A stretch of 64,000 nt of DNA from Herpetosiphonaceae bacterium. Its GTDB lineage: Bacteria; Chloroflexota; Chloroflexia; Chloroflexales; Herpetosiphonaceae. Shown piece by piece: positions 1 through 64,000 of this stretch (position 1 is the stretch's first letter; every line of letters starts with the position of its first letter). The position numbers and the translations under genes were made by a program. The stretch spans positions 1 to 64,000 of the forward strand of contig JABXJS010000127.1 of the NCBI GenBank assembly GCA_013538855.1, written 5' to 3'. A model generated the notes under the pieces. It ran no database searches. It saw only the letters and a program-made list of their open reading frames with translations, and had not been told where the DNA came from.

Positions 1-110
1 ACGCCGCAGACGCCGACGGCCACGCGCACGCCCACCGCGACGCCGCAGACGCCGACGCCAACCGCGACCACGCCGACGCCAACCGCGACCACACCGCCCA
101 ATCAGTCCTA
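1..110 (+). repeat. TPT-rich linker coded by short tandem repeats
   Basis: The first 110 bases are open in the frame of the following gene and encode Thr-Pro-Thr-Ala-Thr repeats. A 21-bp unit (ACGCCGACGCCAACCGCGACC) occurs twice in tandem at about 50-91. Such Thr/Pro linkers usually separate folded domains of secreted proteins, so more coding sequence must lie upstream of the window. Confidence 0.8.
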
Positions 111-3100
111 CCGCGACTTTGGCAACATTCGCATCTGGGCCGATGGGTTTGTGGATGCCAGCGGCACCACTGCTAGCGGCAATGTGGCGGTTGGGTCGAA
201 GCAGACCAACCAGCGCTACTTTGCGATCAGCGGCACGGCCACCTGGTCCAATGGCGGCCCGATCACTCTGCAGGGCACACTGACCATCTATCAGGGCAAT
301 ATTGAGCTGGGCCTGGGCACCTTCACCATCGATCCAGCGACCGGGGCCGTGACCTGGGCACCGAACAATCAGGTGCTCTATCGTAAAATCGGCAGCTCTG
401 ATCTGCAAATCACGCCAACGATCACGGTCAATGTGCTTCAGCCGCAGGTGAGCCTGCAAGCGCTCGTCGTGCTGGCGCTGCCCGAGAGCCAAGAGCTGCG
501 CAGCAATGTGACCTTCGCGCTTGGCCCCAATGGTGCGATCAGCGGCGGCGCTACAACCAGCATCAATTTGAAGCTGGCTGGCGGCACGCTGACCGGCGAC
601 GTCACCGTGAGCAACGCGGGCCTCACTGCCAATCAGGTGCAGTTTGCGCTGCCAGGCGTTGGCACGGTTACGCTGCAGGACCTTGTGATCGACGGCAAGG
701 GACCGGCGAAGTTCCGCTTCGGCGCTAGCACCCACTTCCCCATGCCCGATCTCGACCTGGGCCACGGCGTCTTTGTGCTGAGCAACCTGCAGGCGACGCT
801 GGGCCTCACCGTGACCGCTGGCTCTGGCACAAGCGTGAGCTATATGGTTGGCCTGAGCGGCACGCTCAAGCTGACGAACCTGCCCAAAAACGGCAACGTT
901 GCGGTCGATGCCTTCAACATCAGCATTGCCGATGGCGTGGTCGCTGGCACGGTGCACAACCTTGAGGTCAATATCGCCGGCAAAACGTTGAAGATGGCCT
1001 CCGCGAGCTTCCGCCAGAAGGTCTTTGCCGCCCGTGGCGAGCAGGCTATCAGCTACGAGTTGGTCGCCGACTGGGCCAGTTGGGATGTGCCCTCGTCGTG
1101 GACGGGGCCGGTCAAGCTGGCGGTGACGCTGCGCAATGTGGTTATTCAGACCGAAGCGCCCTATCTGACGATTGGTGGCGCAGGCGCGGACTTCTCCACC
1201 AGCGATGCGTTCTACCTTGGCGGCGATGCGCAATCCAACGCCTCGGTGCGCTTTGATCAGCTGAGCGGCACGTTCCGCTATGAGATCGACCAGCAGAAAT
1301 GGCGCGCTGAGCTGAATGCACGCATCACCTTTAAGTTTGGCAGCGACAGCGCCGAGTTCGCCGGTGTGCATATCGTCGTCGATGACGGCCATGTGACGGC
1401 CACGCTGTCCAATGTGACGCTGAAGGTGGCCGGGCTGGAGCTGAAGGTTAGCCAGCTGGAGTATATTGACGACGCCTTCACCGCCCAGACCGTAGCGCTC
1501 AAGCTACCGGCCGCATGGGGCAACAACTCGATCAGCGTCAGCGGCCTGCACATCTCCAAGCAGGGCGTACGCCTGGGCGGCCTGAGCGGCAGCTTTGCCA
1601 TTCCCGATCAGACGATTGGCGATGTGCTGAAGCTCAAGGGCCTCACCGCCGCAGTCAGCGTTGATAGCCAGCGCAACTACTCGATCATCATCAACGGCAC
1701 CATCCAGATCAACAAGGTCAGCAGCGCCAGCGGCGGCGATAACGTGACGCTGAGCGGTACGCTGGCAATTAAGAACGGCCGCGTATCCGGCTCGATCAGC
1801 CAGTTCAGCTTCAAGCTGGTGGGGCTGGAGTTCAGCGTCAGCCAGGCGCAGTTTGTGGATAACCGCATCAGCGCGCAGACGGTCTCGCTGACCCTGCCGA
1901 GCAACCTCGGCGGCGCACGCACGACGCTGACCGGCCTGGAGATCGGCGGCTCAGCAGGCTTCCGCGTGCAGGGCGGCTCCTTCCGGCTGCCTGACTTCAC
2001 GATGGGCGGCGTGGGCGTGCAAAATGTGCACGCGGAGTTCTCGCGTCAGTCGGATGGCACCTATGTGATCGCCGCTGGAGCCAAGATCAACCTACAAACC
2101 TTCAGCGTCGAGGGTGATTTCAAGATCGCCTACAACGCCTCGACCCACAGCGTGGGCCTGCGCCACGTCTATCTGGCCTTTGAGGGCACGATACCCTCGT
2201 CGGCGATCCCGCTGGGCAACACCGGCTTTTTCTTGACCAAGATCTGGGGTTCGTTCGATATGGACTCGAACGTGCTCAATGTTGCCTTCGGCGTGCGCGC
2301 CTCGATGGCCTTCCAGGTCGCCGGTAAGTCGCTGGTTGGCCTTGATGGCGCGGTCAACGTGCAGATTCGCCCCTCGTTTGAGTTCCGCTCGTCGGCGAGC
2401 GCCTCGCTGCTTGGCTATCAGATCAGCAGCGTCAACCTGCGTATCACGCGCACGGCCTTCCAGCTTGAGGCCGACATTCACGCTGGCATCATTCACGCCG
2501 CGCTGGAGATCGCCTTCGGCCGCGATGCTGCCAACGAGTTCACGTTCTACGGGCGGGTGCAGATGGACCTGGTGATCCCGCGCGGAACGTTTGTCAACAA
2601 GCGCTGGCTGCACATCCCCAAGCACGACTGGCATCTGTTCAGCGTGATGATGGATGGCGGCAAGTTCTATCACAAAGGCCAGAAAGTCTGGGGCGCGCGA
2701 CTCAGCAGTAAAATCCTCGGCATAAGCTTCTTTGTCTTTGCGCAGTTCTCGCCAGGGCAGAAGATCGACATCGGCACGCGCATGAGCGAGTACCAGCCAG
2801 TGCGCCCGGCGCTGCGTCCAGCGCTGGCGGCCTTCCGTCCCAACGATGACGTCTATGAGGTCAACGTGACAGGCAGCACCACAGAGCTGACGATCGTCGA
2901 GGGCATCACCGACACGAACACGCTTGCGCCGCAAGAGCTGGCCGTGATCGCTCCCAGCGGCGCGACCTTCACCAAGGAGCTGTTCTACGAGGAGACCGAC
3001 AAGAGCTACCGCATCTACAAGCTGCACATCGACGCTGCGGATCAGGCCGTCGGCACCTGGTCGCTGGTCACGCAGCCAGGCAACGAGCTGGCGATCTTTG

Positions 3101-4077
3101 GCGCGATACCCGCACCGGCGGTCGATGCCTTCGACGCCTGCACCGCGAGTAGCACCTGCCTGTCCGATGCCGCCGCAGCAGCAGCGCCGCTGAGCCTTGA
3201 GCTAGGCGAGAGCCTTGACCTGGCTTGGCAGACGTCGCATGTGACCAACGGCTTGTCCTTGAATATCTACGCTGAGGATGCCGAGGGCACGCGCTACGCC
3301 ATCGCCAACGAGTTCGATCCTGCGAGCACCAGCCTGAGCGGCACAACAACCTGGCAGCCGATCTTGGCCGCTGGCACCTATACGCTGACGCTGAGCGTTG
3401 AGGACACCATGAGCGGCATCACGACGGTGCAGAAGCAGCCGATCACGCTCGTCGACTCCAGCGCTCCAGCCGCTCCCAGCAACCTGCTTGCCGTTGCGCT
3501 GAGCGATGGCGCGGTGTCGATCACCTGGAATGGTGCGCAGACGGAGGCCGATGTCGTGGGCTATCAGATCGCCATCGATGGCCAGCCGCCGCTGGTCGTC
3601 GAGGAGCGCTTGTCCGCCTACGAGCTGTATGGCCTGGAGCTGGGCCAGCCGCACACCGTGGCTGTCGCCGCCTACGATCTCAGCGGCAATGTTGGCCCCA
3701 GCAGCACAACGCAGGTGACGCTGAGTGCGCTGGGCGTGAACGCTACCTGGCCAACGCGCGGACTGGCTGCAACGTTGATCGACCGCGTGAGCATTACCTT
3801 CAACCGGCCCGTGGTCATCGACAGCTTTACGGTGACCAGCACTGCGGGCGGTTCGATCAGCGGCTCCTTCGCTCCGCTGACCGCCGAGCAAGACATTGAC
3901 TCGACGGCGATCATCGGCGCGCTGTTCACGCCGGACGACGGGCTACTGCCGCTTGGCACCTACACTGCCAGTGTGCAGGCCCACGATGCCGTCACCAATG
4001 AGACCATCAGTGTCGAGTGGCCGTTCGAGGTCGTCGCACCAGCGATCAAAGTGTACCTGCCTGCGGTGAGCCGCTAG
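1..4077 (+). CDS. Large secreted beta-sandwich protein, 5' end outside window
   Basis: The frame is open from base 1 to the stop at 4077, so this is the C-terminal part (about 1358 residues) of a larger secreted protein; the GTG at 151 is only an internal codon. After the TPT-rich linker come long stretches of repeated beta-strand units rich in Gly, Ser and Thr with 'G.V.G.I.N.....G..L..' periodicity. A fibronectin type III-like domain follows at about nt 3465-3720 (SAPAAPSNLLAV ... ITWN ... YDLSGNVGPSS), then a bacterial Ig-like domain with YTASVQAHD. It ends with IKVYLPAVSR, the short tail seen on other secreted proteins in this window. No catalytic motif was recognised. A structural or adhesive surface role is inference. 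A strong hairpin terminator follows 35 bases after the stop. Confidence 0.85.
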   Translation, partial: TPQTPTATRTPTATPQTPTPTATTPTPTATTPPNQSYRDFGNIRIWADGFVDASGTTASGNVAVGSKQTNQRYFAISGTATWSNGGPITLQGTLTIYQGNIELGLGTFTIDPATGAVTWAPNNQVLYRKIGSSDLQITPTITVNVLQPQVSLQALVVLALPESQELRSNVTFALGPNGAISGGATTSINLKLAGGTLTGDVTVSNAGLTANQVQFALPGVGTVTLQDLVIDGKGPAKFRFGASTHFPMPDLDLGHGVFVLSNLQATLGLTVTAGSGTSVSYMVGLSGTLKLTNLPKNGNVAVDAFNISIADGVVAGTVHNLEVNIAGKTLKMASASFRQKVFAARGEQAISYELVADWASWDVPSSWTGPVKLAVTLRNVVIQTEAPYLTIGGAGADFSTSDAFYLGGDAQSNASVRFDQLSGTFRYEIDQQKWRAELNARITFKFGSDSAEFAGVHIVVDDGHVTATLSNVTLKVAGLELKVSQLEYIDDAFTAQTVALKLPAAWGNNSISVSGLHISKQGVRLGGLSGSFAIPDQTIGDVLKLKGLTAAVSVDSQRNYSIIINGTIQINKVSSASGGDNVTLSGTLAIKNGRVSGSISQFSFKLVGLEFSVSQAQFVDNRISAQTVSLTLPSNLGGARTTLTGLEIGGSAGFRVQGGSFRLPDFTMGGVGVQNVHAEFSRQSDGTYVIAAGAKINLQTFSVEGDFKIAYNASTHSVGLRHVYLAFEGTIPSSAIPLGNTGFFLTKIWGSFDMDSNVLNVAFGVRASMAFQVAGKSLVGLDGAVNVQIRPSFEFRSSASASLLGYQISSVNLRITRTAFQLEADIHAGIIHAALEIAFGRDAANEFTFYGRVQMDLVIPRGTFVNKRWLHIPKHDWHLFSVMMDGGKFYHKGQKVWGARLSSKILGISFFVFAQFSPGQKIDIGTRMSEYQPVRPALRPALAAFRPNDDVYEVNVTGSTTELTIVEGITDTNTLAPQELAVIAPSGATFTKELFYEETDKSYRIYKLHIDAADQAVGTWSLVTQPGNELAIFGAIPAPAVDAFDACTASSTCLSDAAAAAAPLSLELGESLDLAWQTSHVTNGLSLNIYAEDAEGTRYAIANEFDPASTSLSGTTTWQPILAAGTYTLTLSVEDTMSGITTVQKQPITLVDSSAPAAPSNLLAVALSDGAVSITWNGAQTEADVVGYQIAIDGQPPLVVEERLSAYELYGLELGQPHTVAVAAYDLSGNVGPSSTTQVTLSALGVNATWPTRGLAATLIDRVSITFNRPVVIDSFTVTSTAGGSISGSFAPLTAEQDIDSTAIIGALFTPDDGLLPLGTYTASVQAHDAVTNETISVEWPFEVVAPAIKVYLPAVSR

Positions 4078-4111
4078 CAGTACACACCGTCTGATCGCCA
4101 CCGTCGGCAGT

Positions 4112-4154
4112 GCGCCGCCGCCCATCCGCTGCGATGGGCGGCGGCGCGTTGTTT
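4112..4154 (+). terminator. Rho-independent-like terminator after the secreted protein
   Basis: Perfect 15-bp stem GCGCCGCCGCCCATC / GATGGGCGGCGGCGC around a 6-base loop, followed by GTTGTTT. Confidence 0.85.
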
Positions 4155-4157
4155 CGC

Positions 4158-4163
4158 TATAAT
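4158..4163 (+). promoter_or_regulatory. -10 box of the GRAS-domain gene
   Basis: TATAAT preceded by CGC, 35 bases before the ATG at 4198 and just after the upstream terminator. No good -35 is visible. It overlaps an in-frame ATG at 4162, which argues against that ATG as the start. Confidence 0.5.
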
Positions 4164-4197
4164 GGCGCTGCAACTATCTGTGTTAAGGAGACCTTGT

Positions 4198-5340
4198 ATG
4201 CCCCTCTACACATGGCCGCTTGATGCGCCGATCTGGCAGCGTCTGATTCGTCTGTCCGAGCTGCTTGCCGCTGGCGCAGCCACTGATGCGGAAGCTGAGC
4301 TGCGCGCCTGCCGCGATTCGCTCGCCACACTTGCGCCAGCGCAGGCGCGCTTGGCCGCAGTGTGCATTGATGCGCTGCTTGCGCGGATTGCTGGCTCATC
4401 TGCTGGCGGTAATCTGTATGTGCAGGGCGCTACGCCCGACGCGATGCTCAGCGCCTTTCATGTGCTGGCGACGGAGACGCCGCTGATCCGCTTTGGCTAT
4501 GTGAGCGCAAATCTGGTCCTGCTCGATCAGCTTGCGCGGCTTGAGCGTGCATGGCTGCTTGACATTGGCATCGGCATGGGCACGCAGTGGAGCGATCTGC
4601 TGCAGCGCATGGCCGCCCAACAGGTGCGCGTGCCACTGCATATTACAGGCGTCGAGGTGCCTGCCGCCAGCGGCGACACCGCGCAGCGTATGGCGGCAGT
4701 TGGTCAGCGGCTGCGCCAGGAGGCCGAGGTGCTGCGCATTCCGCTGACCTTCGACGCCGTGATCGCGCCGATCGAGACGCTGACCGATCTGCGTCGGCTT
4801 CAGCCGCGCCAGGCCCCGGTGCTGGTCAACGCGGTGCTGTCGCTGCACCACATCTTGCCCGCCGATGTCGCCCCTGAGCCAGCGCAGAGCCGTGAGGCGG
4901 TGCTTGCACGCATCTGTGCGCTTGAGCCGACGCTGCTCACGGTCGTCGAGGTCGACTCCGAGCACAGCGAGTTGGCCTTCACCCAGCGCGTCCCTGAGGC
5001 GCTGCGCCACTATGCCGCAACGTTTGATGCATTGGCTACGCTGCTGCCTGAGCGCCCAGATGAGCGTGCGCTGATTGAGCAGCTGTTCTTTGGGCGTGAG
5101 ATTCATAACGTGCTGGCCTGCGAGGGCGCTCAGCGTGTCGAGCGTCATCAGCGCCTCGCCAGCTGGCAGCGCCGCTTTAGCCAGGCAGGCTTGCACGTCT
5201 TCGACCTCGCCGCCTATCAGCCGAGCGTTCGCAGCGATTTGGCGTGCAGCGACCTCTGCGCTGTCCAGGCCGCCGACGCGGCCCTGCGCTTAGTCTGGCG
5301 CGATCAGGTGCTGCTCAGCGCGATGGCCTGGACAAGTTAG
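4198..5340 (+). CDS. Bacterial GRAS-domain protein (SAM-methyltransferase fold)
   Basis: A 380-residue protein with the ordered motifs of the GRAS family, best known as plant transcriptional regulators with a Rossmann methyltransferase-like fold. From about residue 120, LLDIGIGMGTQWSDLLQRMA corresponds to the VHIID block and HITGVEVP follows as in plant RITG segments. VNAVLSLHHIL matches the plant VN..LQLH.LL segment. VVEVDSEHSELAFTQR then EALRHYAATFDAL matches the 'EQEA.HN...F..RF.EAL.YYS..FDSL' block. IHNVLACEGAQRVERH matches PFYRE/NVVACEG..R.ER, and LRLVWRDQVLLSAMAW matches the terminal SAW motif. The ATG at 4198 is chosen because AAGGAG lies 7 bases upstream; an in-frame ATG at 4162 overlaps the -10 box. 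Bacterial GRAS proteins have been proposed to be methyltransferases acting on small molecules; the substrate here is unknown. The gene stands alone, with no obvious pathway partner. Confidence 0.85.
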   Translation: MPLYTWPLDAPIWQRLIRLSELLAAGAATDAEAELRACRDSLATLAPAQARLAAVCIDALLARIAGSSAGGNLYVQGATPDAMLSAFHVLATETPLIRFGYVSANLVLLDQLARLERAWLLDIGIGMGTQWSDLLQRMAAQQVRVPLHITGVEVPAASGDTAQRMAAVGQRLRQEAEVLRIPLTFDAVIAPIETLTDLRRLQPRQAPVLVNAVLSLHHILPADVAPEPAQSREAVLARICALEPTLLTVVEVDSEHSELAFTQRVPEALRHYAATFDALATLLPERPDERALIEQLFFGREIHNVLACEGAQRVERHQRLASWQRRFSQAGLHVFDLAAYQPSVRSDLACSDLCAVQAADAALRLVWRDQVLLSAMAWTS

Positions 5341-5937
5341 CTCGGCGTTGTTGGCGCAGGCTCCTTTTGAATGGTTTCTGGACGCTGTGTTGCGACAGTG
5401 GACAGGTGCTGCTTGAAAGGAGCTTCGACTCTGTTGGCGCATGGCTACAACGTGGTTGGCGCTGGCCTACCTTGTCTCAGCCGCAACGGCTCAAATCCGC
5501 CCGCTGCCGACGGCCGCAATCTTCAAATGGATGATCATGCCCTCTACACCAACATTCTTGCGCCGCTGGCGGATAACGCTGGCCCTGGCCTGACGTACGA
5601 GCTGCTGCCAGCCAGCACGGCGCTGTATTCCGCCCAGGCTGGCTGCGCGAGCGTCGATCAGCTGGTGTGGCGCGTGACGCTATCGGCTGCGATAGCGGGG
5701 CGCTGGAGCACCTGCCCGCGCAGTTAATCCTGCCCGTGATTGTTCAAGCGATGACTAGTCAGCTCAACGCAACAGCGAGCATCCGCGCTGCTACCATGCC
5801 GCTCGCCCATGCGCCTGTCGCTCCCGCAGGTGTGGTGACGGTGATCAACCGTGTGCTTGATCAGTACGTCTGTATGACTATTTTTTATGTTAGGATATTG
5901 TCAGGCTGGCGGCTGTGTCCAGGGCATGGTCGTCAGC
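5341..5937 (+). other. Intergenic region with possible decayed coding remnant
   Basis: About 600 bases without a convincing gene. Two overlapping plus-strand frames look weakly protein-like: about 5530-5670 (MDDHALYTNILAPLADN...) and about 5670-5870 (DAIGCDSGALEHLPAQ ... VVTVINRVLDQYV). Joined by a frameshift near 5665-5680 they would give roughly 110 residues. No family or good ribosome site is recognised, so a broken short gene is possible but unproven. Confidence 0.3.
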
Positions 5938-6318
5938 CTAGGGCTGCGCAAAGCCCTCGATGCGGGCTTCGATTGATCCGCTGTGCGGATCGCTATGAAA
6001 TGTGACCCAGGCTTGGCGCTGTGAGCCACGTGGCACGTAGTTGAGCTGCACGCTTGACACCTCGCTCGGCTGGGTGCCGGTCAGCGTCAGCGTCACCTGT
6101 ACCGCCTCGGCTGTCTGCGAGCCAGCGTTGCTGACCGTGATGGGCACAAGGTACTGTGCGCCGTGCTGTTCGCCCTGCCCAACGCTGACGCTCAGCAGCG
6201 GCGGGCTGCTGGTGGATGTCGCCCCGTTGTACACGAGATAGCCGAGCATGCCTAGCACCAGCAGTGCGCTGATACCGAACACGCTCCACTCAAGCCAATT
6301 TTTCTCAAGATTTTTCAT
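5938..6318 (-). CDS. TIGR02588-like membrane-anchored protein
   Basis: A 126-residue protein starting MKNLEKNWLEWSVFGIS, with one N-terminal transmembrane helix (about residues 10-30, ending GMLGYLVYNGA). A single beta-sandwich ectodomain follows, with V.V.N.G...A..V.VTL.L. Size and layout match my recollection of the TIGR02588 conserved hypothetical family, which is encoded next to TIGR02587. The start ATG overlaps the stop of the upstream membrane gene by ATGA (6315-6318), which implies translational coupling. A longer in-frame reading upstream would run into that gene and is rejected. Function unknown; it is probably a partner of the neighbouring multi-pass protein. Confidence 0.8.
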   Translation of the reverse strand: MKNLEKNWLEWSVFGISALLVLGMLGYLVYNGATSTSSPPLLSVSVGQGEQHGAQYLVPITVSNAGSQTAEAVQVTLTLTGTQPSEVSSVQLNYVPRGSQRQAWVTFHSDPHSGSIEARIEGFAQP

Positions 6319-7214
6319 TGAAGTAGAAGCCTCCCCGCCGATGCGCCGAGCACAGCTGGCACGCCGAGCACAATCGTCTCTGCGAGCGCGACGCCAAAGG
6401 CTGTGCCTGTGAAGCGGCCAAAAAACCACAGAATCGCTGCCGATGCCAGCAGCGCTATGCCGTAGGTGATCGCCGTGCCCCGCAGCACGGTGCTAAATCC
6501 GGAGTCAGGATCGCGCTTTGGTGCGCCGGTAAAATCGCTGTAGAAGAGGATCATAGCGCTGAGCACCAGCGACACGCCGCTCATCATGAGCAGATGCCAG
6601 GCGTTGCTCTCAACGGCGATCAACACAATCTCCTCGGTTGGCGCAACGTTGGCTGCGATCAGCACCGCACCACAGAGCGCCAGCACCAGCTGGGCGAAGA
6701 GCGCCTTGTTATCGCTGAGCGAGCCGGCGTTATCTTGCTGCTGCCCCTCATGGTGTGATTGACCACCGAGCTGCGCGGTGCCGACAGAAACGCCGATGGC
6801 CACATTCATGGCCTCGACCACGGTTTTGCCGACGATCTCCTGCAGCGGCATGCGCGGCGTAATGCGCCCAAGCATCCATAAGATGGCCATCGACAGCAGG
6901 AGGCCAATGCCCATCTCTTCAATCGAGTCCACGGCGATTTCAAGCAGGGTCGCGTCGTTGTGGAGGCCAACAAAGCGATTGTAGCCAAGCAGCAGCGCGA
7001 AGGTGACGCCAAAGAGAATACACAAACGCCACGGCCCAGCAATAAAGCCCGCCCACCAGATCTCCATAGTGTAGAGCAGCGGTAGGCTAAACAGCAGGCC
7101 GCCGGCGATGCCGCGCGCATACTCTTTCAAGGATTCGATCAGCGTGGGGTGGTGTGTGGAGCTATCGGCATCCGCTGATGCTTGGCGTGATGACATTGAT
7201 GCGCTGTGTGCCAC
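6315..7214 (-). CDS. TIGR02587 family multi-pass membrane protein
   Basis: A 299-residue integral membrane protein with about seven hydrophobic segments (for example GIAGGLLFSLPLLYTMEIWW, CILFGVTFALLLGYN, GIGLLLSMAILWMLG, and a C-terminal GVPAVLGASAGRLLLQ). It matches the TIGR02587/DUF2391 type as recalled. The GTG at 7214 is preferred because AAGGAGG lies 6 bases upstream; it gives the N-terminus (M)AHSASMSSRQ. The gene forms a two-gene operon with the TIGR02588-like protein through the ATGA overlap. The N-terminus and a loop near residue 165 (GGQSHHEGQQQDN) are polar and variable. No biochemical role is established for the family to my knowledge. Confidence 0.82.
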   Translation of the reverse strand: MAHSASMSSRQASADADSSTHHPTLIESLKEYARGIAGGLLFSLPLLYTMEIWWAGFIAGPWRLCILFGVTFALLLGYNRFVGLHNDATLLEIAVDSIEEMGIGLLLSMAILWMLGRITPRMPLQEIVGKTVVEAMNVAIGVSVGTAQLGGQSHHEGQQQDNAGSLSDNKALFAQLVLALCGAVLIAANVAPTEEIVLIAVESNAWHLLMMSGVSLVLSAMILFYSDFTGAPKRDPDSGFSTVLRGTAITYGIALLASAAILWFFGRFTGTAFGVALAETIVLGVPAVLGASAGRLLLQ

Positions 7215-7401
7215 GATGAACCTCCTTGTTCTACTAGATGAGGCTATAGCAAACTTCGCGCCGCAGCATGTTGTTCTCGTGATCAAGCCGCTTGGGGAGT
7301 ACTTTCGTCCTGGTTTTTGCGTTTGGCCGTATCATTTGCTGTACTGTAGCGGTGTAGAGGGTGCAGTCTGGTTCAACGATAGCGCAATCTAGGAGTGGCA
7401 T

Positions 7402-7953
7402 ATGCAGTGGCGTAGCTCAGCAGGACGTTCGGTGTTTCGATTGATGTTGGTGGTCGGCTTGTGCTCCGGCGGCGTTGGTGCTGCCAGCGCGCAAGAGCGC
7501 AGCGATGCCGTGTGGTCGCGGGTTCAAGAGCGCATCGCAGCCGTGCTCGGCTTAACGGCGCAGCAGGTGCAGTCCTATCAGCAGCAGCTGGGCCTTGGCA
7601 GCCTGATCTTTGCTGCGCGCTTGGCCGATCAATCTGGACAATCGCTTGATACTATTGTTGAGCGGCGGAGTGCTGGCGAGGGCTGGGGCGAGATCGCCCA
7701 TAGTCTTGGCCTCTCGGCGAGCCGTCGCAATGCGAATCTCGGCCAGATCATGCGCCAGCCCAACCCTGGCCAGAGTGCCAAGCCCACTGATAAGCCCTGT
7801 GCCGACGCCCAGTCCACGAGCCCTGACTGTGCCGATCCTGATGACGACAGTGACGACATGCACGCTGGCCCGCCGCCGTGGGCTGGCAAGCCCGCCAACC
7901 CTGGCCATGGCAATGGGCGCGGGCATGGCAATGGTAAAAACAAAGATAAGTAA
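7402..7953 (+). CDS. Secreted hypothetical protein with Gly/His/Asn-rich tail
   Basis: A 183-residue protein with an AGGAG site 6 bases before the ATG. The N-terminus is a signal peptide (LMLVVGLCSGGVGAASA, cleavage likely near residue 30). The middle is a helical domain, LGLTAQQVQSYQQ...SLDTIVERRSAGEGWGEIAHSLGL. The 'G.GWGEIA..LGL' pattern recurs in many small secreted bacterial proteins of unknown function. The C-terminal third is low complexity: an acidic DPDDDSDD stretch, then PGHGNGRGHGNGKNKDK, which could bind metal or polyanions. Divergent from the TIGR02587 operon and closed by a hairpin terminator. Confidence 0.75.
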   Translation: MQWRSSAGRSVFRLMLVVGLCSGGVGAASAQERSDAVWSRVQERIAAVLGLTAQQVQSYQQQLGLGSLIFAARLADQSGQSLDTIVERRSAGEGWGEIAHSLGLSASRRNANLGQIMRQPNPGQSAKPTDKPCADAQSTSPDCADPDDDSDDMHAGPPPWAGKPANPGHGNGRGHGNGKNKDK

Positions 7954-7967
7954 TCTGCTCTGCTACG

Positions 7968-8008
7968 ACAGCGCCGCCCATCACGTTAGCTGGTGGGCGG
8001 CGCTGTTA
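7968..8008. terminator. Bidirectional terminator between convergent genes
   Basis: ACAGCGCCGCCCATCA / TGGTGGGCGGCGCTGT stem of 16 pairs with one G-U pair and a 7-base loop, followed by T. It lies between the stop at 7953 (+) and the stop at 8026 (-). Its core GCCGCCCATC is shared with the terminator at 4112. Confidence 0.8.
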
Positions 8009-8025
8009 TGCTGTAAGGCTCAGGG

Positions 8026-8952
8026 TTAGAAGCTGCGCATCGCTGCGCTAAGCTGGCGCAGAACAGGTGCAAACTCCTCGCGCAGACTGTAGGGATCGAT
8101 GCTGATAAAGGTTTGAATACGGCTGCGTGTGCGGGCATCGGCGTTGGCGGCGCTAGTGAGGAGTGCGCCTGTCTCGTAGGTGAAGAGGTGGCGCACCCAG
8201 CTGGCTGGATTCTCCAAGTAGCGCTGAATATCCTTGAAGGCGTACTCGGTGATTGCGCCGAGCTTAAGCACGCGCTCGAAGCAGGCCATATCAAACTGGA
8301 GCGCGGTGAGCACACGCAGGCCCTGCTGCTCAAGGGCGTTGATGCCGACGCGGCTGCGCGCAACCACGCCCAGCGTTGTGCTGATTGACGCGCTTTGCCC
8401 GGAGATCGCAGGCAGCCACATACCAAGATAGCTGCTGCCCTGATTGATGATATCGGCGACATGGACCACCTCGCGCCCGCCGAGACTCTGGTGGTGTAGC
8501 GTGCCATCGGGTGCGGTGAGCGTGCTTGCACCTGACTTAAAGATTGCCAGATGCGGCACATTGAGCACTTGGGCGATCGGTATCGAGAAAAACCAGTCGC
8601 GGCGCTCGCCGCCGGAGATGACAACGCTATCTGTAGCAAGCTGTGCGCGCAAGAAGCTAGCGAGCGCCCTGATTAGCTCATCGTACTCGGGATTGGCGTG
8701 CCACTGCTTGGAGATTAAGCTCCAGGCTGCCGCCGCCTGCTGCTCTGGCTGTTTGAATGTTGCAAGGCTATAGGTGATCTGCGCTAAGATTTGTGGGGCT
8801 ACTGCTTGGCCGATCAAGTTCTGCGTAGCGGTGTAGAACGGTCCCGGCAGACCAGACGTATACCAGAAGGGCGGGGCATCGGCATCCTGGCGCACACGAA
8901 TCGCCTGGGTTGCAATCAGCCGCCGCAATACCAGCTCTTCCACGTGTGACAT
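8026..8952 (-). CDS. Orotate phosphoribosyltransferase-like protein
   Basis: A 308-residue protein starting MSHVEELVLRRLIAT. The N-terminal segment contains FWYTSGLPGPFYTATQ. ISGGERRDWFFSIPIAQ and VVHVADIINQGSS (the equivalent of the PRPP-binding loop, usually VDD..T.G.S) point to the type I phosphoribosyltransferase fold of OPRTase. The C-terminal half carries VVARSRVGINALEQQGLRV and then a helical extension beyond the usual ~210-residue enzyme. The PRPP loop is AD rather than DD, so activity is uncertain. The ATG at 8952 has GGGAG just upstream; an in-frame TTG four codons earlier is less likely. No pyrimidine gene is adjacent, so a specialised or regulatory role is possible. Confidence 0.6.
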   Translation of the reverse strand: MSHVEELVLRRLIATQAIRVRQDADAPPFWYTSGLPGPFYTATQNLIGQAVAPQILAQITYSLATFKQPEQQAAAAWSLISKQWHANPEYDELIRALASFLRAQLATDSVVISGGERRDWFFSIPIAQVLNVPHLAIFKSGASTLTAPDGTLHHQSLGGREVVHVADIINQGSSYLGMWLPAISGQSASISTTLGVVARSRVGINALEQQGLRVLTALQFDMACFERVLKLGAITEYAFKDIQRYLENPASWVRHLFTYETGALLTSAANADARTRSRIQTFISIDPYSLREEFAPVLRQLSAAMRSF

Positions 8953-9018
8953 ACGGTCTCCCAAACCAAATACGTATAACCCGCCTATTGTAGCGCAAAA
9001 TCGCTAACCTGTGGTTGT

Positions 9019-9040
9019 CCAGCAGCGCATGCGCGGCTGG
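9019..9040. terminator. Near-perfect palindrome downstream of the 9109-9708 gene
   Basis: CCAGCAGCGCATGCGCGGCTGG: outer CCAGC/GCTGG and inner GCGC/GCGC arms with one mismatch. There is no T-run, so terminator function is uncertain; it could also be a protein-binding site. Confidence 0.35.
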
Positions 9041-9108
9041 CAGGTGACGATTGGCGGCCTAGGCAGGTCGTGGTTGGGAAAGCGTGCTGTTTCGCTGTTG
9101 GTTATGGG

Positions 9109-9708
9109 CTATACCTTGGTGAAGACATAGCGCTGCTCTTGGCTGGTGTGGCCGATGAATTGTGCTGTATGAATGATCTCCTGGTCCTCAGCGAGCTTGT
9201 AGGTCACCCGATAGATGCTGCCGGTAACTGGCCCTGGCCCATAGGCTCGTGCTTGGTAGCCGGAAACAAGGATATGGGTGCCATCGACGTCTTCGACCAG
9301 GCGGCCCATCAGGCCCTCTAGGGCGAGCGCGTCGGGCTGCTGATTGAGATTAACGCGAATGTTGCTGATTAAGGTGCTGCGGTTGTTGCGGTAGAGTGTT
9401 TGCGAGGCGAGCATCGGCGTGCTCTCTGGCAGGTCTGCGCCCGCGAAGTAGACATTGCGAAACGCTGACGTTGTGCCTGAGATCACGCAGCGCATCTCCC
9501 ACTCCCAATCGTTGTTCTCTGGATCTGTCGCAAGAATAAAGTAGCTTTGCCCAATGCGCGGCCGCTGCTGCTCCGTGAAGCCGCTGCATACAATTGAGGC
9601 GAGCTGGGGCGAGGGCTGCCCAACAGCGCTCGCTGTGCCATCTTGCAGCAGAATCTGCGACTGACGGCTCATCACACGCACTTTTGTGTAGCTTGTCTTG
9701 GGGGACAT
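9109..9708 (-). CDS. Hypothetical protein
   Basis: A 199-residue protein of no recognised family. The start MSPKTSYTKVRVM at 9708 has GAGGAG 6 bases upstream; an in-frame ATG six codons earlier overlaps that site. There is no signal peptide or membrane helix. The sequence is mixed alpha/beta with conserved-looking blocks (PRIGQSYFILATDPENNDWE, GSIYRVTYKLAED) and a hydrophobic beta-rich end (QRYVFTKV). Monocistronic, with the upstream region shared with the 10159 regulator. Confidence 0.6.
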   Translation of the reverse strand: MSPKTSYTKVRVMSRQSQILLQDGTASAVGQPSPQLASIVCSGFTEQQRPRIGQSYFILATDPENNDWEWEMRCVISGTTSAFRNVYFAGADLPESTPMLASQTLYRNNRSTLISNIRVNLNQQPDALALEGLMGRLVEDVDGTHILVSGYQARAYGPGPVTGSIYRVTYKLAEDQEIIHTAQFIGHTSQEQRYVFTKV

Positions 9709-9946
9709 GGGAAACTCCTCATTCATCAGCCCGCATAGCGCGTCATGGCGACGGAAGGTGTTCCTAACGGACTGAGATCATCGTGCTGAAGGTACCGCTA
9801 TCTGTTCGACGTGGAACGGGCATTGCCGATTAAAGCGGTTCGATCTGCTTAGGGAAGAAGCATGCTGGCCTCCTGATCGGTGTATGCACTAGTTTGGTTG
9901 AGGGCTTTGGTTACAGCTCCATTAAAACATTGCTGCTTGGTTAAAC

Positions 9947-9999
9947 TGTACCAGTTTGTGGTACAAAAGTGAGTCAATCGAGTGGTACTCTCCTGGTAC
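9947..9999 (+). promoter_or_regulatory. Array of four TGGTAC half-sites (candidate operator)
   Basis: TGTACCA-GTTTG-TGGTACA forms a perfect inverted repeat at 9947-9965. Two further direct TGGTAC copies lie at 9983-9988 and 9994-9999. Within each pair the offset is 11 bases, about one helical turn. The array ends 6 bases before the -35 box of the next gene, a typical place for an activator or autoregulator site. Confidence 0.6.
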
Positions 10000-10005
10000 A
10001 CCGGC

Positions 10006-10035
10006 TTGCAACTCGCTCAAAGCCTCGTTTATAAT
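10006..10035 (+). promoter_or_regulatory. Promoter of the XRE/NB-ARC regulator
   Basis: TTGCAA (10006-10011), 18-base spacer, TATAAT (10030-10035). The implied leader to the ATG at 10159 is about 117 bases. Confidence 0.6.
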
Positions 10036-10158
10036 CGACGGCATACTCTTCATTCTGGTTCCCGACCCTCTTGTGGACCTGTCACATGAATGAATACTGC
10101 CGTTGATGTACACCAGTCTCTCCACACTGGTCTACGCTGCTGCTTTGAGGATGCTGCC

Positions 10159-12540
10159 ATGACGGAGCCGTTGTTTTCATTTGGGGAATGGGTGCGGCGA
10201 CGACGCAAGGCGCTGGATCTAACGCAGACAGCGCTCGCAGACAGTGTCGGCTGTGCTGTCGAGACGATCCGCAAGATCGAATCTGACAGCCGACGACCTT
10301 CACGGCCGATGGCTGTTCGTCTCGCCGATAGCCTGCACATTGCCCCCGCCGAGCGCGAACTTTTTTTACAGGTTGCGCGCTCTGAGCGCAGCGTCGATCA
10401 CCTTCCGCCACCGATTGCGGCGGCGGTTGTGCCAGATGTTCCGGCTGCGCCACGCCTGCCAACGCCGCTGACGAGCTTTGTTGGCCGCGCCCGCGCCCGC
10501 CTAGAGCTAGAAGCGCTTGTGCGCCAGCAGCGCCTGGTGTCGCTGGTGGGCATGGGCGGTGCAGGCAAAACGCGCCTCGCGCTGGAGGTGGCGCGGCAGC
10601 TCGAAGCTGAGTTCACCCATGGTGTGCGCCTGATCGAGCTTGCGCCGCTGCACGATCCTGACGTTGTTCTGCCAACAATCGCCCAGGCGTTTGATCTCCG
10701 CGAGGATGGCCATACGCCGCTCTTAACAACCTTAGTCGCCAAGCTGCGCGATCTGCACATGCTGCTGATTTTCGATAACTGCGAGCACCTGATCGACGCC
10801 TGCGCACAGTGGATCCCCACCCTGCTCGAGCAGTGCCCACGCCTGCACGGCATGGCCACATCGCGCGAGGCCCTGCGCGTCGCTGGCGAGCAGCTGTACC
10901 CGCTGGCACCGCTGGATCTGCCGCCAGAGGAGGCCAACACACCGCTGGCGCAGGTTGCCGAATGCGAGGCTGTGCAGCTGTTCTGTGCCCGCGCCCAGCT
11001 AATGCAGCCCGGCTTTGCGCTCGCTGCTGACAATGTCGCCGCTGTGGTGGCGATCTGTCGCCGCCTCGATGGCTTGCCGCTGGCCCTGGAGCTAGCGGCA
11101 GCACGCATGCGCTGGTACGCGCCCCAGGTGATCGCGCAGCAGATCGATGAGCCGCTTAGCGCGCTCGTCGATGGGGCGCGCAATATTCCCGCCCGTCAGC
11201 AGACGCTGCGCTCAATGATCGACTGGAGCTACAGCATTCTGGAGCCGAGTGAGCGCGAGCTATGGGAGTGTTTGGGCTTGTTTGCCGCCAGTTGGTCACT
11301 CGCAGCGGCTACCGCGCTCTATGCCAAGGGCAGCACCCCGCTACAGGTGGCGACGCTGCTCAACACGCTCAGCGATAAGCAGCTGGTGGTGCCGCTCCTA
11401 AGCGCCGATGAGCCGCGCTTTACAATGCTGGAGACACTGCGCGCCTATGTGCAGGAGCACTTCACGCAGCGCGCCGATCAGCTCAGCGTGCGCCAGCGCT
11501 ACGCCGACTTTTATCAGCAGCTTGTGCGCACAGCTGCCGCCCAGCTCAATGGCCCCGACGGCGAACTCGCGATGGCGCAGCTGAGCCAGGAGTATGCCAA
11601 TATTCGCGGCCTGCTGGAGTGGTGCTTCGCCGCCGCCGATCACTGGCCGCAGCTGGCCGCCGATCTCTGCGTAAACCTGTGGACCTTCTGGTGGAAGCGC
11701 GGCGATCTGTCGGAGGGCCGTCGCTGGCTGGCGCTCGCCCTGCAGGCTGTGCCTGAATCGGCCGAGGAGCAGCGCGGCTGGCTGCTCCAGGGCAGCGGGG
11801 TGCTCGCCCGCGCCCAGGGCGACACCGACGCCGCGATCGAGCTGCTGCGCGAGAGCTTATTTATCTGGCGCGGCCTTGATGATCCGCAGGGGATGGCGCG
11901 CACGCTCAATAGCCTCGGTGTGGTGCTCTTCAATCAGCGGCGCTACGCCGAGGCCGAGCGACTCTTTACCGAGAGCTTTGAGCTGCATCGCTATCTCAAC
12001 GATTTGGATCGCGCCGCTATGGCCTTGAACAACCTGGGCAATATCGCGTATAAGCAGCAGAACCTCGACCGCGCTACGGCGCTGTATACCCAGGCCCTTG
12101 AGCTGCTTGCCGACGCTGCTGAGCATCGCTCGACCTTGATCTTAATCAAGACAAATCTTGGCGAGCTGGCGCGCCTGCGCGGCGATATCAATGCCGCCGC
12201 ACAGCTCTTCGTCGATAGCTTGCACTACTACCACGCGGTGCAGGACCGCGAAGGTATTCTGTTTTGCTTGAACAATTTTGTTGAGCTGGCCCTGGATTGT
12301 CAGCAGGGCCAGCTGGCTGCCAAGCTGTTGGGCTGTATCGAGACAGAGCTGGAGACTATCGATGCAAAGCGCTCAATTGAGCAGGAGGAGGTCTATCAGC
12401 GCCAACTGCTTCAGCTTAGTCAACTTCTTTCAGCCGAGCAGATCCGTCAAACCTCTCAGGTTGGCGCTCGCCTTGGCGTGACCGACCTACTGCCGTTGAT
12501 TCAGCACGATTTGTTTTCAGGAGGTTTCCATGCCCGATAA
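10159..12540 (+). CDS. XRE-HTH / NB-ARC ATPase / TPR regulator
   Basis: A 793-residue multidomain regulator. Residues about 8-65 form an XRE-type helix-turn-helix (RKALDLTQTALADSVG ... VETIRKIESDSRRPSRP). A STAND NTPase of NB-ARC type follows: Walker A GMGGAGKT near residue 131, Walker B LLIFDNCEH near 202, ATSREAL sensor and GLPLALELAAARM near 305. The C-terminal half (about 545-700) holds TPR repeats (ARTLNSLGVVLFNQRRYAEAE, AALNNLGNIAYKQQNLDRA). Such STAND proteins switch on ATP binding once the sensor repeats bind a ligand, and here the output is DNA binding. The ATG at 10159 is chosen because an HTH starts directly after it; the longer frame from 10090 adds an unrelated N-terminus. It overlaps the next small gene, so that gene may be its target or partner. 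The TGGTAC array upstream suggests autoregulation. Confidence 0.85.
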   Translation: MTEPLFSFGEWVRRRRKALDLTQTALADSVGCAVETIRKIESDSRRPSRPMAVRLADSLHIAPAERELFLQVARSERSVDHLPPPIAAAVVPDVPAAPRLPTPLTSFVGRARARLELEALVRQQRLVSLVGMGGAGKTRLALEVARQLEAEFTHGVRLIELAPLHDPDVVLPTIAQAFDLREDGHTPLLTTLVAKLRDLHMLLIFDNCEHLIDACAQWIPTLLEQCPRLHGMATSREALRVAGEQLYPLAPLDLPPEEANTPLAQVAECEAVQLFCARAQLMQPGFALAADNVAAVVAICRRLDGLPLALELAAARMRWYAPQVIAQQIDEPLSALVDGARNIPARQQTLRSMIDWSYSILEPSERELWECLGLFAASWSLAAATALYAKGSTPLQVATLLNTLSDKQLVVPLLSADEPRFTMLETLRAYVQEHFTQRADQLSVRQRYADFYQQLVRTAAAQLNGPDGELAMAQLSQEYANIRGLLEWCFAAADHWPQLAADLCVNLWTFWWKRGDLSEGRRWLALALQAVPESAEEQRGWLLQGSGVLARAQGDTDAAIELLRESLFIWRGLDDPQGMARTLNSLGVVLFNQRRYAEAERLFTESFELHRYLNDLDRAAMALNNLGNIAYKQQNLDRATALYTQALELLADAAEHRSTLILIKTNLGELARLRGDINAAAQLFVDSLHYYHAVQDREGILFCLNNFVELALDCQQGQLAAKLLGCIETELETIDAKRSIEQEEVYQRQLLQLSQLLSAEQIRQTSQVGARLGVTDLLPLIQHDLFSGGFHAR

Positions 12541-12847
12541 GACCGTGACCATTCAGAACACCGGTACCTATAGCGTCGCTGTGTATCTCAACTCGGCGCG
12601 GCAGCCAACCGCAACGCTGTCTTCGAATCAGGAGTTTACGTACTACCCAGGCACGGATAACTCGATTACGTTGACGGTGTCTGGCACCGCCGTGACGGCA
12701 CAGGTGTATGGCACATCCTACAGCGGCTCGACGCCAACAACGAGTGTGACGGTCGATGTCGATCTCGTCAATGCAAGCGAGGTGAAGGTTGCGGTCAGCA
12801 CAGAGGGCAACTCCATCCTCGCTGTGCGCTGCGGTGATGGCTTGTAA
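12530..12847 (+). CDS. Small beta-rich protein coupled to the regulator
   Basis: A 105-residue protein with a strong AGGAGG site 5 bases before its ATG. It overlaps the end of the regulator gene by 11 bases, so it is translationally coupled. The sequence is almost all predicted beta strand, rich in Thr/Ser/Val (TVTIQNTGTYSVAVYLN ... SVTVDVDLVNASEVKVAV), with one Cys near the C-terminus (RCGDGL). No signal peptide. It resembles small Ig- or lectin-like sandwich proteins but no family was recognised. It is followed by a 19-bp hairpin. Confidence 0.7.
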   Translation: MPDKTVTIQNTGTYSVAVYLNSARQPTATLSSNQEFTYYPGTDNSITLTVSGTAVTAQVYGTSYSGSTPTTSVTVDVDLVNASEVKVAVSTEGNSILAVRCGDGL

Positions 12848-12878
12848 CACTCGATCAGCGGTGAGCAGATAGAGGCAG

Positions 12879-12923
12879 CACACGTTGCCCGCATGGATGC
12901 CATTTCCATGCGGGCAACGTGTG
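12879..12923. terminator. Long hairpin between convergent genes
   Basis: Perfect 19-bp stem CACACGTTGCCCGCATGGA / TCCATGCGGGCAACGTGTG around a 7-base loop. No T-run, but it is placed to end both the 12530 gene (+) and the DinB gene (-). Confidence 0.7.
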
Positions 12924-12969
12924 TACGGTGCGGTGTCTGAACGCTTGCTGTAGCCGCGCCTAGGTGCGC

Positions 12970-13503
12970 TCACTCAAGCGGGGTGTTGGTCGCAAGCGCG
13001 CGGATGGCCTGAATCTGGCCGCGATGCTCGGCCTCGTGCTGCATCAGGTGGTGCAGCGTCCACTCTGGGGTTACATCGTAGCGCGGCAGCGAGCGGGCCG
13101 TGCGCAGCCACTCTGCGCTCATGGGCCGAAGCTTCGCCAGCAGCAGGCCGCGCACCCAGTCAAGGCGGGCGATGTGCTGCGCGAGTGTCTCCCCAGCCAG
13201 ATTGCTGAGTTGACCGCTGTCATCGCGCATATTGTGCGGCAGCCACGCGCTGGCCTCGGCCGGAAACTCCTCGCCAAACATATCATCGTACAGCCAATCC
13301 AGCTCCACGACAGCGATGTGATAGAGCAGCGAGCCGATTGTGTTGGCCACGCCTGGCGCATGCCAGTCGACGAGATCATCGCTTAGCTCGGCCAGCAGGC
13401 TCTGCGTGCGCCGTCGAGTGTCCTGCATCATTGCCACCAGCAGCCCCACCTCCGGCGCATAGTTCGGATCAACCTTAAGTACGTTTTCCCAGCGTTCTGC
13501 CAT
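12970..13503 (-). CDS. DinB-like four-helix protein
   Basis: A 177-residue protein of the DinB/YfiT-like metal-binding four-helix bundle superfamily (DUF664/DinB_2 type). The expected metal triad is present: H62 in SLLYHIAVVELDW, and H156 with H160 in LMQHEAEHRGQI. AGGAGG lies 4 bases before the ATG at 13503. Members of the superfamily are often thiol- or substrate-dependent transferases or stress proteins; the substrate is not predictable here. Monocistronic. Confidence 0.85.
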   Translation of the reverse strand: MAERWENVLKVDPNYAPEVGLLVAMMQDTRRRTQSLLAELSDDLVDWHAPGVANTIGSLLYHIAVVELDWLYDDMFGEEFPAEASAWLPHNMRDDSGQLSNLAGETLAQHIARLDWVRGLLLAKLRPMSAEWLRTARSLPRYDVTPEWTLHHLMQHEAEHRGQIQAIRALATNTPLE

Positions 13504-13946
13504 TAAACCTCCTGAGGTATAGGTATAGAACAGTACTGCTCACTCTAGCTGCTGTTACCTGCGGCCACACCCGCCCCGCGACCGATTGTCGCAACTTATC
13601 GTGTCGATACACTAAAGTAGTGTGCTGATTCCTGTGTCGTAAGGTTATGCAGAAGGATCGTTGTGCTTAACCCAGCGTGGTTCTGGCTGCGAGCCTGCGC
13701 TGCTGACGCCCCGAACGGGTTCCCAACGCACGCTCAATTGCGCGCTGCGGGGAGTGTTCGGCAGGGGCGTTGCGGTTGGACCAGCTTCCGCATACCACCT
13801 GGCGACTGGACACAAAACCCAGCGCTAGGCAATCGCTGTGAGCGGTTGTGGTGGCACTAGCGCCGACTCTGCTGCAGCACGGCGCAGCGAGTAACCACGG
13901 TGGCTTGTTTTATGAAATTCAGGCCCAGAGCGTGAATCTAGCAGCA
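13504..13946. other. Intergenic region with inverted repeat and dispersed repeat copy A
   Basis: 443 bases with no convincing gene. An inverted repeat ACACTA-AAG-TAGTGT lies at 13609-13623. One copy of the dispersed repeat is at 13817-13891. A 65-codon plus-strand frame at 13663-13860 is Arg/Trp/Cys-rich, has no ribosome site and overlaps the repeat; not called. Confidence 0.6.
13817..13891 (+). repeat. Dispersed repeat, copy A
   Basis: Starts near ACCCAGCGCTAGGCAATCGC and continues through GAGCGG and AGCGCCGACTCT to GCAGCACGGCGCAGC. It is closely similar to 15411-15487, 1.6 kb away on the other side of the propeller gene. Confidence 0.6.
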
Positions 13947-15247
13947 CTACTGGCCCCAGAATGGGTAGAGATCATTGGCTGGATCAGTTGTTAGCTGTTG
14001 TAGCGTGGTTGGATCGCCATCGCTACGGATGCGCCACAGATCGCCGTTGCCTGAGCGGTTGGAGTGAAAGATGATCCACTGGCTGTCTGGTGACCATGTT
14101 GGGTCGTCGTCGAGAGCATTGTGCTCGGTGATGCGCTGTTGCTCGCTGCCATCAGCGGCGATGATATAGATCTCTGTGTTGCTCTGCTTTTGGTTGACAT
14201 AGGCGATGTGGCTGCCGTCAGGAGACCACATGGGTTGGTAGTTGATTTTACCGTCTGAGACCAGCGTGGTTGTGGTGTTGGTGTCTAGATTGAGAACTTC
14301 AATATCCCACTGACTTGAACTTTTACCGATTTGAAAGGCGATGTGTGTACCATCGGGCGACCACACCGGGCGGTACTCAGGGTAGCTGTTGCTGGTAAGC
14401 TGATGGATAGCCGGGCTGTTCGCGGTGAGTGGCTCCGTGGTTGTGCTATCAATATCAACAGTGTAGATATCGGCATTGCCACTGCGAATATTTGAGACAA
14501 AGACAATCTGCGAGCCATCTGGTGCCCACATTGGATCATCGGAATCAAAGGTAGTAAGCTGGCGCTGCTCAGAGCCATCGGCGCGCATAAGATAGAGATT
14601 CTTTTGACCATTGGTGTCTGAGACGTAGACAATCTGCTGGTGGTCAGGCGACCAGCGGGCGAGGTTATCGCTATCGACGTTGTTAGTGAGCTTAGTAACA
14701 CTGCTGCCGCCCCTGTCCATGACAAAAATTTCTTCGTCGCCATCGCGATCAGAGACAAAGAGTAGCGAGCCTACATCAGATGGTTGCAATGCTGACGTAG
14801 CTGACGGCTGGGTTGAGGCTAATTTGCCAGTGCTAGGGGAGATCATGGCGGCCAACGTAGGCGTGGTGGCGGAATTTTGTCCGTTGGGTGTTGCTGTTGA
14901 CGTGCTTGAGTCTGCGGTTTGGGACGTTTTCCAGACTAGAATAACGAGTGCCACCAGAGCTATCACACCTAGGCTAAGCAGAAAGGACGCTTTCGACGCC
15001 AAAACGGATTCAACGTCAGACTGCTCACGTATTTCACTGCTTGCGGAAGTACGGCGGCGCTCTATCTCTTTTTCAATGGCTTGAAGGCTTGACTGCGTTT
15101 TGCGAATATCATTCTCGAGCTTGACGGGAGCACTGGAAGGGCCATAGTCGGTTTTTTGCGTAAGAAAAACCCCTAGATGTTGTTTCTGCTGCTCATAAAT
15201 CTTTTGCAGTTGTTGAGTTGATCTGAAATGTGCTTGTAGTCATCCAT
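13947..15247 (-). CDS. Membrane-tethered TolB-like propeller, 5' end frame-broken
   Basis: The main frame runs from the stop at 13947 up to 15239. It encodes a coiled-coil N-terminal region (LQKIYEQQKQHLGVFL ... KLENDIRKTQSSLQAIEKE), one transmembrane helix (SFLLSLGVIALVALVILVW), a Ser/Thr linker and a propeller with about six PD40/WD40-like blades (WSPDGTHIAF, WSPDGSHIAY, WSPDSQWIIF). That frame has no usable start codon above the TTG at 15002. In the adjacent frame an ATG at 15247 begins MDDYKHISDQLNN and meets TAG after 24 codons. One extra A in the AAAA run at 15202-15205 would join the two. Hence a single-base deletion, a sequencing error or slippage. The architecture (cytoplasmic helical adaptor, helix, external propeller) suggests a sensor. 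A shorter product from the TTG at 15002 would start at the membrane helix. Confidence 0.65.
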
Positions 15248-15305
15248 AGGCTATCCAAAGCTACAGAGTATTGCTACTAGAAGTATGATCAGTATCATAA
15301 CCTAG

Positions 15306-15380
15306 AACCACAGAGCGTTGAGCATGAGCCTGCGCCTGAGCACCAGCGCCGACTCTAGCAGCAACAGACCACGCTGGCCT
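15306..15380 (+). repeat. Dispersed repeat, copy C (divergent)
   Basis: AACCACAGAGCG ... CACCAGCGCCGACTCTAGCA ... CAACAGACCACGCTGG. It shares its order of blocks and its end with copy B, about 105 bases downstream. Confidence 0.5.
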
Positions 15381-15410
15381 TTGCACCTGCATATGGACCC
15401 GCGCGGGCCA

Positions 15411-15500
15411 ACCACAGCGCTGGGCAATCGCGGTGAGCGGGTGAGACAGCAGCAGCGCCGACTCTATTGCAGCACGCAGCAGCGACAGACCACGCTGTCT
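15411..15500 (+). repeat. Dispersed repeat, copy B
   Basis: ACCACAGCGCTGGGCAATCG, then GTGAGCGGGTG, AGCGCCGACTCT and GCAGCACGCAGCAGCGACAG, ending GACCACGCTG. It matches copy A over its first 75 bases and copy C over its last 50. Confidence 0.6.
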
Positions 15501-15583
15501 TTTTCTTAAAAACTTGCACGTTGGCCGTGCATCGGCGACACTGATGGGCACGAGTTTTAGGCTTTGCAAGACAAGAAAGGACT

Positions 15584-16654
15584 GTGCACGTGCAGCAGGA
15601 ATGGACGCGGCGGGCGATGGCGATCATCGGCGCTGACTTCAATCGCTCGTCGGACACGCACTTGATTCGCGTTGATCTGCCGTTTACCGCTAAGATTCAG
15701 CTCTATCTGAAGGACGAGTCGACGCATCCAACTGGCAGCCTCAAGCATCGGCTGGCGCGCTCGCTGTTTCTATATGGGCTGTGCAACGGCTGGATTCACG
15801 CAGGCACCACGGTGATCGAGACCTCGTCGGGCAGCACGGCGATCTCGGAAGCCTACTTTGCGCGTCTGCTGGGCCTGCCGTTTATCGCCGTGATCCCGCG
15901 CAGCACCTCCAGCGCGAAAATTGAGCAGATCGCCTTCTACGGCGGGCAGGTGCACCTCGTCGATGAGCCGACGCAGATCTACGCCGAGGCGCAGCGGCTA
16001 GCCCGTGAGTGCGACGGCCACTACATCGACCAGTTCACCTACGCCGAGCGCGCCACCGACTGGCGCGGCAACAACAACATCGCCGAGTCGATCTTCGAGC
16101 AGATGGCCCAGGAGCCGTTCCCTGAGCCAACGTGGGTCGTTGTGGGCGCGGGCACCGGCGGAACCTCGGCGACCATCGGGCGCTACATTCGCTACACCGG
16201 CCGCGCTACCCAGCTGTGCGTTGTCGATCCGACCAACTCGGTGTTTTTCGACTACTACCAGCAGCGTGATCAGGCGCTGACGCTGAGCGTGCCGTCGGCC
16301 ATCGAGGGCATCGGCAGGCCGCGCGTGGAGCCGTCGTTTGTGCCGGAGATCATCGACCGTATGCTGCGCGTCCCCGATGCGGCCTCCTTCGCCGCCGTGC
16401 GCCTGCTGGCCGAGGTGCTGGGCCGCCGCTGTGGCCCCTCGACTGGCACCAACCTGTGCGGCGCGCTCGAGCTGATCTGCGCGATGCACGCGCACGGCGA
16501 GGACGGCTCGGTCGTCTCGCTGATCTGCGACTCGGGCGAGCGCTACCACGATACCTGCTATAGCGACGCCTGGCTGACCGAGCGCGGCCACGCTTGGGAG
16601 CCGCACCTTGCGCGCCTGCGCCACGCCTTTGAGCACGGCGAGTGGAGCGCGTAA
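15584..16654 (+). CDS. PLP-dependent cysteine synthase-family enzyme
   Basis: A 356-residue fold-type II PLP enzyme. [18 protein letters not shown] contains the Schiff-base lysine (K54). [10 protein letters not shown] is the substrate loop and [14 protein letters not shown] the phosphate-binding loop. [14 protein letters not shown] and [12 protein letters not shown] fit the cysteine synthase / cystathionine beta-synthase group, especially the single-domain L-cysteine desulfhydrase (Cds1-like) subgroup, which has the unusual SLKHR motif and a long C-terminus. Expected reaction: beta-elimination or replacement on cysteine or serine, in the cytoplasm. The start is uncertain between GTG 15584 and GTG 15590; AAAGGA at 15576 fits the second better. 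No sulfur-metabolism neighbour. Confidence 0.85.
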
Positions 16655-16941
16655 GCGTCGTTGGAGCCTGGGTCGTCGGCTCGTGCTTGTGATTTTATTG
16701 ACATAATTTGATGGCGCATCTGCTTGAGCAGAGCGGCAGCGCGCTGGTGCATGGCTGGCATTAGTTAGCAGGCGAGATGTGTCCTTGAGTGTGGCGTAGG
16801 CGCTCCGTGATCGTGTGGGCGCTGCCGCAACGGTAGGCATGGCGGCGGCCGACACGTCATGAGCATATTGATCCAAGGCGTTGAGCCTTGCCCGCTCTTC
16901 CTTGCGCCGCAGCGAGGAGTGCAATTATCTGGAGGTACACC

Positions 16942-17784
16942 ATGCAACGACACGGGCGACGACGTTTCCACGTGCTGGTGCTGCTGGCGCTGCTGCTAGG
17001 CGTCACGGCGCTGCCGCGCACAGGCCAGGCGCAGCAACCTGCGGCAACGCCAAGCGACAACAGCGTCTACTCCGACGAGTTCAACGACGCTGGCTCGCTG
17101 GCAAACTGGCTGCCAGGGCCAAACCAGAGCTACGATCTGCTGGATATCAACAGCGTCAACCCGGGCCAGCTGACGTTTGTCCCGACCAGTAGCCCCAACA
17201 ACGCTTGGTATGCCGACTACACCGCCCCGCTGATCTACAAGCTCGTGCCAGGCAACTTCGCCGCGACAGTCGCGGTGGTTGCTGGCAACCGCAACAGCCT
17301 CGACCCACGCAGCGCGCCGCCGACCGGCCAGTACAACTCGGCGGGCTTTCTGGCGCGCGATCCGGCCAGCGCGCCTGGCAGCCAGAACTACGTAATGTAC
17401 AACGTCGGCTTTCAGGCCAACAACCTGAGCACCGAGCTTAAGACAACGGTCAACTCCACATCGATTCTTACCTTGACCACGACCAACGGCGCATACCAGG
17501 GCTTGCTGCGGCTGTGTCGCGTTGGCAACACCTTCTATGCCTATCATCAGCTCTCCAACGAGAGCGATTGGATCGCACGCGAGCCAGTGTGGCATCCAAC
17601 CCTGCCGGTGACCATCCAGGTGGGCCTGATCGTCAACGCCTGGGACACCACCGCCAACGGCTCGGACCTGTACGCGCTCTTCGACTATATTCGCTTCGAC
17701 AGCGCCGCCCCGCAGAGCGAGTCCGACTGCCTGCAGAGCGCGCCGCCAGCAGCACGGCTGTACCTGCCCGCCCTGCGGCGCTGA
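16942..17784 (+). CDS. Secreted concanavalin-like protein with YLPALRR tail
   Basis: A 280-residue secreted protein. GGAGG lies 6 bases before the ATG at 16942, which gives a clear signal peptide (RRRFHVLVLLALLLGVTALP, cleavage after GQA near residue 31). The mature protein opens SVYSDEFNDAGSLANWL and shows the beta-sandwich layout of DUF1349/LamG-like domains (FLARDPASAPGSQNYVMYN, FYAYHQLSNESDWIAREP, IQVGLIVNAWD). It ends ARLYLPALRR, the recurring tail of secreted proteins here. Carbohydrate binding is the usual role of such domains, but no catalytic motif is visible. Convergent with the PLD operon through a shared terminator. Confidence 0.8.
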   Translation: MQRHGRRRFHVLVLLALLLGVTALPRTGQAQQPAATPSDNSVYSDEFNDAGSLANWLPGPNQSYDLLDINSVNPGQLTFVPTSSPNNAWYADYTAPLIYKLVPGNFAATVAVVAGNRNSLDPRSAPPTGQYNSAGFLARDPASAPGSQNYVMYNVGFQANNLSTELKTTVNSTSILTLTTTNGAYQGLLRLCRVGNTFYAYHQLSNESDWIAREPVWHPTLPVTIQVGLIVNAWDTTANGSDLYALFDYIRFDSAAPQSESDCLQSAPPAARLYLPALRR

Positions 17785-17807
17785 GCCGCATCTTTATTGA
17801 TCCTGCC

Positions 17808-17838
17808 TAGCCCCAGTTGATCACGGCTGGGGCTATTT
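17808..17838. terminator. Bidirectional terminator
   Basis: TAGCCCCAG / CTGGGGCTA 9-bp stem with a 10-base loop followed by TTT. It lies between the secreted protein (+) and the PLD operon (-). Confidence 0.75.
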
Positions 17839-17855
17839 GGTATGGCTTGTGTGCG

Positions 17856-19037
17856 CTAGGGTTCAGCAAGCATCCAGAGTTGCTCAAAACGCTGCTCAAG
17901 CTCCTGCGCTAGCGTTGGAGCGTTAAGGACGATGCTTAAGTCGTCATAGTGAAAGTATGAGCCAGCGGACCAGTTGTGGCTGCCAACCACAGTCGTGAGC
18001 GAGTCAAGCACCAAGAACTTAGAGTGGAGCAATCGCTCCGCTTGATCGCGGCGCACATCGACGCCGCCGCCTCTGAGTACCTCGAGTGCGTTGCTATTGA
18101 TAACGCTCGATTCATAATCGTCTTCTTCGCGATCCTGATCGAGCAAGACACGAACCCGCAGACCGCGCTGTTGAGCAGCGATAAGCTTGTTGAGCAACAG
18201 CCGGGTTGGATGGTGTGCATCCGGCAGTGCTACGTGGAACATAGCCATCGTGACCTGTTGCTGGGCGTTATCCAAGGCCTCTCTGAGCCAGTAGTAGTAT
18301 TGAGCACCACGCAAGATACCAGCCCAAGCGCACGTATGCGGACCGTCTGGTGGATCCATATCGAAGCGCTGGTCGGCATACCAGCGGGTTGGAGTCTTAT
18401 CCCGCAGGTAGCTGATTGTGTACTCTAGCACGCGACGGAGACTTTCTTCTGGATCGACACCAACTTTGCCACCAAGCATGCGTAGCAGGTCGAAAACATC
18501 TGTAGGTGCAGGCGTTGCAGTTGGTCGATGGCTGAAGCGCAGCCGTGGAAGCAGGCGGGTTACTGCCTGTTCGCCGATGCCTGACACGCGTACCGCTAGA
18601 TCCTTGCCGCCTTTAAACGCCCCGTTGCGGTGTCGCTCGGCTACAATCCGTTGCGCTAGTTTCAGGCCAATCTCGGGAAGATCGGCAAGCTCTTTTTCTG
18701 TGCACCAGTTGATGTGCACGAAATCGCCCAGCACAATGTGCGACTTAAACGGCGCATTTGTGCTGTTTTGCAGGATCAAGCCAGTTGATTGATACGATAC
18801 AATGTCTTTAGCAAACGCTTGGCGTAGCGCATCGTTGAGGAGCCCTTGCGCGATGTGCTTGGCAGCTCGATCAGAAACCGTGTTTTCGGTTAGTGGTGGA
18901 CCGCCGATGATCTCAAACAGCTGCACAAGTAGGCTGCGGATTTCTTGCACGGAAGCGACGTTTGTTGCTCTAACAGCATCGTAGATGGAAGCGATCAGCT
19001 CATCGCTGGCAAGATCACGCCAGTTAAACTGTTGCAT
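17856..19037 (-). CDS. HhH plus single-HKD phospholipase D-like protein
   Basis: A 393-residue protein, last gene of a four-gene operon. Residues 1-100 are helical and of unknown family. Residues about 107-168 form two helix-hairpin-helix motifs of ComEA type (INWCTEKELADLPEIGLKLA ... VSGIGEQAVTRLLP), which bind DNA without sequence preference. The C-terminal 165 residues are one phospholipase D-fold half with an intact HxK(x)4D motif (H338, K340, D345 in LLHSKFLVLD) followed by GSHNWS. A single HKD must dimerise to form the active site, as in Nuc-type nucleases. Its start overlaps the end of the preceding HKD gene by 14 bases. DNA phosphodiesterase activity is the likeliest role. The frame is AT-richer than the flanking acyltransferase gene. 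Confidence 0.8.
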   Translation of the reverse strand: MQQFNWRDLASDELIASIYDAVRATNVASVQEIRSLLVQLFEIIGGPPLTENTVSDRAAKHIAQGLLNDALRQAFAKDIVSYQSTGLILQNSTNAPFKSHIVLGDFVHINWCTEKELADLPEIGLKLAQRIVAERHRNGAFKGGKDLAVRVSGIGEQAVTRLLPRLRFSHRPTATPAPTDVFDLLRMLGGKVGVDPEESLRRVLEYTISYLRDKTPTRWYADQRFDMDPPDGPHTCAWAGILRGAQYYYWLREALDNAQQQVTMAMFHVALPDAHHPTRLLLNKLIAAQQRGLRVRVLLDQDREEDDYESSVINSNALEVLRGGGVDVRRDQAERLLHSKFLVLDSLTTVVGSHNWSAGSYFHYDDLSIVLNAPTLAQELEQRFEQLWMLAEP

Positions 19038-19560
19038 CTTGGGCCTCTTTCACGAGCGCTCGCCACTCAACTGCCAGTTCATCGGCGAGGAATGCGGCAA
19101 GACGCGGATCTGCAATAAGTACACTGTCTTGAGTTTCACAAGCAAAAGCTTTGCTGGACCAGTTGTGTGATCCCACAAGAACATAGTCATCTACCACTAC
19201 GAGCTTTTTATGGCTTGATGTGGAAGAGACTGCTGCCATCAGTTGACAGGGAATATGTAGTCTGCGACAGTGCACCATGGCCGCCTCAGTTACATCTTGA
19301 ATGCTCAAGTTTTCACTTGATCCACCGATAATCAGCCGTACATCAACACCCCGTTGGCTCGCCCGCCGCAAATTTAGCAGCATATTGATTACCGCATTGC
19401 TGGTGTCCTCATCATCGGCAGGCAAGATGTCGACAATGAAAACACTGGCGAAGATGCGTTTTGTGGCATGCATCGTGAGCCAACCAAGGACCTCCTTGTA
19501 CTGCTCATCGTAGACCAAGCCTGCCTTGCAATCGAAGACACCAACATTCATTTTAGTCAT
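19024..19560 (-). CDS. Single-HKD phospholipase D-like protein
   Basis: A 178-residue protein that is essentially one phospholipase D-fold half. It carries HxK(x)4D (H117, K119, D124 in SHKKLVVVDD) followed by VGSHNWSSKAF. The length is that of minimal Nuc/EDTA-resistant nuclease-type proteins, but no signal peptide is seen, so it should stay in the cytoplasm. GAGGA lies 7 bases before the ATG. It overlaps the genes on both sides (8 and 14 bases), so it is tightly co-translated with the HhH-HKD protein. The two could pair as a heterodimer that completes one active site; this is inference. Confidence 0.8.
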   Translation of the reverse strand: MTKMNVGVFDCKAGLVYDEQYKEVLGWLTMHATKRIFASVFIVDILPADDEDTSNAVINMLLNLRRASQRGVDVRLIIGGSSENLSIQDVTEAAMVHCRRLHIPCQLMAAVSSTSSHKKLVVVDDYVLVGSHNWSSKAFACETQDSVLIADPRLAAFLADELAVEWRALVKEAQDATV

Positions 19561-19867
19561 TTTGGATTCCTCTTTCGATTTGCAGGCGGACGTTGGCTAG
19601 TTCGGTTTGGAAAAACTGGTAGTAAGCTGGCACCGCAGTGAGGTACATGTATGCTTCGCGCTCGTAGGTCACCGCTTGGGCAAGGATGGCGGCTTCAGTG
19701 CCATTTGGCACCGGCGATGCCTGATCCCGCAGGCGTTTAGCCCGTTCAATGCGTGCCATGGCCAGCGAGATCATGGCCTCGGACTTCCGAATCAAACGAA
19801 TAAGCAGCTGCCAGTGTTCAAAGGCGGCAGCTGTTTCAGCCGATACTGGTTTAAGCTCAAGGCTCAT
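19553..19867 (-). CDS. Small helical protein of the PLD operon
   Basis: A 104-residue, almost entirely helical protein (AAAFEHWQLLIRLIRKSEAM ... LANVRLQIERGIQND) with GGAG 7 bases before the ATG. No family recognised. Its last bases overlap the single-HKD gene, so it likely belongs to the same complex, perhaps as an adaptor or inhibitor. Confidence 0.7.
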   Translation of the reverse strand: MSLELKPVSAETAAAFEHWQLLIRLIRKSEAMISLAMARIERAKRLRDQASPVPNGTEAAILAQAVTYEREAYMYLTAVPAYYQFFQTELANVRLQIERGIQND

Positions 19868-19905
19868 GGCTTTTCTCCTTTTCCAGCAGGCCTGGTGAGG
19901 GTGGC

Positions 19906-20154
19906 CTAATCAGATTTTCCTTTGCCCTTGAGTGCGTTCAGAATTGCATCGAGGATATTGGAAAGTGTGTCGCGATTCATACAGTCCCAATCTGTACCAA
20001 GGGTGTCGCTCCAACACTCTGGGGGAACGCTCTCTGGTCGTTCCATATGCGGAAAATCGCTGCCTGCATCAGGAGGATCTTTGCTGCCCGCATCAGGAGC
20101 AACCTCGTCCGGATAGCATACCCCAGCATCTTCGTCATAGTGACCGTTTGGCAT
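19906..20154 (-). CDS. Small acidic Cys-containing protein, first gene of PLD operon
   Basis: An 82-residue protein with a strong AGGAGG site about 5 bases before the ATG. It is strongly acidic and Pro/Asp-rich (DEVAPDAGSKDPPDAGSDF) with cysteines in VCYPDE, ECWSD and DWDCMN. The C-terminus is a basic amphipathic helix (ILDAILNALKGKGKSD). No family recognised. The acidic DNA-mimic-like composition next to two nucleases raises the possibility of an inhibitor or immunity-type role; this is speculation. Confidence 0.65.
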   Translation of the reverse strand: MPNGHYDEDAGVCYPDEVAPDAGSKDPPDAGSDFPHMERPESVPPECWSDTLGTDWDCMNRDTLSNILDAILNALKGKGKSD

Positions 20155-20501
20155 GACGGCCTCCTTGTTTTTTGCCGCTGTTCAAAAAAGGTGTGGATTT
20201 AAGGTGACGACGCTCTGGTTGTCTGCACCTACCAACCAAATCAGGATGTTGGGATCGAGGAAGTGAGTATGCTTGGGCTGTGGAGCGATGGTGGTGCTGT
20301 TGGTTGGTAAATAGTAGTTGGTGGCGTAGTGTTCACAGCATATATATAGGTGCACTACTGCTGGGTGAAATTAACACTACCAGATAGAAAGATGTCTTAT
20401 CGTTCGTCGATACAGCTGGATTATTTCTCGCTCTAGGATCTAAATCTTGTATAATCGTCGTATTCCCAAGCGTAGCTCACTAGCCTGTAAGCGGAGGGTG
20501 T
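20155..20501. other. AT-rich divergent promoter region with inverted repeats
   Basis: 347 bases between the PLD operon (-) and the acyltransferase gene (+), more AT-rich than the surroundings. Perfect 10-bp inverted repeats TACCAACCAA (20230-20239) and TTGGTTGGTA (20300-20309) flank a 60-base loop. GTAGTG (20326-20331) pairs with CACTAC (20353-20358) around TATATATA. TATAAT at 20450-20455 is the likely -10 of the acyltransferase gene. Confidence 0.55.
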
Positions 20502-22025
20502 ATGCCAGCTATCGCCGCGTCCGAGATTATCCACCCCAAGCAGCTGAGCGCGGAGGAGCGCCAGCAGCTTATCGATGCACTGTACGCCGTGCACTGCGAG
20601 ATCTTCGACGGCGTGGAGCGCGCCGCCTTCGCCAAGTACGTTGTCGAGTCCAAGGCCGACCACACGATCATCCGCGTGCACAAGAGCGCCGAGGAGCGCA
20701 TCGTTGGCTACTGCGCCATCCATATTTTTGAAAAAGAGCTTGGCGGCAGGCCGGTGGCGGTCATTCGCATGGAGGCTGGCTCGCTGCGCGAGTACCGCGG
20801 CGGCAACTCCAACGTGCGCTTCTGCACCAACTACATTCTGCGCTACTGGCTGGCCAATCTGCGCCGCCGCCTCTACTACCTGGGCACGCTGGTGCACCCG
20901 TCGAGCTATATGCTGTTTGCCAAGTATACCGACGAGGTGCTGCCCAGCCGCGAGCGCCCGCTTGCGCCCAGCCAGCAGGCGCTGATGGCCGAGATGGCGC
21001 GCGCCTTCGAGCTGGAGCCGGTCGACGCGGCCCGGCCGCTGGTGGTGCACGTCGGCTGGCGCACCCGCGACACCGAGGTCGAGCGCGCCTACTGGCGCAC
21101 CTGCCCCAAGCCCACAGCGCGCTTCTTTGTGCAGGAGAACCCCAGCTATGGCGAGGGCCACGGCCTGATGACGCTGGTGCCGATCAGCGGCCGCACCCTG
21201 CTGCGCTCTGGCCGCCGTGTCACCCGCGACAAGCTCCAGCGGCGCATCGAGTTGACGCTGTCGAGCCTCCAGCGCCTGCCGCTCGTGCGCCGCTTCCTTG
21301 CGCCGCAGATCATTCAGCGCCGCTTGCGCCAGACCGCCCTCTTCGCCGATATTCCCGCGGCCGATCTGCGCGAGCTGGCCCAGGCCGCCGAGGTGATCGC
21401 CCTGCCTGCCGGCAGCTATGTGTTTCACGATGGCGACGCTGGCAACGAGCTGTACATCGTCGCCAGCGGCTCGGTCTATGTGATCGACGAGGATCGCACC
21501 GAGGACGAGATCATCGACCAGCTGGCGGTTGGCGCGCTGTTCGGCGAGATGGCGGTGCTCTCCAACGAGCCGCGCATGGCCGCGGTGCGCACGGCCACCA
21601 GAGCAACGCTGATCCGCATCCACCGCCGCCCGCTGTTTGCGCTTATGGAGCGCCACGCGGCCATGCGCACGGCGATCTGGGCGGCCTTCGACAGCCGACG
21701 CTTCAATGAGGTTGTCAGCGCCACGCCGCGCCTGGCCCACCTAGATCGCCAGCAGCGCGCCGACTGGTTCGCTCAGGGCCAGCGCGAGGAGCTGGCACCA
21801 CAGCAGTCCATAACGCTGGCCGACTCGTGGACCTTGCTGCTGACCGGCAGCGCCGAGATCAGCCAAGGCGAGCTGTGCCTCTCCGTCCGCGCCCCCGCGC
21901 TGATCCGCGCCGCCGCGCCGCTGGAGCTGGTGGCGCAGGCCGCGAGCCGTATCGTGCGCCTGCCGCTCGCCGCGCACGAGTGGCCGCTGCCATCCGACAC
22001 AGCCACCGCAGGTGTTGTAGCGTAA
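20502..22025 (+). CDS. GNAT-like acyltransferase with cyclic-nucleotide-binding domain
   Basis: A 507-residue two-part protein; GGAGGG lies just before the ATG. The N-terminal ~170 residues resemble a GNAT-fold acyltransferase (RIVGYCAIHIFEKEL, VAVIRMEAGSLREYRGGN, LYYLGTLVHPSSYMLFAKYT). Residues about 285-400 are a cyclic-nucleotide-binding domain: LFADIPAADLRELAQAAEVI, PAGSYVFHDGDAGNELYIVA and the phosphate-binding cassette FGEMAVLSNEPRMAAVRTAT near residue 347. The cassette keeps the Glu and the Pro-Arg that contact the cyclic phosphate. Comparable fusions exist in mycobacterial cAMP-gated lysine acetyltransferases, although there the domain order is CNB first. Expected: acyl transfer to protein or a small molecule controlled by cAMP or cGMP. 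A Pro-rich C-terminal segment is undefined. Confidence 0.75.
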   Translation: MPAIAASEIIHPKQLSAEERQQLIDALYAVHCEIFDGVERAAFAKYVVESKADHTIIRVHKSAEERIVGYCAIHIFEKELGGRPVAVIRMEAGSLREYRGGNSNVRFCTNYILRYWLANLRRRLYYLGTLVHPSSYMLFAKYTDEVLPSRERPLAPSQQALMAEMARAFELEPVDAARPLVVHVGWRTRDTEVERAYWRTCPKPTARFFVQENPSYGEGHGLMTLVPISGRTLLRSGRRVTRDKLQRRIELTLSSLQRLPLVRRFLAPQIIQRRLRQTALFADIPAADLRELAQAAEVIALPAGSYVFHDGDAGNELYIVASGSVYVIDEDRTEDEIIDQLAVGALFGEMAVLSNEPRMAAVRTATRATLIRIHRRPLFALMERHAAMRTAIWAAFDSRRFNEVVSATPRLAHLDRQQRADWFAQGQREELAPQQSITLADSWTLLLTGSAEISQGELCLSVRAPALIRAAAPLELVAQAASRIVRLPLAAHEWPLPSDTATAGVVA

Positions 22026-22199
22026 GATGTGGTGTGGATTCGCGCACGTGCTGGCTGGGCGGCTGTGCTGCCCAAGCGTGCGGCGGTGCGTCAGCCGTGG
22101 GCGGGCCGCTCGCTGAGCGTGTTCTTTTCTGCGTGATGGCGAGCGCCACTTTTAGAGTTGCCTGTGCACGTTGTACCAGAGGCAACAAGGAGATCTGGT

Positions 22200-22553
22200 A
22201 TGGATACAACCAGACCAAAACTTGTTCAAATAACGCTGACTGCTGAACATGTGGTGGAGATGGTGCAGTTGTACAGTGCTGTGTTTGCTATTCAGCTTGA
22301 GCCGGTTGCGGCCTACGGCACGACACTCTACCGTGGCCTGCTCCATGGCACGCCATTGCTGATCTGCCCCAACAGCATTGCTGGCGTGGAGGCGCAGCAG
22401 AACCGCCATCAGTTCACCTACAGTGTTGCCAATCTTGCGACGCTGATCCGCCAAGCCGAGGCGGCTGGTGGGCAGCTTATTCAGCACGCTGCAGATGCCG
22501 CGACACTACTTGACCCTGATGGCAACACGCTGGTGTTTCAGCAGGAGCGCTGA
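22200..22553 (+). CDS. VOC (glyoxalase/bleomycin-resistance) family protein
   Basis: A 117-residue protein with AAGGAG 6 bases before the ATG at 22200. It has the vicinal-oxygen-chelate layout: VQITLTAEHVVEMVQLYSAVF at the start, AYGTTLYRGLLHGTPLLIC in the middle and the typical end TLLDPDGNTLVFQQ, where the second metal ligand usually sits. The first ligand His of classic enzymes appears replaced, so it may bind rather than catalyse. No functional link to neighbours seen. Confidence 0.75.
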   Translation: MDTTRPKLVQITLTAEHVVEMVQLYSAVFAIQLEPVAAYGTTLYRGLLHGTPLLICPNSIAGVEAQQNRHQFTYSVANLATLIRQAEAAGGQLIQHAADAATLLDPDGNTLVFQQER

Positions 22554-22598
22554 TCTGCCGCGCTGCTCGTGCCACAGCGATTCCGTTTGAGAACATGA

Positions 22599-22627
22599 TT
22601 GACGTAGCCGTGCTCTTCGCATATACT
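22599..22627 (+). promoter_or_regulatory. Sigma70-type promoter of the GntR-flavoenzyme-glpD operon
   Basis: TTGACG (22599-22604), 17-base spacer, TATACT (22622-22627). The predicted start of transcription falls inside the operator just downstream. Confidence 0.75.
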
Positions 22628-22628
22628 A

Positions 22629-22652
22629 AACTGGTCAGACCACTTACCAGTT
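22629..22652 (+). promoter_or_regulatory. FadR-subfamily operator with nested inverted repeats
   Basis: TGGTCAGACCA (22632-22642) is a perfect palindrome that fits the TNGTNNNACNA consensus of FadR-type GntR regulators. The same TGGT also pairs with a second ACCA in AACTGGT ... ACCAGTT (22629-22635 / 22646-22652). It lies directly after the -10 box, so bound protein would block transcription. Confidence 0.7.
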
Positions 22653-22665
22653 AGGTGAATCTCCT

Positions 22666-23379
22666 ATGCAAGAGCAACAGCAACCACAGCGGCCAGCGGC
22701 CTACGCCGAAGAGGCGCTGATCCGCATGATCCTTGATGGTAAATATACGCCCGGCAGCGTGCTGCCTGGCGAGCGCGAGCTAGCGGCGAGCCTGGGCGTA
22801 ACGCGGCCAACTGTCCGCGAGGCGCTGCAGCGGCTGAGCCGTGACGGCTGGCTGACGATTCAGCAGGGCAAATCCACGCGTGTCAACGACATCTGGCGTG
22901 ATGGTGGCCTCAACATTCTCAGCGCGCTGGTGCAGCACAGCGAGCGGCTGCCCGACGACTTCATCCCCAATTTACTGGCCGTGCGGCTGGATCTTGCCCC
23001 GGCCTATGCGCGGGCAGCGGTGGCCAACAATCCCACCGCGATCAGCGGCTATCTGGCACACTGGACGACGCTGCCGGATACGCCGGAGGCCTACGCGGCC
23101 TTTGATTGGGAGCTGCACCGCACGCTCACCATTGCATCGGGCAATCCGATCTACACCCTGATCTTAAATGGCTTCAGCGGCTTCTACGAGGCGATGGCGC
23201 GCTACTACTTTCAGCTGCCGCAGGCCCGTGCGGCCTCGCGGGACTTCTACGCCACCTTGTACAAGGCCGCCGTGGAGGGCGACTGGGCGCGGGCGGAGAC
23301 AATAACGCTCACGGTGATTGCCGCGAGCCTTCAGTTTTGGCAGCAGGTGTCGAACCAGCTGGCCGAGAGGGTAGCCTAA
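22666..23379 (+). CDS. FadR-type GntR-family transcriptional regulator
   Basis: A 237-residue regulator. The winged helix (residues about 17-73) reads LIRMILDGKYTPGSVLPGER, ELAASLGVTRPTVREAL, SRDGWLTIQQGKSTRVND, very close to GntR/FadR. The all-helical C-terminal domain (NILSALVQHSERLPDDFIPN, FDWELHRTLTIASGNPIY) matches FadR itself rather than the metal-binding FCD type, so an acyl-CoA or lipid ligand is plausible. A FadR-consensus palindrome covers its own promoter, which predicts autorepression. Its TAA overlaps the ATG of the next gene (TAATG), so it is co-translated with the flavoenzyme and glpD-like genes it presumably controls. Confidence 0.85.
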   Translation: MQEQQQPQRPAAYAEEALIRMILDGKYTPGSVLPGERELAASLGVTRPTVREALQRLSRDGWLTIQQGKSTRVNDIWRDGGLNILSALVQHSERLPDDFIPNLLAVRLDLAPAYARAAVANNPTAISGYLAHWTTLPDTPEAYAAFDWELHRTLTIASGNPIYTLILNGFSGFYEAMARYYFQLPQARAASRDFYATLYKAAVEGDWARAETITLTVIAASLQFWQQVSNQLAERVA

Positions 23380-25013
23380 TGCGACGCTGGAACGGATGGG
23401 GTGACGACGCCCAAAACTATCCACTGACGAGCGCGGCCAAGGCGGTGCTAGAGGATCTGGTTGGCGCTGGCCCACAGCCGCAGGACATGACGCTTGGTGC
23501 GCTGATCAAGCACGTGCCGCCATCACGTCTACCTGCGCATCCACTGATCACCACCGCCGCCGAGGAGCGCGTGCGCCACGCGCGCGGCCAGAGCTTTCCC
23601 GACCTGATCGCTATGCGTAGCGGGCGCGGCTTGGTCTTTCCAGATGGCGTGGCCTACCCGCTGAGCAGCGCTGATGTGCGCGCGCTCATCGACTACGGCC
23701 GCCAGCATGACGTGCGGCTGATCCCCTACGGCGGCGGCACGAGCGTGGTCGGCCATGTCAACCCTGAGCCGTCGCCGCAGCCGGTGCTGACGGTGAATCT
23801 GAGTCACCTGAATCAACTGCTGGCCTTTGATCCAACCGAGCGGCTGGCGCGCTTTGGCGCTGGCGTGGCTGGGCCAGATCTTGAGGCGCAGCTGCGGGCG
23901 CAGGGCTACACGCTTGGCCACTTCCCACAGTCCTTTGAGTACTCGACGCTGGGCGGCTGGATTGCGACGCGCTCGAGCGGCCAGCAGTCGCTAGGCTTTG
24001 GGCGCATCGAGCAGCTGTGGGCTGGCGGCCATGTCGAAACACCGAGCGGCGCGCTAGAGCTGCCGAGCTTCCCCGCCTCGGCCGCAGGCCCCGACCTGCG
24101 CGAGATGCTCCTTGGCTCCGAGGGCCGCATGGGCATCATTAGCGAGGCGACTGTGCGCGTGCGGCCGCTGCCGCCGGTCGATGATGTGCACGCCGTGTTC
24201 TTCCCCACGTGGGAGCAGGCCGAGCTAGGTGCGCGTGCGATCGTGCAGGCTGGCGTGCCGCTGTCGATGCTGCGGCTTAGCACGCCGACCGAGACCATGA
24301 CCAATCTTGCTCTCGCTGGACATCGGCGACTGATCGGCCTGCTAGAGCGCGGCTTGAGCCTACGCCATGTCGGCTCAGAGAAGTGCGTGCTGATGGTTGG
24401 GGTGATGGGCCAGCCTGCGCAGGCCCGGCTGAGCCTGAAGGTGGCGCTGGGCCTAGCGCGCGAGCATGGCGGCGTAGCGGTCGGGCGCTTCATGGGTCGT
24501 CAGTGGCAGAAAAATCGCTTCCGCGCCCCCTACCTGCGCAACACGCTGTGGGCGCTGGGCTACGGGGTGGATACCTTAGAGACTGCCACCACGTGGCACA
24601 ATGTTACACCGCTGCTGAAGGCGGTTGAGGGTGCACTGCACGGCGCGCTGGCTGGTGAAGATCAGCCTGTGCATGTGTTCACGCATCTATCGCATCTGTA
24701 CACGACCGGCTCGAGCATCTACACAACCTATGTGTTCCGGCTCGGCCAGGATGCCGACGCAACCCTCGCGCGCTGGCACACGCTTAAGACCGCCGCCAGC
24801 CGCGCGATTGTGGCGCACGGCGGCACGATCAGCCATCAGCACGGCGTGGGCGTGGATCATCGCCCCTACCTTGTGGCCGAGAAGGGCGCGCTCGGACTTC
24901 AGGCGATTGCGGCACTGACAACCACATTTGACCCAGGGGGCCTGCTTAATCCAGGCAAGCTCATTGAGCGACAGATGCAAGGAGCAGACAATGTGGAACG
25001 TGAGCTGGCGTGA
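23379..25013 (+). CDS. FAD-binding oxidase, alkyl-DHAP synthase-like
   Basis: A 544-residue flavoprotein of the VAO/PCMH family. The FAD-binding part shows LIPYGGGTSVVGHV near residue 114, FPQSFEYSTLGGWIATRSSG near 181 and LGSEGRMGIISEATVRVRP near 246. These are diagnostic of alkyldihydroxyacetonephosphate synthase (AGPS)-like proteins. The C-terminal part has VFTHLSHLYTTGSSIYTTYV and GGTISHQHGVGVDHRPYL, the equivalent of the AGPS His-rich active-site segment, then FDPGGLLNPGKL. AGPS exchanges the acyl chain of acyl-DHAP for an alkyl chain in ether-lipid synthesis. Bacterial homologues beside GlpD may instead oxidise a glycerol-phosphate-type substrate. The start overlaps the regulator stop by one base, and the end overlaps the next gene by 23 bases. 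Confidence 0.8.
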   Translation: MRRWNGWGDDAQNYPLTSAAKAVLEDLVGAGPQPQDMTLGALIKHVPPSRLPAHPLITTAAEERVRHARGQSFPDLIAMRSGRGLVFPDGVAYPLSSADVRALIDYGRQHDVRLIPYGGGTSVVGHVNPEPSPQPVLTVNLSHLNQLLAFDPTERLARFGAGVAGPDLEAQLRAQGYTLGHFPQSFEYSTLGGWIATRSSGQQSLGFGRIEQLWAGGHVETPSGALELPSFPASAAGPDLREMLLGSEGRMGIISEATVRVRPLPPVDDVHAVFFPTWEQAELGARAIVQAGVPLSMLRLSTPTETMTNLALAGHRRLIGLLERGLSLRHVGSEKCVLMVGVMGQPAQARLSLKVALGLAREHGGVAVGRFMGRQWQKNRFRAPYLRNTLWALGYGVDTLETATTWHNVTPLLKAVEGALHGALAGEDQPVHVFTHLSHLYTTGSSIYTTYVFRLGQDADATLARWHTLKTAASRAIVAHGGTISHQHGVGVDHRPYLVAEKGALGLQAIAALTTTFDPGGLLNPGKLIERQMQGADNVERELA

Positions 25014-26691
25014 GCAAACGTGGGCTGAGCTTGACCAGCCCTGGGATGTGGTGATTGTTGGCGGTGGTATCACTGGGGCGGGGCTGCTGCGCGAGGCGAC
25101 GCGGGCGGGCCTGCGGGCCTTGCTGGTGGAGCAGCGCGACTTCGCCTGGGGCACATCGAGCCGCTCCTCGAAGCTGGTGCACGGCGGCCTGCGCTATTTG
25201 AAGAACGTGCAGATTCGCCTGACGCTCGAGTCGGTGCGCGAGCGGGATCGGCTGCTGCACGATGCGCCGGGGCTGGTGAATCGGCTGGGCTTTGTGATCT
25301 CCAATCAGCCTGGCGCGTGGCGCTCAAGCCTGCTGTTCCGAGTGGGCCTGATGGTCTACGATGTGCTTGCGCGGCGCTGGCAGCACGAGCATCTTGATGC
25401 ACGGCGGCTGCGCTGGCTGGCCCCGCATCTTGGCGTGGCCTCTGCCGGTGGCCTGCACTATGCCGATGCACAGACCGATGATGCACGGCTGGTGCTGCGG
25501 GTGCTGCAGGAGGCGACGGCGGCTGGCGGGAGCGCGCTGAACTATGTCGCGGCCAGCGCGCTGCTGCGTGCAGGCGAGCGTGTTGTCGGCGTCGTCCTGC
25601 ATGATCAGATCGGCGAGCGCACGGCAGAGGTGCGGGCGCAGGTCGTGATCAACGCCACCGGAGCCTGGGCCGACGTGCTGCGTCAGCAGATCGGCGGCGC
25701 GACGCGGATGCGGCCACTGCGCGGCAGCCACCTGCTGTTTGCTGGTTGGCGCTTGCCGGTGGCGCAGGCCATAACCTTTGAGCATCCTGATGACGGACGA
25801 CCAGTGTTTGTGCTGCCGTGGGAGGGCGCTACCATCGTCGGCACCACCGACTGTGATCATAGCAGCCCGCTGAATGTCGAGCCGCAGATTAGCGCTGATG
25901 AGGCGGCCTACCTGCTGCGTGCTGTTCAAACAACCTTTCCCAGCCTTAATCTGGCGGCAAGCGATGTTATCTCGACGTGGAGCGGCGTGCGGCCGGTGGT
26001 GGATACTGGTGCCAGCGACCCATCGAAGGAGTCGCGCGACCATGTGGTCTGGCTGGAGCAGGGGCTGCTGACTGTGACCGGCGGCAAGCTGACCACATTT
26101 CGTTTGATTGCGCTGGATGCACTGCGGGCGCTACGCGGCGAGCTGCCAAAGCTGCGCCTGAACAAGCAGGCTCCGGCGGTTGACCCCGTTGACACCACAC
26201 AGCCACTCGCAGGTGTGCCACGCCAGCTACAGGCGCGGCTGTGGGGGCGCTATGGCCGCTGGGCTGCCGAGCTAGTGGCGGCGGCCCAGCCAGGCGAGCT
26301 TGCGCCCATTCCCGGCACGCCGACGCTGTGGGCTGAGCTGCGCTGGGCGGCTCGATATGAGGGCGTGCAGCATCTCGATGACCTGCTGCTGCGCCGTGTG
26401 CGGATTGGACAGACGCTGCCGCACGGCGCGCTAGAGCACCGCGTACGCATTCGCTCAATCTGCCAGCCCGAGCTAGGCTGGAGCGACGAGCGCTGGCTGC
26501 AGGAGCTGAGCGCCTACCGTGAGCTGATCGAGCGCTGCTACAGCATGCCTGCGCAGCTGCCAAGCGCACCTGTGGCGGTAGAACCTACGTCCAGTGATCA
26601 GCGCAAACGGCGCTGGGCGCTGATCGGCGCTGGCGTGGCGCTCGGCCTGTGGCGTGGCTGGCGCTGGGCTACCGCCGCCCAGCAGCGTTGA
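24991..26691 (+). CDS. glpD: Glycerol-3-phosphate dehydrogenase/oxidase, GlpD-like
   Basis: A 566-residue FAD enzyme that oxidises sn-glycerol 3-phosphate to dihydroxyacetone phosphate at the membrane. Diagnostic segments: VVIVGGGITGAGLLREATRA (dinucleotide fold), FAWGTSSRSSKLVHGGLRYL (FAD-dependent G3P dehydrogenase signature) and VLPWEGATIVGTTD. The C-terminal domain has RLWGRYGRWAAE and WAELRWAARYEGVQHLDDLL. AAGGAG lies 6 bases before the ATG at 24991; the overlap with the flavoenzyme implies coupling. The extreme C-terminus (WALIGAGVALGLWRGWRWA) is hydrophobic and Trp-rich, an unusual possible membrane anchor. The product DHAP is the head group of the reaction of the upstream AGPS-like enzyme, which argues for a shared ether-lipid or glycerol-phosphate pathway. 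A terminator follows. Confidence 0.85.
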   Translation: MWNVSWREQTWAELDQPWDVVIVGGGITGAGLLREATRAGLRALLVEQRDFAWGTSSRSSKLVHGGLRYLKNVQIRLTLESVRERDRLLHDAPGLVNRLGFVISNQPGAWRSSLLFRVGLMVYDVLARRWQHEHLDARRLRWLAPHLGVASAGGLHYADAQTDDARLVLRVLQEATAAGGSALNYVAASALLRAGERVVGVVLHDQIGERTAEVRAQVVINATGAWADVLRQQIGGATRMRPLRGSHLLFAGWRLPVAQAITFEHPDDGRPVFVLPWEGATIVGTTDCDHSSPLNVEPQISADEAAYLLRAVQTTFPSLNLAASDVISTWSGVRPVVDTGASDPSKESRDHVVWLEQGLLTVTGGKLTTFRLIALDALRALRGELPKLRLNKQAPAVDPVDTTQPLAGVPRQLQARLWGRYGRWAAELVAAAQPGELAPIPGTPTLWAELRWAARYEGVQHLDDLLLRRVRIGQTLPHGALEHRVRIRSICQPELGWSDERWLQELSAYRELIERCYSMPAQLPSAPVAVEPTSSDQRKRRWALIGAGVALGLWRGWRWATAAQQR

Positions 26692-26715
26692 GGCCAACAC
26701 TCAGCAATGGATGTC

Positions 26716-26750
26716 TGATGCCGGCTGTATCGCAGTCGGCATCACTTTTT
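26716..26750 (+). terminator. Rho-independent terminator of the glpD operon
   Basis: TGATGCCG-G-CTG-TATCG-CAG-T-CGGCATCA stem-loop followed by CTTTTT. Confidence 0.9.
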
Positions 26751-26846
26751 AAAAATGCGGCATCCACGGCTGTAAATTGGCTCCACGATTGCATCTAAAC
26801 GCAGCAGAGCCGTGACGACACCTTGTGAGCTTTATGAGGAGGAGCG

Positions 26847-27485
26847 ATGCTGCATTTGCCCCCACCAAACCCGCTGCTGCGGCGCTGGAGTGCTGCTGAA
26901 ACGATTTTCAAGTGGCAGCTTGGGTTCAACACCTTGCTGCTGACCATCTTTGGCGTGATTGAGTCGCTGCAGATTGGCAGTGATTCACCAGCCCGATCAA
27001 TCTATGTGTTGAGCGGAGAGCAAATCCACGTTATTGTTGTTTTACACCTTGTTTACTGCTTGCCCAGTCTCGTGTTGGCGCTGGCCTGCGGGTTGACAGG
27101 CAGCTGGCTGCTGCGGCGCATCATGTTTACGCATATGCCATGGCAGAAGTTTACGCGGCTATTGAGCCTAGGGCTGCTCCTGAATGGAGCGATATGCGGC
27201 GCATGGCTGGCCTGCATGGCAGCGGCGATTGACCGAGTTACGAATGTAGACCTATGGATGAATCGCTGGAATCTCCAGATCCTAGTCGTCTTTAGCCTAG
27301 CGGTGACGGCGACGGCGCTGATGGCGCGGCTGATCTGGCCCACCTACGCAGGGCGGCCGCTCTTGCCGCAAGCGCTGGAGCCAACCGTGCCGCTCTATCC
27401 GGCCCCGCTGCGTGCCCCCGATGATACAGTTCCGCTTGATCCTTACGCACGTCGATCACCATACGATACGGTTCCGATGCACTAA
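26847..27485 (+). CDS. Four-helix membrane protein with DTVPL-repeat tail
   Basis: A 212-residue membrane protein with GAGGAG before the ATG. It has about four transmembrane helices (LGFNTLLLTIFGVIESLQ, VIVVLHLVYCLPSLVLALAC, LSLGLLLNGAICGAWLACMA, LQILVVFSLAVTATALMARL). The cytoplasmic or external tail is Pro-rich with a repeated motif, PDDTVPLDPY then PYDTVPMH. No family recognised. Monocistronic. Confidence 0.7.
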   Translation: MLHLPPPNPLLRRWSAAETIFKWQLGFNTLLLTIFGVIESLQIGSDSPARSIYVLSGEQIHVIVVLHLVYCLPSLVLALACGLTGSWLLRRIMFTHMPWQKFTRLLSLGLLLNGAICGAWLACMAAAIDRVTNVDLWMNRWNLQILVVFSLAVTATALMARLIWPTYAGRPLLPQALEPTVPLYPAPLRAPDDTVPLDPYARRSPYDTVPMH

Positions 27486-27818
27486 TGCTATTTTGAGCTG
27501 CCTATCCCCGCGATGAAACAGGGAGCGCGTCGTTCTTACATACAAGAGCGGCGGGCTACCTGTTTGTGATCTGGTGGGCGAAACGCAGCGACAGCCCCAT
27601 TGTCGAATGGACCAATCTCTTCTATAATGCGCGATCCACGCGCTGAACTTGTCCGCTGGCTGTGATCGTCGCTATCCACCATCGTCTAGGCGCGAAAAGC
27701 GCTCTGGTGTTGAGCTAGGGCGCTTCGGCGCTGCCTTGATGGGTGGGAGATAGCACGGAGCGCTCCAGGAGGCGTGTGCGTGTGGATTGTCTATTGCAAC
27801 ATGGATAAAGGATACCTG
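27486..27818 (+). other. Intergenic region with promoter and structured leader
   Basis: 333 bases. A promoter (27600-27628) is followed by a ~190-base leader before the ATG at 27819. The leader holds two GCGC-arm hairpins near 27692-27705 and 27718-27732 (the latter with a TTCG loop). No known riboswitch was recognised. Confidence 0.45.
27600..27628 (+). promoter_or_regulatory. Promoter of the YgjV-like gene
   Basis: TTGTCG (27600-27605), 17-base spacer, TATAAT (27623-27628). Confidence 0.65.
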
Positions 27819-28448
27819 ATGGATATAGTCGAACTATTGGGCTATGTGGCTTCGGTGCTGGTGGCGATCTCGCTGACGATGCGCTCGGTGCTACGGCTGC
27901 GTGTGATCAACCTGGTTGGATCGATCTGTTTCACGATCTATGGCCTGCTGATCCAGGCCTATCCCGTCGCTGGCGTAAACGGCTTTATTGTGGTGATCAA
28001 CTGTGTGTACTTATATCAGATGATGCGCAGCAAGGCCTACTTTACCCTGCTTGAAACCAGCGCCAGCGATGCGTATCTGCGCTCATTTCTGGAGTTCTAT
28101 GCCGCTGATATTCGCAGCTTTGCGCCCTCGTTTGGCTTGAACACTCATGCTCGCGACCAGCTAAGCTGGTTTATTCTGCGCGATATGGTGCCAGTTGGGC
28201 TGTTTGTGGCGCACCAGGCTGGTGATGGCATACTGCATGTTGATCTCGACTACGTTATTCCAGGCTACCGCGACCTACAGCCGGCGCGCTTCTTGTATCG
28301 CGAGCAGTCGGCGCGCTTTCAGGGGCTGGGTGTGGCCAAGCTCTGTGCGACGCCAGAGACTGAGGCGATGCGCAGCTACTTTGGCAAGCTAGGCTTTCAG
28401 GCAGACCGCGATAATCAGATGTGCCGCTTGGTGCGCCAGAGTGTCTAG
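27819..28448 (+). CDS. YgjV-like membrane domain fused to GNAT-like domain
   Basis: A 209-residue protein. The ATG at 27819 has AAAGGA 6 bases upstream; earlier in-frame GTG and ATG codons lack such a site. Residues 1-75 contain three short transmembrane helices (IVELLGYVASVLVAISLTMR, VINLVGSICFTIYGLLIQAY, VNGFIVVINCVYLYQMMR), as in the YgjV/Imp family. Residues about 85-205 look like a GNAT fold (LDYVIPGYRDLQPARFLY, LGVAKLCATPETEAMRSYF, FGKLGFQADR), but the acetyl-CoA loop is poorly conserved. Function unknown; this domain pairing may tie membrane state to an acyl-transfer or binding role. Confidence 0.7.
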   Translation: MDIVELLGYVASVLVAISLTMRSVLRLRVINLVGSICFTIYGLLIQAYPVAGVNGFIVVINCVYLYQMMRSKAYFTLLETSASDAYLRSFLEFYAADIRSFAPSFGLNTHARDQLSWFILRDMVPVGLFVAHQAGDGILHVDLDYVIPGYRDLQPARFLYREQSARFQGLGVAKLCATPETEAMRSYFGKLGFQADRDNQMCRLVRQSV

Positions 28449-28817
28449 TGCTGGCGCTGCTGTGGGCGATGCTCCATGGCTCAAGCAGCAGTGGTTTGCA
28501 GCGCTAACGCTGGGGCAAGCGACACTGGCGCGGTGTTGAGCGCGCAGCGTCGCACTGAAACGTGATCGTTGGCTTGCCAGTGGAGCCTGTGGCTTGCGGT
28601 TGCGCGCTGGCAGATCACACTGCTGGTAGCGTGAAATAGGCTGGTTTCGGTGCTGGGGCCAAAGAAGGATAACCTTCTTTGGCCCCAGTTGTGTTTTAAG
28701 CAGTGCTTTACAGCAGCACGTGCTCCATGCTACACTTACGGTGGATTTGTGTATTATTTCACTAATGAATAATTGACTGAACTCGGACATCATTGATGAG
28801 CTTGAAAGAGGAAGAGT
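28449..28817 (+). other. Intergenic region, terminator and promoter only
   Basis: 369 bases with one strong terminator (28653-28688) and an AT-rich stretch at 28740-28790 that probably holds the promoter of the small membrane gene. No coding region seen. Confidence 0.6.
28653..28697 (+). terminator. Strong rho-independent terminator
   Basis: Perfect 16-bp stem CTGGGGCCAAAGAAGG / CCTTCTTTGGCCCCAG with ATAA loop, followed by TTGTGTTTT. Confidence 0.9.
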
Positions 28818-29045
28818 ATGCAATCACGTTCCACGTACAAACCAACTTGTTCGAGCACATGTTTAGGCGGTCTAGCCCTCGTGAGTGTGTGCGGATGTCT
28901 ATTTGGCAGCGAGTTTGCCTGCTACTGGATCGCAGGCGTGGGCAGCTTTCTTGGTGCGCCGGTGTTTATGGCTGTGATTATCATCGGTACGCTGGTTATG
29001 ATCGGGGTAGCGTTAGCGCTCTTTCTGCCGACGATTCCGCAATAA
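28818..29045 (+). CDS. Small Cys-rich membrane protein
   Basis: A 75-residue protein with a GAGGAAGAG site immediately before the ATG. The N-terminal half contains five cysteines (C11, C15, C25, C27, C35) and a hydrophobic stretch. The C-terminal half is one clear transmembrane helix (VFMAVIIIGTLVMIGVALAL). No family recognised. A bidirectional terminator follows. Confidence 0.6.
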   Translation: MQSRSTYKPTCSSTCLGGLALVSVCGCLFGSEFACYWIAGVGSFLGAPVFMAVIIIGTLVMIGVALALFLPTIPQ

Positions 29046-29098
29046 ATGCCAGTAGCTGAAGTTAAAGTGGCCATCGCAGCTTAAGTATGCTGCAACTC

Positions 29099-29138
29099 AA
29101 GCAGCCGCCCGACCAAACAAGCGGTCGGGCGGCTGCTT
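29099..29138. terminator. Bidirectional terminator
   Basis: Perfect 16-bp stem AAGCAGCCGCCCGACC / GGTCGGGCGGCTGCTT with an 8-base loop, between the genes ending at 29045 (+) and 29145 (-). Confidence 0.9.
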
Positions 29139-29144
29139 TGTGCG

Positions 29145-29552
29145 TTAATCGACGCTCGTGGTGATCCAGCCGTGATGGAGGGCGTAGACGCTGGCCTCGG
29201 TGCGCGAGGTGGTGCTGGTTTTCTGGAAAATGCTATTGAGATGAAATTGAATGGTGCGCTCGCTCAAATCGAGGCGGTAGGCGATCTCTTTATTGGTGAG
29301 GCCAGCGGCAACAAGAGTAAGGACCTCGAGCTCGCGCGGCGAAAGCGGGTGCTCAATCGGCTGATTTGGTGGGCTGGCAGCAGCAATATCTTGGGCCTCA
29401 GTGAGCGCTTGGCGCGCTAGCTCGCCGAGCGTAGCGAGCGCTGCGTGGGCGGGATAGTTATCTGCGGGCAGCGCGCGCTGATACGCCCGAATCTGGGCAC
29501 CCAGCAGATCAAGTGTATCGAGCAGACCAGAGAGTTGTTCGGCGGCGCTCAT
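29145..29552 (-). CDS. LuxR-type HTH transcriptional regulator, no receiver domain
   Basis: A 135-residue protein with a C-terminal LuxR/GerE helix-turn-helix (residues about 68-128: LSPRELEVLTLVAAGLTNKE, IAYRLDLSERTIQFHLNSIF). The N-terminal ~60 residues are helical (GLLDTLDLLGAQIRAYQRAL) and are not a receiver domain, so activity is set by some other signal or partner. AAAGG lies about 6 bases before the ATG at 29552. It starts 10 bases after the stop of the CpaF-like gene and is therefore in its operon, which makes the inactive ATPase a candidate partner. Confidence 0.85.
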   Translation of the reverse strand: MSAAEQLSGLLDTLDLLGAQIRAYQRALPADNYPAHAALATLGELARQALTEAQDIAAASPPNQPIEHPLSPRELEVLTLVAAGLTNKEIAYRLDLSERTIQFHLNSIFQKTSTTSRTEASVYALHHGWITTSVD

Positions 29553-29562
29553 CGGTGGCCTT

Positions 29563-30558
29563 TCATGGCTTCGGTGTCCACGACGGTCGCAGCTCGGTAG
29601 CCTCAAGGCGATCCGTGTCTGGATTGTAGCGCATCAACGGGTTGAGCACCATGCGATCATTGCTGATGCCAGTGCACTCGACGATCTGAATGATGCGGCG
29701 CTGGCCGTTGGCGAGGCGCTGATGCACAACGATCAGGCTAATAGCGTTCGCGATCATCGCCCGAATATCCCCGAGGCCCCAGCGCAGATGGGCCATAAGA
29801 CACATGCCCTCTAGGCGCTGCAGGGCATCCTCGGCACTGGGGGCGTGGATTGACAGCAGGCCGCTATGGCCCATGCTGAGCAGCTGGAGCGCAGGCATGG
29901 CCTCGGCACCGCGTAGTGCGCTGAGGACTAGCCAGTCGGCGCGCAGCGTGCTCGCGGTTTGCAGCAGATCGCCAAACTCGACACTGGCGGCTCCGCTGGC
30001 CTCAAGGAAGAGGCTGCGTGGATGCGCAAACTGAAGCTCATGGCGCTGTTCGACGGCTACAACGCGCTGGGTGGCTGGAATTGTGGCGGCGAGCACGTTC
30101 ATCAACGTGGTAGTGCCACTGCCGGTGCCGCCGACGACGAGAATGCTTTTGTGGTCGTGAATGGCGTGCTGTAGCAGTGCGACCGCCTCGCGGGTGAGCG
30201 CGCCGTAGTCAACCAATCGATCCCACGTCATGCTGTTGTTGACGCGCTTGCGGATAATGCAGCAGGGGCCGTTGATCGCCGTTGGCGGCAGCACGGCGGT
30301 CATACGTGAGCCATCAGGCAGGCGCACATCGGCGGTCGGATGCTGAGCGTTGATCGCAACGCCGCCCATATGGCAGATCGCCTCAATAACGTAGAGCAGC
30401 TCGTCGACGGAGGCGAAGCGAACAGAGCTACTTTCGAGTTGGCCTTTGCGCTCGACATACACATTGTCCGGGGCATCAACCATAATCTCGTGGATGCCTG
30501 CGTCATGGTAGAGCGACTGTAGGGGGCCGAGAATGCTGGTCCAATCTTGCGCTGACAT
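29563..30558 (-). CDS. CpaF/TadA-type secretion ATPase with degenerate active site
   Basis: A 331-residue protein collinear with CpaF/TadA/VirB11-type ATPases: DVRLPDGSRMTAVLPPTAIN, CIIRK, IDHK-like linker, P-loop, Asp box, Walker B and HAPSAEDALQRLEGM. Key residues are changed. Walker A (residues 143-151) reads GGTGSGTTT, with T149 (codon ACT) where Lys is invariant. The VED box reads VEQRHEL (D to Q171). Walker B reads VLSALRG, with A214 in place of the catalytic Glu of GEVRG. ATP hydrolysis is therefore unlikely. No pilus or secretion genes are adjacent; instead a LuxR-type regulator follows. AGGAG precedes the ATG. The fold looks intact, so this is a candidate pseudoenzyme rather than random decay. 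Confidence 0.8.
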   Translation of the reverse strand: MSAQDWTSILGPLQSLYHDAGIHEIMVDAPDNVYVERKGQLESSSVRFASVDELLYVIEAICHMGGVAINAQHPTADVRLPDGSRMTAVLPPTAINGPCCIIRKRVNNSMTWDRLVDYGALTREAVALLQHAIHDHKSILVVGGTGSGTTTLMNVLAATIPATQRVVAVEQRHELQFAHPRSLFLEASGAASVEFGDLLQTASTLRADWLVLSALRGAEAMPALQLLSMGHSGLLSIHAPSAEDALQRLEGMCLMAHLRWGLGDIRAMIANAISLIVVHQRLANGQRRIIQIVECTGISNDRMVLNPLMRYNPDTDRLEATELRPSWTPKP

Positions 30559-30675
30559 TGGTGATCTCCTGTGCTCGGTTGATACTGTGCGCTTAGCTTA
30601 ACGGAGTGCGTGCGTTGGTACATCAGCGATCACCACAGAGCTACGCCTGTGGACTTACACAGGTGCGCGTGTTCC

Positions 30676-32590
30676 TCAATGCTCAATCAACTGCAGATCT
30701 TTAACAGCGAAGCTATGATCAATCGGCAACCCTTCAGGTGTGTATGTGCGCGCAAACTGGGTTGCCAGCTGTAGCTCGATCCGGCTGCGCGCTGCCGGGA
30801 GATCAAAATCGAGCTGAACTGGCTCGCCAGCGATAAGATCGTAGCGGCGCTGGGCCGCTGGGCCGGTCACGATAACTTGCCCGTGGGAGCCAAATTGTCC
30901 CTCTAGTGCAGGATCGAACATTTCCACAGGTGTGAACTGAATAGTCACAGATGTTGGCTCAGGCAGTTCAACAATTAAGATATTCGGTGGGCGGCTGGCC
31001 CAGCGCAGCGTGGTTGGAGCATCTGTCTTGGTGTCGGGAAGCTCCCAGCCTGCGCCAAGCAGCAATCTGGGCGGCGGTTGCTGATCCGCAGAGAGCAGCT
31101 CGACGTGCTTAATGATTGGATGTGGAGCGCTGCTGGCTGGCAAAATGCGCACACGTGTATAGCCCTGGCGCTGGGCGGCGGCTGGTACATCGATGGTGCG
31201 CTGGATGATTGGCTGCGGAGTTAGAGGTAGTGCGCTAAGCTGGGCGACTGCCAGCAGTTGATCGGTATGCCAAAACTCAATGCGCCAGCGCTGCGCGTAG
31301 CTCAGGTCAGCGACAAGGCGCGGAGCTGTTTGCGGCGTGGGAAAGTCAACATTGATCCCACTAGGAATGGTAAACGGATTTGCTTGTGTGTGGATTTGGG
31401 CGTAGTCCATTGAGCGAATATAGTAGTGGCGGTAGTGATCTTTATCAATAAGATGGTCGTAATCGCCCATGAGCATGTGCCAAATGCTGCTCAAGCGTGC
31501 ATGTGACCAGAGCGGGCCACTGATGATTAATTTGAGCTGCTGATAGTACTCGCGTAGATTAGGATCATCGAGTTGGTTGCTGCCACTACGCAGTGTGGCG
31601 AGGTACCCATTGGGAATGGCGTGCCGCATATGCCCAGGCCGCCAAATCGTCCCATAGAGCGGCGGGAGGTGTGCCAATAGGGTGTCGGTGAGGCCAAACT
31701 CATCGACGATGTACACATGTGGGCCAGCATAGAAGCCAGTAATACCAATTGCGCCCTCGACCTCAACTTGCTGCACCTCGCGGCTGAGGGCACCTGCTTG
31801 ACGATGGCGACCAGTGGGCAGCTCGGGGTTTTTAAGAACGTTGAGCAGGTCGGTGAATGGATAATAGTGGCTGCGCTCATCGCCAATAAGCGTCACAGGA
31901 GTGCCGCTGTAGTCTGCGTTGCTGGTCAGCGGAAATGCGTGGAACGGAGCTGTGAGCATAAAGATGAGCACAATCAGTGTCAACCAAGCAACGCTTGGCA
32001 GCCTCACCGGACTTTCGAGCAGAATAAAGATCGCCAGCACAAACGGCAGCGAGAAAAACCGCCCGCCCATGAAATCCCCGCCGATCCAGATCACATAGCC
32101 GACATAGAGCCAGATGCCAAGCGCGAGCGGAAGCAGGCGCTGCTGGCGCTGGATCCATTGGCAGTGTGCCGCCGACGACGATCACCCATAGAGTGATAGG
32201 ATCATTATTGACTGTGTAGAGCAGGTAGCGGGCACCTTGGAGCAGCATAGTGCTGCGCGTTTGAAAGGGATACAGCTTCACTAAAGCGGTGTTTGGTACA
32301 AGGAGACCATAGTAAAGCTGTGAAAATGCCTCCCACATGACGAGCGGCAAACAGCTGAGGCCGAGCCACATCAATGCACGCCATGAGCGTGTTTGCCAAA
32401 AGAACCAGGCTAAGGCCGGTGCGTAGACGAGCGCCGTATCAAGGCGATTGAGCATGCCCAGTGTGGCGATGCTGCCCAACAGCCCAAGATAGCGCGGCGT
32501 GCGTGGAACGCACAGCCAACACAGACCAAAGAGCACAATCAGCAGATGGCTCAGCGGATTCTCCAGGCCCGATGTGGAGTAGTCGGTGAG
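30676..32590 (-). pseudogene. Degraded GT39-like membrane glycosyltransferase
   Basis: Two frames together encode the C-terminal two-thirds of a polytopic glycosyltransferase of the GT39/arabinofuranosyltransferase-like type. The first part (32590 to about 32160) begins LTDYSTSGLENPLSHLL, a hallmark of these proteins, directly after an in-frame TGA at 32591-32593. It continues with membrane helices (LGLLGSIATLGMLNRLDTAL). At about 32155-32170 the reading shifts by one frame and continues QWIQRQQRLLPLALGIWLYV, IWIGGDFMGGRFFSLPFV and a 400-residue soluble C-terminus ending FAVKDLQLIEH. The expected N-terminal part, with the catalytic Asp-Glu loop, is not found upstream. Inactive remnant. The shift could be a sequencing error, but the missing N-terminus cannot be explained that way. 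Confidence 0.75.
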
Positions 32591-33380
32591 TCATCTGCTT
32601 CTTACTCCCAAATCCACTCAATCTGCCACAAGGTAGGAGCTACATGTTAGATTCAACGTAGCACTAACTATGATTCGTCTGGTCTCTTGATCGGTACAGG
32701 GTGGGGCTAGATTGGATGATATTGGAATAGAAGCGGCGCGACACTCTAGGGTGGTAGCGCGCGGGCAACAGAGTGGTATAATCGCTCCAACGCTGCCGGA
32801 GGTAGCGATCTCAGGTCATGGTGGATTCGAACACGCCATGGCGGCACTTCGGGGGCTACTACACGTGCTACAACCTCGCTTTTGGCAGATCTACAGCAGC
32901 AGGTATCGCAGGGATGCGCCACGCTCTGGCGCAGCATGACGCGACTGGTTGCTGCGTATTGTAGCGGCCAGCTTAGGGTAGTCGCCAGACTTTGGTCCTG
33001 TTTTTGAGGCTGTACTAGTCATAACCGCACTCCGTATCTCACTACCATTGCTGTCTGTGAAAAACAGCGCACCTGCTTCGCTAGGGTTATCAGGCTCGAT
33101 TTTACTGCTGCAAAGGATGCTGCCTGAACGTGTAGTACTGCACAGAGGGCGGGAGCAGTGGCACACAAGCGGGCGCGAGCATAGTATACTTTTGGTCATA
33201 AACACTAGATTAATTATTAAGGCTCCTGGGTCATGGAGGACGCTGTATGGCATGATCGGTGGCGCGATCAACGCGGCACTTGATGGTTGTGAAGGGTCTG
33301 GGCTGGGTTAGCCAGCATCTGTTGGGATTGGGGGGGATTGGCGCTCGTTCGGCTAGATATTGAAAGGACTAGGTACAACC
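32591..33380. other. 790-base region without recognised gene
   Basis: Short frames on both strands (for example about 32712-32939 and 33048-33311 plus, 32891-33271 minus) lack ribosome sites and family resemblance. TATAAT at 32777-32782 and TATACT at 33185-33190 are isolated -10-like boxes. The region adjoins the truncated glycosyltransferase and may be deletion or insertion scar. Confidence 0.5.
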
Positions 33381-34121
33381 ATGAACAAATCCCGATCCTT
33401 TATGCTGAGTACAGCGACGGCAATCGCGCTGATGGTAATCATCGGCATGGTTGGCCTGACCGCGGCTCAGCGCACCAGCACAGCTCCACCACCTCCAGCA
33501 GCGCAGGCGATTGACCAAGTGAGCGCTGCGCCGGAGATCACGGTTGATAAAGGCACGGTGCTGCTGCAAGAGCGCTTTGATACACAGCCGGACGCGTGGA
33601 GCTACCGCAACCGGAATATTATCCCCGAGTATCGCATCAACTGGGATGTGCGCGCCAGCAAGCTGGTGGCGAACGCCGGTGCAGCGGGCACCTCGCTGGA
33701 TCAAGAGCTGTATCTTGCGCCGACGATCTTGAAGGGGAGCTATGTGGTGGCGGTGCAGGCCTATCCGCAGAATGGTTTTGTAACCGGGCTGGTGTTTGAA
33801 AGCTCCGATGGCGGCCACTATCTATTCCAGGTGTTTGCTGGCGCTAGCGCCAACCCGCACCGGTACACCCTGCAGCGCTACGATGCGCAGACCGGCGAGT
33901 ATGCGCTCTTGGTAGACCACCAAGATGGCGCAGGGTTTGCCTACAACCAGTGGCAGGAGCTACGGGTTGAGCGTCAAGGTACGACGATCATCTGCTCAGT
34001 TGATGGCAAGGTGGTGATCGAGACCAAAGACGATGTGTTGACGAGTGGTGGCCAAGCGGGCCTCTATGCGATCAACACCGGCACCGTGCTTTTCGACAAC
34101 TTCACCGTGGCGCAGCAGTAG
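33381..34121 (+). CDS. Secreted LamG/DUF1080-like protein
   Basis: A 246-residue secreted protein. The ATG at 33381 opens a signal peptide (STATAIALMVIIGMVGLTAA). After a Pro-rich linker, the mature part is a concanavalin-like beta-sandwich: LLQERFDTQPDAWSYRNRN, VTGLVFESSDGGHYLFQVFA, NQWQELRVERQGTTIICSVD, LYAINTGTVLFDNFTV. The order F...D...W...YLF.V...W..L.V...G..I....DG is that of the DUF1080/family-16-like carbohydrate-binding fold. No catalytic Glu pair is seen. The next secreted gene starts 22 bases later, so the two form an operon. Confidence 0.75.
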   Translation: MNKSRSFMLSTATAIALMVIIGMVGLTAAQRTSTAPPPPAAQAIDQVSAAPEITVDKGTVLLQERFDTQPDAWSYRNRNIIPEYRINWDVRASKLVANAGAAGTSLDQELYLAPTILKGSYVVAVQAYPQNGFVTGLVFESSDGGHYLFQVFAGASANPHRYTLQRYDAQTGEYALLVDHQDGAGFAYNQWQELRVERQGTTIICSVDGKVVIETKDDVLTSGGQAGLYAINTGTVLFDNFTVAQQ

Positions 34122-34143
34122 CGGCCTTGCTTGGGAGGATACC

Positions 34144-36519
34144 ATGAAACAGACGCAGCGCGTCATCGCCTATTTGCTCGTGCTTACTACTGTCTTGGGT
34201 GTCACGCTGTCTGCGGGGACATACGCGGCTGCGCCTGCCAAGGCCGCTGCTGGGGCATGGTCAAGCGCAACACCAATTACAACCGTTGAGCGAGCCTCGA
34301 TTTTTCCCGAGCTTGCTGTCGACTCCAGCGGTGTGGTACATATGATCTTCGAAGAGACATCGACCGATCTGCAGCAGAACTACTCGCTGAAGTACTCGAA
34401 CAACCGCAGCGGCTCGTTTGCCCCGCCGGTGGTTATCTCAGGCAGCGCGATCAAGTTCCAACGCTCGGCGATTGCCGTCTCGACGGTTGGGAGCCAAACG
34501 CGCGTTGATGTGATCTATGCTGGGTCAACAACTGGCCCGCTGCTTGATACGCGCATCTACCACACGTTCTCGCTTGACGGCGGCACGACGTGGTCAACAC
34601 CGCAGAATATCTCGGATACGCTGCCTGGGTTTGTGCCACAGCTGCACATCGACGCGCTCGGGCATCTGCATGTGGTCTTTAGCGCCTATATTGGCTCCAC
34701 GACCGACTCGCTGCTTGCGATCTTCTATACGACGAACGCTGGCAGTGGCTGGAGCGCGCCAGCAAAAATAGCCGAGCGCCAGCAGAACAACTCCTACAAC
34801 AGCTTTCCAACGATTAACTCAACCTTTGTTGATAACGTCGTTACGCTGCATGTGATGTTCATGGGCCAGATTTTGGGCAGCGGCGAGTATGGCAAGTGGG
34901 TCTACTCAATGCGCAAGGTTGGCGCGGGCGACTGGACTGCAGCGCAGGTGCGCGGCACCACCGGCGCAAACTTTCCGACGATCGCGACCAATGGCGCGGT
35001 CGTCTATGCAGCCTGGCAAGGTGTGACCCAAGATCAAGGCACCAACACCGAGATCTACTACAGTGTTTCGACGGACAATGGCCTAAACTGGAGCCAGCCA
35101 GTGCAGCGCAGCAACGGCACCGACCCGCAGAGCAACCGACCAAAACTTGCGCGGGCGCAGGACAACAGCCTGATGCTGGTGTGGGAGGATGTGTTCCAGG
35201 CGCAGGATGGCAATGGCGATATTTGGTACGCCTATGCGCCAGATGCTGCAACCTGGAGCACCGCCGCGCCAGTGTACCAGGCATCCGGCTTCAGCTATGA
35301 AGTGGCGCTGGCCGCCTCGTGTGAGAACTACCACGCGATGTGGCATGACTCGTCGGCAGGCAACGTCTTCCGCATCTTCTTTAGCCAGACCGGGCCGACA
35401 ACCAGCGACCTCTGTACCCCGCCGCCGCCGCCAGTTGACTTCACAGCCTCTACGCCGAACACAACGCCAACCACAAACCCCAATATCACCGTGCAGATCA
35501 GCGATGTGGTTGGCGACCCCGACCAGATGCGCTACAGTCTGACGCCATTTACAGCAGCGAACACCGCCATTCCATGGGTGGCCTTTGCGACATCGTTCAA
35601 CTTGACGGTGCCGAACACGCCGAATATCTGTGCGTATACCGTCTATATCCAGCTGCAAAGCACTGCGACGAGCAAGACCTCGGCGGTTAAGACGGTGACC
35701 GCTGCGGTGGATCGAGCGGTGCAGGCTTCGGCAACGCTGCGCTCGCTTGAGCAGCTCAGCCGCCCGGCTAGCGCTCAGCTGAACAACGCCAGCCAGCCGA
35801 ATGCGCCGGCAGCAGGCAATCCAGCGTTCACACGCTTCTCCACAATTTTCTATAGCATTGGTCAGGAAGGCAGCAGCTGCTCCGGCACGAAGTCGCACAG
35901 CGTCGAGGGCTACGGAGCCACGGCAGCGAGCTATCCAACGTCGGGCTATGTGCCGCTACGCCCCTTCGATGAGAACGCTGATAGCAGCGGTGTGGGCTTT
36001 AATGAGCAGCGGCTTACGCCAACGGCCGTGATCACCGATCAGCTGAACAACGTCAAGACGATCACCACCACGCTGTTCTACGATGATGATCCGCCTGTGC
36101 TGGCGCAGGGAGGCGTGATCACCTCGAGCTCTGGCACGAGCACCAACATCGCGCTGATTGATATCGTGTTTAGCGTGAGCGTCACTGATGAGAGCTACAG
36201 CGACTTTGTGGGGCAGCCAAACGCTGGCTACTGGGGTGCATGGGTGCTAGCCTCCAACTCGGCGACACCGCCGACGCCGGCGCAGTTTGAGCAGTATGGC
36301 GATATTCGTGAGCTGACGCCAGGCACAAAGACGATCAAAGGGGTGGCGCTGGTGAATCTGCTGAACGCGCAGATGCGCCAGGCTGGCCCGCGCTTTGTCC
36401 ATGTACACTTTCTCGATGGCGCAGGCAACTACACCGAGGATGTGCTCACCTCGCCGCAGATCACGCTGGAGGCTGGGTTTAGCTATCCGAAGCTGCGGCT
36501 GCCGCTGATCTTGAAGTAG
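34144..36519 (+). CDS. Secreted sialidase-like (BNR) propeller protein
   Basis: A 791-residue secreted protein with GGGAGG about 5 bases before the ATG at 34144 and a signal peptide (VIAYLLVLTTVLGVTLSAGT). Residues about 35-420 hold sialidase/BNR-type repeats (FSLDGGTTWSTPQNIS, VSTDNGLNWSQPVQRS, LAVDSSGVVHMIFEE). The Arg triad and other catalytic residues of true sialidases are not evident, so it is more likely a binding or structural propeller. The C-terminal half contains Ig-like domains (TITTTLFYDDDPPVLAQGG) and ends YPKLRLPLILK, a variant of the shared C-terminal tail. Terminator downstream. Confidence 0.78.
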   Translation: MKQTQRVIAYLLVLTTVLGVTLSAGTYAAAPAKAAAGAWSSATPITTVERASIFPELAVDSSGVVHMIFEETSTDLQQNYSLKYSNNRSGSFAPPVVISGSAIKFQRSAIAVSTVGSQTRVDVIYAGSTTGPLLDTRIYHTFSLDGGTTWSTPQNISDTLPGFVPQLHIDALGHLHVVFSAYIGSTTDSLLAIFYTTNAGSGWSAPAKIAERQQNNSYNSFPTINSTFVDNVVTLHVMFMGQILGSGEYGKWVYSMRKVGAGDWTAAQVRGTTGANFPTIATNGAVVYAAWQGVTQDQGTNTEIYYSVSTDNGLNWSQPVQRSNGTDPQSNRPKLARAQDNSLMLVWEDVFQAQDGNGDIWYAYAPDAATWSTAAPVYQASGFSYEVALAASCENYHAMWHDSSAGNVFRIFFSQTGPTTSDLCTPPPPPVDFTASTPNTTPTTNPNITVQISDVVGDPDQMRYSLTPFTAANTAIPWVAFATSFNLTVPNTPNICAYTVYIQLQSTATSKTSAVKTVTAAVDRAVQASATLRSLEQLSRPASAQLNNASQPNAPAAGNPAFTRFSTIFYSIGQEGSSCSGTKSHSVEGYGATAASYPTSGYVPLRPFDENADSSGVGFNEQRLTPTAVITDQLNNVKTITTTLFYDDDPPVLAQGGVITSSSGTSTNIALIDIVFSVSVTDESYSDFVGQPNAGYWGAWVLASNSATPPTPAQFEQYGDIRELTPGTKTIKGVALVNLLNAQMRQAGPRFVHVHFLDGAGNYTEDVLTSPQITLEAGFSYPKLRLPLILK

Positions 36520-36550
36520 CGCTCCCAACCTGCATTCTGACGTCTGCTTG

Positions 36551-36583
36551 CAGCGAGATGGCTCATTGCCATCTCGCTGTTTT
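36551..36583 (+). terminator. Rho-independent terminator
   Basis: Perfect 12-bp stem CAGCGAGATGGC / GCCATCTCGCTG with TCATT loop, followed by TTTT. Confidence 0.9.
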
Positions 36584-36805
36584 GTGTGCCGACTGCGTGC
36601 GCTTGGTCGTGTGCGCACCGTCACGCCGTCCGCCCCAACAATGGATGTAAGCAGCGCGCCATCTGGCGTGTGCGGCAGGCAAGTACGAGATGACAGTGAT
36701 CGTTACTGATGCGAGCACGCCCGGATAATCAACATCCGCCGTTGCCATGGTGCAGAAAGCCGATAGTGTCGCTGCTGGAGAATGCATAGACCAACCGATT
36801 GCAGT

Positions 36806-37174
36806 CTAGCGGTGGTTGTATAGCTCGATCTGCCAGCGCCACTCGGAGTGGTCGTCGGCGTGCCACCACGAGATTAATGTGCCGACCTCGCCGCCTGGCA
36901 AGATGATCAGGCTGCCGAGGTCGGCATCTGTTGGCCAGATATCTGTGCGCTCAATCGTACCGGCGCGGCGGGTGAGGCGGGTGATCGGCGTGTCGGCGGT
37001 GGCCGCGAGGTCTTGGCCCCGGGCGAGCACCTGCTGGTCGGCATCGCGCACAGTCACAGTGAGCACAGGCGGTGCGGCGTGGAGCAGCAGGGTGTCGGTT
37101 GGGTCAAGCTGCCCGCGAGCGACGGGCAGGCCGGTGGCGGCGGCCTTCGGGTACCAAATATCCCACTCGTGCAT
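36806..37174 (-). CDS. Small conserved hypothetical protein
   Basis: A 122-residue protein with AGGAGG 5 bases before the ATG. It has no signal peptide or membrane helix. The sequence is mostly beta (PPVLTVTVRDADQQVLARG, ADLGSLIILPGGEVGTLISW) with a Trp/His/Asp-rich end (WWHADDHSEWRWQIELYNHR) that could hold a metal or ligand site. I believe similar proteins exist in other Chloroflexota but cannot verify it. Function unknown. Confidence 0.7.
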   Translation of the reverse strand: MHEWDIWYPKAAATGLPVARGQLDPTDTLLLHAAPPVLTVTVRDADQQVLARGQDLAATADTPITRLTRRAGTIERTDIWPTDADLGSLIILPGGEVGTLISWWHADDHSEWRWQIELYNHR

Positions 37175-37226
37175 TCGAACCTCCTAGCTTAATCTAGCGG
37201 CTGACGAGCAAGATACGATCCAGAGC

Positions 37227-37267
37227 CAGCCGCCGCGCTCGATAGCATTGATCGAACACGGCGGCTG
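37227..37267 (-). terminator. Branched hairpin after the propeller/Calx-beta gene
   Basis: Outer CAGCCGCCG / CGGCGGCTG and inner TCGAT / ATCGA stems. It lies 26 bases past the stop at 37293; no T-run. Confidence 0.5.
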
Positions 37268-37292
37268 TGGTATCGATATGGTTTGGTTGACT

Positions 37293-39677
37293 TTAGCGTG
37301 ATGCCCAGATCAGTGATAGGATATTGGGCTGCTGAACATCCCAGTTGATCGGCTGTTTGTTGCTGCCGACAGTGTGCAGGTTAATCGACGAACCATTCGC
37401 TGTCGCGATCGCTTGTGCGTCGGGAGACCACGCTAGCGCGCCGCTGGTGTTAAAGTTCTGATTGAGCAGGCGTGTGTTTTGTCCATTGCTATCAATAAGA
37501 TAGATCTGGCCTGCGTTGTAGGCGATAGTTTGTCCATCTGGCGACCAGGTAGGCTGTTTTTCTTCCACTGCTGGCGTGAGTGTGAGTGGGGTAAGCTGTT
37601 GCGATGACAGGTCGAAGATGTACAAGTCACTGTAGATCTGATTCTGCTTGACGAGCGACAATACGACCTTGGTGCCGTCGGGCGAGATATCCATGTCGGC
37701 TACGTCTTTGACATCTGCTTCGAACGTGTAGATAGTTTGCAGGGCCGCCGTGTTAAGGGTGTGGATAACCAAGCTGTAGTTTGTCGTCTGGAAGGTGGCG
37801 GGGTCAACGGTGCGAGCATCGGCGATGATTTGGTTGGTGTTGGGCATCCAGCGTGCGTGGTTGTAGGAGGTTAGCTGTGAATCAGTGAGTTGCTGCAGCC
37901 CACTGCCATCACGATTAATCCTAAAGAGCTGGTATAGACTGCCTGGTATCTGCGTGCTTGGCGTAAGCCGTGAGAACACAATCTGCTGGCTGTTTGGCGA
38001 CCAGTCACCGAGGATTGTGCTTACACCTGATTGGCTGGTATAGGTGTTGATCGGTGTTGATACCTGCTGGAGTGGATCAAAGACAAAAATGGTTGCCTGT
38101 GGCGATCCTCCTGCCACGTTGGCGTAGGCAAGGGGCGCAGATTGGCCATTGCCATTGGCTGAGCCGACAGTTGGCAAGAACACCAGCTGGGTGCTTGGCA
38201 GATCGAACGGATCGACGATGGTGACAGTTGCAGATGCCCGCGTGCCCAGCTGTAGTCCAGCGGTGGCGCTGATCTGCACCGTGAAGCTGCGTGTGCCAGT
38301 GTGGGCTTGATCATCAATGAGCGGAATGGCGACTGTCTGTGCTGCGGTGCAGGGCGCAATGCTGAGCTGTGTTGCGGTGGCGATGTAGTCGACGCCAGCG
38401 AACGCCGAGCCATCGCTGGTAGAGATGCTGACAGTCGTGGTGATCAGCGCTGGGTTATTGAGCTGAAGCGTGAGCGTGACACTCCCGTGCTCCTCCTCTG
38501 CCGTAACCTCTGCGGCTGTAAACTCAACGACTGCAGCATGGCGCTGAAGTATGGTGCCGTTACCGCCGATCAACATATCATTGGCTGACAGCCCATCCAT
38601 GGCGTTGACAAATGTTGCAGGCTCGGTAGCGATCCAGTTTGTGCCATCCCAGCGATTGGCGACGCTCTGGAAGGGCGTATAGCCAGCGATCCAAACCTGA
38701 TCCGGGCCAAATACTTTAACGCGGGTGTAGGATGCCAGGCCGCCGCTGTACGCTGGCGTGCTAAGATCATACTCCCACTCTGTGCTATTCCAGCGTAGCA
38801 CGATTGGCGTTTGTCCTTGGGGTGTGCCGACAGCCCAGCGCTCGGAGCCATTGACGGCGATATCGGTGATCTCGCCGTTGATAGCACCATCGTTTGTAGC
38901 GGTGACCGTCCATGTGCCGCCGCTCAAGTGGAAAATAGCCGGGAATGAGAATGAGCGGCTTGCATTAAGGTAGCTGCCGCCGATCCAGACCTCGGTGCTG
39001 TTTGCGGCTTGCACCGTGTTGAGGTGAAACAGATCGCCACCGGCGGCTGGCAGGCTTACTTCGCTCCAGGCCAGGCCGTTCCAGTGCAGCACGAATGCCG
39101 CGCCGCCATCTTCGTCACCTACAAGCCAGATATCGTTGCTGGCGGTGCCGGCGATATCGCGCACAGTCATGGTGTTGTAGGTGATGGGCAGTGTGTGCTG
39201 AAGCCAGCTGTTCGGGCTTGTTTGTTCAAGAATGAGCGGTAGACCAGCATCGGTTTTGCCGATGGTCCACAGTGTACCGTCGATGTCGGCGAGTGCGTTG
39301 AGGCGACCAGTGCTCGTGATTGACGTGTCCTGGTGCCAAACGTCGCCGTCCCAGTGCAGCACAAGCGGGCTGTTGTTGGGACTGCCTAGACTGTATACAC
39401 CGACAGCCCATGCAGCGCTGGGGCCGCGGTAGATGAGATCATTGACGCCTTCCTGGCCGTAGCCAAACGTTTTGTTGGCGATGGTTGTCCAGGCTGATGC
39501 GCAATCATTGAGGCTGCGGTTGGCTGAGCTTGATTTCAGCGGCAGCTTGGCGTGTGCTGATGCTGAACGATAAGAGGAACGGATAGCTGAGGTAGCAGCC
39601 TGCCCGTCTGTCGGCTGCATAAGCAGACCCGAGCACAGCATGAGGATGAACACAGCGAGGACGATACGCTTTGACAT
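37293..39677 (-). CDS. Secreted propeller / Calx-beta / TolB-like protein
   Basis: A 794-residue secreted protein with a signal peptide (VLAVFILMLCSGLLMQPTDG). Residues about 60-380 form a propeller of WxG/'W.AVG' blades (AWAVGVYSLGSPNN, DIWLVGDEDGGAAFVLHWNG, VWIAGYTPFQSVANRWDG). Residues about 390-490 are a Calx-beta domain (STSDGSAFAGVDYIA, SIAPCTAAQTVAIPLIDD). Then comes TQLVFLPTVGSANGNG, which resembles the C-terminal tail of other secreted proteins here but is internal. A TolB/PD40-type propeller follows (GDWSPNSQQIVFS, WSPDGQTIAYN, LAWSPDAQAIA). It looks like two formerly separate proteins joined at the old tail. Ribosome site GAGAGGG precedes the ATG. Surface location inferred. Confidence 0.8.
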   Translation of the reverse strand: MSKRIVLAVFILMLCSGLLMQPTDGQAATSAIRSSYRSASAHAKLPLKSSSANRSLNDCASAWTTIANKTFGYGQEGVNDLIYRGPSAAWAVGVYSLGSPNNSPLVLHWDGDVWHQDTSITSTGRLNALADIDGTLWTIGKTDAGLPLILEQTSPNSWLQHTLPITYNTMTVRDIAGTASNDIWLVGDEDGGAAFVLHWNGLAWSEVSLPAAGGDLFHLNTVQAANSTEVWIGGSYLNASRSFSFPAIFHLSGGTWTVTATNDGAINGEITDIAVNGSERWAVGTPQGQTPIVLRWNSTEWEYDLSTPAYSGGLASYTRVKVFGPDQVWIAGYTPFQSVANRWDGTNWIATEPATFVNAMDGLSANDMLIGGNGTILQRHAAVVEFTAAEVTAEEEHGSVTLTLQLNNPALITTTVSISTSDGSAFAGVDYIATATQLSIAPCTAAQTVAIPLIDDQAHTGTRSFTVQISATAGLQLGTRASATVTIVDPFDLPSTQLVFLPTVGSANGNGQSAPLAYANVAGGSPQATIFVFDPLQQVSTPINTYTSQSGVSTILGDWSPNSQQIVFSRLTPSTQIPGSLYQLFRINRDGSGLQQLTDSQLTSYNHARWMPNTNQIIADARTVDPATFQTTNYSLVIHTLNTAALQTIYTFEADVKDVADMDISPDGTKVVLSLVKQNQIYSDLYIFDLSSQQLTPLTLTPAVEEKQPTWSPDGQTIAYNAGQIYLIDSNGQNTRLLNQNFNTSGALAWSPDAQAIATANGSSINLHTVGSNKQPINWDVQQPNILSLIWASR

Positions 39678-39871
39678 AGAACCCTCTCTCTAAAAAGAAA
39701 CTCAACATCGAACGTGAAGCGCACAGACAGTACGCAGTCCATCCGCGAATGTTGCTGACTGCGTCGGCTGACGTTCAGCCATACAAAACACCAATCGGCG
39801 CGTGTGCCGGTTGGTGCAGCGCTACTATACCATAGCTTGATATGCCAGCGCGCACTGCTGACGGATGGCGC

Positions 39872-39914
39872 AAAAAGAGCAGCACCTGGATCAAAACCTG
39901 ATCCAGGTGCTGCT
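39872..39914 (-). terminator. Rho-independent terminator of the lipase/NHL gene
   Basis: Perfect 16-bp stem AGCAGCACCTGGATCA / TGATCCAGGTGCTGCT with a 5-base loop. On the minus strand it is followed by CTTTTT, 30 bases past the stop at 39944. Confidence 0.9.
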
Positions 39915-39943
39915 GTCGGCTGAGGGTGGTGGGTTATGGGCGG

Positions 39944-42900
39944 CTAGCGTGTATTTTGGGCCACGAACGGGAAGAACATCAGCCCTCGCTGTGGCGCGTC
40001 GGGATCGAGCGCCACGATAACGGTATCGCGGGCGAGCGTGGCATTGAGCGGGCTGCTCAGGTGCACGCTGAACGATCGGCCGCCCTGGGCCTGTGGCAGC
40101 AGCGGCACCTGGATGCTGCGCTGGCGCATGCCCGGCGCGAAGGTGAGCGTGCCGCTGGTCTGCGTGTAGTCCACACCAGCGCTGGCGCTGCCGTCGCTGG
40201 TGGCGTAGGCCACAGTGACTGTCTGGCCAGATGTGGCGGCCAGCTCGACTGTGACAAGCGCAACGCTGGAGCGCGGATCGACGCTGACGGTGCTGGTGAT
40301 GAAGCCGAGCGCTGGCGCTGGATCGTCGTCCAGCAGCGTGATGGTGGCCATGCTCGGCGTGCCGATGGTGGCGCTGATCGGATTGCTGAGCTGGATGCGA
40401 ATATCCTCGCTCGCCTCGTCAAGCGCGTCGTCGATGGTGGTGACGGTGATCACCGCCGTGCGCTGGAAGGGTGCGAAGGTGAGCGTGCCGTTGAGCGGCT
40501 GGTAGTCGGCTCCAGGCGTGGCTGTGCCGCCGACGCTGGCGTAGGTCAGCGTGGCCGTGACCGATGAAGGCATGTCGAGCGTGACCGCCACGGTGAGCGG
40601 CTGTGTGCTCTCGGAACTGCTGGCTGTCGCAGGCTCGAAGCGCGCCTGCGGGTAGCTGCGATTGACCACGACGCGGCGGGTTGTGGTGCTGCGATTGCCG
40701 GCGCAGTCGCGGGCCTGGGCCGTGAAGTCGTAGGAGCCAGGCGCGAGGCTTAGCGTCGTGCTGTAGGTCTGATCGGCCGGGTTGTAGGGTGTGACAATGC
40801 CGTTGATATCCACGCCGCAGATGGCGTTGTCGCTATCGGTGGCGGTGCCCTGCAGCAGCACATCGACGCGGGTGCTTGTGCTGGGTAGCGCTGGCGTTGG
40901 CGCGGCCAGCGTGATCGACGGCGGCGTCATGTCGGCGACGAACAGATCGACGACCAGCGTCTGGATCTCGGCGCAGCCAGCGCCATCGCTGACGCTGACG
41001 GTCACCGTGCGCGCTGTGGGCGCGAGCGTGAGCGGCACATTCAGCGTGGTGTAGCCGTTGAGATCGACGGTGGAGGTGTAGGCGCTGCCAACATCAGGCG
41101 TGATGGTGATCAGCGCTGGGCCATTGCCGTACAGCGCGAGGCGCGTGCTGAGCGGTGCGCTGCGGCTGGTGCCGATAATCTCGGCCCGAACCAGATCGAC
41201 GCTGCCGCGCTGCACATAGGTGATGGTGCTGCCAAGCTGCACACCGCGTAGCGACTTCAGGAATACCTGTAGCTCGCCGCTGCCGAGCTGGTTTTCCGGC
41301 AGCTGGAGCTGGAGCGTGACGTTTTGATGGCCAGGGTGCAGCTGGATGGGCGTGCTGTTGAGCACGGTGGCCAGCTGGCCATTGAGCGTTGCGGTTGGCG
41401 AGACCACCACCGAGGTGTGGCTCTCGATGTCCATCTGCACCGTGACGCTGGGCGTACAGGCCCCGGCGTCGCTGACGCTGATCTCAGCGATGGTGGCCTG
41501 CGGCCCCTCGATATCGAACGGCACCGGCCGCCACTCGCCATTGACGAAGAGATCGAGCACATAGCGGCCGCGTGGCGTGTCCTCAGGCAGCGGAATGTCA
41601 AACGACCAGCTGCCGGTAGGTGTGTCGTCCAGGTCGATGAAGGCCGCGTCTTCCAACGGCATCGTGTAGTGGTGCGCTGAATAGAGCGTGTAGCCGCCGA
41701 GGCTGTTGGGCAGCCACAGCTCGGCTGAGGTGATCGGGCCAGTGATGACGAGCTGGCCGGTGACGGTCATACCGGCGACAGCGTGCAGCGGCGTTAGCTC
41801 GACATAGGCATCACCGAGATGGACATTGACCGGGCGGCTGTCGATGATCGGCTGGTAGGCCGGGTCCTCGGTCGCCTGATTGTCGGCGCTGAGGAAGGCG
41901 GTGACGCGGCCAGCCCCGATGTTGGCCGTGAGCGGCACGGTGGTGACGAGCGTTGCGTGCGGCAGCAGCTGCACCGTTTGGGTGATCGTCTCCTCGCCGT
42001 AGCGCACGCTGAGCACCGCTGGCGCAGCGAGGCCCGAGGTTTCGGTGACGATCACGGTGGCGTCGAACTGGTCGGCGTGCGGGATGCTGGCGCTTGGCAC
42101 GGTTAGCTCTAGTCCGGCGGACCAGCACTGCACGCTGATCGGCTGCGTTACCGCGTCGTCGCCAGCGGTGACGATCAGATTGAACTCACCAGCGGGCAAC
42201 GTGGCCGGAACGCTGAAGGCGAGCGTTGATGTGAGCCAGCCAGTCTCAGTGAAGACCAATGGGCGCTGGATCATGCTCTCCAGCCCGGCGACCTGGAGCA
42301 CCTGCGCGCCAGGCCCGGTCGATTGGACGCCGACCTGCACCTGGAAGCTCGTGCCACAGACCGCTGGCTGCGGCGTGACGATCACGTTGCGGATGGTTAC
42401 GTCCGCCTCGATGTCGCCCTCTGGCGGGGCGGGAGCCTGCGCACCGGTGATGCTCAGCGTGACGTTGAGCAGGCGATTGAGATCGCCGGAGATGCTGACC
42501 GGGATGGTGTAATCGCCGTTCGGCGCAGCGGCGGGGATGGGCGCTTGCAGCGTGACGATAGCAGCGCTGTTCGCCGCTAGATCAAGCTCCTGCGTGATGA
42601 CGCCAGGGATGCTCACATCGACGTAGGCCGGAACGACGCTGGTGTTGGAGACCGGCACCGTTAGCGTGGCCCATGCGCCTGGCTCGGCCACAGGATCGAC
42701 CGCCTGCGCAGGCCCAGCGGTGAGCATTGGCGCAATGGCGGTGACGGTAACGCTGGCCGTGTCGGTGCTGCTGCTGACGCTGATCTGGTGCTCGCCAGCG
42801 CTGGCAGGCTGCACGACAAAGCTAAAGTCGGCCACAGCGCCTGGCGCAAGATCAGGGAAGCTGATCGCTGGCAGCGACGCGCCGTTGTCGCTGACGCTGA

Positions 42901-45900
42901 GCGTGATGCCGGTGTCTGGCGTGGTGTTACGCACCGAGCCGCGCAGGCGCACGCGGGCGGTAGCATCATCGCGGCTGCCAGGCTGATCGACGCGCACATA
43001 GTCTTGATCGGCGGCGAGCGTAACCGAGAACGCGCCGCTGTTGATGACGAAGCCAGACTGATCCCAGGCGAGCACCTGGCGCTGATCGGGGAAGACATCG
43101 TCGGGCTGAGCGCCGAACAGCGTGCCGCGCAGCAGCAGCGGGCCACGGGCGCGTGGATCGCTGGACAGGCTCGGATCGATCAGCGGATAGTTCAGCAGCT
43201 GCTGCGTAGCGGTGATGGGGAACCAGTTTTCGCGCAGCAGGGTGGCGAAACTCATGCTGCGGATGGTGTCGTTGTCGCTATCGACCACGATGGCGAGCGT
43301 GCCGTCGGCGCTGACGTCAACGTCGCGCGGGCGCTGGAAGCGAGCATCGGGGCCGGTGCCATCGGCGGAGCCAAAGTTGCCCGAGCTGCCGGCGGAGGTC
43401 GTCACGCGGCGGGTCGGCACGTCGATGCGGCGGATGGAGTGGTTGGTCGTATCGGCGACGTAGGCGATCTGGTCGTTCGCGGTGAGCGTGACGCCCTGCG
43501 GCGACGAGAAGCGTGCGGTGTTGCCAGTGCCATCGACGCTGCCATAGTCGCGGGCGCGGCCGGCCAGCGTAATCACATAGCCGGTCGAGATCGTCACGCG
43601 GCGCACGGTGGCGTTGATCGTATCGGCGACGAGGGCGAAGGAGCCATCGCTGCTCAGCGTGATGCCCTGCGGGCTGTAGAAGCGCGCGATCGAGCCAGCG
43701 CCGTTGGTTGCGCCAGTCTGTCCGGCCAAGCCTGCCAAGGTGGTCACCTGGTTGGTGGCGAGGTCGATGCGGCGAATCGTGTGGTTGCTGGTGTCGGCGA
43801 CGACAGCGAAGCTGCCATCGCTGCTGATCGCCACATCATACGGGAAGTTGAAGCGCGCGCTTGCACCAGCGCCATCGCTGGAGCCGGACACGCCAGGGCT
43901 GCCTGCGATGGTGCTGACCGTGGCGCTGGCCAGGTCGATGCGGCGGATGGTGTGGTTATTGGTGTCGGCGACGAGGGCGAAGGAGCCATCGGCGCTGAGG
44001 GCTAGGCCGCGCGGTCGATTGAAGCGCGCAGCAGAGCCGACGCCATCGCCGGAGCCAGCAGCGCCAGCGCTGCCAGCCAGCGTTGAGACGGCGCTGGTGT
44101 CGATGTCGATATAGCGAATGGTGTGGTTGTAGGTGTCGGCGACGAGCGCAAAGTGGCCATCGGCGCTGATCGTGGCACCGTAGGGCCAGTAGAAGCGTGC
44201 GGCCGGGCCAACGCCATCGCCGGAGCCTTGGGCACCAGCGCTGCCAACCAAGGTGTACACATCCAACAAATTTTTATTGCTGACGCGCAGCACCTGGAGG
44301 CGCAGCCAGCCATCGACCAGCGCCGCCGAGGCGGAGATCGACGTGGTGGTGGTGATCGTCTGGTTGACGAGGTAGGTCGGGCGCTCGGTGTCGGTTTGGA
44401 GCGTGGCCGTGACGCCAGGGAGCTGGAGCGGCAGGCGGCCATGCCAGCTGTTACCGTCCGCGCCGTCGATGGTGTAGCGCAGGCTGTAGCGCGGGCCGGG
44501 CTGCTGCGTGCCGGGCAGGTCGAGCGTGTAGCCGTCGCTATCCGGCGCGTGGCTGGTGATAGCGGCGCGGTCGAGCGTGCCGGTCATGGTGCTGGTGGCG
44601 ATCAGGCGCTCAGCGCCGTCGAGCAGCTCGACCGTGGTGCTGTAGGGGCTGGCAGCGCCGCCGAGGTTGCGCACGCTGAGCGGCAGGGCGGTGCTGGAGA
44701 GCGGCGGCACAATCGCGATATCGAGCTGCGGCTCCAGCGGCTCCATCGGCAGCCAGGCGCGCGAGCGGGTGTAGAGCGTGTCGCTGCTGCCGGCGTAGGC
44801 GGTGAGCTGGAGCGGCGCGGTGAGCAGGCTGGTCGGCGCGGTAAAGTTGACGGTGATCGTCAGCGGGCTGCCGGGGCCGATCTGCACCATTTGGGGCGCA
44901 AAGACGGCGGGCGTGCTCTCGACGCGCACATCAATCGTCTGCGTCATCAGGTTGGTGGGCTGGAGCCGCACCGGCAGCGTCACGGCGTCGCCGGGCCAGA
45001 TCACGCCCTCTGGCGTTGCTGGGCGCAGGCGCACCGGCGTGGGCCGCAGGGCGATATTCAGCGGCAGCAGCCCGTCGATTACGCGGCGGTTGGTGTCGGG
45101 ATTGACCAGGCGGAAGCGCAGCGGCCGCCCGATGATCTCCTCGGTGGCTGGCAGATAGAGCGTCTTGGTGACGACCTGGCCGGGGACGAGGGTGACTGGC
45201 GTGGAGGGCAGATAGTTGCCGAGCACGCGCAGCGCCAGATCGCGGGTCTGGGTGAGCACCGGCGTTGAAGAGAAGACGGCTGTGATCTGCACAACATCGT
45301 CGGTCCAGTAGGTGGCCTGATCGGTGGACAGGCGCATCTGGGCGGGCAGCACAAACGACGTGCCAGCGTCGATGAAGACCAGATCGGCGGGCTTGCCATT
45401 GACGCCGATGCGGTGGTAGCCGGGGGCGGGCGTTGTGTCGAACGACGCGGTGACGACGCGAGTCTCGTTGGGCTGCAGCGGCGGTGCGAGCAGGACACTG
45501 GTGGAGCGAATGCGCGAGTTGAACACATCGCTGTCGTCGTAGTGCACGCGGTAGCGCCACATATCGGGCGAGGTGCCGGCGGCGATGTCGGAGGTGACCT
45601 GGGCCGAGCGCAGCGCCGTGCGGCCAGTGTTGGTGACGGTGACCGGAATCTGGGCCGGGGCATCGAACATCAGGCGTGCGCCGACTTGAGCGCCGGTGGC
45701 CTCTTTCCACGCCTCGAGGAAGAACGAGCGGGCAAAGTTCAAGTCCTCGGTGGACTGTGAGCCGTTGATCAGCGCGAAGTCGGGGAAGAGGCTGGTGGCG
45801 ATGACGCGGCCAGTGCCGTAGGGATACTCGATCATCGCGGGCATGACGTTGCCGGTGCGGCGGCGCAGCAGCACCTTGGTCTCCGGCGGGTACTGGGTGA

Positions 45901-48262
45901 ACGAGCCGTCGAGCTGGAGGCTCGGGCGCACCGAGAGCAGACCGGCCAAGAACGGCGAGGGGCTGATCACATCGACGGACTCATCGCGGCAGAAGATATC
46001 TTCCTCGTAGCCGAGGCCGCGCACCTGGCCGCCGGGCAGCCACTCCCAGTTTGCGCCGCGCGGCTGCGACAGCACGATCAGCGTGCCGCCGCCAGCGGCG
46101 TAGCTATCGAGCCACTGGCGCAGCGGCGGGTAGTTCTTATACGCCTCCAGGCCGCCGGAGGGCACGACGAGCACCGCTGGCGCTTCTGCGGGCGCGACCT
46201 TGGTGGGGTCGATCATCTGTGGCTGGACGCCGGAGTAGGACATCGAGGAGAAGGCCCAGTGATCGAGGCCGCCCTTGAGCAGGCCAAGGCCGGTGGCTTT
46301 GATCTGGTGCTCGAGCTGGCTGACCTGGCGCGTGATCGCGGTCGGGTTGCTCTGCTCAAGCAAGGTGGTGAACTGCTCGTTGGCTGCTTGAAGCGGAGCA
46401 GTCGCCGCGCTGAGCTGCTGCCCGGCTGGCGTTGCATTCCACTCTGCCACCAGCGGATCAGCGGCGATTTGGGCCTGCCAGTAGGCATCGATATCGGCGG
46501 CGCTGGCTGGCTGGCCGTTGAGGGTGCCCAGCGTAAGCTCAAAGTCGCGCTGCTCGAGCAGCTCGGAGCGCCGCTGCTCCATATCGGCGTAGAGCGTCTG
46601 CTCGGCTGGTGTCCACTCGGTGGTGGATGTGAGCGGCGGCGTGTTGCGAATCTGGACGAGATTATTGAGCATCTCGTAGTACTGATACGCCTCGGTTTGG
46701 CCGTTGGCCTGGGCCAGATCCATGCGCGCCTCAAGGCCCTGCTCGAGCTGATTGAACCAGGCTGGCGAGCCTTCCTGCAGCCCTGAGTCGCCGACAAGCT
46801 CCTGCACAATCGGCGTGTTAGCGGTGATGCTCAGATCGTTGGTGTCGAACGTCCAGGGTGCCTCATAGTCATCGGGGCTGCCCTGGGGCGGCGGCACGGG
46901 CGCGGGCGGTGGCGGCGCTGGGCAGCCAGGGCGGCCAGTGGCGTGATTAAGGTTGGTGAAGCAGCCGCTGGCGTCGGCCCACTCATCGTCGGGGATGCCA
47001 TCGCCGAGCAGCGGCGGATCAGCAGCGTTCTTCCCGCCAGCGGGGCCGCAGTCGGAGCCGTAGCCGCCGAGATAGCGGAACGACGTCAGCCCGCTGTAGG
47101 GTATGGCTGTGCCGCCCATCTCGGGCACGGCCGGGTCAGGGTAGGAGGAGGTGTGGTGATCAAAAAAACCAGCCCGATCTAAGTCCCAGAAGGTGACGGA
47201 GTTACGCTCCTTAGCGATGGCGAAGTGGCGGATGAGCGGCAGGACAATGCTAAATGCGAGGTCCATCAGCGTGATCAGCAGCTGATTCGCCATCAGCATC
47301 ATAATCGCATTGTAGGCGCTAAAGAGGAACGCGCCAGCGCCAAAGCCCATGAACGGCATGTACTGGAACATAAACCCGCCGAATAGGAAGGGCATATAGC
47401 GCCACATCAGCACCGAGGCGATGCGCGTGATCAGCGCGCGGAAGAACGCGCTCATGCTGCGGGCGGCAAAGTTGTACACGCCGCGGAACATCAGGTACTG
47501 GATCACCTCGCCGGTGTCGAGGCCGAGCAGCGGGACGATGTCTTGGTAGGCGTAGGAGCCAAAGACGAACTTCGGATTGCCGCCCTGGTCGGCGGACCAC
47601 TTGGTGATGTGCGCGCCAGCGGTGATAATCGCCCGCACGTGGATATTCTGCAGCGCAAACACATCGTGGAGCGTGCCGCCTTGGATGATCGCCTGGCCGA
47701 TGTTTTGGGCGACGTTACCGCCCTGGCTGTGGCCGGTCAGGATGATCTCGGAGTTGGGGGGGATGTACTGCTGAATGACGGCGTCAAGCAGACTGCGGCT
47801 GACCAAGTTGGTGTACGCAGAGAAGATGCCTGGCTTGGAGAAGATGTTCTCCTCCAGGTTGTTCAGCGTGGAGCGATTGAACATGCCTTCGCTGCCAGCG
47901 ATGGCGACGACATATAAGTTGCTATCGGTGAGGCTTTTGAAAATTTGTACTTTTGCGCCCTCTGGCGAATGGTGCGCATACGGCCAGAACATCACCTTAT
48001 CGTGGAACTCGGCCAAGGTGTTGGGGATGGAGAACTCGCGCCCAGCATTTTTGGCTGTGTACACAACCTGACAGGTTGACGAGTCCGTGCCTGTGACCCA
48101 TGCCAGTGACCCGGACAGCGGGCCAAGGTAGCGATACATGCCCTCGGGCAAGGGTGTATCGTGTGTTTCAAAGGCGCTGGCGTGGGGCACAAACGCACCG
48201 AAGGAAAAAAACAACATGATGAAGCTTAGGCGCTTCAGCCAGAGGCGCATCGCTGGTGCCAT
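39944..48262 (-). CDS. Giant secreted lipase-fold / NHL / Calx-beta protein
   Basis: A 2772-residue protein; GGAG lies 6 bases before the ATG. A signal peptide (FIMLFFSFGAFVPHASA) leads into a class-3-lipase-like alpha/beta hydrolase whose nucleophile elbow is GHSQGGN near residue 178 (ILTGHSQGGNVAQNIGQ). Hydrophobic helices follow at about 290-345. At about 683-770 is a GATase/DUF4350-like segment (APAVLVVPSGGLEAYKNYPP, GGGTLIVLSQPRG). CARDB/Ig-like domains and an NHL propeller (about 1335-1680, repeats of LAGSAGAAGSGDGVGSAARF ... VADTNNHTIRRIDL) follow, then more Ig-like domains. Two Calx-beta domains near the C-terminus (GTATPGADYQPLNGTLTFAP, DGSASAGVDYTQTSGTLTFA) are followed by LMFFPFVAQNTR, a variant of the common tail. 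Lipolytic activity is plausible; the Asp and His of the triad were not located with confidence. Adjacent to the even larger gene upstream. Confidence 0.8.
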   Translation of the reverse strand: MAPAMRLWLKRLSFIMLFFSFGAFVPHASAFETHDTPLPEGMYRYLGPLSGSLAWVTGTDSSTCQVVYTAKNAGREFSIPNTLAEFHDKVMFWPYAHHSPEGAKVQIFKSLTDSNLYVVAIAGSEGMFNRSTLNNLEENIFSKPGIFSAYTNLVSRSLLDAVIQQYIPPNSEIILTGHSQGGNVAQNIGQAIIQGGTLHDVFALQNIHVRAIITAGAHITKWSADQGGNPKFVFGSYAYQDIVPLLGLDTGEVIQYLMFRGVYNFAARSMSAFFRALITRIASVLMWRYMPFLFGGFMFQYMPFMGFGAGAFLFSAYNAIMMLMANQLLITLMDLAFSIVLPLIRHFAIAKERNSVTFWDLDRAGFFDHHTSSYPDPAVPEMGGTAIPYSGLTSFRYLGGYGSDCGPAGGKNAADPPLLGDGIPDDEWADASGCFTNLNHATGRPGCPAPPPPAPVPPPQGSPDDYEAPWTFDTNDLSITANTPIVQELVGDSGLQEGSPAWFNQLEQGLEARMDLAQANGQTEAYQYYEMLNNLVQIRNTPPLTSTTEWTPAEQTLYADMEQRRSELLEQRDFELTLGTLNGQPASAADIDAYWQAQIAADPLVAEWNATPAGQQLSAATAPLQAANEQFTTLLEQSNPTAITRQVSQLEHQIKATGLGLLKGGLDHWAFSSMSYSGVQPQMIDPTKVAPAEAPAVLVVPSGGLEAYKNYPPLRQWLDSYAAGGGTLIVLSQPRGANWEWLPGGQVRGLGYEEDIFCRDESVDVISPSPFLAGLLSVRPSLQLDGSFTQYPPETKVLLRRRTGNVMPAMIEYPYGTGRVIATSLFPDFALINGSQSTEDLNFARSFFLEAWKEATGAQVGARLMFDAPAQIPVTVTNTGRTALRSAQVTSDIAAGTSPDMWRYRVHYDDSDVFNSRIRSTSVLLAPPLQPNETRVVTASFDTTPAPGYHRIGVNGKPADLVFIDAGTSFVLPAQMRLSTDQATYWTDDVVQITAVFSSTPVLTQTRDLALRVLGNYLPSTPVTLVPGQVVTKTLYLPATEEIIGRPLRFRLVNPDTNRRVIDGLLPLNIALRPTPVRLRPATPEGVIWPGDAVTLPVRLQPTNLMTQTIDVRVESTPAVFAPQMVQIGPGSPLTITVNFTAPTSLLTAPLQLTAYAGSSDTLYTRSRAWLPMEPLEPQLDIAIVPPLSSTALPLSVRNLGGAASPYSTTVELLDGAERLIATSTMTGTLDRAAITSHAPDSDGYTLDLPGTQQPGPRYSLRYTIDGADGNSWHGRLPLQLPGVTATLQTDTERPTYLVNQTITTTTSISASAALVDGWLRLQVLRVSNKNLLDVYTLVGSAGAQGSGDGVGPAARFYWPYGATISADGHFALVADTYNHTIRYIDIDTSAVSTLAGSAGAAGSGDGVGSAARFNRPRGLALSADGSFALVADTNNHTIRRIDLASATVSTIAGSPGVSGSSDGAGASARFNFPYDVAISSDGSFAVVADTSNHTIRRIDLATNQVTTLAGLAGQTGATNGAGSIARFYSPQGITLSSDGSFALVADTINATVRRVTISTGYVITLAGRARDYGSVDGTGNTARFSSPQGVTLTANDQIAYVADTTNHSIRRIDVPTRRVTTSAGSSGNFGSADGTGPDARFQRPRDVDVSADGTLAIVVDSDNDTIRSMSFATLLRENWFPITATQQLLNYPLIDPSLSSDPRARGPLLLRGTLFGAQPDDVFPDQRQVLAWDQSGFVINSGAFSVTLAADQDYVRVDQPGSRDDATARVRLRGSVRNTTPDTGITLSVSDNGASLPAISFPDLAPGAVADFSFVVQPASAGEHQISVSSSTDTASVTVTAIAPMLTAGPAQAVDPVAEPGAWATLTVPVSNTSVVPAYVDVSIPGVITQELDLAANSAAIVTLQAPIPAAAPNGDYTIPVSISGDLNRLLNVTLSITGAQAPAPPEGDIEADVTIRNVIVTPQPAVCGTSFQVQVGVQSTGPGAQVLQVAGLESMIQRPLVFTETGWLTSTLAFSVPATLPAGEFNLIVTAGDDAVTQPISVQCWSAGLELTVPSASIPHADQFDATVIVTETSGLAAPAVLSVRYGEETITQTVQLLPHATLVTTVPLTANIGAGRVTAFLSADNQATEDPAYQPIIDSRPVNVHLGDAYVELTPLHAVAGMTVTGQLVITGPITSAELWLPNSLGGYTLYSAHHYTMPLEDAAFIDLDDTPTGSWSFDIPLPEDTPRGRYVLDLFVNGEWRPVPFDIEGPQATIAEISVSDAGACTPSVTVQMDIESHTSVVVSPTATLNGQLATVLNSTPIQLHPGHQNVTLQLQLPENQLGSGELQVFLKSLRGVQLGSTITYVQRGSVDLVRAEIIGTSRSAPLSTRLALYGNGPALITITPDVGSAYTSTVDLNGYTTLNVPLTLAPTARTVTVSVSDGAGCAEIQTLVVDLFVADMTPPSITLAAPTPALPSTSTRVDVLLQGTATDSDNAICGVDINGIVTPYNPADQTYSTTLSLAPGSYDFTAQARDCAGNRSTTTRRVVVNRSYPQARFEPATASSSESTQPLTVAVTLDMPSSVTATLTYASVGGTATPGADYQPLNGTLTFAPFQRTAVITVTTIDDALDEASEDIRIQLSNPISATIGTPSMATITLLDDDPAPALGFITSTVSVDPRSSVALVTVELAATSGQTVTVAYATSDGSASAGVDYTQTSGTLTFAPGMRQRSIQVPLLPQAQGGRSFSVHLSSPLNATLARDTVIVALDPDAPQRGLMFFPFVAQNTR

Positions 48263-48346
48263 TGGGTACTCCGCTAACGGATGAGGGATGTTGCCATCAC
48301 CTGCTCAATCAACAATCAAAGTCACGCTATGGTGCTCACACAAATG

Positions 48347-48379
48347 GCCGGGGCAGCGCCACAGCAACGCTGCCCCGGC
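48347..48379 (-). terminator. Hairpin after the giant module-repeat gene
   Basis: Perfect 12-bp stem GCCGGGGCAGCG / CGCTGCCCCGGC with a 9-base loop, 10 bases past the stop at 48389; weak T content after it. Confidence 0.7.
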
Positions 48380-48388
48380 TGGTCTGAA

Positions 48389-51300
48389 CTACGGCTGTTG
48401 GATCGGTGTTGAAATATGGATGCTGAAGGCGCGAATTGAGCCAATATCTGCGCCGGCTCCATCAACGACGTGGAAGGTCCAGGTGCCATTCGGATCCTCG
48501 CCATTGAGGGCCTCGAGCGGCGAGTCCGGCTGGAAGAGGCCGGTGAACGGCGCGCTGCCGCTGCTGATCAACTGCTCGGCCTGGTCGTCGAAGACGGTCT
48601 GGCAGAAGTTATTGCCGCCGCCGCCGCGGTTGGCGCTGAGCGTGACATGCGTGCCAGCAGGCGAGATCAGCGTCAGCGTCAGGTCGCCGTCGTAGGTGTG
48701 GTCGAGGCCCACGCTGGTCGAGCCAGTGTTGGTGTTGCAGTCGCTGCCGTCGATGCTGAACTCGATATCGCCGATGGTGCCGCTTAGCCCGCTGACCTCA
48801 ATGGTTGCGTCGGCACCGCTCGCGTTTGAGTCGGGGATGGCGACGACCGGCCCGCTGTAGCTGACGTGGGTGGTGGTCAGCGGCTGGACAGCGAGCGTCA
48901 GCGGCACGCTGAAGTCTTGGAACACGCCGGGCTGAAGCACGACGCTGATGGCTGTGGTGCTGGTGACGCCGCGCGAGAGCGCGGTCAGCTCGATGGTGGT
49001 GCTAACGGCGCTGCTGAGCGGGTTGATCGCCAGCAGCTCGTAGAATCCAGCGGCGTCGGTGCGGTCCTGCAGCACGGTGCTGAATGCGGCGCTGCTGGCG
49101 GTGACCCGTGCAGCATTGACCGGCGTCGCCTCCGGTGTGCGCACCACGCCGCTGATGCGCAGCGTCGGCGCGGCGATGCGGCGCACGCGGCGATTGTCGC
49201 TGTCGGCGAAGATCAGCGCGCCCTGATCGGTGAGCAGCAGGCCGCGCGGGTAGGAGATCTGCGCTGCGCTGGCTGGGCCGCCATCGCCGCTGTAGCCGTA
49301 GCTGCTGCCAACGACGGTGCTGATGATGCCGTTGCGTCCGACAAAGCGGATGCGATTGCTGTCCGTGTCGGCGATGTAGAAGCTGCCGTCGGGGCTAAGC
49401 GCCAGCCCCTGTGGGTTGCTCAGCGTGGCATCAACAGCTGGCCCGCCATCGCCCGCGCTGCCATAGCTGCCGTTGCCGGCCACCACCGTGACGCTGCCGC
49501 TCGGCGTGATGCGCAGCACCTGGTTGTTATAGCTGCTGGTGACATAGAGACTGCCGTCGCCGCCAAAGGCGATGCTGCTGGGATAGGCCAGGTTGGCCTC
49601 AACCGCCGGAATGCTTGTGAGCTGGGGGCGGCTCAGCGAGCCACCGCCGCCGCTGCCAGCGACCACGATGTCGATCAGCCCGCCGCCGATGCGGCCGATC
49701 TGGTTGTTGTCGCCATCGGCGAAGTAGAGCAGGCCGTCGGGGCCAAAGGCGATGTCGGTGAGCCACTGGAACTGGGTCTGGGTGGCGCGATCGCCGCTGT
49801 AGCTTGTGCCATAGTTGCCGCTGCCCGCCACGGTGCTGATGATGCCATCGGGGCCAACGCGGCGGATGCGGCGATTGCCTGAGTCGGCGATGTAGAGGCT
49901 GCCGTCTGGGCCGACCGCTACGGCCATCGGGTTGCTCAGCAGCGCGGCGGTGGCAGTGATGCCGTCGCCGTTGTAGCCGCTGTTGTTCTGCATACCGGCC
50001 ACCACATCCAGCGTGCCGTTGGCGTTGTGGCGCAGCACGATGTTCTGGTTGCGGTCAACAATGTAGTGGCTGCCGTTCGACCCGGCGGTCACATCGACGG
50101 GGTTGTAGAGCGGCAGCTGTGGCCCTGCGTTTTGTGAGCCGTCGATCAAGGTGTTGATGAGCAGCGGCAGCTCGGATGTGACGCTGATGTCGTGGGTGAC
50201 GGTGTTCAGCGCGCTGAGCTGTAGCCCTGTCAGCGCGAGATCGGTGCTGCTCCCGTTGACGGCGACGCTCAGCGTTGTGCTGCTCACGCCGCTGTTGAGG
50301 ATCGCGACCGAGCGGTAGGTTCCATCGCTGGCGCTGATGCCAGGGTAGACCTGGTACAGCGCTGGCCCATACAGATTGACCATGTGGCCAGCTACTGGCG
50401 TGCCATCCGCCAGCTGCACGCTGCCGCTGAGCACCACTGTTGTGGGGCTGATGCTGAGATCGTGCTGGACGGCAACGTCGCTCAGGCTGGCGAGCGTGTG
50501 GGTTTGCACCGCAGTGCCCCACGTGCCGCTGAGCGTGTAGGTCAGGTTGAGCTGGCCGCCAGGCGTCGTGGTGCGTGGGTCGCAGTTGAAGCTGCCGAAG
50601 GCCCCGGTGGTGCTGGTTGTGCACCACGGGCTGCCGTTGACGGCGATGGCGATGCTGGTGCGCCCGCTATCGCTGAGGCTGTGCTCGGGCAGCAGGGCGT
50701 TGCGCACCTGGCCCTGGAAGCCGAGCGCCGCGAGATCCAGCGTCTGTGTGTTGACCGCATTCGCCGTCAGGTCGCTAAAGCTCAGGGTGCCGCTGAACTG
50801 ACCGGTGCGCTGATAGGCGGTGTAGGTTAGCGTGCCGCTGGTGTAGCCTGGCAGCAGGTTGAGATCAAGCTGGTAGCTACCATCGTCGGCGTTGCTGGTG
50901 CCAGCGCTGGGCAGCAGCGTCGGCCCGCTGGCCTCGATCACAGTTGAGCTGATCGGCGTGCTGGTGGCGCTGCGCACCGTGCCAACGAGGCGCAGCGTCG
51001 TCAGGGTGATCGGCAGATCGACGGAGTACGAGGTGTACTGGCCGACCTGGCCCTCCGGCAGCGTGTCAGTGATGATGTTGCTGCCCCACTCGCCGCTGTA
51101 CTCGTACTCCAGCGTGGCCGCTGCACTTGGCAGGATGATGTTGCCGCAGTAGTACGATCCATCCTCGGTGTAGGTGCTGCACTGCTCCTGGCCATCGACG
51201 CGCAGCGTGATGCTGACCGGCACGTTGGGCACCTGATCATACGTGATGCTGTTGACGATCGAGCCATAGAAGTCCACCGAGCGTCCATCAAGCTCCAGCG

Positions 51301-54300
51301 CCGTGCTGATGACAGTGGCGCGGGTGAGATCAGCGCTGACTGTGATCTGCGCCGAGGTGCTGGCCACGCCCTGGGAGGCATAGAGGTCGATGGTGCCCGA
51401 CAGCGGCGGTGTGACCCACGGGTACACACGGTAGCTGCTGGTGTTATCGCTGGTGGTGCTGTAGCTGCGCGCCAGCGCCGCACCCTGCACCGTGACGTTG
51501 GTGTAGGGCACTGGATTGCTGCGCGGGTCAACCGTGCTGCCCTGGATGCTGAGCAGCGGGTAGCCAACGCGGCGCAGGCGATAGTTGTCGCTGTCACTGA
51601 CGATCAGCGCGCCGCTGTAGTCGATTAGCAGCGCGTTGGTTGTGTAGATACGTGCGTTGCGCGCCGGGCCGCCGTCGCCGCTGTAGCCGCCGGAGCCAGT
51701 GCCCGCGATGGTCGTGATGATGCCGACACTGCTGACGCGGCGCACACGGCGGTTGTTGCCGTCGCCGATGTACAGGTTGCCTGCATCATCAACGGCTACC
51801 GCCTGCGGGTAGTACAGGTAGGCGCTGGTCGCCAGGCCGCCATCGCCGCCGAAGCCCGCCGACCCGGTGCCAGCGACCGTACTGATGATGCCGTTAGGCG
51901 CAACGCGGCGGATGCGCTGGTTATAGCGGTCGGCGATGTAGACGCTGCCATCTGGCCCCACGGCAACATCGGCTGGGCTGCGGAACGCCGCCGCTGTGGC
52001 CGGGCCACCGTCGCCGCTGTAGCTGTAGGAGCCGGTGCCGGCGAAGGTGGTGATGATGCCGTCTGGCGTGATGCGGCGGATGCGGCCATAGTCGCTGTCG
52101 GCGATGTAGAGGCTGCCGTCTGGTCCGATGGCCAGGCCCTCCATGCTCGCGAGCTGCGCCGCCGTGGCCGGGCCGCCGTCGCCGCTGTAGCCATAGGAGC
52201 CGGTGCCAGCGAAGGTGGTGATGATGCCGTCCGGCGTGATGCGGCGGATGCGGCGGTTGCCTGCGTCGGCGATGTAGAGGCTGCCCTCTGGCCCGACGAC
52301 CACATCGGTGGGTGTGTTCAGCTCTGCTGCTGTGGCCGGGCCGCCGTCGCCGCTGTAGCCGTAGTTGGCGCTGCCAGCGATGGTGCTGATCGTGCCGTCG
52401 GGTGCGATGCGGCGCACGCGCGTGGCGTTATCGGCGAAGTAGAGGTTCCCGGCCTGATCGACGCTTGCGCCGCGCACGTAGCCGAGCTGGGCCTGGCTGG
52501 CGGGGCCGCCATCGCCGCCGCTACCGCTTGAGCCAGTGCCAGCCAGCGTGTCGATGACCAGCTCGGGGCCAGCGTTGATCGTGAGCGTGGTGGTGAGCGT
52601 GTTGACTGCGCCAGCTGTGATGCCGCTGAGCGTCAGCGGAGTTGGCTCGCCACCGGCGATGAGGTCGAGACTGCCAGTGAGTGCGCTGCTGCGCAGCAGG
52701 GCGTAGAGCGTGTAGGTGCCCGTGCTATTGCTGAAGCCGGTGACAGGCTCGACCAGCGCCGGGCCATAGGCGGCGACCGGATAGCTTGGCTGAGCGCTGC
52801 CGCCGCTGTTTTGCACTTGGCCGGTCATGCGCAGCACCGTTGGGCTGATCGCCAGATCGTGCACGATCAGCGGCGCGGCGGTGCTGGTCAGCGGCACATT
52901 GATTGTCTGCTGGCCCCACGCGCCACTGACGGTATACTCCAGCGTGAGCGGCAGCGTCTGCGTCAGCGTGATGCCGGGGCAGTCGTAGGTGCCATAGCGG
53001 GCGAAGACTGCTGCGCTACAGAGCTGCACGCCGTTGGCGGCCACGCTGACCTGCGCACTGGTGTCGTGCAGGCGCAGGCTTGGCTGGCTCGCAACGAAGA
53101 TGCTGCCGCGCAGGACCAGCGCGCCGATATCGTGGCTGATAGTTGTGAGCTGGTTGAGCGGCACGTTGCTGAACGGTAGCGTGCTCTCGATATTGAGTCC
53201 GCTGCCCTGGACGCGCAGGCGGATGTTGCCGCTGCTGATGCCTGCCTGCAGCACCACGTCAAGCCCGTACTCGCCGTTGCTGTCGGTGACTCCGCTGCTG
53301 CTGCTGTAGCTGCTCAGCCCTTCGGCGCGCACCTGGAGGCCGCTCACTGGCGTGCCGTCAGGGTTGCGCACAAAGCCGCCGATGTGCAGCGTCGTCGGCG
53401 TGGCCGGGATCGCCTGGGTCAGCGTGGTGACGCCGCCGACGGCACTGCGGTCAACTGCGCTGGTGAGCACGGCGGTGCCCCAGGTGCCGCTGACAACGGT
53501 GGTTACGCTGAGCGCACGGCTGGTCGTGAGCACCTGCGGGCAGTTGTACTGGCCGCTGGCGTCGGTCTGCGTTGTGCAGATCTCCGCGCCAGCGATGCTC
53601 ACGCTCACGCTGTTGGCGGGACCGGTCAGCGGCTGGCCGATCAACGTGTTGCTGATGCTGCCGCTAACCTGTAGACCGCGCTGGTCGATGGTGATCGGCA
53701 CCGTCAGCCACTGCGGCTGCACATAGTCCACGCTGGCGCTGACCGTCTTGGTCACTTGGGCGGGGCCATAGGTGGCCTGGAGCGTGAGCGTGGCGCTCTG
53801 GCTGCTGCGGTCAACGCGCTGGCCGTAGAGCGTAAAGTCGCCCTGGGCGTTGCTGTTGATGCTGTAGCTGTGGTTGAGCAGCGCACCGTTGATCGACATG
53901 CTGACGTTGTTCAAGCCCGTGCCGTCAGCATCGACGATCCGGCCGCTCAGCGTTAGCTCTGGTGCGGCTAGACGGCGGACACGGGCGTTCGAGCGGTCGG
54001 CGATGTAGAGCGCGCCATCGGCGGCGATCCCGAGGCCGTAGGGATAGTACAGGTTGGCGCTGGTGGCGGGGCCGCCGTCGCCAGTGTAGCTGGCGGAGCC
54101 GGTGCCTGCCAGCGTTGAGATATAGCCGCTGGTGCTGATGCGGCGCACCACGTGGTAGTCGGTATCCACCACGTAGATGCTGCCGTCCGCTCCCACGGCC
54201 AGATCAACCGGTGAGCCGAAGCGTGCATTGGTGGCCGGGCCGCCATCGCCGCTGTAGCCGTAGGTGCCAGTGCCCGCGATGGTTGTGATAATGCCAGCGC

Positions 54301-57300
54301 TGCTCACGCGGCGAATGCGGCGGTTGTTGAGGTCGGCGATGTAGAGCGCGCCATCGATGCCCACCTGCACGCCATAGGGCGAGTAGAGGCGTGCGCCAGT
54401 GGCCGAGCCGTTATCGCCAGCGTACCCAGCCGTCCCGTTGCCCGCCACGGTGGTGATGATGCCATCGGGGCTGACGCGGCGGATGCGGTGGTTGTTGGTG
54501 TCGGCGATGTACAGGCTGCCATCTGGTCCCACAGCGACGTCGGCTGGTGAGCTGAGTCGCGCTGTGGTTGCGAGTGCGCCGTCGCCGTCGTAGCCCCCCG
54601 TCCCGTTGCCCGCCACGGTGGTGATGATGCCATCGGGGCTGACGCGGCGGATGCGGTGGTTGTTAGTGTCGGCGATGTACAGGCTGCCATCTGCGCCCAG
54701 CGCCAGGCCCCTGATGGAGCTGAGGCGCGTGGATGTCGCTGGCACATCATCACCGCTGTAGCCGTAGGAGCCGTTGCCCGCGACGGTCGTGATGATACCG
54801 TTTTGGTTGACATAGCGCACGCGATAGTAGTCAGTGTCGGCGATATAGAAGCCGCCGTTTGGTGCCGCGACCACATCGTAGATGTTGCCCAGGTAGGCCT
54901 GCGTGGCCAGCGCGCCGTCGTTGTAGCTACAGCACACGCCGCCGGCCACCGTGTCGATGGTGCGGTTGGTCGTGCCTGCGCTGGTGATGTTGAGCGTGCG
55001 TGTGTTGAGCGTGCTTGCGACCATGCCGCTGATCGGCAGCGTGCGCTGGATGCCGCCGACCAGCAGCGTCACGGTGAGCGCGTCGGTCGCATCGGCCACG
55101 ATCAGATCGAGGCTGTAGTTGCCGCTGTCGTTGGTGTAGCTGCCAGCGCCGCTGTGCAGGCTGGTCGCGCGCACATCGACGTAGGTGCCCAGCAGCGGCG
55201 CAGCGCTGGCGTTCTGCACCATGCCGCTGATGCGCAGCGTGGTGGGCGTGATCGCCAGCGTCTGGTTGAAGGTGTTGTCGATCAATGTCGCCGGATCGAG
55301 CGTGGCGGTGTAGGTGTGCGTGCCCCACGCGCCGCTGAGCTGATAGGTGACGTCGAACGGTGTTAGCTCAGCCGTCGGCGTGATCTCAGTGCTACAGGCG
55401 TAGGTGCCGAAGAACTGGATCGTCGTCGTGGCGCAGAGCTGGCGGCTGGTATCGCTGATGATCAGCGTTGTGCGTCCGCCATCGCGCAGCGGCGTGCTGG
55501 TCAGCGCATTGTGCACCTCGCCGCGCAGGAACAGCGTGCGGCGGCGGATGGTCAGATCGTGGCCGATTGGGTTGAGCTGGCGTAGATTGAGCGTCCGCGT
55601 CAGCGTCTCTTCGAGGGTGGTGCCGTTCGCCTGGACACTGTAGGCCAGCGTGATGTCGCTTGTGTTGGCCTGGACCGCGCCATAGAAGCTGTAGCGGCCC
55701 TGGGCATCGACATAGCCGGCCAGCGGTGTCAGCAGCGCCGGGCTGCTCACCTCAACATACGCGTCGGCAAGCGGTGAGCCGTCGTAGTTGGTCACGGTGC
55801 CGGTCAGCTGAACGGTGGTTGGATGGACCAGCAGGTCGCGTGCGACGCTGATGCGGCTCGCGCCGATGTCGGCTGGCCACGTGTCGGTGATCACCTCGCT
55901 GCCCCACGGGCCACTGACGGTGTAGGTGGCCGAGATCGCGCTGGTGGGGGTGATCACCATGTTGTTGCACGTGTAGGCGCTGCTATTCGGGCTGTAGTTG
56001 CACAGCGTCGAGCCGTTGGCACGCACCTGGATGGTGCTGATCGGCAGCGTCTGCGTCGTGGCATAGCTGTTGCGCAGGGTGCCGGACAGATCGACGCGGC
56101 GGCGATCGAACATGAGCGTGCTGGTCAGCGTGGTCAGTTCGTTGGGCGTGGCGCTGAAGCTACCGCTCTGGCTTAGGTTCATGCCGTTGCGTGAGAACGA
56201 GTAGTTAAAACTGCCGCTGGTCACGTCGGCGCGTGGCAGCGCATAGAGGTGATAGTTACCGCTGGCATCGCTGGTGACCGACTGAATGTTGTAGCTATCG
56301 AGATTGCCGCCGTTCACGCTCACGCTGACACCGCTCAGCGCTGTGCCATCGCGATCCACAACCTGGCCTGCGAAATCAAGCGTGGTGGGTCGCAGCAGCA
56401 GGTTCTTATCAAAGTAGATTGTGCTGCCCGGTGCACCGGCAGGAACAGTCTGCGACACCACGGTGGTGCCCCACGGCCCCACAATCTCATAGGTGGCGCT
56501 GAACGCATCGGTGCTGAGCACCGGCCCAGAGCAGTTGTAGTAGTAGCCGTAGGTCGAGTTGAGGTATGAGTCCTGACACAGCTGCGTGCCCTGCTGATCG
56601 CGCACGGTGACTGTCCGCGAGCGCACGGGCCATGTTGGCGCAAACTCGTTGTACAGATAGCCGCGGAAGTAGACGGTGCGGCGATCAAACACGACGGTGC
56701 GGGTGAGTGTGGTTAGCGCATTGGCCGTCGCCGTGAACGGTACCGTCTGGTTGATCGTCGAGCTAAGCGTTGTGTCAAGGCTGACGTTGCCGGTGAGCAC
56801 GCCGCTGTCGAGCACCGCGTAGACGTTGAATGTGCCATCGGCCGCGCTGGTGCCGCTGCGCACGTTGCTGTACGACAGGCTGCTGCCGCTGAGCGTCACG
56901 CCCGCGCCGGAGAGCCGGTTGTTGGCCGAGTCTTGGACGTAGCCGGTGACATGCAGTGTCGTCGGGCTGATGCTCAGGTCGCGGCTGGCGTTGTAGGCCC
57001 CGCTGCTTGCCGGAATGGTCTGCGTGACCACCGCCGTGCCCCAGTCGCCGCTCAGCGTGTAGGTGGCGCTGAAGGCGGCGGTGGTGCCAACAGTGGCGGA
57101 GCAGCTGTAGTAGGTGCTGTAGTTGTTGGTCGTGCACAGCGTGCCCAGCCCGGGGGCCTCAACCCGCACTTGATTGGTGTAGAGGTTCATCCCACTGACC
57201 AGCGCGTTGCGCACGTAGCCGTAGAAGCTGACCTGGCGCGTGGTGATCGTGATGTCCTTGCTCACCGTCGTGAGCGCGTTAGGCGTGGCGCTGAAGCTCT

Positions 57301-60300
57301 GGCTGGCGCTGGTGTTGGTGCCATTGGCCGTGACGGTGTAGTTGAGCGTGCCGCTGCTCTGGCCGGATTTCAGCGTGATTGCCATGGTGTACTGGCCGCT
57401 GGCGTTGGTGGTGGCCTGCACCCAGCCTGGGCTGGAGAACGGCGTTGCATCGACCCGCACGGTGGCCGCGTTGATGCCGCCGCCCTGCGCGTCCTGCACG
57501 CGGCCGGTCAGCTGGACCGTGGTGGCCGTGACTGGCAAGTTGCTGCTGACGGTGGTGTTGCTACCAGCCGTGCCAGCGCCGACGGTGCCGGTCAGGGTTG
57601 TTGTGCCCCAGTCGCCGCTGATCTCATAGATGGTCTCGAAGGCGTCGGGATTGAATACCTGCGCGCTACAGCTGTAGCCGCTGCTGTTGCTCGTGAGCGA
57701 GCAGAAGCGCCCTAGCTCGGTTGAGCGGATGATCACCTGCGCGCCTTGGATGCGCAGGCTCGGCAGCACGCTCGCCACAACATAGCCGTTGAAGGTGACG
57801 GTGCGCGACTGGAGCGTCAGGTCGTGGCTGACGCTGGTCACCTGGCGCGGCGTGGCGCTGAAGGCGACGGTGTCGCTGGCCGTCGAGGCCTGGTAGCTCA
57901 GCAGGTAGGGCAGCGAGCCGCTGGTGATATTGTCCTTGAGCACCACCGTGCCGCTGTAGACGCCCTGCGCGTTTGTGGTCATTGCCAGCGGGTTGCTGGC
58001 GCTGGAGACCAGATCGCTGTCGATGGTGATGCTTGCGCCGCCGAGCGGTGTGCTGTTGCCATCGCGGGCGGTGCCGGTGAGCAGCAGCGTCGTCGGGTCG
58101 ACGAGCAGCGTCGGGTTGACGTTGGCCGTGCTGCCTGTGTCGCCTGGCGGCACGCTGAACGTCACCACGCGTGTGCCCCAGTCGGCGCTGACGGTGGCCG
58201 TGATCACGAATGCGCCGCCCTCGCTGACCTGCTGGGCACACGTGAAGTTGCCGCTGCTGGTGGTCGTGCGGCTGCAGAAGGCCGCGCCGCTTGGCAGCTG
58301 GAGGTTTACATTCGTGCTGCGTAGTCCCAGGTACGTGTGTCGGTTGACCACCTGGCCAGCGACGCTGACGCTGCGCGAGGTAAAGCTGATGTCCTGGTTG
58401 ACTGTGGTGATCGTGTTCGCCGTAGCGCTGAAGGGCACATCGACGCTGCTGCTGCCTGCGCCATAGCTGACGCTGTAGAGCAGCTGGCCGCTGGTGGTGC
58501 CGCTCTTCAGCAGCACAGTGCCGGTGTAGTGGCCCTGCGCGTCGCTGGTGAACACCAGGCTGCCGTTGCTGGCCGACAGGCTGGCACCGCTGACGCTGAC
58601 GGTCGCACCGCCAATCGGCGCGCCGCCGCCGCCGCGCACCTGGCCGGTGAGCCGCAGCATGGTCGGCGTGGCGCTTAGCGCCTGCGTGACTGTGATCAGC
58701 GAGCCGAACGTGCCTGCTGCGACAAGCGCTGGCGCGCTCACGCTGCCCCAGTCGCCGCTGGCCGTCACCGTGCTGCTGAACGCGCCTGTGTTCTCCACCG
58801 AGGCGCGGCAGCTGTAGGTGCCGCTGGTTGTGCCGCTGCTGGAGCAGAGCGTGGCTGCGCCGCTGGTGATGCTGATGCTCGGACTGCGCATCGTCGCGCC
58901 AGGGATCAGGCTGTTGCCGACGCTGCCGTTCCAGACGACGGCGCGGTTGGTAAAGCGCACGTCTTGCACAATCGGCGTGGCCACGCTCGGCGTAACGCTA
59001 ATCGAGCGGGCAATGGTCGCCTCGGCCTGTCCGTAGCGCACGAGGTAGCTCAGGTCGGCGCTGGTCAGGCCCGCGCGCAGCACGAGCGGCCCGTTGTAGC
59101 CGCCCTGAGCATCGGTCGTCAGCGGCTGATGCTTGGCGTTGGCCGAGAGCTGCGCACTGCTGACGCTGATTGTTGCCCCCTGCAGCGGCGCGTCGTTGCC
59201 GCCGCGCACGATGCCGCGCGCCAGAATGGTGGTTGGCTGCGCCTCCAGCGTGCGCGTGATGTCGGTGGTGGTGCCTGCGCCACCGGCCGGGATGGTGCCG
59301 GTTAGGATCGTCGTGCCCCAGTCGCCCTGGATCAGGTACTGCACGGGCACCTCGCCGGACTCGAGCACCTGGCCCTGGCAGGTGAAGCCGGCGCTGCTGT
59401 TCGATGTGACGCGGCACAGCCGCCCGCCGCCAGCCAGGTCAACCTCAATCACGCTGCTGCTCATCAGCTGGTAGGGCGCGAAGTGGTTCACGATCTGGCC
59501 GTTGAAGCGCACGCTGCGGGTAGTGAAGCGCAGCGTCCGCGTCACGGTGGTGAGCGCGTTGGCCTGGGCGTTGAACGGTCCGCTCAGTGTGCCGGTGGCG
59601 TTGTTGTAGGTCACGCCGTAGCTTAGGTCACCGCTGGTCATGCCGGTCTTCAGCACGACGGTGCCGCTGTAGAAGCCCTGCGCGTCGGTGTCAAAGGTCC
59701 AGTTTGGCGTTGCCGCCGACAGCGCCGGGCTGTTGATGTGCACGCTAGCGTTTGGCAGCACCTGGCCCTGGCCATCCTCAACGTGGCCGATCACCCGCAG
59801 GGTGGTTGGGCTGATGTTGATCGGCAGGTTGACATTGCTGGTGGTGCCTGCACCGCCAGCAGGAATCTCGCCGCTGGTGGAGGCGCTGCCCCAGTCGCCG
59901 CTCACCTGCATCTGGATGGGCAGCGCGCCAAGCTCGACAACGTGGATGCTGCACGAGTACTGGCCGCTGCTGTTGGTGTAGGCGTTGCACAGCTCGCCGC
60001 CGCCGCTGTCGCTGAGCTGCACGCGGGCGTTGCGCAGCGGCATGTTTCCGCTCAGCGCGTTGCCCACGATGCCGCTCACATTCACGATGCGCTCGGTGAA
60101 GGTGATGTCGCGCGTCACGGTGTTTAGCACGTCGGCCTGCGCCGTGAACGGCACCAGCGCCACGCCATGGCCATCGCCATAGCTGATGTTGTAGGTCAGC
60201 GAGCCAGCGTTGGTGTTGGCCTTCAGCACGACGGTGCCGCTGTACACGCCTTGGGCGTTGGTTGAGAAGGTGGTCGGCGGCATCGATGCGGACATCTGCG

Positions 60301-63300
60301 CGCCATTGACGGTGATGTCTGCGCCAGGTAGCGGCGCGCCGAAGCCGTCGCGCACCGTGCCAACCAGCCGCAACGTTGTCGCCGCGATCGGGAAGTTGTT
60401 GGTCACGGTGATCGCGCTGCCGACCGCGCCAAATGGCACGTCATCGGTGTACACCGCCGTGCCCCAGTCGCCGTTGAGCGTGTAGGTCACGGTGAACGGC
60501 TCGACGCTGACGCCCGGTGCGATACAGGTGTACTCGCCAAGGTAGACCTCGGGGTTGTACTGGTGGCCGCTGCCGTCGTCGATGTTCACGTGGCACAGCT
60601 CGCCGCGATCTGGCGTTGAGACGCCGATCTCGCCGAGCATGCTCAGGCCAGGCGCGAAGGCGTTGCGGGCGCGGCCCACGAACACGGCCTTGCGATAGGA
60701 GATCTCGAAGTCCTGGCGGTCGTGGTTAAGCGCGTTGCGCGTCAGGCCGAAGAAGCGCCTGGTCGACTGCTGGTGGATGTTGTAGTACTTGATGTCGAAC
60801 TTCATGTCGCCCTGGGTGACGTTCGGCTTCAACACAACATACGCGTCGTAGTTGCCCTGCGCGTCGGCGCGCACTGTGAAGCCCTTGAGGCCCTGTGGCC
60901 CGCTGTAGCCCACGAAGTCGCCGAAGATCGTCACGTCGGCTCCCGCGAGGCGCTTGCCGTACGGGTCGGTGACGGTGCCGAAGAGGTGCAGCGTCGTTGG
61001 CGAGACGGTGAAGTCGCGCTCGACCAGCGTGGTCAGGCCCACGCCCAGCACGTTGGTAATCGTGCCGGTGGCGTCGCTCGCGCCCCACTCGCCGCTGATG
61101 TGGTAGTTTACGTCAAACGGGCTGCCATCGTCGAGGAAGGCATCGCAGGTGTAGTAGCCCGTGTTGAGATTCATCTCGGCGTCGCAGTACTGGCTGCTCC
61201 AGAAGTCCGGCGAGGTGACATACATCAGTCCCGGCACGCCGAGACCCGGCACATGGGCGTTAGTCACGCGGCCTACGAAGCGCACGCGGCGGCGCTCGAA
61301 CGGCCAGTTCTGCCAGAACTCGTTAAGCTCGGCTGGGCGGAACGAGCGGCTTGGCAGGCGGTACTCGGTCACGATGCCGTCAACGGTGATCACGTACTCG
61401 ATATCAACCTGGCCCTGGAGCCATGGCGAGATGTTGATGTACGTCTCGTAGATGCCGTTTTGGTCGGCGGTGTCGCTGGCCGAGCCGATGATCTGGCCGT
61501 TGTAGCGGATGCGCGTCTGCACCTGCGCCCGGCCCACCGGATAGCCGCCGGGCTGCGTGACCACGCCGCCAAGGTGGAAGGTCGTCGGTGTCAGCTGCAC
61601 ATCTTCAAAGATGGTGCGCGACTGGCCAATCATCGGGATGTCGGTCACCTCGAAGACGCGCTCCGCGTTGCCGTGCGGCCCCCAGGCGTTGACCGTCACC
61701 TCGAATGGCTCATCGGAGTCCTGTCTGACGGTGCAGTTGTACGATCCCATCACCAGGCCGTACTCGCCGAGCGGCGGCCCGATGTTCTCGTCGTAGTAAC
61801 AGATCATGCCGTGGGTTGGCGAGGTCAGCGAGTACCACGCGACGGTGTTGGCCGCTGGCACCGTCGGCGCGTGCGCGTTGAGGAAGTTGCCGCGCAGAAT
61901 GATCGTGCGCGCGGTGCTCGGGTCGACGTGTGGCTTGACCAAGGTGATCGTGCCCACGTCGAGGTCGTTCATCTGTAGCTCGTTGATGTTGTTGAAGTGC
62001 GCCACGTAGGCCAGCGGCGTGCCGCCAACGGCAAAGACAAGGCTGAGCGTGCCGGTGAGCGTGCCGTTGAGATCGCGCAGCACCGCCAGCACCTCGAAGT
62101 CGCCGTCGGCGTTGGTGCTGCTGCTCTGCCACTGCGATGAGACCATCGGCGAGCTGGCCACGCGCGGATAGCTGGTCGTCACGCTGCGGTTGCTGATCGG
62201 CGCGACAAAGCCCTCGTCGTCCAGCAGCGCGGTGCCGCGGACGCGCAGCATCGTCGGCGTCACCGGCAGCTGCTTGTCCCAGTAGCCGATGCGGCCTGGG
62301 TCGGGCAGGGTGTCAACATGGTCGGTGTAGGTCGAGGTGCCCCAGTCGGCGTAGAGCGTGTAGCTGACGTCGAAGGGCGTGCCGTCGGCCAGCTGCACCG
62401 CGCACTGGTAGCTGGCGCTCACGTCGTTGCTGATGCAGATGTTGCCCAGCGTCGGCGAGCTGATCACCAGCTGATTGTTACGCGACCACGTGCCGCTGCC
62501 GCCGGTCAGCGTGTTGACCATGCTGCCGCGGAAGATCAAGTTGCGCGCGCTGATCTCTAGATCATGCGTTGCGTAGTTGATGATGCTGTCACGGTCGAGG
62601 ATGAAGCTGGCCTCCTCTACGGTGGTGATGCCGTTGACCGTGATGTTGTAGTGGATGTTGACGTTGGTCACATCTGCGCCCAGGATCACGGTGGTGCTGT
62701 AGGTGCCGCTTCCATTGGTGCTCGCCGCCGTCGTGACGTAGCCGTCGCTGACGATGGTGTAGCTCTTCATGCTCACGCTTGCGCCTGGCAGCGGTGTGCC
62801 GTCGGAGGCGCTGACGGTGCCGTTGAGGATCAGCATTCTTGGATGCGCTGGGATGTCCTGGCGCACCTCGTGTGTGCCTGCGGCGGCCTCAATGTTGTTG
62901 AAGCGCACCTCGCCCCACGTGCTCTCGCCGGTGATGCGCAGCGGGTGGTTCGGGTTGGTCATGCCTGGGCACGGCGCGCTGCCTTGGCAGAAGCGGCCCT
63001 CGACCCGGTAGTTCACCAGGAATGGCGCGTCGGTATCGACCAGCGCGTCGCAGCGGTAGTCCTCCTCGGTGGAGATGTACTGCGAATTGTTTTGATTCGG
63101 CATGCGGCACAGCGTGCGGTTCAGCGTCGGCGAGACCAGCAGCAGCGTGCCTTTGAGCCGATGCTGCGGCGCGGTCTCATTGCGCAGCCGCCCGCTGAAG
63201 GTGACGCGGCGGTAGGGGTATTGGAAGTCGGCGCGCACGCTGGTCAGTTCGTTGCGCGGCGTAACGAGCGTGTCGGTGCGCGTGAGCGTGTAGCTCTGGT

Positions 63301-64000
63301 CGCCGAAGGTGTACACCACCTGATAATCTAGGTCGGTGCCGGTCCACTCGGTGCCGAGCACGGCGTAGGTTGTGTAGTAGCCGGTGGCGCTGGTCTTGGT
63401 GTTGATCAGGTGCTCCAGCGTGCCGTTGACGTAGTGAGGCAGGAAGGCGTCGCCGGCCAGCGTCAGCTTCACGTCCTTGAGCGGCTGGCTATCGCGATCA
63501 ACGATGCGCCCGCTCATCTCCACCGTGGTGGGGAAGACGGTGAGGTTGCGTGCGACGGTTACGCGCTGGCCAGGGCCAGGCAGGTGGGTGACGGTGCCAG
63601 TCAGCACCGCCGATCCCCAGTTGCCGCTCAGGGCGTACTGCACCTCGAACGGCTGGTCGGTGAAGACGCGCGCGTCGCACTGATACGTCGTCTTGAGGTA
63701 GCGGTCCTGCGTGGCGTACTCGCACAGGTAGCCGATGCTCGGCGCGGTCACCACTACCCGCGTGCCATAGACGCCGCTGTCGGGGTGGCTTGGGTTGACG
63801 AAGCCGTTCTTGACGCTGCCGCTGAATGTCACCACGCGCATATCAAGGATGAAGTCGCGGGTCAGCGGGGTCTCCTGGTTCAGCCGTGCCAGGTACTCGA
63901 CGTTGTTGATCCGGCCCTCTTCGCCGTAGCCGATGAAGTAGTTGAGCGTGCCGGTCCACTGTGCGGTGCGCGGCTTCATAATCACATAGAAGTCGTAGTC
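48389..64000 (-). CDS. Giant repetitive surface protein, 5' end outside window
   Basis: The frame is open through the window end (64000), so at least 5203 residues are seen and the true start lies beyond; codons before the GTG at 63985 read DYDFYV. The protein alternates two beta modules. The first resembles the carboxypeptidase-regulatory/CNA-B fold (TTLRLVGTVRDGFGAPLPGA ... GVYSGTVVLK). The second ends in a Cys pair and SGDWGT (LC ... YxC ... F..TY..SGDWGT). I count 19 second-type modules. Three NHL-propeller blocks interrupt them at about nt 54965-53960, 52565-51550 and 50170-49165 (repeats like GPDGSLYIADTNNHRIRRVS of 56 residues). The last ~165 residues resemble a P/proprotein-convertase domain (GLSGTIGDIEFSIDG, DHTYDGDLTLTLISPAGTHV, EDPNGTWTFHVVDGAG). 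A cell-surface fibre or adhesin role is inference; no catalytic domain is visible. Confidence 0.85.
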   Translation of the reverse strand, partial: DYDFYVIMKPRTAQWTGTLNYFIGYGEEGRINNVEYLARLNQETPLTRDFILDMRVVTFSGSVKNGFVNPSHPDSGVYGTRVVVTAPSIGYLCEYATQDRYLKTTYQCDARVFTDQPFEVQYALSGNWGSAVLTGTVTHLPGPGQRVTVARNLTVFPTTVEMSGRIVDRDSQPLKDVKLTLAGDAFLPHYVNGTLEHLINTKTSATGYYTTYAVLGTEWTGTDLDYQVVYTFGDQSYTLTRTDTLVTPRNELTSVRADFQYPYRRVTFSGRLRNETAPQHRLKGTLLLVSPTLNRTLCRMPNQNNSQYISTEEDYRCDALVDTDAPFLVNYRVEGRFCQGSAPCPGMTNPNHPLRITGESTWGEVRFNNIEAAAGTHEVRQDIPAHPRMLILNGTVSASDGTPLPGASVSMKSYTIVSDGYVTTAASTNGSGTYSTTVILGADVTNVNIHYNITVNGITTVEEASFILDRDSIINYATHDLEISARNLIFRGSMVNTLTGGSGTWSRNNQLVISSPTLGNICISNDVSASYQCAVQLADGTPFDVSYTLYADWGTSTYTDHVDTLPDPGRIGYWDKQLPVTPTMLRVRGTALLDDEGFVAPISNRSVTTSYPRVASSPMVSSQWQSSSTNADGDFEVLAVLRDLNGTLTGTLSLVFAVGGTPLAYVAHFNNINELQMNDLDVGTITLVKPHVDPSTARTIILRGNFLNAHAPTVPAANTVAWYSLTSPTHGMICYYDENIGPPLGEYGLVMGSYNCTVRQDSDEPFEVTVNAWGPHGNAERVFEVTDIPMIGQSRTIFEDVQLTPTTFHLGGVVTQPGGYPVGRAQVQTRIRYNGQIIGSASDTADQNGIYETYINISPWLQGQVDIEYVITVDGIVTEYRLPSRSFRPAELNEFWQNWPFERRRVRFVGRVTNAHVPGLGVPGLMYVTSPDFWSSQYCDAEMNLNTGYYTCDAFLDDGSPFDVNYHISGEWGASDATGTITNVLGVGLTTLVERDFTVSPTTLHLFGTVTDPYGKRLAGADVTIFGDFVGYSGPQGLKGFTVRADAQGNYDAYVVLKPNVTQGDMKFDIKYYNIHQQSTRRFFGLTRNALNHDRQDFEISYRKAVFVGRARNAFAPGLSMLGEIGVSTPDRGELCHVNIDDGSGHQYNPEVYLGEYTCIAPGVSVEPFTVTYTLNGDWGTAVYTDDVPFGAVGSAITVTNNFPIAATTLRLVGTVRDGFGAPLPGADITVNGAQMSASMPPTTFSTNAQGVYSGTVVLKANTNAGSLTYNISYGDGHGVALVPFTAQADVLNTVTRDITFTERIVNVSGIVGNALSGNMPLRNARVQLSDSGGGELCNAYTNSSGQYSCSIHVVELGALPIQMQVSGDWGSASTSGEIPAGGAGTTSNVNLPINISPTTLRVIGHVEDGQGQVLPNASVHINSPALSAATPNWTFDTDAQGFYSGTVVLKTGMTSGDLSYGVTYNNATGTLSGPFNAQANALTTVTRTLRFTTRSVRFNGQIVNHFAPYQLMSSSVIEVDLAGGGRLCRVTSNSSAGFTCQGQVLESGEVPVQYLIQGDWGTTILTGTIPAGGAGTTTDITRTLEAQPTTILARGIVRGGNDAPLQGATISVSSAQLSANAKHQPLTTDAQGGYNGPLVLRAGLTSADLSYLVRYGQAEATIARSISVTPSVATPIVQDVRFTNRAVVWNGSVGNSLIPGATMRSPSISITSGAATLCSSSGTTSGTYSCRASVENTGAFSSTVTASGDWGSVSAPALVAAGTFGSLITVTQALSATPTMLRLTGQVRGGGGAPIGGATVSVSGASLSASNGSLVFTSDAQGHYTGTVLLKSGTTSGQLLYSVSYGAGSSSVDVPFSATANTITTVNQDISFTSRSVSVAGQVVNRHTYLGLRSTNVNLQLPSGAAFCSRTTTSSGNFTCAQQVSEGGAFVITATVSADWGTRVVTFSVPPGDTGSTANVNPTLLVDPTTLLLTGTARDGNSTPLGGASITIDSDLVSSASNPLAMTTNAQGVYSGTVVLKDNITSGSLPYLLSYQASTASDTVAFSATPRQVTSVSHDLTLQSRTVTFNGYVVASVLPSLRIQGAQVIIRSTELGRFCSLTSNSSGYSCSAQVFNPDAFETIYEISGDWGTTTLTGTVGAGTAGSNTTVSSNLPVTATTVQLTGRVQDAQGGGINAATVRVDATPFSSPGWVQATTNASGQYTMAITLKSGQSSGTLNYTVTANGTNTSASQSFSATPNALTTVSKDITITTRQVSFYGYVRNALVSGMNLYTNQVRVEAPGLGTLCTTNNYSTYYSCSATVGTTAAFSATYTLSGDWGTAVVTQTIPASSGAYNASRDLSISPTTLHVTGYVQDSANNRLSGAGVTLSGSSLSYSNVRSGTSAADGTFNVYAVLDSGVLTGNVSLDTTLSSTINQTVPFTATANALTTLTRTVVFDRRTVYFRGYLYNEFAPTWPVRSRTVTVRDQQGTQLCQDSYLNSTYGYYYNCSGPVLSTDAFSATYEIVGPWGTTVVSQTVPAGAPGSTIYFDKNLLLRPTTLDFAGQVVDRDGTALSGVSVSVNGGNLDSYNIQSVTSDASGNYHLYALPRADVTSGSFNYSFSRNGMNLSQSGSFSATPNELTTLTSTLMFDRRRVDLSGTLRNSYATTQTLPISTIQVRANGSTLCNYSPNSSAYTCNNMVITPTSAISATYTVSGPWGSEVITDTWPADIGASRISVARDLLVHPTTVQLTGTVTNYDGSPLADAYVEVSSPALLTPLAGYVDAQGRYSFYGAVQANTSDITLAYSVQANGTTLEETLTRTLNLRQLNPIGHDLTIRRRTLFLRGEVHNALTSTPLRDGGRTTLIISDTSRQLCATTTIQFFGTYACSTEITPTAELTPFDVTYQLSGAWGTHTYTATLDPATLIDNTFNQTLAITPTTLRISGMVQNASAAPLLGTYVDVRATSLHSGAGSYTNDSGNYSLDLIVADATDALTVTLLVGGIQRTLPISGMVASTLNTRTLNITSAGTTNRTIDTVAGGVCCSYNDGALATQAYLGNIYDVVAAPNGGFYIADTDYYRVRYVNQNGIITTVAGNGSYGYSGDDVPATSTRLSSIRGLALGADGSLYIADTNNHRIRRVSPDGIITTVAGNGTGGYDGDGALATTARLSSPADVAVGPDGSLYIADTNNHRIRRVSPDGIITTVAGNGTAGYAGDNGSATGARLYSPYGVQVGIDGALYIADLNNRRIRRVSSAGIITTIAGTGTYGYSGDGGPATNARFGSPVDLAVGADGSIYVVDTDYHVVRRISTSGYISTLAGTGSASYTGDGGPATSANLYYPYGLGIAADGALYIADRSNARVRRLAAPELTLSGRIVDADGTGLNNVSMSINGALLNHSYSINSNAQGDFTLYGQRVDRSSQSATLTLQATYGPAQVTKTVSASVDYVQPQWLTVPITIDQRGLQVSGSISNTLIGQPLTGPANSVSVSIAGAEICTTQTDASGQYNCPQVLTTSRALSVTTVVSGTWGTAVLTSAVDRSAVGGVTTLTQAIPATPTTLHIGGFVRNPDGTPVSGLQVRAEGLSSYSSSSGVTDSNGEYGLDVVLQAGISSGNIRLRVQGSGLNIESTLPFSNVPLNQLTTISHDIGALVLRGSIFVASQPSLRLHDTSAQVSVAANGVQLCSAAVFARYGTYDCPGITLTQTLPLTLEYTVSGAWGQQTINVPLTSTAAPLIVHDLAISPTVLRMTGQVQNSGGSAQPSYPVAAYGPALVEPVTGFSNSTGTYTLYALLRSSALTGSLDLIAGGEPTPLTLSGITAGAVNTLTTTLTINAGPELVIDTLAGTGSSGSGGDGGPASQAQLGYVRGASVDQAGNLYFADNATRVRRIAPDGTISTIAGSANYGYSGDGGPATAAELNTPTDVVVGPEGSLYIADAGNRRIRRITPDGIITTFAGTGSYGYSGDGGPATAAQLASMEGLAIGPDGSLYIADSDYGRIRRITPDGIITTFAGTGSYSYSGDGGPATAAAFRSPADVAVGPDGSVYIADRYNQRIRRVAPNGIISTVAGTGSAGFGGDGGLATSAYLYYPQAVAVDDAGNLYIGDGNNRRVRRVSSVGIITTIAGTGSGGYSGDGGPARNARIYTTNALLIDYSGALIVSDSDNYRLRRVGYPLLSIQGSTVDPRSNPVPYTNVTVQGAALARSYSTTSDNTSSYRVYPWVTPPLSGTIDLYASQGVASTSAQITVSADLTRATVISTALELDGRSVDFYGSIVNSITYDQVPNVPVSITLRVDGQEQCSTYTEDGSYYCGNIILPSAAATLEYEYSGEWGSNIITDTLPEGQVGQYTSYSVDLPITLTTLRLVGTVRSATSTPISSTVIEASGPTLLPSAGTSNADDGSYQLDLNLLPGYTSGTLTYTAYQRTGQFSGTLSFSDLTANAVNTQTLDLAALGFQGQVRNALLPEHSLSDSGRTSIAIAVNGSPWCTTSTTGAFGSFNCDPRTTTPGGQLNLTYTLSGTWGTAVQTHTLASLSDVAVQHDLSISPTTVVLSGSVQLADGTPVAGHMVNLYGPALYQVYPGISASDGTYRSVAILNSGVSSTTLSVAVNGSSTDLALTGLQLSALNTVTHDISVTSELPLLINTLIDGSQNAGPQLPLYNPVDVTAGSNGSHYIVDRNQNIVLRHNANGTLDVVAGMQNNSGYNGDGITATAALLSNPMAVAVGPDGSLYIADSGNRRIRRVGPDGIISTVAGSGNYGTSYSGDRATQTQFQWLTDIAFGPDGLLYFADGDNNQIGRIGGGLIDIVVAGSGGGGSLSRPQLTSIPAVEANLAYPSSIAFGGDGSLYVTSSYNNQVLRITPSGSVTVVAGNGSYGSAGDGGPAVDATLSNPQGLALSPDGSFYIADTDSNRIRFVGRNGIISTVVGSSYGYSGDGGPASAAQISYPRGLLLTDQGALIFADSDNRRVRRIAAPTLRISGVVRTPEATPVNAARVTASSAAFSTVLQDRTDAAGFYELLAINPLSSAVSTTIELTALSRGVTSTTAISVVLQPGVFQDFSVPLTLAVQPLTTTHVSYSGPVVAIPDSNASGADATIEVSGLSGTIGDIEFSIDGSDCNTNTGSTSVGLDHTYDGDLTLTLISPAGTHVTLSANRGGGGNNFCQTVFDDQAEQLISSGSAPFTGLFQPDSPLEALNGEDPNGTWTFHVVDGAGADIGSIRAFSIHISTPIQQP
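49165..50170 (-). repeat. NHL-repeat block 3 within the giant gene
   Basis: About six 56-residue NHL units (VGPDGSLYIADSGNRRIRRV and variants) followed by the linker APTLRISG that starts the next module. Confidence 0.75.
51550..52565 (-). repeat. NHL-repeat block 2 within the giant gene
   Basis: About six 56-residue NHL units (GTGSYGYSGDGGPATAAQLA ... IADSDYGRIRRITPDGIITT). Adjacent units are very similar in DNA as well as protein. Confidence 0.75.
53960..54965 (-). repeat. NHL-repeat block 1 within the giant gene
   Basis: About six NHL units of 168 bp. Two neighbouring units are almost identical over about 95 bases (54431-54525 and 54599-54693). Confidence 0.8.

Follow-up and report, generated by a model that had tools for sequence, protein, structure and literature searches.

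The window, by which we mean the whole stretch of 64,000 nucleotides analysed here (contig JABXJS010000127.1 of a Herpetosiphonaceae bacterium), contains on its forward strand at 4198–5340 a gene for a full-length GRAS-domain protein of 380 amino acids, recognised by Pfam family PF03514, by plant GRAS proteins in the PDB and by an AlphaFold2 model. The frame begins with ATG 4198 and is intact to 5340. A Shine-Dalgarno-like AAGGAGA (4185–4191, forward strand; read directly) lies 6 nt 5′ of this ATG; an alternative in-frame ATG at 4162 has no ribosome-binding site of the AAGGAGA type. TATAAT at 4158–4163 (forward strand), also read directly, is a possible −10 box, for which a promoter scan found no matching −35. 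A terminator scan returned a hairpin at 4126–4146 (forward strand), 3′ of the upstream gene; with two such structures found, this one included, against 1.3 expected, the result stands at chance level. The GC content of the gene resembles that of the surrounding DNA.

The upstream neighbour is a forward-strand frame at 1–4077, and downstream follow a DUF2391 gene (6315–7286, reverse strand) and others. The GRAS gene is a stand-alone gene: its flanking genes point to no pathway, and no aminotransferase gene lies beside it in the window. The large frame at 1–4077 has its start outside the window, is rich in TPTATPQTPTPTAT in its N-terminal stretch and ends in VYLPAVSR; its product looks like a surface protein.

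PF03514 matches the protein with 223 bits (E 7e-66; curated cut-off 27) over profile positions 3–374 of 374, in order. GRAS is the sole Pfam family to match, and no methyltransferase family appeared in this search even below threshold (E up to 1); an NCBIfam search gave no match. The convincing sequence matches in the PDB are all plant GRAS proteins (DELLA, SCL3, SCR and SCL7), with DELLA RGA at the top (E 1e-33). These two E values exclude chance as the source of the GRAS identity. Alignment with RGA, DELLA1, SCR, SCL3 and SCL7 located a VHIID-type block reading WLLDIGIGMGTQW (plant counterpart VHIID...QGLQW), a RITG block reading HITGVEVP and an LQLH block reading LSLHH. The EALRHYAATFDAL block lies at 4996–5034 (direct reading and alignment) and the NVLACEGAQRVERH block at 5107–5148 (alignment to plant GRAS), both on the forward strand. 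The C-terminal strands (5257–5337, forward strand) carry the SAW-like end SAMAW, identified by alignment with plant SAW and by DSSP of the model, which assigns strands E354-359, E362-367 and E370-379. The VHIID, LQLH, PFYRE-region, RVERH and SAW blocks are thus all present with their order kept, in agreement with the series of motif blocks that the preliminary description had listed, and no ordinary class I methyltransferase family competes with GRAS for the protein. Plant GRAS proteins have variable N-terminal extensions; the N-terminus of the window protein, in contrast, is short.

The AlphaFold2 model (pLDDT 91.8, pTM 0.90) shows the GRAS fold of a helical cap and a Rossmann core. Its best fold matches in Foldseek are solved plant GRAS structures (DELLA, SCL3, SCR and SCL7), on which it superposes with TM-scores of about 0.8–0.85 by query length. 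The best matches outside GRAS are small-molecule SAM methyltransferases (PsoF, EgtD, NovO and histamine N-methyltransferase); non-GRAS methyltransferases among the matches listed reach TM-scores of at most 0.45 by query length. EgtD (4pio) and PsoF (6kji) agree with the window protein in core fold and in the position of motif I (Foldseek E about 1e-7), but share only 12–14% identity with it and lie outside the GRAS family. This resemblance is one of mechanism, not of family membership.

The residues expected around the cofactor were compared column by column in 27 bacterial GRAS rows and five plant sequences. On the basis of what is established for class I methyltransferases in general, and of their positions after strands 1, 2 and 3 of the model, we take the loop of G124, G126 and G128 and the residues at 153 and 193 to be the SAM contacts. 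In the window protein, SAM motif I is DIGIGMG (residues 122–128, 4561–4581; column table and alignment) within the VHIID block. Glu153 (4654–4656; alignment, and model strand E147-153), the acid after strand 2, would contact the ribose, and Glu193 (4774–4776; alignment) the adenine. After strand 4 follows NAVLSLHH in the LQLH block (residues 211–218, 4828–4851), the presumed substrate or catalytic site, and after strand 5 EVDSEH (residues 251–256, 4948–4965), a presumed substrate site, both placed by alignment; all five features are on the forward strand. Motif I of the form DxGxGxG together with an acid after strand 2 is the pattern of class I methyltransferases, and the SAM-binding side, which had looked intact in the preliminary description, appears so in these residues. 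Of the 27 bacterial rows, 26 retain G126, G128, an acid (Asp or Glu) at 153 and Glu193, the window protein among them; this suggests selection for cofactor use. G124 is present in all 27, N211, H217 and H218 are invariant in the same 27, E251 is invariant across all rows and H256 nearly so. Methyltransf_12 and Methyltransf_25 each match nine of the 27 bacterial members weakly, starting at motif I where coordinates are shown.

The plant proteins compared (DELLA RGA 9lum, SCL3 6kpb, SCR 5b3h and OsSCL7 5hyz among them) share the fold, the block order and many pocket residues with the window protein. In all five plant rows, however, G126, the acid at 153 and Glu193 are gone (SCL3 has Asp at the last position), while most of these rows retain G128; the window protein has all three and so does not show the broken SAM site of the plant regulators. 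Plant GRAS domains have indeed been reported to lack SAM motifs and not to bind SAM by ITC (FEBS Lett 2018, PMC5873383).

GRAS genes are rare in the bacterial class of the window: they occur in two of 158 genomes, the window genome and G070, and the same two were the matches among 400 genomes drawn from the phylum. A third match in the phylum (L003), which falls on tandem repeats in unrelated sequence and does not reach the cut-off, was rejected as spurious. A single-sequence scan of genome contigs found no relative; an alignment-based scan of genome contigs found 27. None was found in phages or in viral contigs. Related genes occur in Sorangium, Myxococcus, Corallococcus, Cytophagales, Cohnella, Brevibacillus, Ectobacillus, Streptosporangium, one Gemmatimonadetes MAG and on Skermanella plasmids. 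Eight of nine genomes counted hold a single copy and one holds two. On the large Skermanella plasmids, the GRAS genes (5716–6834 of both L007 and L008) stand beside genes for a PAS-domain protein and a response regulator. The bog_1112 MAG has a second GRAS gene (L056:5149–6090, reverse strand), whose product carries IEPL after strand 2 without the plant-like insert and looks like a member of the other bacterial branch (B, below).

Two trees divide the bacterial sequences into branches A and B. Branch B holds the rows from Myxococcaceae, Bacillota, Skermanella, Streptosporangium and Gemmatimonadetes. Branch A comprises the window protein, G070, Sorangium, two more genomes from Myxococcota, a Deltaproteobacteria MAG that the tree tool assigned to Myxococcota, and the Cytophagales fusions described below. 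The window protein has its nearest rows in Sorangium and further bacteria (identity up to 39%), and its own branch is long (1.24–1.35). Branch A and the five plant sequences form one clade, apart from branch B, with 100/100 support in both trees; within it the plants are monophyletic (100/99) and the window protein lies outside them. Some of the plant sequences are incomplete, since they derive from HMMER alignments to PDB chains. AU tests with the branch A bacteria held together (p 0.11) or with the window protein and the plants held together (p 0.34) favour neither an arrangement with plants as sister to the branch A bacteria nor one with plants nested among them. Of the suggestion that the gene is ancestral to, or exchanged with, the plant family, the common clade stands; placement and direction are not fixed by these tests. 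A review (PMC12448838), citing Fang et al. 2017, describes one bacterial GRAS subgroup as monophyletic with plants, and branch A fits this subgroup.

The sole other GRAS gene found in the class comes from a genome of the same order as that of the window. The G070 protein is full-length (L004:8573–9754, reverse strand; profile match of 221 bits) and is the one bacterial row without the SAM constellation. Its site residues are Asp126, Pro128, Arg153 and Gly193; like plant GRAS proteins, it has lost the SAM-site residues and retained most other conserved residues of the active site and pocket. Directly adjoining its gene on the 3′ side is one for a 168-aa protein without a Pfam match, and a STAS protein is encoded nearby. 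G070 provides a natural example of a SAM site lost outside the plant lineage.

Several branch A relatives link GRAS to an aminotransferase. Six Cytophagales genomes, Botryobacter included, encode fusions in which a HisC-like aminotransferase, scoring above the TIGR01141 cut-off, forms the N-terminal part and GRAS follows (L012:5367–7535, L094:6851–9010, L095:7095–9242, L096:6545–8770, L097:7478–9679 and L098:7012–9213). These fusion proteins (L012, L059–L063) have a GRAS domain of the same branch with the SAM motif intact, as in the window protein, which itself has no aminotransferase domain. In KLAP118 a hisC gene (L013:6805–7887; pair at 6805–8999) and in bog_1112 a class I/II aminotransferase gene (pair at L014:2423–4485) overlap the GRAS start by 4 nt; in G1070 a hisC gene lies 3′ of GRAS and overlaps it as called (L093:7424–9822). 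The link thus occurs in four of seven branch A lineages and in three arrangements. A rough hand estimate, not a tool result, puts the chance of this at about 1e-8, assuming some ten such genes per roughly 6000, two flanks and four of seven lineages. In Ectobacillus funiculus (L035), an LL-diaminopimelate aminotransferase gene lies upstream of GRAS at a distance of about 1 kb; this pair was left out as not linked. A second hisC elsewhere in Botryobacter scores better than the fused copy, which is therefore an extra paralogue. A tree in which all GRAS-linked hisC genes descend from a single module is not the best one, and the AU test does not reject it (p 0.10). The link is missing in Sorangium, G070 and the window; since not every member of the branch has it, its absence does not exclude the window protein from branch A. 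The literature searched, which did not cover Zhang et al. 2012, contained no mention of aminotransferase coupling of GRAS or of a SAM-site loss like that in G070.

Three explanations find little room in these data. Misidentification of an ordinary class I methyltransferase as GRAS would fit the shared Rossmann core, but is refuted by GRAS being the only Pfam match, and the fold scores separate plant GRAS clearly from the other methyltransferases listed. Similarity to plant DELLA is strong and the gene is sporadic in its class, as a recent plant-to-bacterium transfer would have it; this too is rejected, because the plant clade excludes the window protein, the protein retains the SAM site, which is broken in each of the five plants, the nearest rows are bacterial and the GC content is that of the surroundings. 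Decay into a gene without a working product could account for a stand-alone, sporadically occurring gene on a long branch, but is very unlikely given the intact frame, the ribosome-binding site and the retention of residues that are invariant or nearly so among bacterial GRAS proteins.

The main rival to catalysis is a non-catalytic binder or regulator that, as in plants, would bind SAM, SAH or another metabolite and work via protein contacts. The plant-type blocks are all conserved, the plant relatives are regulators, and G070, from the same class, keeps most pocket residues without those of the SAM site. Signalling genes also lie near some members of the branch, namely an FHA/sigma-54 activator upstream of the Sorangium gene (L009) and the STAS protein near G070. 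This reading nevertheless appears rather improbable to us: 26 of 27 bacterial rows retain the SAM constellation, and in six genomes GRAS is joined to HisC, a metabolic enzyme, which speaks for a role in metabolism.

With its family, fold, clade and retained SAM-site residues established by computation, the gene belongs to the plant-like bacterial GRAS branch and probably encodes a working SAM-dependent small-molecule methyltransferase. We infer catalysis from the site residues and the modelled fold, whose best non-GRAS counterparts are enzymes of this kind; the same function had been suggested in the preliminary description and gains support here. What speaks against it is the missing SAM binding of plant GRAS domains, the site loss in G070 within the same branch, and the lack of even a sub-threshold methyltransferase match for the window protein. 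SAM would be held by the glycine-rich loop DIGIGMG, Glu153 and Glu193, and the substrate is predicted to lie under the helical cap, against Asn211, His217/218, Glu251, His256 and a C-terminal Arg/His cluster. The gene is a stand-alone one in the window, as the preliminary description had said, but the aminotransferase fusions and overlaps of relatives do provide a substrate context. By analogy with these relatives, the substrate may, much more tentatively, be an amino acid or the corresponding keto acid or aminol, a hint that may not carry over, since GRAS has no aminotransferase gene next to it in the window genome or in Sorangium.

The proposal that bacterial GRAS proteins are Rossmann-fold methylases goes back to Zhang, Iyer and Aravind (2012, Bioinformatics 28:2407), a paper to which PMC4279901, PMC5834537 and PMC9942845 refer; the idea is therefore not new with this gene. 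The window protein and the proteins of 2012 are alike in whole-domain Pfam GRAS, Rossmann methyltransferase fold and kept SAM-site residues. There is no difference in kind; the window protein comes from a class in which the gene is rare.

Plants use GRAS proteins such as DELLA and SCARECROW as growth regulators. A bolder possibility, which we consider less likely than not, is that plant-like bacterial GRAS is the methyltransferase half of an aminotransferase–methyltransferase pair making a methylated amino-acid derivative, that the plant regulators would descend from it by loss of SAM binding, and that G070 would have lost it independently. The relatives suggest a concrete substrate class, amino acids and their keto and aminol partners as handled by HisC-type enzymes. 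The window gene adds a further plant-side GRAS relative with SAM-site residues and bears on the enzyme role of the ancestor of plant GRAS proteins.
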